Below are positions 1 through 43,304 of a stretch of 43,304 bases of DNA, in pieces. The translations under genes were made by a program, and so were the position numbers. Positions within the stretch are counted from its first letter, which is position 1; each line of letters opens with the position of its first letter. Origin of the DNA: Candidatus Nealsoniibacteriota bacterium (GTDB lineage: Bacteria > Patescibacteriota > Minisyncoccia > Minisyncoccales > PWPS01); contig PWHW01000008.1 in assembly GCA_003555075.1 (NCBI GenBank), positions 1-43,304 of the forward strand, read 5' to 3'. The notes below the pieces were generated by a model. It had not been told where the DNA came from and did not search any database. It saw only the letters and a program-made list of their open reading frames with translations.

Positions 1-1693
1 ACCAAATGAGCTCGGACGATTCTCCTGATTCTATCTTATCTGGATTTGGTATCAGTTCTACATCGGGAGCTTCCGGATCAGGGTCGCCGTTCTCATCGTT
101 ATCGTTCTCATCGTTTTCGTCTTCTTCGTCTCGCCAAGTGAATACCTCCTCCGTGTTATACCCGTTTCCTGTAAGAGCAACGGTTTTGAATGCTTCATCC
201 CACTCTCCTGTTCTCCCGGAAGGATCGTGAACTTCTACCCTGAAAGGCGAGAAAGAGCAACGAAGCCCCCACTGTATTCCATAGGACTTTTGTGTTCCGT
301 ATCCCAAGATCAGTTCACCGGGGGTGCTACAAGTGCGGTCTCCCCAATCGCTTCCATCCGAATTATAAGCGTAATACCATGGTTGTCCTGTTTGAAAAGT
401 TCTTTGCGCGTAAGCACTTTGATATACGCTTCCAAAGGAAGAGTCGTCAAAAGCGGTCACATCTATATCTTGGAGTCCCCTTTGTGATCCTTCATGAGAA
501 CCCATGGTCTCTATGGTTACGCTTACCCCATCTAAAGGGAAGGGTCCGTTTCCACTTTCATTATAGTATTGCGTTTTTATTATGAGACCGGCAGTGTTTC
601 CGACCAGACCGGTTTGAATACCGATCTTGCTTGTGTCCACGCCGCAATATTTCCCTCCCGGTGCTGCAAAGGCCGTCTGGAAGAAGGTGTTGCCAATATC
701 GTACAATTCCTCGTAATTTTCATCAATAAAATCCACCATCTCTTTTTTAAGTTCTTCCATCCAGTCGCTGTAGGATCCCGAAATCCCTTCATTCACCTCT
801 GAGATATCGGCAATAACCCAATAACTTTCCTTTTTCTTGCCAAAATAGTCTTCGGTGGATACCACAAAGGGTTCATTCAACCCTTCTTCTGTTTCTCTGA
901 GATTTTCCTTAAGGTCTTTTTCTTGCAGTAATCCCTTTCCTTCCATCCATTCTTCTTTGGTAAAATTTTGACTTAAAGGAACGAGCAGGGGATAAAAACC
1001 CTCTTCTCCCACAACGGGGTCTTTTTTGGTTTTTTCCATCGCCTCTTTAAAGGTAATGGATCCCTCTTGGAGCTTTTCGTATATTTCTTCTACCAGCTTA
1101 TCGGCATATTCTCTTTGCTCCTTCGCCCTCTGCTCTGCCTCTTCTCCGGAAGGCCATTCTTGGACACCGGGGGGGATGCCATCAATCAGGTATTTATCAA
1201 ATCTGACAAGAACGAGGCCTCCCTCTCTCCATTCCCCTCCCTCTTCCTTTACTTTTTCTACAAGAGCTTCGTTCTCTATCACCTCTCTGGTTATTGATCT
1301 TTGTTCTTCAGGAAGACTGTCGAGCTTTTCAAACCTTTCTTCTCCGAGCCTTTTTTTTCCTTCATTCTCAAAGTCCTCTTCGTCTATCTCTATTTCCCAC
1401 TCATCAGCTTTAATGTTTATTATTTCCCACTCTATCAATTGATCAAGAAGCACTCTTTCCATTTCTTCGTCAATTTCTTCCGGTTCCTCTATGCTACCCT
1501 CAAAATTCATCCCGAATATTTGTTTGTTTAGATCCCTTTGTGTTATTTCATTTCCTTCCACTATTGCCAGCACATTGTCCAGCGGGTCTTCGGGGGGTCT
1601 TTCGTAATAATAAAAGTAAAAAGAAGCGGAAACAGCTATTATCACCAATATTATTCCCGCAAATAAAAGCATCCTTTTGTTTAGTTGTTTCAT
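1..1693 (-). CDS. Membrane-anchored SurA/parvulin-like surface protein, partial at its C-terminus
   Basis: An uninterrupted minus-strand frame runs from an ATG at 1693 to the window edge, giving 564 visible residues and no stop. Residues 8-30 are one hydrophobic segment after a short basic start, so the rest is predicted to lie outside the cell. Residues 41-60 (VLAIVEGNEITQRDL...) match the start of SurA/PrsA N-terminal chaperone domains. Residues 155-300 look like a degenerate parvulin-type peptidyl-prolyl isomerase (a region like G.ITFKEAMEKTKKDP, ending YWVIADISEV). Residues 345-510 hold an unrecognised, Gly/Tyr-rich, probably beta domain with a few cysteines. Residues 522-543 are an Asp/Glu/Asn-rich linker, followed by what looks like the start of an Ig-like domain (SGESSELIW). 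It is divergent from the pilus locus. A foldase role is inferred from the N-terminal half; the surface role of the rest is a guess. Confidence 0.8.
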   Translation of the reverse strand, partial: MKQLNKRMLLFAGIILVIIAVSASFYFYYYERPPEDPLDNVLAIVEGNEITQRDLNKQIFGMNFEGSIEEPEEIDEEMERVLLDQLIEWEIINIKADEWEIEIDEEDFENEGKKRLGEERFEKLDSLPEEQRSITREVIENEALVEKVKEEGGEWREGGLVLVRFDKYLIDGIPPGVQEWPSGEEAEQRAKEQREYADKLVEEIYEKLQEGSITFKEAMEKTKKDPVVGEEGFYPLLVPLSQNFTKEEWMEGKGLLQEKDLKENLRETEEGLNEPFVVSTEDYFGKKKESYWVIADISEVNEGISGSYSDWMEELKKEMVDFIDENYEELYDIGNTFFQTAFAAPGGKYCGVDTSKIGIQTGLVGNTAGLIIKTQYYNESGNGPFPLDGVSVTIETMGSHEGSQRGLQDIDVTAFDDSSFGSVYQSAYAQRTFQTGQPWYYAYNSDGSDWGDRTCSTPGELILGYGTQKSYGIQWGLRCSFSPFRVEVHDPSGRTGEWDEAFKTVALTGNGYNTEEVFTWRDEEDENDENDNDENGDPDPEAPDVELIPNPDKIESGESSELIW

Positions 1694-1774
1694 GAATTGT
1701 TTAAAGTAGACTAATTGACAACCTTTTAATTTATTTTCAAGTTTTGGAGGAAAATAACAGTATTCCCTTGTTAA

Positions 1775-1802
1775 AGGATAATAAATCCATTCCCTTTGTC
1801 AA
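1775..1802 (-). promoter_or_regulatory. Candidate sigma-70 promoter for the SurA-like gene
   Basis: On the minus strand a perfect TTGACA (1802-1797) is followed after 16 bp by TATCCT (1780-1775). It points toward the start at 1693 and implies a leader of about 75 nt. The -10 box matches consensus at only four of six bases. Confidence 0.45.
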
Positions 1803-1820
1803 TTTGGGAGGTGCATACTA

Positions 1821-1849
1821 TTGCATTTCTTTTCAAAAATATTTATGAT
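1821..1849 (+). promoter_or_regulatory. Candidate promoter for the type IV pilus operon
   Basis: TTGCAT (1821-1826), a 17-bp spacer and TATGAT (1844-1849) lie 35 bp before the pilM start. The -10 box is good and the -35 box weak. The rest of the 191-bp divergent gap (1694-1884) shows no gene. Confidence 0.4.
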
Positions 1850-1884
1850 GGGTGAAGTAATTCAAATGCAAAGCAATATCCGGC

Positions 1885-2967
1885 ATGATTTTTGACATAT
1901 TCAAAAAACCCAAAGGTCTTTTGGGGATAGATGTGGGGACTTTTTCCATCAAGGTGGTGCAACTTTCTTATTCCGGAAAAAACAAGGAACCGGTGCTGGA
2001 AAATTACGGGGAAAGAGTGAACAGTCTAACGGGAGAAGATATCTACAAGAATCTCAGAAAGAAGAATTTCATCCTTTCTTTCAATGAGGTTTCCAATTCT
2101 ATTAAGGATATCATGAAGGAAGCCGGAATAAAGGAAAAGAAGGCGGTCTTTTCCATTCCGGAATTCATGAGTTTTTTTACCGTAATGAAGCTTCCCTCCA
2201 TGCTGGAGAAGGAGATCTCTTCGGTGGTTCAGTTTGAGGCTCGTCAACACATTCCGCTCCCTCTTGATGAAGTTTTTTTGGATTGGTCGGTGATCAGCAA
2301 GGGCCGTTCCGGAGAAGATCAAGAGGAAAAAATGAGAATTCTTCTTGTTGCCGTGCCAAAGCAGGTTATTTCCGAATTTCAGGAACTTGCAAAGTCTATC
2401 AATCTGGAATCCTTCTCCATGGAAGCGAGTGCTTTTAGTTTGGCAAGATCTCTCGTAAAGGACAGCGATTTAAACAAAGTGGTGCAGTTGATTGATATAG
2501 GTGTTCAAAGTACGAGTATCAGTATTGTGGATGCGGGAATGGTCAAATCCACTTATACTGTTGATTTTTCTGACAATGAAGTTATCACCTATCTTGCTAG
2601 CAAACTGGGAGTGGGCTATAATGAAGCTGAAAAGATAAAGGCTGAGCAGGGTCTTGTGAAGGGCTCCAGGATATCGGAAGTGATGGAGAGCAAGATGAGC
2701 TCCTTGCTTTCTGAAGGAAAAAGGGTAGCGGAAGATTTCTTTCATGAGGAGGAGAAGGGAGCGGAAAAGATCATCCTCTCCGGTGGAGCTGCTTTTACTC
2801 CCGGGTTAAAGGAATATTTTGAAGAAGGAACGGAAAAGGAAACGGAAATAGCCGATCCTTTTCGTGGCATTTCCTACCCTGGTGAACTGGAGGGAACAAT
2901 AAAAGGAAAAATAGGGCCTCGCTACTCGGTGGCGGTTGGATTGGCTCTTAAGAATTTAGAAGATTAG
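1885..2967 (+). CDS. pilM: Type IV pilus assembly protein PilM (actin-like ATPase)
   Basis: This cytoplasmic actin-fold protein binds the N-terminal tail of PilN and links the pilus platform to the motor. The 360 residues are full length for the family. Residues 14-23 (GIDVGTFSIK) form the first nucleotide-binding loop of the actin/FtsA fold. The region ending FEARQHIPLPLDEVFLDW is a strong PilM signature, and IILSGGAAFTPGLKEY near residue 305 is the second nucleotide-binding loop. It is the first gene of a same-strand pilus run reaching 12559. The ATG at 1885 fits the usual PilM start; no Shine-Dalgarno sequence precedes it. Confidence 0.93.
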   Translation: MIFDIFKKPKGLLGIDVGTFSIKVVQLSYSGKNKEPVLENYGERVNSLTGEDIYKNLRKKNFILSFNEVSNSIKDIMKEAGIKEKKAVFSIPEFMSFFTVMKLPSMLEKEISSVVQFEARQHIPLPLDEVFLDWSVISKGRSGEDQEEKMRILLVAVPKQVISEFQELAKSINLESFSMEASAFSLARSLVKDSDLNKVVQLIDIGVQSTSISIVDAGMVKSTYTVDFSDNEVITYLASKLGVGYNEAEKIKAEQGLVKGSRISEVMESKMSSLLSEGKRVAEDFFHEEEKGAEKIILSGGAAFTPGLKEYFEEGTEKETEIADPFRGISYPGELEGTIKGKIGPRYSVAVGLALKNLED

Positions 2968-2975
2968 AAGAATAC

Positions 2976-3602
2976 ATGGCGATAGATATCATACCCAAAA
3001 AAGAAGAAGCTCCGTCCATATGGAATGTGGTGTTCTATGTGGTGGCCATTCTTTTTGTAATAATAATTGTTTCCTCTCTTCTCCTTTTTTATTTAACGGG
3101 AAGAATGGCGCGAGAGATTGAGAATAAAGAGGAGTTGATAGAACAACAGACTGCGGATAAGGAGGTAAGAGAGCTTGAAAGAGAGATAGAAGGATTTTAT
3201 ATGAAAACAATGGACTTTGAATCATTCTGGGAGGCTCGCAGAATTGGCTTTGAGGAAGGATACGAAAGAAGGAAGGCTTTCGCGGTCTTTACTCGTCTAG
3301 AAGATGTTCTTCATCCGGAGATCTCTTTTCATGATTTTCAGGTGAACTTCGAGGAGAATAGAATAGATACTACTGGTGTAGCACGTGATATAGTTTCTTT
3401 TGATCAACAAGAGAAGATCTTTCGCAAGCAAGACTTTATAGAAAGATATGATATGTCGGAATTCTCCAGAGAGGAAGGAGAAGAGGAGGTGGGTTTTGAC
3501 ATAAGAATATACTTTACGGAAAGAATATTTGAGGTGAAGGATATAGAGGAAAGGTTGACGGAAGAGGAAGAAGAGGAGATAGAAGAGATAGAAGAAAATT
3601 AG
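2976..3602 (+). CDS. pilN: PilN-like pilus platform protein
   Basis: The protein begins IDIIPKKEE, resembling the short cytoplasmic PilN motif (INLLP) that docks into PilM. One membrane segment (residues 17-40) and a coiled-coil, Glu/Arg-rich extracytoplasmic part follow. At 208 residues it is near the normal PilN length. The C-terminus ends in a run of glutamates. It starts 8 bp after pilM and precedes pilO. The assignment rests on architecture, the N-terminal motif and gene order; overall sequence similarity is low. Confidence 0.8.
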   Translation: MAIDIIPKKEEAPSIWNVVFYVVAILFVIIIVSSLLLFYLTGRMAREIENKEELIEQQTADKEVRELEREIEGFYMKTMDFESFWEARRIGFEEGYERRKAFAVFTRLEDVLHPEISFHDFQVNFEENRIDTTGVARDIVSFDQQEKIFRKQDFIERYDMSEFSREEGEEEVGFDIRIYFTERIFEVKDIEERLTEEEEEEIEEIEEN

Positions 3603-3622
3603 CTTTTTATAAGATCTCAATT

Positions 3623-4162
3623 ATGAAAAAAGGAAAAAAAAGAGCCATCATTATAACTCTTGCTTTCTTGCTTGTAGTGGCCTTTGCTTTTTTACCGGTG
3701 TTTGAGGAGTTTGTGAGGGAAAGGAGAACCTTGGGCATAAAAGAGAGAGAGCTTGAGGCGGAAAAAGAATATGTTGAGAACCTGGAAAGAGCAAGGGAGG
3801 AACTGAGAGAATACTCTTATGAACTTCAGGTAATTGATAACGCTATTCCGGAAAAAAGGGAAATACCTTCTTTTATTTATCATACTGAGAATATGGCGAG
3901 AGACAACAGAATTCTTTTTAGAGAGTTTGGAAGTTTTGACGATTCTCCTTCCCAAGAATTTCCAGGACTTGAAGAGATCGAGATAGACTTCTCCTTTTTT
4001 GGAAGTTATAGCGCCTTTAGAGAGTTTATATTTCACTTGGAGGATTCAGCAAGAATAATGGATATTGCAAGTATTGATATTGAGGGAGGGGAAGATGTAG
4101 GGGATCATTTTGATTTCCATCTTACTCTAAGAATTTATTCCTATTTGGACCCCGAGATATGA
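3623..4162 (+). CDS. pilO: PilO-like pilus platform protein
   Basis: The 179-residue protein has one membrane segment (residues 7-26), a coiled coil (about 28-70) and a compact ferredoxin-like C-terminal region containing FFGSYSAFREFIFHLEDSARIMDI, typical of the PilO fold. PilO pairs with PilN around the PilC platform. The stop overlaps the next start as ATGA (4159-4162), implying translational coupling. The call uses both gene order and the C-terminal pattern. Confidence 0.8.
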   Translation: MKKGKKRAIIITLAFLLVVAFAFLPVFEEFVRERRTLGIKERELEAEKEYVENLERAREELREYSYELQVIDNAIPEKREIPSFIYHTENMARDNRILFREFGSFDDSPSQEFPGLEEIEIDFSFFGSYSAFREFIFHLEDSARIMDIASIDIEGGEDVGDHFDFHLTLRIYSYLDPEI

Positions 4163-4521
4163 GCAAAAACCCCATAAACGTAAAAAAGAAAGAAAATCAA
4201 GAAATGTTGTCTTACATTCTTGTTTTTGCACTGATCTTCATTGTTTTGTTCTTGGTAAACCCTCCTACTTTGGATTTTTCTGTGGAAGAGCCTGAATTCA
4301 GAGATGAAAGGCAAGAGCACGTGGAGATAAAAAGGGTTTTAGAGGATATGGATTTTGATAATTTTCAAGAATATGAGCCGATCCCTGAGTATGAAGATGA
4401 GATCGGAAGAGAAAATCCTTTTAAGGCCATCGAAGGCCTTACTCCCGAAGAGATAGAAGAGATCTTGCCGGAAGAAGATCTGGAAGAGGTAATGGATACT
4501 CAGCCTATGGGCGCCAACTAA
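4159..4521 (+). CDS. Small membrane protein in the PilP position of the pilus operon
   Basis: This 120-residue protein has one membrane segment (17-35) and an acidic tail outside the membrane. Around residues 83-93 is GRENPFKAIEG. A basic/acidic residue followed by NPF or DPF is also seen in PilP-like pilus proteins, and the gene sits where pilP normally follows pilO. There is no lipobox and no recognisable PilP beta-sandwich, so a PilP function is inference only. It overlaps pilO by 4 bp and precedes pilB by 34 bp. Confidence 0.6.
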   Translation: MSKNPINVKKKENQEMLSYILVFALIFIVLFLVNPPTLDFSVEEPEFRDERQEHVEIKRVLEDMDFDNFQEYEPIPEYEDEIGRENPFKAIEGLTPEEIEEILPEEDLEEVMDTQPMGAN

Positions 4522-4555
4522 TCAAAGTTTCTACATAACTCCTACATAACAACAT

Positions 4556-6319
4556 ATGGAGAATCTATTACAAAAGCTAGTGGAGAAGAGCATCATTGAA
4601 AAGGAATATGCTGAGAATATTGAGAAGGATGCAAAGGAAGCCGGAAAAACGATAGAGGAAAGCATAGTGGAAAATAATGTCTATCCGGAAAAATCGCTTT
4701 TTGAGCTTAAAAGTGAGCTGTCCGGATTTCCTTTTGAGGAAAAAATAGAGGCGGACGAGATATCCACTCAAACATTGGAACTTATCCCCGAAGAATCGGC
4801 GGACTTTTACAAGATGGTTCCTTTGAAAATTGATGATAACGACGTGCTTCAAGTGGGAATGGTACACCCGGAGGACTTGAAGGCACGAGAGGTGCTCAAT
4901 TTTTTCTCGAGAAAAAACGATTTCTCTTATGAGATATATCTTATTACTTTAAGTGATTATCGAAAGGTACTGGAACAATATCGAAATTTGAGCAAGGAAG
5001 TTTCACGTGCCATTGAGAGCTGGAAACAAAAATCGACAAAAGAGGAAGAAAAAGGAAAAAAAGAAAAGAAGGATGATGAGAAGTACGTAAAAGAGGATCT
5101 GGAAGGAAAGTCCATTTCCGAGGATGCGCCCATAATAAAAATGGTGACGGTGATTTTGAAGTATGCCGTGGAGGGAAGCGTATCCGATATACACATAGAA
5201 CCGTTCGAGGAGAAGTCCAGAGTGAGGTTTAGGATAGACGGGGATCTTTATTCGTCCCTGTTTTTGCCGGCAAAGGTTCATTCCGCGGTAGCGACAAGGA
5301 TCAAGATCATGTCCAATATGAAGATCGATGAGAAAAGAGTTCCTCAAGATGGAAGGTTTTCTACAAAGGTTTATGGAAAAGAAGTTGATTTCAGGGTTTC
5401 CACCTTTCCCACCTCTCTGGGGGAAAAGGTGGTCATGAGGATCTTAGCAACAGGGGAAGAGATAAAATCTCTTGAAGATCTTGGCTTCAGAGGAAGAAAT
5501 CTAAGAATAGCGAAGGAGGCCATCAGAAAACCTTATGGCCTTGTTCTTACCACTGGTCCTACCGGTTCCGGAAAGACCACAACCCTGTATTCTGTCCTCA
5601 ATATTCTTAACAGAGAGGAGGTTAACATTATTACTCTCGAGGATCCTATAGAATATTCCGTGAAAGGGGTCAATCATTCCCAGGTAAAGCCGGAGATAGG
5701 CTACACCTTTGCACAAGGATTAAGGCACACTCTAAGGCAGGATCCCGACATAATAATGGTGGGAGAGATAAGAGATGAGGAAACAGCTTCTTTGGCAATG
5801 CATGCTGCTATGACGGGACATATTGTTTTGTCCACCCTTCATACCAATAGTGCCACGGGAGTGATACCGAGATTGGTCAATATGGGAATCAAGCCTTTTC
5901 TTCTTCCTTCCTCTCTTGTATTGGCGATAGCACAGAGGCTTGTCAGTAAGTTGTGCCCGGAATGCAAAGAGGAAAAAGAGCTTCCGGAAAAAGCGCGAGA
6001 AGTGGTAGAGAAGGAAATAGATAAATTGCCGGAAGAGGAAAGAAAAGAGATTGAAGGGTTGCCTCATGACAGATCTTATGGACCGGTCGGATGCAAGAAA
6101 TGCAACTTCAAAGGCTACAAAGGAAGAATAGGATTATATGAAGTCCTTTCCATGACAGAGGAGTTGGCGGAAACAATAACCGAAAGCACGAGTGAGGAGA
6201 ATGTATGGAAAGAGGCAAAGAGACAGGGTATGATAACCCTTCGCCAAGACGGGATCATAAAGGCATTAAAAGGAGTCACTTCTGTTGAGGAGGTGATCAG
6301 AATAACGGAAGAACACTAA
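4556..6319 (+). CDS. pilB: Type IV pilus extension ATPase PilB (GspE/PulE family)
   Basis: The hexameric cytoplasmic ATPase powers pilin polymerisation. The 587 residues contain an N-terminal MshEN-like region, a Lys/Glu-rich linker (about 158-185) and the secretion ATPase core. Walker A is GPTGSGKT at 334-341, the Walker B region DPDIIMVGEIRD at 396-407, and the His box GHIVLSTLHTN at 421-431. A tetracysteine zinc site (C467, C470, C513, C516) is characteristic of PilB/GspE and absent from PilT. pilT starts 4 bp after the stop. Confidence 0.95.
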   Translation: MENLLQKLVEKSIIEKEYAENIEKDAKEAGKTIEESIVENNVYPEKSLFELKSELSGFPFEEKIEADEISTQTLELIPEESADFYKMVPLKIDDNDVLQVGMVHPEDLKAREVLNFFSRKNDFSYEIYLITLSDYRKVLEQYRNLSKEVSRAIESWKQKSTKEEEKGKKEKKDDEKYVKEDLEGKSISEDAPIIKMVTVILKYAVEGSVSDIHIEPFEEKSRVRFRIDGDLYSSLFLPAKVHSAVATRIKIMSNMKIDEKRVPQDGRFSTKVYGKEVDFRVSTFPTSLGEKVVMRILATGEEIKSLEDLGFRGRNLRIAKEAIRKPYGLVLTTGPTGSGKTTTLYSVLNILNREEVNIITLEDPIEYSVKGVNHSQVKPEIGYTFAQGLRHTLRQDPDIIMVGEIRDEETASLAMHAAMTGHIVLSTLHTNSATGVIPRLVNMGIKPFLLPSSLVLAIAQRLVSKLCPECKEEKELPEKAREVVEKEIDKLPEEERKEIEGLPHDRSYGPVGCKKCNFKGYKGRIGLYEVLSMTEELAETITESTSEENVWKEAKRQGMITLRQDGIIKALKGVTSVEEVIRITEEH

Positions 6320-6323
6320 AAAT

Positions 6324-7406
6324 ATGGAACAAGAAAACAATAAAGCTTTCAATAAAATATCGGAACTTTTGTCAGTTGCAATAGAAGAAGGTGCTTCGGA
6401 CCTTCATATTTCCGCTTCCAATCCTCCGGTGTTGCGAGTGGACGGAAAACTTTCTGCTGTAAGAGGGGGGTCTGTCATTACTCCGTCAGAATCGAAAGAG
6501 ATGGCGTTTGCGATGATGAACGAGAGGCAAAAAAGGGAGTTCATTGATAATTATGAGATAGACTTTTCATATACTCATAAGAACATAGCTCGTTTCAGGG
6601 TCAATGTCTTTTTTCAGAGAGGAGCTGTTTCCTGCTCTCTTCGTTTAGTGCCTACTAAAATAAAGACGATCGAAGAGCTTCGCCTTCCTTCTCTTTTAAA
6701 TAGGGTCACTAATTCTTCTCAAGGATTATTTTTGGCCACTGGCCCTTCTTCGCATGGTAAATCCACCACTCTTGCAGCAATGATAAACAGAATCAACAAG
6801 CATCATTTCAAGAGAATAATAACTATAGAAGATCCCATAGAATACATATTTGCCAATGACAATTCTGTCATAGACCAAAGAGAGGTCTATCAAGATACGG
6901 AATCCTTTGCGAGAGCGTTAAAGTCAGCTTTTCGGCAAGACCCGGATGTTATCATGGTGGGGGAAATGAGAGATCCGGAAACAGTAGCTACTGCTATCAC
7001 TGCCGCGGAGACCGGTCATCTTGTTTTTTCCACTCTTCACACTAATTCTGCAGGAGAGAGCGTTAATAGAATAATAGATGCCTTCCCTGCGGGTCAGCAG
7101 AATCAAATAAGATCACAACTTGCAGCGACTCTTATTGGAATAGTATCTCAGAGACTTATCCCCGGGAAGAAAGGAGGTCTTATTCCGGCTTGTGAGATAT
7201 TGCTTGCCAATTCCGCTGTAAGGAACATTATAAGAGAGAATCGTATTCACGAATTGAATAATGTGATCCAAACTTCTTCCGGCGAAGGAATGATGGATCT
7301 TAATACCTCCTTGATTCATCTTGTCAAAAAAGAGGAAATATCCACGGAAGATGCTATGATGTACTCAAGAAGCCCTGATGATCTCAAGAGGAGGATAGGC
7401 CAATAA
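6324..7406 (+). CDS. pilT: Type IV pilus retraction ATPase PilT
   Basis: The protein is PilT-sized at 360 residues, and its N-terminal segment (EEGASDLHIS...LRVDGKL) is typical of PilT. Walker A is GPSSHGKS (140-147), still fitting GxxxxGKS but with SSH where most PilT proteins have TGS. The Walker B region is DPDVIMVGEMRD, followed by HTNSAGESVNRIIDAFP and a C-terminal AVRNIIRENRIHELNNVIQ that matches the PilT retraction segment (AIRNLIRE). It lacks the PilB zinc cysteines. pilC begins 3 bp after the stop. A retraction ATPase implies twitching or DNA-uptake capability. Confidence 0.93.
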   Translation: MEQENNKAFNKISELLSVAIEEGASDLHISASNPPVLRVDGKLSAVRGGSVITPSESKEMAFAMMNERQKREFIDNYEIDFSYTHKNIARFRVNVFFQRGAVSCSLRLVPTKIKTIEELRLPSLLNRVTNSSQGLFLATGPSSHGKSTTLAAMINRINKHHFKRIITIEDPIEYIFANDNSVIDQREVYQDTESFARALKSAFRQDPDVIMVGEMRDPETVATAITAAETGHLVFSTLHTNSAGESVNRIIDAFPAGQQNQIRSQLAATLIGIVSQRLIPGKKGGLIPACEILLANSAVRNIIRENRIHELNNVIQTSSGEGMMDLNTSLIHLVKKEEISTEDAMMYSRSPDDLKRRIGQ

Positions 7407-7409
7407 TTT

Positions 7410-8603
7410 ATGAAGTTTAACTATCAAGCAAAGTCAAAAGAGGGAGAAATGCGCAAGGGGTCTATAGAGGCTCCCGATAAAGAAAGTGCTGTGTCTTCTC
7501 TGCAAAAGAAAGGGCTTTATGTCATTGATATAGAGGAAGAGGGGAAGGGTTTTTCCCTGCAGGAGATAGCTATTTTTGAGAGGGTCGGAAAAAAGGACAT
7601 AGTTCTCTTCTTTCGTCAACTATCTATTATGTTCTCTGCGGGAATACCCATAGTGGAAGCCCTTAAAGCGGCGGCGGAACAGGCGGATACTGGAAGGTTT
7701 CAAAAGCAGATCACCGAAGTTGCAAAGAAAGTGGAAGAAGGGAATTCGCTCTCGGATGCCCTTGAAGAATTCCCGGAAACTTTCAGCCCTTTTTGCTTGG
7801 GAATAATAAAGTCGGGAGAAACGTCGGGGAAACTTTCGCAGTCCCTCGATTATTTGGCAGATCATCTGGAAAGAAATTTCAATTTCAACAAGAAGGTCAC
7901 CAGTTCGCTGGTTTATCCGGCTTTTGTGGTAATAGTTTTCATAGGAGTGCTTTTCTTTATTGCCATGTTCGTCATTCCTCAGCTTGGAGAAATGTTCGAG
8001 GGAATGGAGTTACCGATTCTTACACAGGTTGTTCTGGGAATCTCCGAGTGGCTTCTTAACTTTTGGTGGCTTCTTTTCGGTCTTCTCTTCTTATTGGTAG
8101 CTTCCCTTTGGCAATTTTTCAAAACAAAAGCGGGAAGAGGTATGTTTGATAAGATCATTTTCAGAACTCCTTTGCTGGGAGACTTTTTCAAAAAACTCAA
8201 TCTCGTTTCGGTGGCGGAAAATCTTTCCACCCTTCTTGCAAGTGACCTTCCGGTAGTGCAGGCGATAGATAAGACGGCGGGTATCATAACAAGCGAGACT
8301 TACAAGAAAATGATTCTTGATACCAAGGAAGAGGTAAAGAAAGGGAAACCGCTTAGCGAGAATTTTCTGAAGTATCCCGATTTTTTCCCACCCCTTTTCA
8401 CTCAAATGATAGTGGTTGGAGAAAGAACAGGGAGAATTGACAAATCGCTTGAGAATGTAGTAAATTTCTACCAAAAGGAAATAGACAGGAGGCTCACGGA
8501 GCTTGTTAAGCTTTTAGAGCCCATAATGATAATATTCTTAGGATTTTTTGTGGCGCTTTTGATCATTTCGATCCTAATGCCCATTTATCAGCTTCAAATA
8601 TAG
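7410..8603 (+). CDS. pilC: Type IV pilus inner-membrane platform protein PilC (GspF family)
   Basis: The 397-residue protein has the GspF architecture: an N-terminal FNYQAKSKEGEMRKG segment and two duplicated T2SF domains (about 65-190 and 265-390). Hydrophobic helices lie near 167-190, 210-235 and 365-390. It forms the membrane core on which PilB and PilT act. It follows pilT almost without a gap, giving the usual B-T-C order. Confidence 0.94.
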   Translation: MKFNYQAKSKEGEMRKGSIEAPDKESAVSSLQKKGLYVIDIEEEGKGFSLQEIAIFERVGKKDIVLFFRQLSIMFSAGIPIVEALKAAAEQADTGRFQKQITEVAKKVEEGNSLSDALEEFPETFSPFCLGIIKSGETSGKLSQSLDYLADHLERNFNFNKKVTSSLVYPAFVVIVFIGVLFFIAMFVIPQLGEMFEGMELPILTQVVLGISEWLLNFWWLLFGLLFLLVASLWQFFKTKAGRGMFDKIIFRTPLLGDFFKKLNLVSVAENLSTLLASDLPVVQAIDKTAGIITSETYKKMILDTKEEVKKGKPLSENFLKYPDFFPPLFTQMIVVGERTGRIDKSLENVVNFYQKEIDRRLTELVKLLEPIMIIFLGFFVALLIISILMPIYQLQI

Positions 8604-8650
8604 GTTTATAAAAAGAAAAGTCGAGCATTAAAAATTAATTGTTTAAATTC

Positions 8651-9187
8651 ATGAAAAAAGGTTTTACGTTAATGGAGCTTCTGGTGGTTATTGTTATTAT
8701 CGTGATCTTGGCCTCTATTGTTTGGGTGAGTTTGGAGGGAATGAGAGAAGCAGCTTTGGATGCGAATATCAGAAGTAATATGTCCCAACTCAGGAGTGTG
8801 GCTGAAAGAGCTGCCGACCCTCACTACGATAATGTCTGTGATGATGCTATCTTTAGGCAACTTGCTTTCGTGGAAATGACTGTTGCAAATCCCGGAGAGG
8901 GATATGACAATGTTCCTCATGACGGTTCTCCCGAAAATCACGTTACTGACGAGCACCTAGAAGAACTTCCTTATGAAAGTGCGGATGAGGGTGACTTGAG
9001 TTATGCTCATGCCATTTGTAGGGATCATTACAATAATTGGTGTATAGAGGCTCATCTTTCGGAATTGGACGGGGATGGAAACCCTAAGCACAGTCTTTGC
9101 GTAGACAGAGTAGGGGTGCACGGTGATGAAAATAACAGCTATAAATGTACTGACGAAGCAGTGCCTCAATGTGAGCCTGTTGAATAA
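8651..9187 (+). CDS. Type IV pilin, six-cysteine, probable major pilin
   Basis: The start is placed at the ATG at 8651 rather than an in-frame TTG at 8639 because it gives the short basic leader MKKG expected of a prepilin. Cleavage would fall between G4 and F5 ([17 protein letters not shown]), with Glu at mature position 5 and a hydrophobic helix after it. The 178-residue protein has six cysteines in its globular part, two of them in WCIEA and LCVDR. The next gene is a shorter paralog with the same six cysteines. First position among the pilins and the canonical signal suggest a major pilin; this is inference. Confidence 0.88.
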
Positions 9188-9202
9188 AAGGGCACAGCTC
9201 GC

Positions 9203-9610
9203 TTGGAGATGTATTCTTTCCTAAACACCGTAAGAGGAAAAGCGGAGTTGATAGTGGCTGCACTGATAATTATCGGTCTGGCATTCGGTTTTTGGATGAT
9301 GATAAGTGCAATAATAGGAGATGCAAGGGATGCTAAGATTCAAGCATCCCTCTCTCGTTTTGGGGGCGTTGCCGAAAGGGCTTCGGCGACGAAAGGTTAT
9401 GAAGGAGTTTGTGAAGAAATAGAGGCCAGAAATAGTTTCAAGGATATAACAAAGGAAGGAGATCTGGCTTTTGCAATGGCCGAGTGTCATGACTCTCAGG
9501 GAGGATGGTGTGTGCAAGCGTTTCTGTCCGACGGCACTGTCATGTGCGTGGACAGAAGCGATGTGCACAAAGGAAGAGAGTGCAACAAAGAGACGACCAG
9601 GTGTCAATGA
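9203..9610 (+). CDS. Paralogous pilin with degenerate prepilin signal
   Basis: The protein is 135 residues from a TTG at 9203 or 133 from the ATG at 9209. Its core aligns with the preceding pilin: DAKIQASLSRFGGVAERA against [18 protein letters not shown], then matching WCVQA and MCVDR cysteine motifs, six cysteines in all. An ungapped alignment backward keeps the glutamate at mature position 5, but the residues before it are RGKA instead of FTLM, and no Gly precedes the expected cleavage point. It may therefore be uncleaved, cut at a shifted site, or serve as a membrane-bound accessory. It looks like a tandem duplicate that lost about 50 residues of the variable region. Confidence 0.8.
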   Translation: MEMYSFLNTVRGKAELIVAALIIIGLAFGFWMMISAIIGDARDAKIQASLSRFGGVAERASATKGYEGVCEEIEARNSFKDITKEGDLAFAMAECHDSQGGWCVQAFLSDGTVMCVDRSDVHKGRECNKETTRCQ

Positions 9611-9637
9611 ATCGTTTTAATTTTCTAAGAATTGTTG

Positions 9638-10441
9638 ATGAATTTACTGTTTTTTGTTTTTGTCTTTCTTGTGGGCCTGCTTACAGGCTCCTTTTTAAAT
9701 TGTGTAATCTATCGCCTTGAAAAGGGTGAAGATTTTTCACAAGGAAGATCTTATTGTCCCAAGTGCAAAAAGGAGCTTCTTTGGGTGGATCTTATCCCTT
9801 TGCTGAGCTTCTTTCTTTTGAAGGGAAAATGCAGATTTTGCGATAAAAGCATTTCTTGGCAATATCCCGCAGTAGAGTTTTTAACGGGAACTCTCTTTCT
9901 TCTCTTTTTTGTCCTTAGACTCCCTGAATTGAATAGTTTTGTGGATTTTGCACAAGCGGGTTATTTCGTTTTTATTATTTCCCTTTTTGTTCTTATATTG
10001 GTTTATGACTTAAAACATCTTCTTATACCGGATGAGGCGATAGAAGCGGGCTTGATGGTTTCCGGACTTTGGTATCTTACTGCTTTTCTTCTCGGTGCAC
10101 AGTCTTTGCAAGAGTTGGCAGGGTATATCTTTTCTTCCTTGGGTGCTTCCGCTTTTCTTTTGACACTTTTTCTTGTTACCAAGGGTAAAGGAATGGGTTT
10201 TGGAGATGTGAAATTCGCTCTTTTAATGGGTCTTTTCTTGGGTTACCCGAAGATCATAGCGGGATTGTTTTTATCCTTTCTGATAGGTGCTATAATAGGC
10301 TTAGTGATGATCCTTCTCCAAAAAAAGGGAATGAAGAGTGAGATACCCTTCGCACCCTTTCTTGTTGCAGGCTCTTTTGTTGCCTTCTTTTGGGGAGAAG
10401 CGATCTTGCAAGAGTATTATATGCTTTTTAGCTTCTTTTAA
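9638..10441 (+). CDS. pilD: Prepilin peptidase PilD (aspartic protease, GspO family)
   Basis: This polytopic membrane aspartyl protease cleaves and usually N-methylates prepilins. From the ATG at 9638 (two in-frame TTG codons lie just upstream) it is 267 residues. The N-terminal cytoplasmic loop carries a zinc tetracysteine (C40, C43, C65, C68), typical of the bifunctional peptidase/methylase form. Catalytic aspartates are D124 in YDLKHLLIPD and D190 in the GFGD motif. It lies among the pilins that it would process. Confidence 0.94.
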   Translation: MNLLFFVFVFLVGLLTGSFLNCVIYRLEKGEDFSQGRSYCPKCKKELLWVDLIPLLSFFLLKGKCRFCDKSISWQYPAVEFLTGTLFLLFFVLRLPELNSFVDFAQAGYFVFIISLFVLILVYDLKHLLIPDEAIEAGLMVSGLWYLTAFLLGAQSLQELAGYIFSSLGASAFLLTLFLVTKGKGMGFGDVKFALLMGLFLGYPKIIAGLFLSFLIGAIIGLVMILLQKKGMKSEIPFAPFLVAGSFVAFFWGEAILQEYYMLFSFF

Positions 10442-10443
10442 AG

Positions 10444-11034
10444 ATGAAATGTTTTTCTCAAAAAGGAACTTCTCTTATAGAGATCTTGGTAGTGCTTATA
10501 ATAGTTGTCATAATGACCTCTGTGGTGGCGGTCGGCTATAATGAGTTTCGAGGAAGATTGTCCCTTGAAAGAGCTGCGGACAAAATGGCACAGGACATAA
10601 GAAAAGCCCTGGAGCTTTCCATTTCTTCTCCCGAACCTCCCGTGGAAGGCTCTGTTTCCGATTTTAGAGGAGGTTACGGTATTTATTTTGATGAGGAAGA
10701 GGATAATTATATGGCCGTGGCTCATACGCACCCCGGTCAATATGACAGGGATTACGTTCAATTGAAAAAATCGGCCATTAACCCTCTTGACCTGGAAAAA
10801 GAGGGTCTTGAAATAAAAGAGGTTACTCTTGAGAATTGCCATACGAGTCCGACGGAGAATTTGGTGGTCTTCTTTCCTCCCGACCCTCTTGTTTATATAG
10901 GCAATCATGTACTTCCCATGGGAGAAGGACAAGGGAGCAGGTGTGACAAGTTGAAAGTGGTGCTTTCGATAAAAGAAAGGGAAGAAGAAAAAGAGGTCAT
11001 TGTGAACAAAAGGGGTCTTGTAAAAGTAAAATAG
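10444..11034 (+). CDS. Minor pilin / pseudopilin, GspH-FimT-like
   Basis: The 196-residue protein has a leader ending KG (residue 8), followed by TSLIEILVVLIIVVIMTSVV, a type III prepilin signal with Glu5. The following ERAADKMAQDIRKALELS and the overall size resemble the GspH/FimT group of minor pilins. It starts 2 bp after pilD and is followed 1 bp later by another pilin, so the minor pilins are tightly coupled. Confidence 0.82.
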   Translation: MKCFSQKGTSLIEILVVLIIVVIMTSVVAVGYNEFRGRLSLERAADKMAQDIRKALELSISSPEPPVEGSVSDFRGGYGIYFDEEEDNYMAVAHTHPGQYDRDYVQLKKSAINPLDLEKEGLEIKEVTLENCHTSPTENLVVFFPPDPLVYIGNHVLPMGEGQGSRCDKLKVVLSIKEREEEKEVIVNKRGLVKVK

Positions 11035-11035
11035 T

Positions 11036-11536
11036 ATGAAAACTGTTACCGAAAAAGAAAAAAAGAGCAAAGGGTTGACCCTTATAGAACTTCTTATTGC
11101 GATAACCGTTATTACAGTGGGTATTCTTACTATTTTTAGTTTTCTTTCCGACATCTTGCGCTCAGCAGGAGCGGTTAACGATGAGTTCAGAGCTGCATAT
11201 AAAGCAAAAGAAGGAATAGAGATGGTGCGTTATATAAGGGATACCAATGCATTGCAAGAGAGGGTTCACGAGCACAATTGGATCGATTACGGGAACAGGG
11301 ATCTTTATCACAATAATCTATGCGGCAATTGTTGTCGAATACCTTCCGATTTCACCTACGGAGATACCTTGGAAAGCTGTACAGGTGATCCCCTTCCCGG
11401 AGAAATGACAAGAGATATAAGTGTTACCCGGGAAGGTAATAACTCTATAGAGGTTTCTTCAACTGTTTTCGGGAAGACTGTAGAAGGTGAGGAGTTTTCC
11501 ATTACAGCAAAAGAGATAATATATAATTATCGCTAG
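11036..11536 (+). CDS. Minor pilin, PilV/GspI-like
   Basis: The 166-residue protein has a 13-residue basic leader ending KSKG, then LTLIELLIAITVITVGILTI, a textbook prepilin cleavage motif with Glu5. The VGILTI region after the motif is typical of the PilV/GspI subgroup. Four cysteines lie in the middle of the globular part (LCGNCC and ESCTGD). Its position between a GspH-like and a GspJ-like gene matches minor pilin cassettes elsewhere. Confidence 0.82.
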   Translation: MKTVTEKEKKSKGLTLIELLIAITVITVGILTIFSFLSDILRSAGAVNDEFRAAYKAKEGIEMVRYIRDTNALQERVHEHNWIDYGNRDLYHNNLCGNCCRIPSDFTYGDTLESCTGDPLPGEMTRDISVTREGNNSIEVSSTVFGKTVEGEEFSITAKEIIYNYR

Positions 11537-11545
11537 CTTTGAAAA

Positions 11546-12145
11546 ATGACCAATCTATTCAAAAAAAATAGGGGCAACGAAGGATTAACCCTTGTTGAGA
11601 TGCTTGTTTCCATCTTTGTTTTTTCTTTGGTTATGGTGGTTATCACCAATTTTTTTCTATCCAGCGTGAGAATGCAAGCCCGAATATCCGAGGAGCAAAA
11701 GATGTTACGGGAAATAAGTTATGCCATGGAGTATATGACAAGGGCGATCCGTATGGCTGCAAGGGACGGTCATGATGCGGAAAACGAAAGACCGGATTGT
11801 ATTAGCGGAATAAGAGAAGGAAATTATTCTCAAAATAGGGAGAGCGAGCTTGTTTTTCTGAATTATGATCGAAGTAATTGTCGTGAATTCTATCTCGATG
11901 AAGGACTTATCAAAGAAAGGTTCGGCGGAGAGCGTGTTGCCTTGACTTCTTCCGATTTTGAAGTGGAAGAACTTTCTTTTGGCAGTGGAGGAACCGATTG
12001 GCGCCCGCAAGGAAATGATCAATCAAGGGTTACTATTTATATCGAAATGAGATCAAAGGATTTTGAGGAAGTTTCTACTCAAGTGCAAACCACTGTTACT
12101 CAAAGGCGCCTCAACGTTCTCGTTCCTCCGGAGCCTGAAGATTAA
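11546..12145 (+). CDS. Minor pilin, PilW/GspJ-like
   Basis: The 199-residue protein has a leader ending NEG (residue 13), then LTLVEMLVSIFVFSLVMVVI with Glu5. The segment EISYAMEYMTRAIRMAARDG is characteristic of the PilW/GspJ group (an amphipathic helix after the transmembrane part). It is the third of four consecutive minor pilin genes, with 9 bp on either side. Confidence 0.82.
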   Translation: MTNLFKKNRGNEGLTLVEMLVSIFVFSLVMVVITNFFLSSVRMQARISEEQKMLREISYAMEYMTRAIRMAARDGHDAENERPDCISGIREGNYSQNRESELVFLNYDRSNCREFYLDEGLIKERFGGERVALTSSDFEVEELSFGSGGTDWRPQGNDQSRVTIYIEMRSKDFEEVSTQVQTTVTQRRLNVLVPPEPED

Positions 12146-12154
12146 AGTGACCAT

Positions 12155-12559
12155 ATGAAAAAAAACTACAAAAAAGAGAAGGGTACGATTATCTATTATA
12201 CGGCGGCCATTATGGCGATAATTCTTGCCATGGTGCTGGGGCTTAGCGCGATCTTGGTCAGTCAAATTTCAATGGTGAGAGACATGGGGCAATCTGTGAT
12301 TGCGTTTCATGGTGCAAATAGCGGAATAGAGCGTACTCTTTATGAGGTAAGAAAGGAAGAAAGGGGTGCGGGTTCTTTTAGTGGCGAGCTTGACTCCAAT
12401 ATCTCTTATGAGGTGGATGTGGAAGTTGAAAACTATGAACCGAACCCGGATTTTAACCTTTATAAGGTGATCTCAAAGGGGGCTGTTTCCTATAGTGCCT
12501 TTGAAGGGGGTAGTGATATTGCAAGAAGGGCCATCAGAGTGCAATTTGTTGGTAGGTAG
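12155..12559 (+). CDS. Minor pilin-like protein, PilX/GspK-like N-terminus
   Basis: The 134-residue protein starts with a basic leader ending KEKG (residue 10), then TIIYYTAAIMAIILAMVLGLSAI. There is no Glu at mature position 5. The later GANSGIERTLYEVR matches the A-N/D-SG-E pattern of the PilX group. PilX/GspK members sit at the pilus tip and often lack Glu5. It is the last pilus gene of the run. Confidence 0.72.
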   Translation: MKKNYKKEKGTIIYYTAAIMAIILAMVLGLSAILVSQISMVRDMGQSVIAFHGANSGIERTLYEVRKEERGAGSFSGELDSNISYEVDVEVENYEPNPDFNLYKVISKGAVSYSAFEGGSDIARRAIRVQFVGR

Positions 12560-12601
12560 GAAAATTTCATATAACTGAAGTGTTTTAATTTTGATAGTAA
12601 A

Positions 12602-14677
12602 ATGGGAGAAAAAAAGAAAGAAAAAGAAGCAAAAAAAAGAATAGAGAGGCTTAAGGAGCTTATAAATCATCACCGGTACCAATATCATGTTCTAAACAAA
12701 GAAGAGATTTCTTCCGCTGCCCTTGACTCTCTCAAAAAGGAGCTTTACGACCTGGAGAATGAATTTCCACAGTTTGTTGCTCCCGATTCTCCCACGCAAA
12801 GAGTGGAAGGGGAGCCCTTGAAGGAGTTCAAAAAGATTAGGCACTATAGGCGCATGCTCTCTTTTCAGGATGCTTTCTCAAAAGAGGATATGAGGGATTT
12901 CGAGAGAAGAATAACTCGTATTGTTCCTGAGGAAAATGTGGATTATTTTTGTGAACTCAAGGTGGACGGCCTGGCAATAGAACTTATTTATGAAGAAGGA
13001 GTCCTTGTAAGTGGCTCCACAAGGGGGGATGGGATCATCGGAGAAGATGTTACGCAAAATCTTAAAACAATAGACTCCATCCCCTTGGGGCTTCGTTCTC
13101 CCGAGTTTTTTAGTAAAGAGGAAGAAGAGATTTCCAGCCACTCGGGATGGGGAGACAAAAAGAAGAGTTTGGTGGTGCGCGGAGAAGTCTTCATTTCCAA
13201 GGAAGAGTTCTTTAATTTGAATGAAGAAAGGAGAAAAGAAGACCTTCCTTTGTATGCTAATCCGAGGAATATAGCTGCCGGGTCCATACGGCAACTCGAC
13301 CCTAGTGTGGCAGCTGAAAGAAATCTTGATTTTTTTGCTTATGACCTGGTAGCGGACATGAAAGAAGGAGATAGTGTTACTCCTTTTAACATAAAGACCC
13401 ACAAAGGAAAGCATGAAGCATTGAGAACACTTGGCTTTAAAACGGTGGATAAAGAAAAGTATTGCAAGGCAATGGAAGAAGTATTCGCTTTTTATGAGGA
13501 GGTCGAAAGAAAAAGAGATGATTATACCTATCAAATAGACGGAATAGCTGTTTTTGTGAATGATAATGAGATTTTTGAGAGGTTAGGAGTTGCCGGAAAG
13601 GCTCCCCGAGGAGGGATTGCTTACAAGTTTCCTCTTGAGCACAGCACTACTGTGGTTAAAGACGTTCTTTTTCAAGTGGGCAGAACGGGGGCTATTACTC
13701 CTGTAGCAGTGTTAAAACCGGTGCAACTGGGAGGGGTTACTATCTCCAGAGCTACTCTTCATAACGAGGATGAGGTTAAGAGGCTTGATGTAAGGATTAA
13801 TGATACCGTAGTGGTGGGGAGAGCGGGAGATGTTATTCCTCGAGTAATAAAAGTTCTTCCGGAGCTTCGTGTTGGAAAGGAGAAAAAAATAAGTTTTCCC
13901 ACAAAGTGTCCTCTTTGCAAAGAAGATATTAAAAGGCCGAAAGGGGAAGCAAGGTGGTATTGTAAGAGCGAAGATTGCAAAGGAACCAGAAGAGAGCGTC
14001 TCCATCATTTTGTGTCAAAAAAAGGTTTTGATATTGATGGTTTTGGGAAGAAAGTGGTAGATAAGCTCCTCGAGGAAGGTCTCATCTCCACACCGGTTGA
14101 TATTTTTAACTTGAAAGAAGGGGATCTTCTTCCTCTGGAAAGATTTGCAGAGAAGTCCACCAATAATCTTATAAAGGCGATTGAAAACAGTAAGAGAATA
14201 CCTCTCTCCAAATTTTTACAAGCCATATCCATTCCTTATACCGGAGAAGCCGCCGCTCGTGCACTTGCTTATCATTTCAATTCTCTTGAAGATATTAGCA
14301 ATGCTTCTGTGGAAGAGTTGATGGCAATTCCCGATATCGGTCCTGTTACCGCTCAAAGCATTCATGAATTTTTCAACAAAGAAGAGAAAAAGAGGTTAAT
14401 AGAAGGTTTAAAGAGTGCTGGCGTGAAAATAGAAGCGGAAGAAAGAGCAACGAAATTTGCGGGTAAGACATTTGTGGTTACGGGAGCAATGAAGAGTTTA
14501 AAACGGGAAGAGGCGGAGGAAATGATATCAAAACTTGGAGGAAGAGTTTCATCTTCTGTCTCGAAGAATACCAGTTATTTGGTAGCCGGAGAGAACCCCG
14601 GAAGTAAACTTGAAAAGGCGAGGGAGCTTGAGGTAAGAGTGCTTACGGAAGAGGAGTTCTTGGAAATGATAAAGTAA
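12602..14677 (+). CDS. ligA: NAD-dependent DNA ligase
   Basis: LigA seals nicks using NAD+. The 691 residues are full length: adenylation domain with the nucleophile K120 in the KVDG motif, OB-fold, zinc finger (C436, C439, C454, C459), helix-hairpin-helix region and a C-terminal BRCT domain (about 617-691). An insertion near 170-188 (acidic, then SGWGDKKKS) lengthens the adenylation domain. It follows the last pilus gene by 42 bp. A possible promoter (TTGTTG, 18 bp, TATAAC) overlaps the end of that gene, so it may be transcribed separately. Confidence 0.97.
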   Translation: MGEKKKEKEAKKRIERLKELINHHRYQYHVLNKEEISSAALDSLKKELYDLENEFPQFVAPDSPTQRVEGEPLKEFKKIRHYRRMLSFQDAFSKEDMRDFERRITRIVPEENVDYFCELKVDGLAIELIYEEGVLVSGSTRGDGIIGEDVTQNLKTIDSIPLGLRSPEFFSKEEEEISSHSGWGDKKKSLVVRGEVFISKEEFFNLNEERRKEDLPLYANPRNIAAGSIRQLDPSVAAERNLDFFAYDLVADMKEGDSVTPFNIKTHKGKHEALRTLGFKTVDKEKYCKAMEEVFAFYEEVERKRDDYTYQIDGIAVFVNDNEIFERLGVAGKAPRGGIAYKFPLEHSTTVVKDVLFQVGRTGAITPVAVLKPVQLGGVTISRATLHNEDEVKRLDVRINDTVVVGRAGDVIPRVIKVLPELRVGKEKKISFPTKCPLCKEDIKRPKGEARWYCKSEDCKGTRRERLHHFVSKKGFDIDGFGKKVVDKLLEEGLISTPVDIFNLKEGDLLPLERFAEKSTNNLIKAIENSKRIPLSKFLQAISIPYTGEAAARALAYHFNSLEDISNASVEELMAIPDIGPVTAQSIHEFFNKEEKKRLIEGLKSAGVKIEAEERATKFAGKTFVVTGAMKSLKREEAEEMISKLGGRVSSSVSKNTSYLVAGENPGSKLEKARELEVRVLTEEEFLEMIK

Positions 14678-14704
14678 CCTTTTTAACACCTTTTTTGCAT
14701 TCAT

Positions 14705-15796
14705 ATGCTGATGCGATTCACTATAAAGAAAGCAAAAGAGTTGGATCTTGTTCTTCTCTTTTCAGCAGTGCTTATATCGGGAATAGGAATACTATCTCTC
14801 TTTAGTATAAATTCCTCTCTTGCTGTTCGACAAATAATCTTTGTTCTTGCCGGGGTGATTCTGATGTTCCTTATTTCTCTCATTGATTGGAGGATTTTCA
14901 AGGAGAAGTCTTATATCATTCTTGGTCTTTATTTTCTTTCTGTACTTTCTTTATACGGTCTTCTTGTTTTTGGTCCTGTGATAAGGGGAGTGCAAAGATG
15001 GTATAGGGTAGGGGATCTCCTGATAGACCCGGGGGAGATATTCAAAATAGTGATCATTATTCTGCTTGCAAAATTCTTTTCTACGCGCCATGTGGAAATG
15101 TATAAGGTTTCCCATATCATTCTTTCCGGAATATATGTTCTCATTCCTGCATTTTTGATCTTTAGACAGCCCGATCTTGGATCAGCCCTCATCTTGGGAA
15201 TCATGTGGGTGGGCATATTGCTTATTTCAGGAATTAAAGTTAAACACTTCTTGGTTTTGATCATGATTGGCGTAGTTGTTCTGACTTCCGGGTGGATGTT
15301 CTTTCTGGAGGATTATCAAAAAGAAAGAGCGATAGCTTTTATCGATCCTCAGCTTGATCCACAAGGGATAGGGTGGGGACAGGCGCAAGCACAGATCGCA
15401 GTGGGAAGTGGTGGCATTTGGGGAGAGGGATTCAGAGAGGGCACTCAAACCCAATACGGATTTCTTCCAGAACCGGAAACGGACTTCATATTTGCGTCCA
15501 TTGCCGAGGAGTTCGGGTTGGTGGGAGTATCGGTGCTAATTGCTTCTTTTGGCGTTTTTCTTTGGAGAATAATACTTGTTATCCTTAATTCCAAAACAAA
15601 CTTTCCTCGCCTTTTTGCAACCGGTTTTTCTATACTGATAATCACGCAGGTTTTTATAAATGTTGGCATGAACATCGGGCTTTTGCCTATCATAGGAACT
15701 CCTTTGCCTCTTGTGAGTTACGGAGGAAGCAGTCTTTTGTTCGTTTTTGCGAGTCTTGGGATAATCCAAAGCATAAAGAGGGATATAATATACTGA
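14705..15796 (+). CDS. rodA: SEDS family peptidoglycan polymerase, RodA-like
   Basis: The 363-residue polytopic membrane protein belongs to the SEDS family of glycan polymerases that use lipid II. Seen motifs are PEPETDFIFASIAEEFG and GTPLPLVSYGGSS near the C-terminus, plus the loop IRGVQRWYRVG. The PE-TDFIF-A-EEFG form favours RodA (elongation) over FtsW. About ten membrane segments are visible. An alternative start is the second ATG at 14711. No PBP2 partner lies nearby. It follows ligA by 27 bp and ends 7 bp before the rpoB -35 box. Confidence 0.9.
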   Translation: MLMRFTIKKAKELDLVLLFSAVLISGIGILSLFSINSSLAVRQIIFVLAGVILMFLISLIDWRIFKEKSYIILGLYFLSVLSLYGLLVFGPVIRGVQRWYRVGDLLIDPGEIFKIVIIILLAKFFSTRHVEMYKVSHIILSGIYVLIPAFLIFRQPDLGSALILGIMWVGILLISGIKVKHFLVLIMIGVVVLTSGWMFFLEDYQKERAIAFIDPQLDPQGIGWGQAQAQIAVGSGGIWGEGFREGTQTQYGFLPEPETDFIFASIAEEFGLVGVSVLIASFGVFLWRIILVILNSKTNFPRLFATGFSILIITQVFINVGMNIGLLPIIGTPLPLVSYGGSSLLFVFASLGIIQSIKRDIIY

Positions 15797-15803
15797 GATT
15801 CTC

Positions 15804-15831
15804 TTGACAAATTTTTTATATTAAGTAAAAT
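15804..15831 (+). promoter_or_regulatory. Promoter for rpoB
   Basis: TTGACA (15804-15809) is followed after 16 bp by TAAAAT (15826-15831). The same box pair and spacing occur upstream of groES. The expected transcript start near 15838 gives a leader of nearly 190 nt before rpoB. Confidence 0.7.
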
Positions 15832-16025
15832 GACTACTACTTGGTGTGCCAATATCGCAAAATCACGCCTCTTATCCCTTTTTATAGTTAATTTGAGATT
15901 TTGTTTGAACTCGCTTTTTTATAAATTGATGCAAGGTAATTTCCCCCGATTTTTGGCCAGGGGCATTTTTGTTTTGCCTTGAGCAAGCTACTCTTTATTA
16001 ATTCTAAAGCCTTTTTAAAGTTAAT
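15832..16025 (+). other. Long untranslated leader of rpoB with possible nested hairpin
   Basis: No gene is visible. A possible nested structure pairs CAAGG (15932-15936) with CCTTG (15977-15981), enclosing CCCC (15944-15947) with GGGG (15960-15963). A small TTGG/CCAA hairpin lies at 15841-15852. The stems are short and no U-tract follows, so this is only a candidate regulatory leader. Confidence 0.3.
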
Positions 16026-19000
16026 ATGCAAAAAGTAAAATATTTTGGGAAAAAGAAGGTCTCCTTACCCACCCCTTATCTCCTGAGCATACAAAAGGAT
16101 GCTTGGGATAATTTTTGGAATGAGAGGATGGAAGCCCTTTTTCGCGAAATATCCCCTATCAAGGATTATACCGGAAAGGAATGGGAACTTTATTTTTTGG
16201 ATTATAAATTGGGAAAACCCAATCATGAAAACGGAAGAGAGGCAAAAGAGAACAATGACTCCTATGAGGCTCCTCTCAAAATAGAAGTTGAGCTTCGAAA
16301 TCTCAAGGCAAAAAGATCAAAAAAGCAAGAGATATTCTTATGCGATTTCCCCCTTATGACCGAAAGGGGAACTTTTATTATAAATGGTGTGGAAAGAGTA
16401 GCGGTCTCCCAACTGATACGTTCGCCGGGAGCTTTCTTTACCGCTCAAATGATTCGCGAGGAGAAAAGCTTCGGAGCGAAGATAATTCCCAATAGAGGAA
16501 CTTGGCTTGAGTTTCAGACGGAGCCCTCCGGTTTTATAGGAGTGAAGATAGACAGAAGAAGAAAAGTTCCTGCTACTACTCTTCTTAGGGCCATTGGTCT
16601 TCCTGACATGCAATATCCTGACTGGAAGGGAGCTACGGACGAGGAAATCATAAAGTATTTCAAGGACGTGGACAACGGTGAAAGAAGTTTTATAAAAAAA
16701 ACCATGGAGCGGGATACTTCTACGAACAGGGAGAGTGCTCTTGTGGAAATATATAAACGTATGCGACCGGGGGACGTGGTTACTCCCGAAACTGCCAGAG
16801 AGCTTGTGGAGAACACATTCTTTAATTTTGATCGTTATGATCTCTCTGAGGTTGGAAGATGGAGGATGTGGCAAAGACTTTCAGAACTGGAAGCAAAAGA
16901 AAAAATAGAGATTGATGATAGACTTCTTTATCCCGAGGATGTTGTTGCTGTACTAAGAGAGGTGATTCGAATGAATAATGATCCCAGTGCGAGAGAGGAT
17001 GAGATAGATCATCTTGGCAATCGAAGAATAAGACCTTTCACAGAACTTCTTGAGAATACTTTAAGACTGGGACTCACCAGAATAGAAAGGAATATTAAGG
17101 ACAAGATATCCACCACGGATATTAGCGGAATAAATCCTGGAAAACTTGTCAATACTCGTCCTTTTGCTGCAGCGGTGCAAAGATTCTTTTCTTCCTCTCA
17201 GATATCGCAATTCATGGATTGCGCCAACCCTCTTTCAGAAACGGAGCACAAAAGGAGACTCACTGCAACGGGTCCCGGGGGGCTCAAAAGAGAAAGGGCC
17301 GGTTTCGAGGCAAGAGACGTGCAAGCTTCTCACTACGGAAGAATTTGTCCTATACAAACTCCCGAGGGGCAAAATGTGGGGCTGGTGAGTCATCTTGCTC
17401 TTTACGCTAGGGCGAATCGCTATGGATTTCTTGAAACTCCCTATTTTAGGGTTAAAAAAGGAAAAGTAACCTCTGAAGTTGAATACCTTAATGCTCACGA
17501 GGAAGAAAAATATGTTATTGCTCACGGAGGAGTGCAAACCGATGATAAAGGGCGAATTCTCTCGGAAAAAGCAGAAGGAAGAAAAAAGGGCAAGCCCGGA
17601 ATATTTAAAAGAGAGGATTTGGAGTTCATAGATGTTTCCGCCGAACAACTTATTTCAGTGGCTGCTTCCATGGTACCCTTTTTGCAGAACGATGATGCGA
17701 ACAGAGCACTTATGGGGTCTAATATGCAAAGGCAAGCCGTTCCTTTGCTTGAACCCGAAGCTCCCCTTGTTTCTACGGGAAGCGAAGAAAGGGTTGCTCG
17801 CGATTCGGGACATGTTCTTGTGGCAAAAGAGGCTGGAGAGGTGACCGAAGTTGACGGAAAGAATATCACTGTAAAGGGAAAAAGCGGAGAGATCAAATAC
17901 GACCTGGAAGTATTCTCGGAAACCAACCAGTATACTTGTTTTCATCAAAAACCGGCGGTAAAGAAAGGGGAAAAGGTAAAAAAGGACCAGTTCCTTACCA
18001 ATGGAGGGGCTATAAGAGAAGGAAGAACAGCTCTAGGGAAGAATCTTTTGGTGGCCTTCATGTCATGGAGGGGAAGAAACTTCGAAGATGCGGTGATCAT
18101 CTCTGAAAAACTTGTGAAGAATGATTCCTACACTTCCGTTCATATAGAGAATTTTACTTGTGACGTAAGAGAGACAAAGCTGGGCCCCGAGGTTACTACT
18201 TCGGATATTCCCAATGTCTCTGAGAAGAAGCTGAAGGATTTGGATGAAGAAGGGATTGTCCGAGTGGGAGCCGAAGTAGAGCCCAATGATATATTGGTCG
18301 GAAAGATATCTCCCAAAGGGAAGACCGATCTTACTACCGAAGAAAGGCTTCTTAAGGCCATTTTCGGGGAAAAGGCCAAAGAGGTAAAGGATACATCACT
18401 TGTAATGGAGCATGGGAAGAGAGGAAGAGTTATCTCGGTAAAGGTGTTCTCTAGGGATGAAGGGCATAAACTTGATACCGGGGTAATAAAGAGAATTGAA
18501 GTAAAGGTTGCCCAACTTAGAAAAATAAGGGCTGGAGATAAGCTTGCCGGGAGACATGGTAACAAAGGAATTATTTCTCAAGTACTCCCTGAGGAAGAAA
18601 TGCCTTTCTTGGAGGATGGTACTCCCATAGATATTATACTTAACCCTCTTTCCGTGGTGTCTCGAATGAATTTAGGTCAGATCCTTGAAACCCATCTTGG
18701 TCTTGCGGCGAAAAAAGGAGGCTATATCGCGGTGACACCGGCACTTTCGGGAGCTACGTCCGAAGAAATAAGAAAGGAGTTGAAAGAAGAAGATCTTCCG
18801 GAAGATGGAAAAATGAATGTGCTTGACGGAAGAACGGGTCATCCGTTTCCCAGAAAGGTAACTGTGGGCTATATTTATATGATGAAACTGGAGCACATGG
18901 TGGAAGACAAGATCCATATGAGGTCCATAGGACCCTATTCCCTAATTACTCAGCAACCCTTGGGAGGGAGAGCTCAGTTTGGAGGACAAAGGTTCGGAGA

Positions 19001-19220
19001 GATGGAAGTTTGGGCGCTTGAAGGTTATGGGGCGGCACATATCCTTCAAGAGATGCTTACTATCAAATCTGATGATGTTCCGGGTAGAGCGGCAGCTTAT
19101 GAAGCTATCTTGAAAGATGAACCTATTCAAACTCCTAATATTCCTGCCTCGTTCGAGCTTTTGGTTTCCGAAATAAAAGCGATAGGAATCAGCGTGGAAG
19201 TGAAAAGGAAGAGCAAATAG
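16026..19220 (+). CDS. rpoB: DNA-directed RNA polymerase subunit beta
   Basis: The catalytic beta subunit, 1064 residues, is shorter than E. coli RpoB (about 1340) and lacks its large lineage-specific insertions. Recognisable segments include the N-terminal [23 protein letters not shown], the protrusion/lobe region with [19 protein letters not shown], the [22 protein letters not shown] region near the rifampicin pocket, the [12 protein letters not shown] motif at about 837-848, and a C-terminal [22 protein letters not shown]. No Shine-Dalgarno sequence precedes the ATG. Confidence 0.98.
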   Translation: [1064 protein letters not shown]

Positions 19221-19359
19221 ATCAAACTTTATATGGGAATTATAAATCACAATCAATTACGATAATCAAAGAACAAGGGTTGTAAGCATCCAAAACCCTT
19301 TATGGCGAAATCAAAATTGTTGGTGATCGCCCGTTTGCAACTTGTAATTTTTATAAACT
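19221..19359 (+). other. rpoB-rpoC spacer with hairpin and repeat-like arms
   Basis: The 139-bp spacer is unusually long for rpoB-rpoC. It contains a hairpin, AAGGGTT (19275-19281) with AACCCTT (19294-19300). It also holds AATTATAAATCACAAT (19238-19253), which matches 14 of 16 bases of the left arm of the groES-groEL inverted repeat. CTTGTAATTTTTATAA (19341-19356), just before the rpoC ATG, resembles that repeat's right arm. A weak promoter-like pair, TTGGTG-17-TGTAAT, is also present. Confidence 0.4.
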
Positions 19360-22300
19360 ATGCGTGTAGAAGATATTATCGCAATAAGAATAAAATTGGC
19401 TTCTCCGGAAGATGTCCTGGAATGGTCCTACGGAGAGGTTGTGGAAGCAGAGACCATTAACTATCGTAACCAAAAGCCGGAAAAGGATGGTCTTTTTTGC
19501 GAGAAGATATTCGGTCCGGAAAAGGATTATAAGTGTTATTGCGGAAAGTACCGCAAAGTCAGGTTCAAGGGAGTGGTTTGTGATCGTTGTGGAGTGGAGG
19601 TTACCAAAGCTTCTGTAAGAAGGGAAAGAATGGGGCATATAAATTTGGCTTGCCCTGTTTCTCATATCTGGTTCTTAAGGGGTATTCCTTCCCGTATGGG
19701 GCTTATATTGGATATTCCCATGAAAAAAATAGAAGAGGTCGTGTATTTTACTGCTTATATCATCACTTCGGTGGATGAAGAAAGAAAGAAAGAGCTCTTG
19801 AAAGAAGTTGACAAGGAATACAAAAAGAAAGTTAAAGAGAAGAAGAAAGAATTAAAAGGGGAGGCTTTGGAGGAGGAACTTCAAAAGCTTACCGAGCAAC
19901 GAGAAAAGGCAAGAGAGGAACTGAAATCCATAAAACCTATGGAGATTCATTCGGAGATTGATTATCATCGCCTTTCTGTGAAGTATGGAGAGGTCTTCGA
20001 AGCCGGTACTGGAGCGGAAACCTTGAGAAAGGTATTCGAGGATCTCGATCTTAACGAGGAAATAGAAAGGCTTAAAAAGGAGAAGGATAGGACTGCATCT
20101 GCGGGAAAAAGAAAGAAAATACTGCAAAGATTACGGCTTTTTAGAAGGATGAAGAGGGCCGGCATAAGGCCGGAGTGGATGTTTGTTGATATTCTTCCCG
20201 TGCTTCCTCCGGACCTGAGGCCCATAATCCAGCTTGATGGGGGGAGATATGCTTCTTCCGATCTAAATGATCTCTACAGAAGGGTTATAAACAGGAATAA
20301 TAGATTGAAATATCTTTTGGAAATAAATGCTCCCGAAGTTATTGTAAGGAACGAAAAAAGAATGCTTCAGGAGGCCGTTGACGCTTTACTTGATAATCAG
20401 ATGCGCAAAGGTGTGGTAACTCAAGCTTCTACGGGAGGAAAAAGACTCTTGAAGTCTCTGGCGGATATGCTTAAAGGTAAGCAAGGAAGGTTTAGGCAGA
20501 ATCTTCTCGGGAAGAGGGTTGATTATTCCGGACGTTCGGTGATCGTTATCGGCCCCGATCTTAACCTTAACGAATGCGGAATACCTAAACAAATGGCCTT
20601 GGAGATATTCAAACCCTTTGTCATTTCAAAGATACTGGACAAGAAACTTGCTTTTAATGTTCGTGGCGCATCTCGTCTCATCGAAGAAGGAACCGATGAT
20701 GTGTGGGCTATTCTTGAGGAAGTGGTCAAGGATAAGATGGTTCTTTTAAACAGAGCTCCGACTTTGCACAGACTTGGAATACAGGCCTTTAAACCGATCT
20801 TGATAGAGGGTCTTGCCATAAGAATTCATCCTTTTGTTTGTGAGGCCTTTAACGCTGATTTTGATGGAGATCAAATGGCGACCCATTTGCCGCTTTCCAA
20901 GGAGGCGCAAAAGGAGGCCAAAGAGAAGATGATGTCTTCCAAGAACCTTCTAAAGCCTGCTACAGGGCTTCCGATAGTTTCTCCTTCTCAAGATGTTGTT
21001 CTTGGGGCTTATTGGATAACTATTCAAAAGGAAGGTCTTAAGGGTGAAGGAAAATATTTCTCTTCTCCTTTTGAAGTAGAGCATGCCCTGGAAAGGGAGG
21101 ATGTCGATCTTCACGCGAAAATAAATGTTCGCATAAACGGAGAACTCATAGAAACCACCCCCGGAAGAGTCGTTTTTAACAGTGTTCTTCCCAAAAATAC
21201 TCCTTTTCAGAATAAGCTGATAAAGAAAAAGGATCTAAAAAGATTGGTAGGGGATATTATTCAGGAGCACAAAAAAGAGGACACTCATCTCTTGCTTGAT
21301 AAGATAAAGAATTTGGGATTTGAATATGCAACCAGATCAGGGATTTCGCTGGGAATGGATGATCTGGCGGCTCCCAAAGAAAAGAAAGAAATAATGGAAA
21401 GAGCGGACAAGGAAAGAGAGGAGGTGGATAGCTATTTTGAGCAAGGATTCTTTTCCGAGGAAGAAAAAAAGGAAAAAGTTATAGAGATATGGACAAGAGC
21501 AAAAGCCGAAGTGGAAGAAAAAGTTCCCCAGGCACTTCCCGAGGACGGAGAGGTTTTTATTATTACTGATTCGGGGTCTAGGGGTTCTTGGTCGCAACCC
21601 ATACAAATGTCCGGAATAAAAGGTCTTGTAGTGAATCCTTCCGGAGAGATTATAGAACTTCCCATTAAGAGTTCTTATAAAGAGGGGTTTGATGTGCTTG
21701 AGTATTTTATTTCTACTCATGGAGCAAGAAAGGGTACTGTGGATACAGCTTTGCGTACTGCTCAGGCGGGATACCTGACAAGAAGGCTTATAGATGTTGC
21801 TCACGAAGTAATTGTTACCGAGGATGACTGCAAGGATGAGGAAGGAGTGGTGATAACGAGAGAAGAGGCTGATGACATAGATCAGGATCTTGTATTCAAA
21901 ATAAACGGAAAGATTTCCTTGGAGGACATAAAAGTGAACAAGGAAATTGTCGTGAAAAAGGGTGAGGTTATAACCACAAAGAGAGCCAAGGAAATAGAGG
22001 ATTCCGAAGTATCTTCTGTTCATGTGAGATCTGTTCTTGGTTGCAAGACTATCGGTGGAGTTTGTGCCAAGTGTTATGGATGGGATATGGGGTTGAATGA
22101 GGAGGTTCAGAAAGGTGACGCAGTGGGAATCGTTGCTGCTCAAGCCATCGGAGAGCCGGGAACTCAGCTTACCATGAGGACCTTCCATACGGGGGGAGTG
22201 GCCGGAGGAGCGGATATTACAATGGGTCTTCCTCGTGTACAGGAAATATTTGAGCGTAGAGTGCCCAAAGGAAGAGCGGAAGTTTCGGATGTAAAAGGAA

Positions 22301-22917
22301 AGATTGCGGAGATTACTCCTGAGAGGATTGTAAAGATACGTCCCAAGGGAGAAAAGAAGACCATAGACTACAGGATCGAGGCAAAAAAGACCATTTATGT
22401 CAAAGAGGGAGAAGAGGTGGAAGAAGGCACTCCTCTTTGCGAGGGAAATCTTGATATCAATAAGTATTTCAAGCTTAGAGGTAAAAAAGAGGTGCAAAAG
22501 TATATCCTCAAGGAGCTTCAAAAAGTTTATGTTTCTCAGGGCGTAGATATACACGATAAGCACTTGGAGGTGATAATAAGGCAAATGTTCTCACGTGTAA
22601 GTATCACTGATCCCGGTGATAGTTCGTTCGTGCCAAAAGAAATAGTGGAAAGGGAGCAATTTTTAAGAACGAAGAGGGAAATAGAGAAGAAAAAGGGTAA
22701 CCCTCCAATGGCCGAGGATGTACTCCTTGGAATCTCAAAAGTGGCTCTTACCACAGAATCGTTCCTTTCCGCGTCTTCTTTCCAGCAAACTTCCAAGGTT
22801 CTTATTGACTCTTCTCTTGAAGGAAAAGTGGACAACCTCAAAGGATTAAAAGAGAATGTGATCATCGGAAAACTCATCCCTTCTGGAACAGGATTTAGAA
22901 AGGATACGGAAAAATAG
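19360..22917 (+). CDS. rpoC: DNA-directed RNA polymerase subunit beta'
   Basis: The 1185-residue beta' subunit carries the active-site metal-binding motif NADFDGDQMA, starting at residue 498. The N-terminal zinc ribbon is CYCGKYRKVRFKGVVCDRCGVEV. The second zinc site uses the cysteine in EDDCKDEEG with CKTIGGVCAKC. The trigger loop region contains GEPGTQLTMRTFHTGG. It is close to the short bacterial form, without the large E. coli-type trigger-loop insertion. It is transcribed in the same direction as rpoB across a 139-bp spacer that may contain its own control signals. Confidence 0.98.
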   Translation: MRVEDIIAIRIKLASPEDVLEWSYGEVVEAETINYRNQKPEKDGLFCEKIFGPEKDYKCYCGKYRKVRFKGVVCDRCGVEVTKASVRRERMGHINLACPVSHIWFLRGIPSRMGLILDIPMKKIEEVVYFTAYIITSVDEERKKELLKEVDKEYKKKVKEKKKELKGEALEEELQKLTEQREKAREELKSIKPMEIHSEIDYHRLSVKYGEVFEAGTGAETLRKVFEDLDLNEEIERLKKEKDRTASAGKRKKILQRLRLFRRMKRAGIRPEWMFVDILPVLPPDLRPIIQLDGGRYASSDLNDLYRRVINRNNRLKYLLEINAPEVIVRNEKRMLQEAVDALLDNQMRKGVVTQASTGGKRLLKSLADMLKGKQGRFRQNLLGKRVDYSGRSVIVIGPDLNLNECGIPKQMALEIFKPFVISKILDKKLAFNVRGASRLIEEGTDDVWAILEEVVKDKMVLLNRAPTLHRLGIQAFKPILIEGLAIRIHPFVCEAFNADFDGDQMATHLPLSKEAQKEAKEKMMSSKNLLKPATGLPIVSPSQDVVLGAYWITIQKEGLKGEGKYFSSPFEVEHALEREDVDLHAKINVRINGELIETTPGRVVFNSVLPKNTPFQNKLIKKKDLKRLVGDIIQEHKKEDTHLLLDKIKNLGFEYATRSGISLGMDDLAAPKEKKEIMERADKEREEVDSYFEQGFFSEEEKKEKVIEIWTRAKAEVEEKVPQALPEDGEVFIITDSGSRGSWSQPIQMSGIKGLVVNPSGEIIELPIKSSYKEGFDVLEYFISTHGARKGTVDTALRTAQAGYLTRRLIDVAHEVIVTEDDCKDEEGVVITREEADDIDQDLVFKINGKISLEDIKVNKEIVVKKGEVITTKRAKEIEDSEVSSVHVRSVLGCKTIGGVCAKCYGWDMGLNEEVQKGDAVGIVAAQAIGEPGTQLTMRTFHTGGVAGGADITMGLPRVQEIFERRVPKGRAEVSDVKGKIAEITPERIVKIRPKGEKKTIDYRIEAKKTIYVKEGEEVEEGTPLCEGNLDINKYFKLRGKKEVQKYILKELQKVYVSQGVDIHDKHLEVIIRQMFSRVSITDPGDSSFVPKEIVEREQFLRTKREIEKKKGNPPMAEDVLLGISKVALTTESFLSASSFQQTSKVLIDSSLEGKVDNLKGLKENVIIGKLIPSGTGFRKDTEK

Positions 22918-22951
22918 ATAACACCCTGTGTTCTTCCTGTTCTTTTTATGT

Positions 22952-22957
22952 TAGAAT
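22952..22957 (+). promoter_or_regulatory. Possible extended -10 promoter upstream of ftsK
   Basis: TAGAAT at 22952-22957 is preceded by TGT, forming an extended -10 box, but only a poor -35 (TTCTTC, 15 bp upstream) is present. It would give a leader of roughly 70 nt to the ftsK ATG at 23036. Confidence 0.3.
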
Positions 22958-23035
22958 TGACCTACATTGTTGGGCGAGAAGATCCTAATTTCCTTGTGCT
23001 TGTCCAGATAAACTCCATTTCCACTTCATCATCTC

Positions 23036-25222
23036 ATGAGTAAGAAAAAAAGGAAAAAAGAAGGAGCACAAAACAAGAGTGGGAAGGAAAAAAAAGAAGG
23101 TGTACCTCTTATTCCCGAAAACATAAAAAGAATAATAATTGGCACGGTACTTCTTTTATTGACTCTCATTAGCGCTCTTGGCTTTTATGATCTTGCAGGA
23201 CCTGTTGGAAGATGGCTTACGGAGTCCGTTTTTGATTTTCTTTTTGGAAGGGTCGCAATACTCATTCCTGTTCTATTCTTCTTTGCTGCTCTTACTTACC
23301 TGAAAGCGAAATATGAGAATTTTGCTCTTCCTCTATTGATATCGCTTTTTTTGCTTATTAGCGGCGTTTCAGGAAGTGTAAGTAGCTTTAATAAGGTAGC
23401 TGAAACAGAGAATAACGGAGGTTGGTGGGGAGAGATGATAAGCTCTCCGCTTATCGGATTACTTGACATTTATGTTACTCAGATAATCTTTGTGGTTTCT
23501 ATTTTTGCGGGAGTAATTATACTGATCAATCTCATAAGTAAGGACTTCTCCATTACAGAGGCGTTAAAAGGAACTCTCTTTAGTGATTCGGATTTGGAGC
23601 CTTCTACTGTGAAGAAAACTTTTTTATCTCCCGAAAAGGAATCTAAGGAAGAAAAAGAAGAAAAGCCTTCGGAGAAAGAGAAAAAAGGAGAAGAGGAAAA
23701 AGAAGAGACCATTGAAACAAAGAGAAGAAAAGATAGACCTTTGCTTGTACCTCCTCTTAACTTGTTAAAAAACGGGGGTGCCCATGCTGATCCGGGGGAT
23801 ACCCGAAGGAACGCTTCCATTATCAAAAAAACATTTAGTGATTTTGACATATCGGTCACTATGGGAGAGGTCAATGTTGGTCCCGCGGTGACCCAGTACA
23901 CTCTTAAGCCCGCCGAAGGAGTTAAGCTTTCCAAGATAACTTCTCTTGCGGATGATCTGGCTCTTTCTCTTGCAATGCACCCTGTGAGAACGGAAGCCCC
24001 TATCCCTGGCAAGTCACTTGTCGGAATAGAGGTTCCCAACAGAAAAAGGGCGCAAGTTACTCTTGCAAATCTTGTGAAGAACAAGAATTTCTTTGAGACC
24101 AGCGCTCTTACTTTTGCTGTGGGAAAAGATGTTTCCGGCAACCCTGTTTTTTCCGATCTTGCCAAGATGCCACATATGCTTGTTGCCGGTTCCACGGGGA
24201 GTGGAAAAACTATCTTTTTGAACACTTTTCTTTTTAGCCTGCTCTACAAGAATTCTCCCGATGATATGCGGCTTATCTTGGTAGACCCCAAGAGAGTGGA
24301 ATTTTCCCTTTATGCCAACCTCCCGCACTTACTTACACCGGTCATTTATGATGCGGACAGAACTTCCAATGCACTCTCTTGGCTTATAGGAGAAATGGAA
24401 AGAAGGTTCAAGGTGCTTTCGGAAGTGGGATCGAGGAATATATCAAGTTACCAGGAATTATGCAAAAAAGACGATAAACTGGAAAGAATGCCGTATATTG
24501 TACTTGTAGTGGATGAGCTTGCCGATCTAATGGCTACCAAGAGCAATGAGATGGAAGCGGGGATTGTTCGTATTGCGCAAATGGCTCGAGCAGTGGGGAT
24601 CCATCTTGTTCTTGCTACTCAAAGGCCATCTGTGGAGGTTATTACGGGACTTATTAAAGCGAATATTACTGCAAGGGCGAGTTTTCGTGTGGCATCCCAA
24701 GTTGATTCCAGAACCATTCTTGATTGTGCCGGAGCGGAAAAACTCCTTGGGGCTGGAGATATGCTGTTCCTTTCTACGGAAAATTCCAAACCCAGACGTA
24801 TTCAAGCTCCTTTTCTTACCGAAGAAGAAGTCAAGAATGTCACAAGATGGCTTATAGAGAACCAAGAAAGTAGAGAAGATGATCCGTTGGCAGAGAATTT
24901 GGAGGAATCGCTTGAGAAGGGAGGGGGCAAAGAAGGAGCTATCGACCCGGAAGATGATGATGACGCACTGTACGAAGATGCCAAGCAAATAGTAATCTCT
25001 TCCGGAAAGGCTTCCGCATCTCTTCTTCAAAGAAGGCTTAGAGTAGGTTATGCCCGTGCGGCAAGACTTCTTGATATATTGGAAAGCAGGGGTGTAGTGG
25101 GGCCCGCGGAGGGAGCTAAACCCAGAGAGGTTTACGGAGAAGAAAGAAATAAACAGAATGAAGGAAAATTAATGACAGAAGAGGGGGGTGACGATAGCGA
25201 GGATGATTGGAAGAAAGTGTGA
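23036..25222 (+). CDS. ftsK: DNA translocase FtsK/SpoIIIE
   Basis: FtsK pumps chromosomal DNA through the division septum. The 728 residues comprise a basic N-terminus, four membrane segments (about 31-50, 72-90, 97-113, 145-168), a short charged linker (about 190-232), the alpha/beta motor and a C-terminal gamma winged helix (about 650-705, with LLQRRLRVGYARAARLLDILE). Walker A is GSTGSGKT at 385-392 and Walker B is IVLVVDELADLM at about 488-499. Ends of the protein are strongly charged. It is followed 63 bp later by recA. Confidence 0.96.
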   Translation: MSKKKRKKEGAQNKSGKEKKEGVPLIPENIKRIIIGTVLLLLTLISALGFYDLAGPVGRWLTESVFDFLFGRVAILIPVLFFFAALTYLKAKYENFALPLLISLFLLISGVSGSVSSFNKVAETENNGGWWGEMISSPLIGLLDIYVTQIIFVVSIFAGVIILINLISKDFSITEALKGTLFSDSDLEPSTVKKTFLSPEKESKEEKEEKPSEKEKKGEEEKEETIETKRRKDRPLLVPPLNLLKNGGAHADPGDTRRNASIIKKTFSDFDISVTMGEVNVGPAVTQYTLKPAEGVKLSKITSLADDLALSLAMHPVRTEAPIPGKSLVGIEVPNRKRAQVTLANLVKNKNFFETSALTFAVGKDVSGNPVFSDLAKMPHMLVAGSTGSGKTIFLNTFLFSLLYKNSPDDMRLILVDPKRVEFSLYANLPHLLTPVIYDADRTSNALSWLIGEMERRFKVLSEVGSRNISSYQELCKKDDKLERMPYIVLVVDELADLMATKSNEMEAGIVRIAQMARAVGIHLVLATQRPSVEVITGLIKANITARASFRVASQVDSRTILDCAGAEKLLGAGDMLFLSTENSKPRRIQAPFLTEEEVKNVTRWLIENQESREDDPLAENLEESLEKGGGKEGAIDPEDDDDALYEDAKQIVISSGKASASLLQRRLRVGYARAARLLDILESRGVVGPAEGAKPREVYGEERNKQNEGKLMTEEGGDDSEDDWKKV

Positions 25223-25285
25223 TCTGAGTTAAAATTAGTTAAGAGATTTTGCTCAAGGCTTCTCGTTTCAATAATTTTTTATCTT

Positions 25286-26329
25286 ATGGCTAAAAACAAA
25301 GGACCAAACAAGCAAACAACACCAAAAAAGAAGGATCAAAAGGAGGATTCCAAAAAAAGGCTTGAAGAGACCATTGAGGAGGTCAAACAGCAATTTGGAG
25401 AGGGTGCTCTAATGAAGCTTGATGAAATAAAGGATGTGAAGGTTGATAGTATTTCTACCGGATCTTTATCTTTGGATTCCGCTCTTGGGGTTGGGGGTGT
25501 GCCAAGAGGAAGGGTGGTAGAGATATTCGGGAGTGCCTCTACAGGAAAAACTACGCTTTCTTTGCATATATTGGCCAACGCTCAGAAAGAGGGGGCAGTG
25601 GGAGCTTTTATTGATGTGGAAAATGCTTTGGATCCCAGGTATGCAAGAAAAATAGGGGTCAATGTTGAGGAATTACTTATTTCACAACCTGACTCGGGAG
25701 AGCAGGCTTTACAAATAGTGGAAACATTGGTTCGTTCCGGAGAAGTGGATGTTATTGTCGTAGATTCTGTGGCAGCTCTTGCTCCCAAGGCGGAAATTGC
25801 CGGGGAGGTTGGAGATCCCCATGTTGGGTTGCAAGCAAGATTAATGTCCTCTGCTCTCAGGAAGCTTTCCAAGATAATTTCCGAAACCAATACCGTAGTT
25901 GTTTTCTTGAATCAAACTCGTATGAATATCGGGCAAAGGTTTGGCAATCCTCAAACGACTTCCGGAGGACTTGCATTGAAGTTCTATGCTTCGGTAAGAG
26001 TAAGTTTGGCACAAATAGCTCAAATAAAGAGTAAGGAGGAGATCATAGGAAATCGCATCAGAGCGAAAGTGGTCAAGAACAAAGTAGGTGCTCCTTTTAG
26101 GAGCGGAGAATTTGATGTTTATTATGATGAAGGAATTTCTCGAGAAGGAGAGATTATTAATCTTGGGCTTAAAGAGAAGATAGTGACCAGGACCGGTTCG
26201 TGGTATAATTACGGCAACAAGAAACTTGGGCAAGGAATGGAGCAAACAAAAACGTTCTTAAAAGAAAACCCCGATATCACAAAGGAGATCGAGGAGAAAA
26301 TAAAAGAAAGACTTGATTCTATTGCCTAA
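25286..26329 (+). CDS. recA: Recombinase RecA
   Basis: RecA polymerises on single-stranded DNA and drives strand exchange. It is full length at 347 residues with a Lys-rich N-terminal extension (about 1-24). Walker A is GSASTGKT, where most bacteria have GPESSGKT. The catalytic glutamate lies in DVENALDP, Walker B is [12 protein letters not shown], and the L2 region is [19 protein letters not shown]. The stop lies 6 bp from the convergent rpsR stop, and a probable terminator for this gene lies inside rpsR. A weak promoter-like pair, TTGCTC-17-TAATTT, lies upstream. Confidence 0.97.
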
Positions 26330-26335
26330 ATTTAT

Positions 26336-26533
26336 TTAACTGCGAGTGTAGGGAATAAGAGCCATATAACGGGCTCTTTTTATTGCTTTTGCCAGTTTTC
26401 TTTGGTGCTTGGAGCAAGTACCTGTCTTCTTTCTGGGTTTGATCTTGTACATCTCCGATATAAATTGCAAAAGCAGATCGGTATTCTTAAAATCTATTTT
26501 TTTGATATTGTTTTGGCAAAAATAACACTGCAT
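26336..26533 (-). CDS. rpsR: Small ribosomal subunit protein bS18
   Basis: The 65-residue protein of the 30S platform contacts S6. The sequence shows the zinc-type CYFC pair followed by a third Cys in TCSKHQRK, then the S18 signature [14 protein letters not shown]. It is the last gene of the rpsF-ssb-rpsR operon, 61 bp after ssb. An A/T-rich hairpin lies 12 nt before the ATG, and there is no Shine-Dalgarno sequence. Its 3' end converges with recA. Confidence 0.97.
26357..26381 (+). terminator. Intrinsic terminator of recA embedded in the rpsR coding region
   Basis: In the plus-strand transcript AAGAGCC (26357-26363) pairs with GGCTCTT (26372-26378) across an 8-nt loop and runs directly into a T-rich tract (five Ts, then ATTGCTTTT). 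The T-tract is only on the recA side, so it acts in one direction. These bases also encode residues of the S18 C-terminus on the other strand. Confidence 0.65.
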
Positions 26534-26545
26534 AAATAAAATTGG

Positions 26546-26580
26546 AATTATAAATCTCGAGCATTCGGAATTTAATAATT
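26546..26580 (-). repeat. A/T-rich hairpin just upstream of the rpsR start
   Basis: On the minus strand AATTAT (26580-26575) pairs with ATAATT (26551-26546), with further AAAT/ATTT and CGA/TCG pairs around an ATGC loop, interrupted by small bulges. The 3' arm CTCGAGATTTATAATT matches the right arm of the groES-groEL inverted repeat at 13 of 16 bases and sits at nearly the same distance from the start codon (12 against 11 nt). Confidence 0.45.
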
Positions 26581-26594
26581 TTTTGAGAGCTCCC

Positions 26595-27056
26595 TTAAAA
26601 AGGTATATCCTCTACATTTATCTCATCATCCTCATCGATCACGGGTATCTCCTTGTCCTTTCCTTGAGATTTACCACCTTCTTTTGAAGGGTTGTTCTTG
26701 TTGTTTCCGTAATTCTCCCCTTCAGAATAACGTGGTCCGAGCTGCAGTCTTTCTCCTACTATTTCTGTCCTGTATCTTTTGTTTCCGTCTTTACCTTCCC
26801 AGCTTCTGGTTTGCAACCTTCCTTCAATGAGAGCAAGAGACCCCTTTTTGAGGTAGTTTGTAGCAACATCTGCCAGGTTTCCAAATAATACTATATCATG
26901 AAACTCTGTCCTTTCCTGATTCTCTCCCGAGCTATTCTTGAAGTAACTGTTTGTGGCCATTGAAAAACTGGTAACGCTCATCCCACTGTCGGGAATGGTC
27001 CTTTTTTCCGGGTCTTGTGTTAAACGTCCTACTACAATGGCTTTGTTGAAATTCAT
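26595..27056 (-). CDS. ssb: Single-stranded DNA-binding protein
   Basis: The 153-residue SSB starts with an OB-fold ([17 protein letters not shown]..., then F.IATN-like SMATNSYF and [21 protein letters not shown]). A Gly/Asn/Lys-rich linker follows, and the acidic tail ends VEDIPF, the tip that recruits partner proteins. It lies between rpsF and rpsR, a conserved order. The gap to rpsF is 25 bp. Confidence 0.97.
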
Positions 27057-27081
27057 ATTATAAGGATTATTTTGGGAAATT

Positions 27082-27483
27082 TTATAGTATTTCGTCTATT
27101 TTTTCATCAATTTCTTTTAATTTTGCCTTTTCCGGTTTTAGCGATTTCCCTTTCTTTTGCGCGGACCGTTCTTTCTTTTCACTTGTTTTATTTATTTCTT
27201 TTTTGATCAAAAGATACCTCAAAAGATCTTTTTCCTTCTTTAGTTTCTTTGAGATCTCCTTTATGGAATCTTCTGAAGACTCGAAATCCGCGGAAGCTAA
27301 ATATCCTTCCGCATTCTTTTTTATGGGGTAGGCAAGAACCCTTTTTGAGGGACTTTGCTCTTTCCCCAAAACTCCGTTAGCTTTGCTAATGATACCTTTT
27401 ATTTTTTCGTGATATTTCTCCGCCTCTTCTGCTGTGAGAGAAGGAGCGATGAGGTAAGTTATCTCGTATGCTTTCATATCCAA
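27082..27483 (-). CDS. rpsF: Small ribosomal subunit protein bS6
   Basis: The 133-residue S6 has the ferredoxin-like core (YEITYLIAPSLTAEEAEKYHEKIK, then KRVLAYPIKKNAEGYLASADFE and LRYLLIKK) followed by a charged Lys/Glu tail of about 35 residues longer than minimal S6. It is the first gene of the rpsF-ssb-rpsR operon and has a strong promoter directly upstream. Confidence 0.95.
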   Translation of the reverse strand: MDMKAYEITYLIAPSLTAEEAEKYHEKIKGIISKANGVLGKEQSPSKRVLAYPIKKNAEGYLASADFESSEDSIKEISKKLKKEKDLLRYLLIKKEINKTSEKKERSAQKKGKSLKPEKAKLKEIDEKIDEIL

Positions 27484-27515
27484 GTACAGTCTTCAATTAT
27501 ATTACTGATGTGGGG

Positions 27516-27544
27516 ATTATAACACTGCTTCTTGAAATAATCAA
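27516..27544 (-). promoter_or_regulatory. Promoter of the rpsF-ssb-rpsR operon
   Basis: On the minus strand TTGATT (27544-27539), a 17-bp spacer and a perfect TATAAT (27521-27516) precede rpsF. The expected leader is about 26 nt. It is divergent from the mutase promoter in the same 115-bp gap. Confidence 0.8.
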
Positions 27545-27563
27545 GGACTTGACTGAAAAATAA

Positions 27564-27592
27564 TTGAAAATTATTCTTTTGCGTCATATAAT
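27564..27592 (+). promoter_or_regulatory. Promoter of the phosphohexomutase gene, positioned for a leaderless mRNA
   Basis: TTGAAA (27564-27569), a 17-bp spacer and perfect TATAAT (27587-27592) lie only 6 bp from the ATG at 27599. A transcript starting about 7 nt after the -10 box would begin at the start codon. Confidence 0.7.
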
Positions 27593-27598
27593 TACCCT

Positions 27599-28933
27599 AT
27601 GCTTAACAATAAAATCTTTAAAAAATATGACATAAGGGGAGTATATCCTGAAGAGATCAGCGAGGAAAGCGCTTACAAGATAGGGAAAGCTTATGCTGTT
27701 TTTTTGAATGAGGACCACTTGAAGATTGCTATTGGAAGAGATGGAAGAAGATCTTCACCGGCGCTTTTTGATGCGCTGAAAAAAGGAATGATGGATTCGG
27801 GGGTGAAAGTATTTGACATAGGATTGACGAATACCCCTCTTCTTAATTTTGCTGTTTGCCGAATGGATCTTTCTGGAGGAATAATGGTTACTGCCTCCCA
27901 CAACCCGCCCGAATTCAACGGAATGAAATTAATAAAAAAAGAGGGTCTTCAGATTTACGGAGATGATATTCAGGCCATAAAGAAGATCGCAAAGAAAGAA
28001 GATTTTAGAGAAGGAAAAGGAGGGGAAGAAAAAATGAGTGTCCTCTCTGATTATATTTCTCACATTCTTTCTTTTGACGAAGGAGTGAAAGGAATGAGGA
28101 TTGCAGTTGATTATGGCCACGGAGTGGCTTCTGTCACGGGAAAACCGGTGTTTGAAAAACTCGAGGTCGAATCCGTTGATCTTTATGAAGAAGTGGACGG
28201 AGATTTTCCTGCTCATCTGCCAAGCCCTGAGCCGGAAAATATGAAAGACCTGATAAACCTTACAAAAAAGAGTGGCGCTGATCTTGGGATCTTCTTTGAC
28301 GGAGACGGGGACAGATCCTTTTTTGTTAGTGATAAAGGAGAAGTTGTTTATCCCGACCTTCTTATTGCCCTCATGGCAAAAGAAGAGCTTTCAAGTTCCA
28401 AGGAAAAAAAGGTTTACTTTGACTTACGATTCTCCAGAGTTACGGAGGAAAAAATAATAGAAGCCGGCGGAAAGCCTGAGATGATGAGAGTAGGCAACCC
28501 TTTTTACAAGGAAAAGTTGATAAAAGAAGGGGGGTTAATGGGCGCGGAGCTTTCCGGGCACATAATGCACAAAGATAATTTTTGTATAGATGATGGACTA
28601 TTCATGTCTATTAAATTACTGAACTTCCTCTCCCGAAAAGAAAAACCCCTTTCGGAACTTATAAAGCCTTTAAAAAAATATCACCAAAGCGAAGAGATCA
28701 ATGTGGGTGTGAGGAACAAAAAGAGAGCTCTTAAAGATACCAAAGAAGCTTTTCCAGAAGGAAGGTTGCTTGATATAGATGGTGTTTATATTGAATTTGA
28801 TGATTGGTGGTTTAGTTTAAGGGAATCCAATACCGAAGATTTAGTGCGACTTCGTCTTGAGGCAAGAACGGAAAAGCTTCTTGAAGAAAAAAAAGAAGAG
28901 CTGGTCTCTCTTCTCAAGGGGGCGGACAAGTAG
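27599..28933 (+). CDS. manB: Phosphomannomutase/phosphoglucomutase
   Basis: This alpha-D-phosphohexomutase interconverts hexose 1- and 6-phosphates for polysaccharide or glycan precursors. The 444 residues carry IFKKYDIRGVYP at the start, the active-site serine S100 in TASHNPPEFNG, the metal loop DGDGDR (234-239), the sugar-binding GAELSGH loop and the phosphate-binding RESNTED near the end. Substrate (mannose or glucose) cannot be told from sequence, so the symbol is provisional. The ATG is fixed by the conserved N-terminus and lies 6 bp after a strong -10 box. Confidence 0.92.
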   Translation: MLNNKIFKKYDIRGVYPEEISEESAYKIGKAYAVFLNEDHLKIAIGRDGRRSSPALFDALKKGMMDSGVKVFDIGLTNTPLLNFAVCRMDLSGGIMVTASHNPPEFNGMKLIKKEGLQIYGDDIQAIKKIAKKEDFREGKGGEEKMSVLSDYISHILSFDEGVKGMRIAVDYGHGVASVTGKPVFEKLEVESVDLYEEVDGDFPAHLPSPEPENMKDLINLTKKSGADLGIFFDGDGDRSFFVSDKGEVVYPDLLIALMAKEELSSSKEKKVYFDLRFSRVTEEKIIEAGGKPEMMRVGNPFYKEKLIKEGGLMGAELSGHIMHKDNFCIDDGLFMSIKLLNFLSRKEKPLSELIKPLKKYHQSEEINVGVRNKKRALKDTKEAFPEGRLLDIDGVYIEFDDWWFSLRESNTEDLVRLRLEARTEKLLEEKKEELVSLLKGADK

Positions 28934-28935
28934 TT

Positions 28936-28959
28936 TGTCCTAGGTCATGACCTAGGACA
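28936..28959. repeat. Perfect 24-bp palindrome between convergent genes
   Basis: TGTCCTAGGTCA is followed with no spacer by its exact reverse complement. It fills most of the 31-bp gap between the mutase stop and the trpS stop. Neither strand has a T-tract after it, so it does not look like a normal intrinsic terminator. It could be a bidirectional transcription or RNA-end signal, or a protein-binding site. Confidence 0.9.
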
Positions 28960-28964
28960 GATAC

Positions 28965-29942
28965 CTACCACAACCCCATTTTTTTCTTCACCTCCCCCAT
29001 TTTCGATTCTGCAAGGGTTGCAGCTTTTTCCTCTCCTCTTTTAAGAACTTCTTCCACATAAACTTCTCTGCTTAAAAGCTCTCTCCTCTTTTTTCGGAAG
29101 GGGTGTAGTTCTTTTACTATAAGATCTCCTGTTTCTTCTTTTAATGCTTTATAACTTTTACCTTTCATTTCTTTTTCCACCTCTTCTATTCTTTTGTTCG
29201 CAAGCAAGCTGTATATGGTGAGAAGATTAGAAATACCGGGCTTTCTAGAAGGGTTGTACTTTATAGTTTTTCCCGTATCGGTTACTGCCGCTTTTGTTTT
29301 CTTTTTTATTTCTTCTGGAGAATCAAAAAGGGAAATATAACTCTCTTTCCCGTCCGATTTGGACATTTTTTTCTTCGGATCCGAGAGGCTCATTATGCGT
29401 GCTCCTTTTGAAGGGAGTTTTTCTTTTGGAGAAACAAAGACTTCTCCGTATTTACTATTGAATCTACGAACTATCTCTCTTGTTAGCTCTATATGCTGCC
29501 TTTGGTCCTCTCCCACCGGAACTATTTCTGTATCGTAAAGCAGGATATCGGCCGCCATCAGTAGAGGGTAATTGAGAATTCCCGCGCTCTCACTGTTTTT
29601 GTATTTTTCGGACTTTTCCTTGTACTGTGTCATTCGGTAAAGTTCCCCCAAAGGAGTAATGGTGTTAAGGATCCAGCAAAGCTCGGTGTGCTCTTTCACT
29701 CGCGATTGCACAAATATTATCACTTTTTCGGGATCCAATCCTGCTGCAAGATAAGATGCTGCCTGATCAAGGATCTCCTTTCGAAATAACTCTTTGTCAT
29801 AGGATGTGGTTATGGCATGAAGATCCACAATGCAAAAGATGCAGTCATTCTCGTGCTGGAGGTCCAGCCATTGCTTTATTGCTCCCAAATAGTTTCCTAT
29901 GTGAAGATTGCCTGTTGGTTGTATTCCACTGAATATGCGCAT
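28965..29942 (-). CDS. trpS: Tryptophanyl-tRNA synthetase
   Basis: The class I synthetase charges tRNA-Trp. The 325 residues include the HIGH-type motif in PTGNLHIGNYLG (residues 9-20), the tryptophan-pocket region (MAADILLYDTEIVPVGEDQRQHIELTREI) and KMSKS at 192-196. It lies 63 bp downstream of the RNase J gene on the same strand. A possible -10 box (TAGAAT, 29974-29969) is in that gap. The 3' end converges with the mutase across a palindrome. Confidence 0.97.
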   Translation of the reverse strand: MRIFSGIQPTGNLHIGNYLGAIKQWLDLQHENDCIFCIVDLHAITTSYDKELFRKEILDQAASYLAAGLDPEKVIIFVQSRVKEHTELCWILNTITPLGELYRMTQYKEKSEKYKNSESAGILNYPLLMAADILLYDTEIVPVGEDQRQHIELTREIVRRFNSKYGEVFVSPKEKLPSKGARIMSLSDPKKKMSKSDGKESYISLFDSPEEIKKKTKAAVTDTGKTIKYNPSRKPGISNLLTIYSLLANKRIEEVEKEMKGKSYKALKEETGDLIVKELHPFRKKRRELLSREVYVEEVLKRGEEKAATLAESKMGEVKKKMGLW

Positions 29943-30005
29943 AACTTTTTGTTTTTGAGCGGTTATTTATTCTATCATTGAATGCTTAAAAATCACATCC
30001 TGGAG

Positions 30006-31670
30006 CTATACCTCTATTACTACCGGTAATACTATGGGCCTTCTTCCCGTTTTACTGAAAAGAAAGCTTTCTATTTTAGTTTTTATTTCCGGCTTTATCT
30101 CTTTGGCATCCTTTTTCTTCTTTCCTGCCTTGGAGATGATTTCTATCACTTTCTTTCTCACCTCTGTAAGAAGAAGTTGCGACTCTCTTAGGTAGATGAA
30201 CCCTCGTGAGATTATGTCGGGGGAATTCTTTATTTTCCTTGTCTTTTTATCTATTGCCACGATAACTACAAAGATCCCGCTTTCGGCCAATTCCATCCTA
30301 TCGTGTAACACCACTCCTCCTACATCTCCTATGCCCGAACCGTCTATCATAACGGGATTGGTGGGTACGGGCTTCTTTCCAATATGCAACTCATCTTTTG
30401 TAATACTTATTATGTGGCCGTTATCCGTTAATGCAATATTTTTCTTTGGGATCCCCTCTTCGGATGCGATCTTTGCATGATTTGCCATCATTGAATATTG
30501 TCCGTGCACGGGTAGTAAGAATTTCGGTTTCATTATTTTGATCATTTCCCTCAATTCATCTTCTTGGGCATGTCCTTTTGCATGTATGTCCATCATTTGG
30601 GAATGAAAGATATCGGCTCCTTGCCTCATTATGTCATCCTTAAGGCTTTGAACGGCTCGCTCATTTCCCGGGATAACAGAAGAGGATAATATAACGGTAT
30701 CTCCTTTTTTGAGACTGAAGAACCTGTGCTGACCGCTTAATATTTTCATTAAAGCGGCATTATCTTCTCCTTGCGCTCCTGTAGAAAGAATTGTTATTTG
30801 ATGATCATTATAGTCGAAAGCTTTCTCGGAGGGTATTATTGTTCCTTTCTTGCTCTTTATGATCTTTAGGTTCTGCGCGATCTCCAAGTTTGTCTTCATT
30901 CCATATCCTTCTATAACTACTTTTCTTCCGTATTTTTCCGAGAGGTCTATTACGTCTTGCACTCTGTTTATCAGAGAGGCGAAGGTGGAGGTGATGATGC
31001 GTCCTTTGGCTTTCTTGAAGATCTTCTCGAGATTTTCCGCAATGACCTTTTCTGATAGAGAGTGCCCTTCTGCTTCTGCTCCCGTGGAATCAGACATTAG
31101 CATCAAAACCCCTTTTGACCCTATTTCTTTTAGTTTTCCAAAGTTTGTAGGAGGGGCGTTTGTGGGAGTTGAATCAAATTTGAAGTCGGAAGTATGAACT
31201 ATATTCCCTACAGGAGTTTCTATCAAAAGCCCGTAATTGTCGGGAATATTATGATTTTGATGGAAGAACTCCACTGAAAAAGGACCCAGTTCCGCCCTTG
31301 ATCCATCCTTCATTTCATTTAGTTGCAGTTTTGGTTGACTGGGAAATTCCTCTTGCCTTTTTTGTGTAATTCCTAAAGTAAGAGGGGATCCGTAAAGAGG
31401 AGGATTTCCTATCTTATCCATAATGTAGGGTATTGCTCCTATGTGATCATAATGCCCGTGAGTCAGAACAACTCCTAAAACATTCCTCTTTCTTTTTTTT
31501 AAGTAAGCTATATTGGGGATTATATAATCCACTCCGGGGGTTTTTTCTTCCGGAAAGCTGAGTCCCATATCTATTATAAGGGCCTTTTCGCCCCATTCGA
31601 TCAGGGTCATGTTCTTTCCTACCTCTCCCAGTCCGCCAAGAGGGACTATTCTAAGTCTTTCTTCTTGCAT
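30006..31670 (-). CDS. rnj: Ribonuclease J
   Basis: RNase J is a metallo-beta-lactamase/beta-CASP nuclease with endo- and 5'-exonuclease activity, central to mRNA decay in bacteria lacking RNase E. The 554 residues show the family start (LRIVPLGGLGEVGKNMTLIEW), the zinc motif HGHYDH (71-76), the beta-CASP regions with SDSTGAEAEGHS, ASLINRVQDVID and HAKGHAQ, and a C-terminal domain. It lies downstream of tRNA-Leu on the same strand. Confidence 0.96.
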   Translation of the reverse strand: MQEERLRIVPLGGLGEVGKNMTLIEWGEKALIIDMGLSFPEEKTPGVDYIIPNIAYLKKRKRNVLGVVLTHGHYDHIGAIPYIMDKIGNPPLYGSPLTLGITQKRQEEFPSQPKLQLNEMKDGSRAELGPFSVEFFHQNHNIPDNYGLLIETPVGNIVHTSDFKFDSTPTNAPPTNFGKLKEIGSKGVLMLMSDSTGAEAEGHSLSEKVIAENLEKIFKKAKGRIITSTFASLINRVQDVIDLSEKYGRKVVIEGYGMKTNLEIAQNLKIIKSKKGTIIPSEKAFDYNDHQITILSTGAQGEDNAALMKILSGQHRFFSLKKGDTVILSSSVIPGNERAVQSLKDDIMRQGADIFHSQMMDIHAKGHAQEDELREMIKIMKPKFLLPVHGQYSMMANHAKIASEEGIPKKNIALTDNGHIISITKDELHIGKKPVPTNPVMIDGSGIGDVGGVVLHDRMELAESGIFVVIVAIDKKTRKIKNSPDIISRGFIYLRESQLLLTEVRKKVIEIISKAGKKKKDAKEIKPEIKTKIESFLFSKTGRRPIVLPVVIEV

Positions 31671-31735
31671 ATTCTGTTATTTATTTTCTTATTAATATTT
31701 ATTTTGAGTTAAATTCTTTGATCTTTAAAAGGTTG

Positions 31736-31819
31736 TGCCCGGGGCGGGATTCGAACCCGCACACCTTTTGAGGCATAGCGTCCTGAACGCTACGTGTCTA
31801 CCGGTTCCACCACCCGGGC
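31736..31819 (-). tRNA. tRNA-Leu (anticodon CAG)
   Basis: The minus strand folds into a complete cloverleaf. The acceptor GCCCGGG pairs with CCCGGGC, the discriminator is A, the anticodon arm TAGCG/CGCTA holds loop TTCAGGA, the variable arm is long (class II), and the T arm is GCGGG-TTCGAAT-CCCGC. Length is 84 nt. The 3' CCA is not encoded. It lies between the solute-binding protein and RNase J genes. Confidence 0.96.
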
Positions 31820-31868
31820 ATATTCTTATTCTTTGTTTTCGGAACCATAATGAAGGGTCCCTCTAAAG

Positions 31869-33863
31869 TTATTTGAGTATTCTTCGGGCATTAATGTGCC
31901 ACCTATTTATATCACTAAGTCTATCGGAAGGATTTGCAAGCTTTCTCTCTTCTATTCCTTCCACTTTATTTGACACGGAATATTTGAAGTAGGGACTATA
32001 AAGAGATATTGTTGGTGCTTCTTCCATTATCATTTCTTGTAGCTTGACTACTACCTCTTCTCCTTCTTTTTCTCCGTGCAGAATTTTTTCGAGCAGTTCG
32101 TCCGCTTCTTCGTTCTGGTATCCGGAGAGATTCAATCCGGGAGTTTCTGTTTTCGAGGAGTGCCACAAAGGAAAGGGATTGGCAGACCTTGAAAGCATTG
32201 TTCCGAAAAGAAGCACTTCAAAATCTCTTTCTCTTATCGTTCTTTCTTGAATATCCGAAAAGCTTTTTTCTTTTATTTCCACTTTTACTCCCAACCTCTC
32301 CCATTGCTCTTTCAATTCTTTTGCCGTTTTAACGAGCAAGGGATCCTCAAGGGTGGTAAGGGAGACTTCCAGAAAGATATCCTTTCCGAATAGATCCTTA
32401 CACTTCTCGTTCAGTTTTTTTTGAGTGCTTCCTGCAACCATTCCTGTGCCTCTGGTAAAGCCATGAGGGTCCAATATCTCTTCTCTGTACTTTTCCTGAA
32501 AATAATTAACAGCCTCCTTTGTCCCTTCGTCAAAGAATCCTGTCACCTCTCCTTGGGGGTAAAGATCCTCATCCTCTTCTCTGAGATATATGAAGCACTC
32601 TTGAAGCTTTCTTACTTCTTCACCTTGTGATTCTTCTTTCATTTCCTCCGTAAACTCAAAAGGATCTTCGGGAGTTCTCTTTCCATTCTCAAAACCTTCT
32701 TCTTCCAATATCTTTTTTCCTTTCTCTATATCGTAATGATAGCCATTCTCGGGTACGGGAAGATCGTAGAATTCCGCAAAAAATGGAGAGTTTACTACTT
32801 CACCTTTTTTTCCGTTCAATACGTTTTCCAGGATGGCCTCCTTGTCGGTAGCATGGGTCAGAGCTTTTCTTACTCCTTTGTTTCCTATGGCATTCTCGCT
32901 TTCCAGATTGAAGGTGACGGAAAAATATCGAGGAAGGTCAAAACTGTAGTAATGAGTTCCTCTTATATCTTCAAAGGAGTATTCCTTGGAATTTCCTGAA
33001 ATGGCGTATCCGTCTATTTCACCTCTTGCTTTTGCTCTGTAAACATCCTCTTCATTGTCAAAGAATACAAAGGAAACTTCGTCAATAAACGCCTCAAGCC
33101 CGTGATAATAAGGATTTCTCTCAAATGTGATGGATCTTATCTCTCCGCTTGGCCTTTTTTCAGTTTCCTTGAAACGATAAGGCCCCGATCCCACTGGTTT
33201 CATGTTGTTTATGGAATATCGGAAATCTCTTGGTGATAATTCTTTAAAGATATGTTTTGGTATTATTTTCAAGGTCAGGTTTTCGGGAAACACCGCTGAT
33301 GGTTGTCCGAGAGTGAATCTAATCTGGTGCTTTGATATCTTTTCCATACCAACACCGTCCCACTCTTGTCTGAGAGGACTTCCGAAATCAGGATTCAAGA
33401 TGGTCTTTACGGTGAACTTGACATCCTCGGATGTTATCTTCTCCCCGTCGGACCAGTATAGATCTTCTTTGAGGTGAAGATCGAATACCTTATGATCCTC
33501 TGTGTTTAGGTCTTTTGCAAGTCCGGGCATCAATTCACCCTCTTCGTTATAATAAAAAAGACCGTCAAATACTACTTCGGCAATATCTCTTTCTGTATCG
33601 TTTCCTATTGAATAAAGAGGGTTTATGGTGAGCCACTGAGTGGACTCTACTACTCCTTCACGATACACTCCCCCTTTTGTGGGTATTTCTTTAGTGTTCG
33701 CGTAATATAAAGCGAAAAGGAGATATAGGAATGAGACTATTACTATTGTTATAAGTAAAGAGAAAACAATCTTTTCTCTTTTGCTTAACACCTCTGGAAG
33801 TCTTTTCCATTGTTTTTTTGATGGCCATTTTTTTGGCCAGAGATTCGAGAATGTTCCAAGCAT
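31869..33863 (-). CDS. Membrane-anchored family-5 solute-binding protein with inserted peptidoglycan-binding domain
   Basis: The 664-residue protein has a basic cytoplasmic start, one membrane anchor (about 33-52) and a peptide/nickel-type SBP_bac_5 fold. Signs of that fold are AEVVFDGLFYYNEEGELMPGLAKDL, LHLKEDLYWSDGEKITSEDVKFTV and VGSGPYRF. Residues 416-487 interrupt it with a PG_binding_1-like domain: V.KLQ, then GEVTGFFDEGTKEAVNYFQ, then GTGMVAGSTQKKLNE. The SBP part resumes to the end. There is no lipobox. No ABC permease or ATPase lies in the window, so the transport partner is unknown. It may scavenge peptides at the wall or have become a wall-anchored surface protein. It follows secG by 22 bp. 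Confidence 0.88.
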   Translation of the reverse strand: MLGTFSNLWPKKWPSKKQWKRLPEVLSKREKIVFSLLITIVIVSFLYLLFALYYANTKEIPTKGGVYREGVVESTQWLTINPLYSIGNDTERDIAEVVFDGLFYYNEEGELMPGLAKDLNTEDHKVFDLHLKEDLYWSDGEKITSEDVKFTVKTILNPDFGSPLRQEWDGVGMEKISKHQIRFTLGQPSAVFPENLTLKIIPKHIFKELSPRDFRYSINNMKPVGSGPYRFKETEKRPSGEIRSITFERNPYYHGLEAFIDEVSFVFFDNEEDVYRAKARGEIDGYAISGNSKEYSFEDIRGTHYYSFDLPRYFSVTFNLESENAIGNKGVRKALTHATDKEAILENVLNGKKGEVVNSPFFAEFYDLPVPENGYHYDIEKGKKILEEEGFENGKRTPEDPFEFTEEMKEESQGEEVRKLQECFIYLREEDEDLYPQGEVTGFFDEGTKEAVNYFQEKYREEILDPHGFTRGTGMVAGSTQKKLNEKCKDLFGKDIFLEVSLTTLEDPLLVKTAKELKEQWERLGVKVEIKEKSFSDIQERTIRERDFEVLLFGTMLSRSANPFPLWHSSKTETPGLNLSGYQNEEADELLEKILHGEKEGEEVVVKLQEMIMEEAPTISLYSPYFKYSVSNKVEGIEERKLANPSDRLSDINRWHINARRILK

Positions 33864-33885
33864 AAGGTTTTTTTTGGAGGAATTC

Positions 33886-34101
33886 TTACAAGAAGAGGTT
33901 GAAGAGTGCCAACACTATAAAAAGAGCACCTAATGCTATAGTAAAGGTGAACAGTGTTTTTTCCGACCCTCTTCTTTCGGTGTGAAATTCGCTGCCTTGC
34001 CCAAAAGCTGATCCCATTGCCGCTCCTCCTTGTTGAAGAAGGATCACTGCAATAAGAAGCACAGCGACGATCATTTGCATAAAAGGTAATATTTCTTGCA
34101 T
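33886..34101 (-). CDS. secG: Preprotein translocase subunit SecG
   Basis: The 71-residue protein has two membrane segments. Between them lies the SecG cytoplasmic loop: LLQQGGAAMGSAFGQGSEFHTERRGSEKTLFTFT, where the GSAFG and RRGSEK...T features are diagnostic. SecG assists SecYE in protein export. It begins 1 bp after the holin-like gene and is followed by a solute-binding protein. Confidence 0.93.
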   Translation of the reverse strand: MQEILPFMQMIVAVLLIAVILLQQGGAAMGSAFGQGSEFHTERRGSEKTLFTFTIALGALFIVLALFNLFL

Positions 34102-34102
34102 A

Positions 34103-34456
34103 TTATTTATTGTGTGAGAGGCTTGATGTAAGAAGTTCTAGTATCCAGATGATAACAGTAGTGTATACAAGTGGAAGCAGACCTTCTATTATCACGGGTG
34201 GATAAATTGCTTTTACGAACCAGACAATGGCAATATTAACAAAAAAAGAAAAAATTCCAAATGTTAGAACCCTAAAAGGAAAAGTCGCTATATCAAGTAT
34301 GGGTTTTATAAAAAGATTAATGAATCCCAAGCTCATTCCTGCATAGAAAAGATGCCTTACATCCTCTATCATTACTTCTTGCAGAAGATGGTCTGCTATA
34401 AAAAACCCCAAAACTCCCGCAGAAGCTTTAAGTAAAAAACCTCTTAAGAGCGACAT
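34103..34456 (-). CDS. Phage-holin-4_2-like small membrane protein
   Basis: The 117-residue protein has four predicted membrane segments. The middle carries a pattern typical of the phage_holin_4_2 (YvlD-like) family: G...GFINLFIKPILDIATFPFRVLTFGIFSFFVNIAIVWF. The family is widespread in chromosomes and its role is mostly unknown; no lysis function is implied. It is the first gene of the secG run and starts only a few nucleotides after a good promoter. Confidence 0.8.
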   Translation of the reverse strand: MSLLRGFLLKASAGVLGFFIADHLLQEVMIEDVRHLFYAGMSLGFINLFIKPILDIATFPFRVLTFGIFSFFVNIAIVWFVKAIYPPVIIEGLLPLVYTTVIIWILELLTSSLSHNK

Positions 34457-34465
34457 ACTCCATGC

Positions 34466-34493
34466 AATATAACATAAAACCTTAAAATTGCAA
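34466..34493 (-). promoter_or_regulatory. Promoter of the holin-like/secG/solute-binding protein run, near-leaderless
   Basis: On the minus strand TTGCAA (34493-34488), a 16-bp spacer and TATATT (34471-34466, preceded by TGT) face the ATG at 34456. The expected transcript start near 34459 leaves a leader of about 3 nt. A nearby GGAG would then fall largely outside the mRNA. Confidence 0.6.
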
Positions 34494-34517
34494 CCCCGAT
34501 AAAAAACAAAATGACTC

Positions 34518-34545
34518 TTGACATTCTTTTTGGGGGATATAAAAT
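34518..34545 (+). promoter_or_regulatory. Promoter of groES-groEL
   Basis: TTGACA (34518-34523), a 16-bp spacer and TAAAAT (34540-34545) lie immediately before the CIRCE-like element, so bound repressor would cover the transcript start. Confidence 0.75.
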
Positions 34546-34549
34546 GTAA

Positions 34550-34576
34550 CTAGCACTCTACAAGATTAACTGCTAA
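34550..34576 (+). promoter_or_regulatory. CIRCE-like operator (HrcA binding site)
   Basis: CTAGCACTC, a 9-bp spacer and AACTGCTAA match the CIRCE inverted repeat TTAGCACTC-N9-GAGTGCTAA at 8/9 and 7/9 bases. It sits 4 bp after the -10 box. Heat-shock repression of groESL by HrcA is inferred; hrcA is not in the window. The remaining leader to 34704 holds no gene. Confidence 0.8.
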
Positions 34577-34704
34577 AAAACCTTTTTAAAAGAAAAGGTC
34601 GTTTCAGTCTTGTTCTGGTCATTTTAATTCAAAACGATATTAAAATAAAAAAGTAACAGGGCTGTCCGAAATTGTGATTCATATAAGGACAAGCTCTAAA
34701 GCAA

Positions 34705-34995
34705 GTGAATATAAAACCTCTTGCAGATAATGTACTGATTGAACCTGAAAAAGAAGAAGAGAAGACAGAGACAGGCATTTATCTTCCTGATACAGCCGAC
34801 AAAGGTCGCCCCGAAAAAGGAAAGGTTGTTGCTGTGGGGCCCGGCAAAAAGGACTCTTCGGGAAAGAGTAACCCTCTTGAGGTAAAAAAGGGAGACAGGG
34901 TTATCTTCACCAAATATGGTCCCAACGAAGTAAAGGTCGACGACAAAGAATACTTGATTGCCAAAGAAGAGGACATTTTGGCTGTCATCGAGTAA
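34705..34995 (+). CDS. groES: Co-chaperonin GroES
   Basis: The 96-residue co-chaperonin caps GroEL. It starts at a GTG (34705), the only start that gives the conserved MNIKPLADNVLIEPE. The mobile loop region is EEKTETGIYLPDTADKGRPEKGKVVAVGPG, and the end is KYGPNEVKVDDKEYLIAKEEDILAVIE. A leader of about 150 nt separates it from the CIRCE element. groEL follows after a gap containing a large inverted repeat. Confidence 0.97.
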   Translation: MNIKPLADNVLIEPEKEEEKTETGIYLPDTADKGRPEKGKVVAVGPGKKDSSGKSNPLEVKKGDRVIFTKYGPNEVKVDDKEYLIAKEEDILAVIE

Positions 34996-35046
34996 AAAAT
35001 GCTCGATATAGGAGTATTTAGTAATTTACAGAAGAGAAGGTTATAA

Positions 35047-36759
<1,713 letters not shown>

Positions 36760-36805
36760 AATTCCTTTTCCTTTCAAGAAATGCGAAGGGTCTGAAAATT
36801 ACTTG

Positions 36806-36840
36806 GCGCGGGAACCTCTTTTTCCCGCGCTTAGTATTTT
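36806..36840 (+). terminator. Hairpin terminator after groEL
   Basis: GCGCGGGAA (36806-36814) pairs perfectly with TTCCCGCGC (36822-36830) across a 7-nt loop. The following TTAGTATTTT is a weak T-tract, so termination may be partial. Confidence 0.7.
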
Positions 36841-36891
36841 CAAAAACCGTGAAATATAGTAGAATAAAAGACAGGATGCTTAAAAATAATG

Positions 36892-36942
36892 GCCTTGTGG
36901 TCCGCTCCTATGTTTTATGGAGTGAAATTTCACAAGGCGAGG
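36892..36942 (+). promoter_or_regulatory. Structured leader and ribosome binding site of lemA
   Basis: GCCTTGTG (36892-36899) pairs perfectly with CACAAGGC (36931-36938). Inside, CGCTCC (36903-36908) pairs with GGAGTG (36919-36924, one G-U). GAGG at 36939-36942 directly follows, 4 nt before the lemA ATG, and is one of the few Shine-Dalgarno-like sites in the window. A weak promoter (-10 TAGAAT at 36860-36865) lies upstream. Confidence 0.5.
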
Positions 36943-36946
36943 AAGT

Positions 36947-37510
36947 ATGGAAACAACCACGATCATAATCATTATTGTAGTTCTTATCGTATTATGGGCC
37001 ATTATCTCTTATAACCGTTTAATATCCTTAAGAAACAGGACGAAGGAGGCTTGGGCGGACATTGATGTTCAGCTCAAAAGGAGGTACGATCTGATTCCTA
37101 ATCTAATAGAGACCGTTAAAGGTTATGCGGCTCATGAGAAGGAGGTCTTTGATAATGTTACTAAAGCTAGAGCGAAAGCGATAAGTGCGGAAGAAGAAGG
37201 GGATCCCAAGAAAGTGGCGGAAGCAGAGAATCAGTTAAGGGGAACCCTTAAATCCTTGTTTGCTGTTTCGGAGAACTATCCCGACCTCAAGGCTTCCGAG
37301 AACTTCAAAGAACTTCAACGCGAATTAAGAGATACGGAAGATAAGATACAAGCCGCAAGAAGATTCTATAACCGCAATGTAAGGGATTTGAACACCAAAA
37401 CAGAAGTGTTTCCTGCCAGTATCATTGCAAGAAGTTTCAATTTTAAGAAACAAGACTTTTTCGAAATAGAGGATGAGAGAGAAAGAGAGAATGTGAAGGT
37501 TGAATTCTGA
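36947..37510 (+). CDS. lemA: LemA family membrane protein
   Basis: The 187-residue protein has an N-terminal membrane segment (about 4-22) and a helical LemA domain: [43 protein letters not shown], then [21 protein letters not shown] and [14 protein letters not shown]. LemA proteins are common in Patescibacteria and have no settled function. It is followed 42 bp later by htpX, a pairing seen in many bacteria. Confidence 0.95.
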
Positions 37511-37552
37511 TCCCTTCTTTTGACTCTTAATTGAATAAAAAAGATCAAAACG

Positions 37553-38455
37553 ATGTCCACTCTTTACACGGAAGCGGAAAGAAATATTTGGAAGACTTAT
37601 CTTTACCTTGTCGTATTTTTTATCCTTATTATTGGAATAGGGTGGCTTTTGAGTTATCTTTTTGAAGCTGTTGCCATTTTATATATAGCGGTCATTCTAT
37701 CCATTGTAATGAGTTTTACCTCTTATTGGTATTCAGACAAGATCGTTCTTTCCATAAGCAAGGCCAAGCCGGTTCAAAAGAAGGATTACCCCGAGCTTTA
37801 TAGGATCACTGAGAATTTGGCAATTGCCAACGGTCTTCCCATGCCTCGTCTTTATGTAATAGAAGATCCTCAACCCAATGCTTTTGCCACTGGACGTGAT
37901 CCGGAGCACGGAGTTGTTGCGGTAACGAAAGGATTGCTTGAACGCTTGGAAAGATCTGAACTGGAGGCTGTGATAGCTCATGAATTGGCTCATATAGGCA
38001 ACAGGGATATTCTTATATCCTCTGTAGTGGTAGTGCTTGTGGGGGGGGTAGTAATAATAGCGGACATCTTCTTTCGAATGGCATTTTTCGGCGGAATGGG
38101 AGGAAGAGACAGGGGGCATCCCATTATCATGTTATTGGCAGTGATCTTTATTGTCCTTGCTCCGCTTTTGGCACAGCTCATGAAGTTTGCCATTTCAAGA
38201 AAAAGGGAATATCTTGCCGATTCCACGGCGGCACTCAACACCAGGCACCCGGAAGCTCTTGCTCGTGCTCTTGAGAAAATAAGCAAAGACCCCAATCAAT
38301 TGAGGTCTGCCAATGATGCCACTGCGCATCTTTATATAATGAATCCTTTTCGGGGAAAGGAACAAAAGAGCTGGTTCCATAAGCTTTTTATGACCCACCC
38401 TCCCGTGGAGGATCGTATAAGCAGATTGAGGGAGATAGATAAAAAAGGAGCCTAA
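37553..38455 (+). CDS. htpX: Membrane zinc protease HtpX (M48 family)
   Basis: HtpX degrades misfolded membrane proteins. The 300 residues contain two N-terminal membrane segments (about 15-35 and 38-56), the zinc motif HELAH (143-147), two further membrane segments (about 153-178 and 190-213) and the third zinc ligand E219 in SRKREYLAD. The C-terminal THPPVEDRISRLR is typical. Together with GroESL just upstream it forms a protein quality-control neighbourhood. Confidence 0.96.
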   Translation: MSTLYTEAERNIWKTYLYLVVFFILIIGIGWLLSYLFEAVAILYIAVILSIVMSFTSYWYSDKIVLSISKAKPVQKKDYPELYRITENLAIANGLPMPRLYVIEDPQPNAFATGRDPEHGVVAVTKGLLERLERSELEAVIAHELAHIGNRDILISSVVVVLVGGVVIIADIFFRMAFFGGMGGRDRGHPIIMLLAVIFIVLAPLLAQLMKFAISRKREYLADSTAALNTRHPEALARALEKISKDPNQLRSANDATAHLYIMNPFRGKEQKSWFHKLFMTHPPVEDRISRLREIDKKGA

Positions 38456-38475
38456 AATTAAAATAAAGATTTTTT

Positions 38476-39027
38476 ATGACACAACAAGAGCCAAAAAAAT
38501 GCCCTTTGTGTGATGAGGGGTTGGAAGAAGTGGATCTTTATGGCGTAAAAGTGGATCGTTGTTCTTCTTGCAATGGCGTTTGGTTTGAAAAGAACGAACT
38601 AAGAAGAGTCAAAGACCGAAAAGAGGAGGATTTGAACTGGATGGATATTGATCTCTGGGAAAGAGAAGAGAATTTCCGCATCTCCAAACAAGAAAGACTT
38701 TGCCCCGCTTGCCAGCTTCCTCTTTATGAGATAAACTATGGTGATTCTGATATAAAGGTTGATATATGTAATGTATGTGAGGGAGTTTGGCTTGACGAGG
38801 GGGAATTCAAAAAAATAGTGAATTACTTAAAAGAAAGAGCGGGGGATAGAATAATGAACGAATATGCAAAGACGTTGATCGAAGAGACTGGAGAAGTTTT
38901 CCTTGGTCCCGAACCACTAGAAGAGGAGATTGGCGACGTCATTACCGTTCTAGGGCTTTTGAAGTATCGTATCGCGGGAAAGCATCCTTTTTTCACAGAG
39001 ACAATATCGAATCTTCCAAAATCATGA
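38476..39027 (+). CDS. Protein with two TFIIB-type zinc ribbons
   Basis: The 183-residue protein has two zf-TFIIB-like modules. The first is CPLCDEGLEEVDLYGVKVDRCSSCNGVWFEKNEL (starting at residue 9) and the second CPACQLPLYEINYGDSDIKVDICNVCEGVWLDEGEF. Each has two CxxC pairs and the C.GVW(F/L) signature. The C-terminal part (about 125-183) is unrecognised. The function of such proteins is unknown. It starts 20 bp after htpX and is probably co-transcribed. Confidence 0.85.
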   Translation: MTQQEPKKCPLCDEGLEEVDLYGVKVDRCSSCNGVWFEKNELRRVKDRKEEDLNWMDIDLWEREENFRISKQERLCPACQLPLYEINYGDSDIKVDICNVCEGVWLDEGEFKKIVNYLKERAGDRIMNEYAKTLIEETGEVFLGPEPLEEEIGDVITVLGLLKYRIAGKHPFFTETISNLPKS

Positions 39028-39072
39028 GCTTGTTTGCAAAAAGGCTTCCTGCTCTTTTGTGATTCAGTAGCT

Positions 39073-39160
39073 GGAGGGTTACGCCTAATTGGCAAGGCAC
39101 CGGTTTGGAGTACCGGCGTGCGTTAAGCACTTGTGGGTTCGAGTCCCACACCCTCCGCCA
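39073..39160 (+). tRNA. tRNA-Ser (anticodon GGA)
   Basis: The sequence forms a class II tRNA. The acceptor GGAGGGT pairs with ACCCTCC, the discriminator is G, the anticodon arm CCGGT/ACCGG holds loop TTGGAGT, the variable arm contains GTGC/GCAC, and the T arm is TGTGGGTTCGAGTCCCACA. The 3' CCA is encoded (39158-39160). Confidence 0.96.
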
Positions 39161-39206
39161 CTACAACCGGAGAAATCTTTTTTAAAAGGATTTATTTTTA
39201 ATCTCA

Positions 39207-40031
39207 ATGGAATACTGTTTTTTGAACGGAGAGATCATTCCCCTAAAAGAAGCTTCTCTCGAATTGAACGATATAGGAGTTTTAAGGGGTTACGGGGTGT
39301 TTGAGTTCTTAAGGGCTTATAACGGAAAACCCTTTTTATTTGAAGAGCACATGAAGCGTTTTGAGAATTCCGCCCGTTCTCTTTTTATAGAACCACCCTT
39401 TCCCAAAGAAGAGATAAAAGATGTTATAAAGCGTCTTATTGAAAAGAACGGAAAAAAGGATGTTAATATAAGAATAGTCCTCACGGGAGGAAAAGCGATA
39501 AACGGAATTGAATTCGACCCGACAAACCCCACATTATTCATTTTATTGGAGGAAGTTATTCCTATTCCTCGGTCTTCTCTTGAAAAGGGGGTAAAATTGA
39601 TCTCATTGGAGTACAAGCGTAATATTCCTTCCGCAAAAACTACCGAATATCTTGTCCCTATAAAAGAAAGAGATAGAATGAAAAAGGAGGGAGCAACGGA
39701 AGTTCTCTATATTGCTGATGGAAAGGTTCTTGAGTGTTCCACCAGTAATTTCTTTCTTGTAAATGAAAAGAAAGTGATAACTCCTGCAAAAGACATTCTT
39801 ATGGGAACTACAAGAGGCTTTGTTCTGGATATTGCTCGGGAATTTTTTGATGTGGAAGAAAGAGATGTAAAAGTGGAAGAGCTTGGATCGGCGCAGGAAG
39901 CTTTTATTACCGCTACCAATAAAGAGGTGCTTCCGGTTACTCTTGTGGATGATAAGACGATTGGAGATGGGAATGTGGGTCCCGTGGCCTCTTTGCTGGT
40001 AAATGAATTCAAAAAAAGAGTTCACTGTTGA
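39207..40031 (+). CDS. Class IV PLP-dependent aminotransferase (branched-chain or D-amino acid type)
   Basis: The 274-residue fold-type IV enzyme begins YCFLNGEIIPLKEASLELNDIGVLRGYGVFE, typical of the family. The PLP lysine is K144 in IPSAKTTEYL. E176 in ECSTSNFF, and MGTTRGFVLD are the cofactor-binding loops. It could be IlvE-like, a D-amino-acid aminotransferase or an aminodeoxychorismate lyase. The motifs do not decide, though the size suits all three. It follows tRNA-Ser by 46 bp and stands alone, without other biosynthetic genes. Confidence 0.88.
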   Translation: MEYCFLNGEIIPLKEASLELNDIGVLRGYGVFEFLRAYNGKPFLFEEHMKRFENSARSLFIEPPFPKEEIKDVIKRLIEKNGKKDVNIRIVLTGGKAINGIEFDPTNPTLFILLEEVIPIPRSSLEKGVKLISLEYKRNIPSAKTTEYLVPIKERDRMKKEGATEVLYIADGKVLECSTSNFFLVNEKKVITPAKDILMGTTRGFVLDIAREFFDVEERDVKVEELGSAQEAFITATNKEVLPVTLVDDKTIGDGNVGPVASLLVNEFKKRVHC

Positions 40032-40079
40032 TTGCAAGTCTTTGTAGCGGTTTTTTGCTCTCGGAGATCTTTTTTCCTC

Positions 40080-40108
40080 TTGAAAAATATTGTTTTTTTC
40101 ATTATAAT
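40080..40108 (+). promoter_or_regulatory. Promoter of the dnaG-rpoD operon
   Basis: TTGAAA (40080-40085), a 17-bp spacer and perfect TATAAT (40103-40108) precede dnaG. The expected leader is about 45 nt. Confidence 0.8.
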
Positions 40109-40158
40109 ACTACTACCTGTTTGGGCGGTCCCCTGTTACCGTTTCCTTTAATTTTATT

Positions 40159-41880
40159 ATGACCGACTCTCCAATTGAAGAAATCAAAAGTAAACTTGAC
40201 ATTGTGGAGGTGGTCAAGGAGTATGTCAATTTAGAAAAGACGGGCTCTAACCATAGAGCCCCTTGCCCTTTTCACCACGAGAAAACTCCTTCTTTTTTCG
40301 TGAATCAATCAAGGCAACTATGGAGATGCTTCGGGGGTTGCAATGAAGGAGGTGATATATTCAAGTTCATAATGAAAATAGAAGGAGTGGAGTTCGGAGA
40401 TGCACTCCGTATGTTGGCAAATAAGGCGAATGTGGAGCTAAAAAGGGAGAGACCCGAAGTAGAGACGAAGAAGAAAAGGCTTTTTGATATTTGCGACCTC
40501 TCAACCCTCTTTTTCGAGAGGCAGCTTCACAATTCCAAAGGAGGAGAGAAAGCCAAGCAATATTTACTTGAGAGAAAGATAAGCGAGGAATCCATAAAAA
40601 AATGGAGGGTCGGTTATGCTCCTACAGCAAAGGATTCTCTTTCTAAGTTCTTGATAGGAGAAGGTTACAATAGAGAGGAGATAAAGGAAGCGGGGGTGGC
40701 GGTCGGAAAAGGTAACGCCATTTATGATCGGTTCAGGGCCAGAATAATCTTTCCCATTTCCAACCTCAGTGGTTTTCCGATAGGTTTCGGAGGAAGAGTG
40801 CTCTTTAAAAAGGACGAAAGGGCGAAATATATAAATACACCGGTGACTCCTCTTTATGATAAAAGTGCTGTCTTATACGGACTTCATCTTGCAAAAATAG
40901 GTATAAGAAGAAGGGGTTTTGCCACTCTCGTTGAGGGTTATACGGACGTTATATTGTGCCATCAAGCAGGGTATGAGAATGTAATATCGTCCTCCGGTAC
41001 GGCAATCACCCTCAAGCAACTTGATATTTTGGGTCGTTATACAAGAAGCATATTCACTGCTTTTGATATGGATGAAGCGGGAGGTTCTGCGACCAAGAAA
41101 GGAATAGACCTTGCTCTTCGTCGTGATTTTGAGGTAAGGGTCATAATGATGCCCGAGGAGAAGGATCCCGCTGATATAGTTTCTCACGATCCAAACAAGT
41201 GGGAGGAATATGTAAGGGGTGCCAAGCCGGTAATGGAATTCTATTTTAAAAATATCCTTTCAAAATACGACCTTTCCGATCCTCGTAAAAAAGGAGAGGC
41301 GGCCAAGGAGCTCTTGAAAGAAATAAAAAAGGTAAAGAACAGCATTGAAAGGTCTCACTTTCTTTCCAGGCTTGCAGAAAGATTGGGAGTCAGCGAGGAA
41401 TCGGTGCTGGAAGAAATGGAAAGAATGGCTCCCGAAGAAAAAGAAGAGAGGAAAGAGGCTGTTTCTGAGGATCATAATAAGAAAAAGAGCGGAGAGAAGA
41501 CCAGAAAAGAGAAGCTGGAAGAGAGGATAGCGGCTGTTTGTGCCAAGAACGAATCGTTTGCAAAGATGGTAAATAAGGAGGATATCTCCTATCTAAGCGA
41601 TAATATTGCAAGCATCCTTCTTTATCTTAAAAAAGAAAAGGATGCTCTTTCCGAAAAAGAAAGAGATTTTTTTGATTATTTATGCCTTCTCCCGGAAGAA
41701 AATGAGACGGAAGACCGGGAAAAGGAGCTTAAAATATGTATTCGTGAGATGAAAAAAGAAAGCATAAGAGAGAAAATGAGGGATCTTGAAAGAAAAATAA
41801 AAGAAGAGAAGGATGAAAAAGAGCAAGAAGAACTTATGAAAAAACACACACATTACTCCCAAGAATTGCAAAAGCTTTAG
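40159..41880 (+). CDS. dnaG: DNA primase DnaG
   Basis: DnaG makes RNA primers at the replication fork. The 573 residues contain a CHC2 zinc domain (C36, H39, C57, C61), a TOPRIM catalytic core (E259 in LVEGYTDV; D303 and D305 in FDMDEAG) and a charged C-terminal region in the place of the helicase-binding domain. The second zinc pair reads CFGGC, with three residues between the cysteines rather than the usual two (CFGC). The C-terminus is rich in Lys/Glu coiled coil. rpoD follows 13 bp later. Confidence 0.96.
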
Positions 41881-41893
41881 TTTTAATAATTTT

Positions 41894-43039
41894 ATGCCTC
41901 AAAAAAAACCCACCGCAAAACCCTCTAAGGAGAAGGAAAATAAAAGCAACGCGGTATCAACAAAAACAAGATCCAAAAAAAGATCCCTTTTCTCTAAAGA
42001 GAAGCTTGAAAAGCTTGACAAGAGAGCTGAAAGAAGAAAGGGAGTGCTTTATCTTTCCGACATATATGAGATCTTTCCTGATACCAAAAAGAACGAGAAA
42101 AAGGAAAAAAAGCTTCTTTCCAGACTTGAAAAGGCAGGCATCAAGATAAAAAAAGAAAGAAGTTTGTTGGATGATAAGGCGGAGAAGGACGCCGACGAGG
42201 TCATTGAGCTCAACATAGACTCTATTCAAAGTTATTTGAAAGAAATAGCAAGCGAACCTCTTTTGGATCCGGAGACAGAGATCGATCTTGCAAAAAGGAT
42301 AGAACAGGGGGATAGAGAAGCAAGAAAACAAATGATAAGAGCTAATCTTCGCTTAGTGGTCTCTATTGCCAAAAAATACATTGGAAGATCTCCAAAGCTT
42401 TCTTTCTTGGATCTCATTCAAGAGGGAAATCTAGGGCTTTTCAGGGCGGTTGATAAGTTTGACTGGAGAAGAGGGTATAAGTTTTCTACTTATGCTACTT
42501 GGTGGATAAGGCAGTCCATCAATAGAGCTCTTGCCGATCAATCAAGAACGGTCAGGATTCCTGTTCATATGGTGGAAAAGATATCAAAATACACCAAAGC
42601 AAGAAAAGAGCTCTTTCAAAGTCTCGGAAGAGAGCCTTCTGCCGAAGAGATAGCAGCGGAAATGGGAATTGAAGTGGAAAAGGTGAGACATATTATAAAG
42701 ATCTATCAAACAGCTACTTCCTTGGAAGCTCCGGTGGGAGATGAGGATGATAGCAGTACTTTAGCTGACTTCATAGAGGATGAGAAGACAGTTTCCCCTT
42801 CGGTAGCTGCTGGAAGAAAACTCTTAAAAGAAAGGCTGGACGATATTTTGGTGGATCTTGACCCGAGGGAAAGGGAGATACTTGCTATGAGGTTTGGTCT
42901 TGAGGATGGCATTACCCACACCTTGGAAGAGGTGGGGCAAAAATTTGGAGTTACCAGGGAAAGAATCAGGCAGATTCAAGCTAAAGCTCTTGAGAAGATA
43001 AGAAAACATAGGCAATTAAAAAAGTTGGAAGGATACTGA
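41894..43039 (+). CDS. rpoD: Primary sigma factor RpoD (sigma-70)
   Basis: The 381-residue housekeeping sigma factor opens with a Lys-rich tail. A short region-1.1-like segment follows at about 48-87 ([14 protein letters not shown]...LEKAGIKI). Region 1.2 is [30 protein letters not shown], regions 2.1-2.4 run through [31 protein letters not shown], and regions 3-4 end with the helix-turn-helix [29 protein letters not shown]. Its operon with dnaG is the classic macromolecular-synthesis arrangement. The strict TTGACA/TATAAT-type promoters in the window fit this sigma type. Confidence 0.97.
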
Positions 43040-43054
43040 AAGTAAGCAAGAATC

Positions 43055-43082
43055 TTGAAAATTTTTTGAGTTGGAGTATAAT
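43055..43082 (+). promoter_or_regulatory. Promoter of tRNA-Asn
   Basis: TTGAAA (43055-43060), a 16-bp spacer and perfect TATAAT (43077-43082) lie 32 bp before the mature tRNA 5' end. Confidence 0.75.
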
Positions 43083-43114
43083 TCCAATCGGTTCGTACTT
43101 GAATTAGTGCGTAT

Positions 43115-43186
43115 TCTGGGGTAGCTCAATGGTAGAGCGTCCGGCTGTTAACCGGGTGGTTGTCGGTTCGAATCCGACCCCCAGAG
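43115..43186 (+). tRNA. tRNA-Asn (anticodon GTT)
   Basis: A complete 72-nt cloverleaf: the acceptor TCTGGGG pairs with CCCCAGA, the discriminator is G, the D arm is GCTC/GAGC, the anticodon loop is CTGTTAA, and the T arm is GTCGG-TTCGAAT-CCGAC. The 3' CCA is not encoded (GCAA follows). Confidence 0.96.
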
Positions 43187-43226
43187 CAAAGGATAAGAGC
43201 GAACAAGGAAGATTAAGAGCAACAAT

Positions 43227-43255
43227 TCCCGAGAAATTTTTTTCTCGGGATTTTT
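43227..43255 (+). terminator. Intrinsic terminator after tRNA-Asn
   Basis: TCCCGAGAAA (43227-43236) pairs perfectly with TTTCTCGGGA (43241-43250) across a TTTT loop and is followed by five Ts. Confidence 0.92.
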
Positions 43256-43265
43256 AATTTGCATG

Positions 43266-43293
43266 TTGACATATAATAGTCCTATTTTATCCT
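43266..43293 (+). promoter_or_regulatory. Possible promoter for a gene beyond the window
   Basis: TTGACA (43266-43271), a 16-bp spacer and TATCCT (43288-43293) have the same boxes and spacing as the candidate promoter of the SurA-like gene. The gene it would serve is not in the window. Confidence 0.35.
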
Positions 43294-43304
43294 AAAAGTA
43301 GAGA

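Follow-up and report, generated by a model that had tools for sequence, protein, structure and literature searches.

The window analysed here, a stretch of 43,304 nucleotides, contains on its reverse strand a gene (31869..33863) for a membrane-anchored orphan solute-binding protein (SBP) of family 5 (SBP_bac_5), recognized by an open reading frame of 664 amino acids, a PF00496 match and a structural model. The gene lies just behind the only secG gene of its genome, and the fold of its product is interrupted by a module with a peptidoglycan (PG)-binding fold. Our favoured explanation, which we put forward tentatively, is that this protein is coupled to the Sec system and would act on exported polypeptides as a holdase or an export chaperone. 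As part of the same tentative explanation, the gene would be one copy of a protein that is common across the Patescibacteria and that was derived from the binding protein of an ABC importer. The Patescibacteria, a very large group of minute bacteria that depend on hosts, are considered to take up little through known pathways, and an SBP for which a PF00496 match was found in 270 of the 286 sampled genomes is easily taken as a sign of peptide uptake. Should the export role be true, the function assigned to a nearly universal gene would be wrong and the question of how Patescibacteria feed would become more pressing; these bacteria would also possess an export chaperone derived from a transport protein, a proposition that is directly testable.

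Fold and membrane anchor of the binding protein

PF00496 matched the protein in two stretches, the better of which covers residues 110-397 (E 9.3e-63), with a score of 213 bits against a cut-off of 32.4, which places the protein in family 5. In a profile search the first-ranked solved protein was AppA of B. subtilis (E 9.2e-81), which was solved with a nonapeptide, and AppA was also the top Foldseek match (E 1.1e-36) of an AlphaFold2 model of the protein built from 11 sequences (mean pLDDT 80.4, pTM 0.65). In this model a helix at residues 28-56 is followed by a complete cluster-C binding-protein fold, which aligned over model residues of about 60-659 with CcNikZ-II (8efz; Z 35.7, 467 aligned residues, 3.5 A) and with AppA (1xoc; Z 35.2, 484 aligned residues, 4.3 A), so that the assignment to cluster C rests on Z values of about 35 to both. 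The model also aligned with MppA (3o9p; Z 32.1) and with B. subtilis DppE bound to murein tripeptide (8ay0; Z 31.1). The first part of the fold (residues about 60-397; 32673..33686, reverse strand) is delimited by the better PF00496 stretch and the structural alignment, and the remainder (residues about 498-661; 31881..32372, reverse strand), which carries the motif W567-H568-S569, by the AppA profile match, which resumes at strand 499. The original prediction had asked whether the insert leaves the ligand cleft intact; the model supports that both lobes are intact despite the insert, which proved to have a PG-binding fold, and the state of the cleft is judged from the alignment of the lobes rather than from its geometry. 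A broken or mis-assembled gene was ruled out by the single open frame and by the same architecture in relatives.

The core of the protein is strongly conserved. Among 122 SBP sequences, D588, N578, L102, S569, R332, N319, G227 and W567 were each kept in at least 96%, and within the motif W567-H568-S569 the three residues were kept in 96%, 92% and 97%, respectively. Because these core residues are so strongly kept, the alignment argues for one binding function that would be shared across the 122 homologs. The window's genus deviates at some strongly conserved positions, with N562 in place of the D found in 96% of the 122 homologs and L595 in place of the R found in 93%, and these changes count against the Sec-side explanation.

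The N-terminal helix (residues 28-56; 33696..33782, reverse strand) was delimited by DSSP analysis of the model and by hydropathy (19-residue Kyte-Doolittle 2.86), and the charge distribution, with six K/R residues before the helix and two after it, predicts an N-in/C-out orientation. A lipobox-like match was sought in the protein and none was found, so the protein is not a lipoprotein of the Gram-positive type, and the proposal of a membrane helix in place of a lipobox was borne out. A hydrophobic N-terminal segment was present in 119 of the 122 homologs, which indicates that anchoring in the membrane extends across the phylum and is not peculiar to the window. Furthermore, K/R residues were richer before than after this segment in 102 of the 122 sequences, and a lipobox-like match occurred in three of the 122. 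The segment KWPSKKQW (residues 12-19; 33807..33830, reverse strand), which is predicted to be cytosolic, was invariant in the 11-sequence alignment (A2); it was variable or absent in wider sequence sets and missing from most of the short forms of about 450-520 amino acids.

Linkage to secG

The secG gene (33886..34101, reverse strand) encodes 71 amino acids, matches PF03840 with E 1.7e-12 (47.7 bits against a cut-off of 29.2) and lies 22 nt upstream of the SBP gene; it gave the sole SecG match in the genome (G000:C11:33901-34083). At 71 amino acids it falls below usual length limits for open reading frames and was absent from the original prediction, and its presence alters the reading of the locus. 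Upstream of secG is a gene for a small membrane protein of PF04020, named Phage_holin_4_2 in Pfam (34103..34456, reverse strand; E 8.3e-17). Downstream of the SBP gene are a tRNA-Leu (cag) found by ARAGORN (31735..31819, reverse strand) and a gene for RNase J identified by Pfam (30006..31670, reverse strand).

The neighbourhood was compared at 120 distinct SBP loci, comprising the best 30 of the class survey (17 from the window's own order, including the window, and 13 others) and 90 from outside the class, of which 60 were our own pick among the better-scoring rows and 30 were the best of 32 weak-scoring genomes that we chose, neither set being random. SecG was encoded just upstream on the same strand at 116 of the 120 loci, namely at 17/17 in the own order, 13/13 in the rest of the class and 86/90 in the rest of the phylum (58/60 and 28/30 in the two sets). 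This linkage to a Sec gene, kept across lineages, is established within the sample. The four loci lacking an upstream SecG were L097, L108, L152 and L173; at the last of these, 465 nt of sequence are available upstream. The estimated gap between the secG stop and the SBP start had a median of 12 nt for the 116 loci and was at most 128 nt in 108 of them; in two of the 116 (L093 and L098) a frame of about 165 amino acids lies between the genes.

Within 4 kb of the SBP gene at the 60 better-scoring loci outside the class, SecG was found at 58, RNase J at 29, TrpS at 15, PF04020 at eight, a phosphoglucomutase-like neighbour at one and GroEL at none, a contrast that is somewhat exaggerated because the search for SecG used an iterated profile, whereas each of the other neighbours was sought with a single sequence. 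The difference between SecG and RNase J, TrpS or GroEL indicates that the secG-SBP pair outlasts its surroundings. At the 13 loci from the rest of the class, for which flanks of about 1.5 kb were available, RNase J was seen at one, and the PF04020 membrane protein was present at all 13, where it precedes secG. In seven relatives (L014, L015, L016, L018, L020, L034 and L036) the SBP gene is separated from the RNase J gene by one for a cupin-type glucose-6-phosphate isomerase (PF06560), which was not seen at the corresponding place in the window.

The inserted module

The module with the PG_binding_1 fold, about 90 amino acids long, spans residues 400-495 (32379..32666, reverse strand), with predicted helices at 415-428, 446-458 and 479-492. 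In the whole-protein scan, PF01471 matched residues 414-459 with E 5.4e-4 and 20.5 bits, just under the cut-off of 23, and in a six-frame search of the genome it matched the same stretch with 23.7 bits, above that cut-off. PF01471 was detected at E<=0.01 in all 17 members of the window's order, including the window (best 9.9e-10), which argues that the match is not due to chance; a chance origin of the signal was ruled out by this recurrence together with the predicted fold. When the insert was modelled alone, its mean pLDDT was 94.8, and it aligned with SleC (9h68; Z 12.7, 83 aligned residues, 2.3 A), SleB (6tci; Z 12.0, 73 aligned, 1.4 A) and DD-peptidase (1lbu; Z 11.0, 78 aligned, 1.9 A), although Foldseek's own E-values for the isolated insert were weak, the best being 1.9e-3. 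The profile match and the three-helix fold place the insert in PG_binding_1. An SBP_bac_5 protein with a PG_binding_1-like module inside it is what the original prediction had described, and the GTG-V-xST-KL ending that it ascribed to the module is present as well (GTGMVAGSTQKKL). Sharing a fold with PG-binding domains does not prove that the insert binds the wall, though it may do so. Cys423 and Cys488 of the insert are invariant in the alignment of the 17 order members (A3) and perhaps form a disulphide.

The loop between window residues 394 and 498 differed greatly in length among the loci. It comprised 90-111 residues in 17/17 members of the order, 12-18 residues at 13/13 loci from the rest of the class, and 0-21 residues at most of the remaining loci. 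At 21 of the 90 loci from the rest of the phylum it was 40 residues or longer, and PF01471 was sought in these long loops and found in none (0/21). Of the architecture that had been suggested for a survey of the candidate phyla radiation (CPR), the SBP core and the helix proved to be phylum-wide, whereas the PG-binding insert was seen, among the 120 loci, in the window's order alone (17/17). The class relative L020 has an SBP homolog that lacks the module and has an ancestral-like short loop, and this homolog, together with the short loops at the 13 loci from the rest of the class, shows that the insert is not what defines the protein. Judging from the aligned sequences, the loop is a plug-in site and the PG module a local addition in the window's order. 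In family f147 (L127-L133) the loop has about 165 residues, is probably beta-rich and matched no Pfam family at E<=0.05 or 0.1, and in families f131 and f149 it holds 60-96 charged residues. A genome outside the class (G358) that appeared to carry the same insert (match 6-661) was rejected, its 87-residue loop being a different charged sequence.

The nearest relatives of the module include other proteins of its own genome, for instance a 561-amino-acid frame with 51% identity over residues 415-489, and with eight PF01471 matches in the genome the PG_binding_1 module appears to be widely used in the window's lineage. Seven loci of the genome with such matches (L003-L008 and L010) lie on contigs G000:C3 and C1; by eye, one PF01471 frame ends RlpA-like and another L,D-transpeptidase-like.

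Importer permeases and co-occurrence with SecG

The genome of the window (609,564 bases in 12 contigs, listed as 100% complete) encodes one PF00496 protein, and PF00528 (BPD_transp_1), the permease family that was searched for, gave no match across the 12 contigs. A PF00528 permease located elsewhere in the genome was thereby ruled out, and the protein lacks the cognate permease that membership in an ABC importer would entail. As regards PF00528, the claim that no transporter accompanies the gene thus holds for the whole genome, which has no permease of this family to pair with it and no second PF00496 protein. PF00528 was found in 50 of the 237 genomes of the class sample and in 39 of the 286 genomes of the phylum sample (37 of them over the cut-off). 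In the class sample, the insert-containing model A1 detected the SBP in 232 of the 237 genomes, which is an upper figure since A1 may match the PG module alone, for example in G069, G208, G225 and G240 (E 1e-16 to 1e-10). One member of the window's order (G093) has two further, closely spaced PF00496 frames (C2:97716-98804, 562 amino acids, and 99438-100523, 574 amino acids), and despite these no PF00528 was found in it. A Microgenomates genome is reported to lack ABC importers that would take up sugars, amino acids or peptides (PMC7143001).

SecG was found in 271 of the 286 genomes of the phylum sample, with one match each except in G253, which has two. PF00496 was missing from 16 of the 286 genomes, SecG from 15 and both from nine (Fisher p 1.6e-9), a joint absence that missing sequence could also produce because the genes adjoin; five of the nine genomes are at least 90% complete. 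Seven genomes lacked the SBP alone, including all three sampled members of family f106 (G267, G285 and G302). Since f106 has SecG with no PF00496 match, the SBP would be dispensable there and can be lost while SecG stays, and f106 represents a possible loss.

PPIC-type proteins (PF00639), which we take to be of the PrsA/SurA kind, were sought in the window's genome and none was found. PF00639 occurred in one of the 23 genomes that represent the class in the phylum sample, compared with 136 of 286 genomes overall, and because it is so scarce in the class an alternative export helper would be useful there. Compensation between PPIC chaperones and the SBP was considered and rejected, as PF00639 was present in seven of the 16 SBP-lacking genomes and no pattern emerged.

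Discussion

What is phylum-wide in this protein is the SBP core, the N-terminal helix and the place behind a single secG, not the insert, and this combination points to export rather than to nutrition. According to the Sec-side explanation, the SBP would be made together with SecG, its N-terminal helix would keep it fixed in the cell membrane, and its AppA-like peptide-binding cleft would face the outside beside the Sec channel. An AppA-like protein that is fixed in the membrane and produced along with SecG would be placed where exported chains emerge unfolded, and it could bind extended polypeptide segments leaving SecYEG, such that bound chains might be kept from aggregating or be handed on. 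In the window's order, the PG-binding-fold module may additionally hold the SBP or its clients near the wall. Chaperone activity among SBPs is reported for OppA, DppA, MBP, MglB and UgpB in two papers (PMC8144458; PMC7442780). Still more tentatively, the Patescibacteria may have converted the peptide-binding protein of an ABC importer into a dedicated, secG-encoded partner of the Sec translocon that receives exported polypeptides, after which lineages would have plugged different modules, such as the PG-binding domain, the probably beta-rich stretch of 165 residues and the charged stretches, into one loop. In the open-licence literature, with most subscription journals outside its scope, we found no paper linking this SBP to SecG, and the available passages on secG in Patescibacteria or the CPR contain no link of secG to a binding protein. 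One further paper that mentions secG with the CPR concerns nanohaloarchaea.

Several other explanations have to be weighed. The original prediction had as its main idea a wall-tethered protein for scavenging peptides, and the AppA-like fold and the conserved motif in the cleft region would suit a protein that binds peptides from the host or the surroundings and delivers them to an uptake route other than PF00528. The cells are likely auxotrophic, some genomes in the phylum do have PF00528, and such proteins are commonly listed by authors among transporters; in several papers, substrate-binding proteins are treated as parts of transport, as with the peptide/nickel substrate-binding protein of Patescibacterium danicum. 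However, scavenging needs an uptake route, and because PF00528 is missing from 247 of the 286 genomes, and was found in 0/17 members of the window's own order, scavenging is not the best reading. Its constant partner, moreover, is secG and no transporter gene, and the PG module that would tether it is replaced elsewhere by short loops or other inserts, so that we consider this explanation unlikely. We also regard it as unlikely that the SBP is expressed with secG simply because both are constitutive envelope genes of a housekeeping operon, the SBP itself doing something unrelated in the envelope. Genes of differing function frequently share a conserved operon in bacteria, some of the loci retain PF04020, RNase J or TrpS beside the pair, and SecG occurs apart from the SBP in f106; the linkage could mirror such a shared operon, which counts against the Sec-side explanation. 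On the other hand, RNase J and TrpS were lost far more often than SecG, and one constant pair across 286 divergent sampled genomes would be unusual for mere co-expression.

Two further possibilities start from the PG module and appear less probable. A binder of peptidoglycan peptides resembling MppA or DppE, with a part in sensing or in the turnover of the wall and with a local affinity increased by the PG module, would agree with the alignment of both proteins over the model and with the PG-binding fold in the window's order. We judge it improbable, since SBPs of other specificity align equally well or better in a comparison that concerns the overall fold only, and since the module is absent outside the order. 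Very improbable, in our estimate, is a host-contact role, in which the protein would be an adhesin exposed at the cell surface and anchored in both membrane and wall. In a study of Paceibacteria attached to archaea, proteins with PG-binding domains ranked near the top in expression among the extracellular proteins and were proposed to serve attachment, and substrate-binding proteins were highly expressed as well (PMC10936435); the former might include members of this SBP family. In contrast, the secG linkage holds in lineages lacking the module, and no repeat or adhesin-like extension was seen in the window's protein.

When compared with known systems, the window's SBP has the same fold over both lobes as AppA of B. 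subtilis (1xoc) and other cluster-C SBPs (PF00496), but it differs from these in having a transmembrane helix, no lipobox and a PG-binding-fold insert, and in being linked to secG in a genome lacking PF00528 rather than being encoded in an ABC operon. Its insert has the same three-helix fold as the PG_binding_1 (PF01471) domains of SleB, SleC, CtpB and the DD-peptidase 1lbu (Z 11-12.7), whereas it sits mid-way in a binding protein and carries the invariant Cys423/Cys488 pair. PpiD, PrsA and SecDF are translocon-side or post-export helpers with unrelated folds, and their likeness to the SBP would lie in the proposed role of a membrane-anchored helper of exported chains. OppA, DppA, UgpB and MBP, which are described as periplasmic chaperones in the papers cited above (PMC8144458; PMC7442780), belong to the same general class of proteins. 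They are soluble and importer-bound, whereas the window's SBP is membrane-fixed and secG-linked, and its functional likeness to them is hypothetical.
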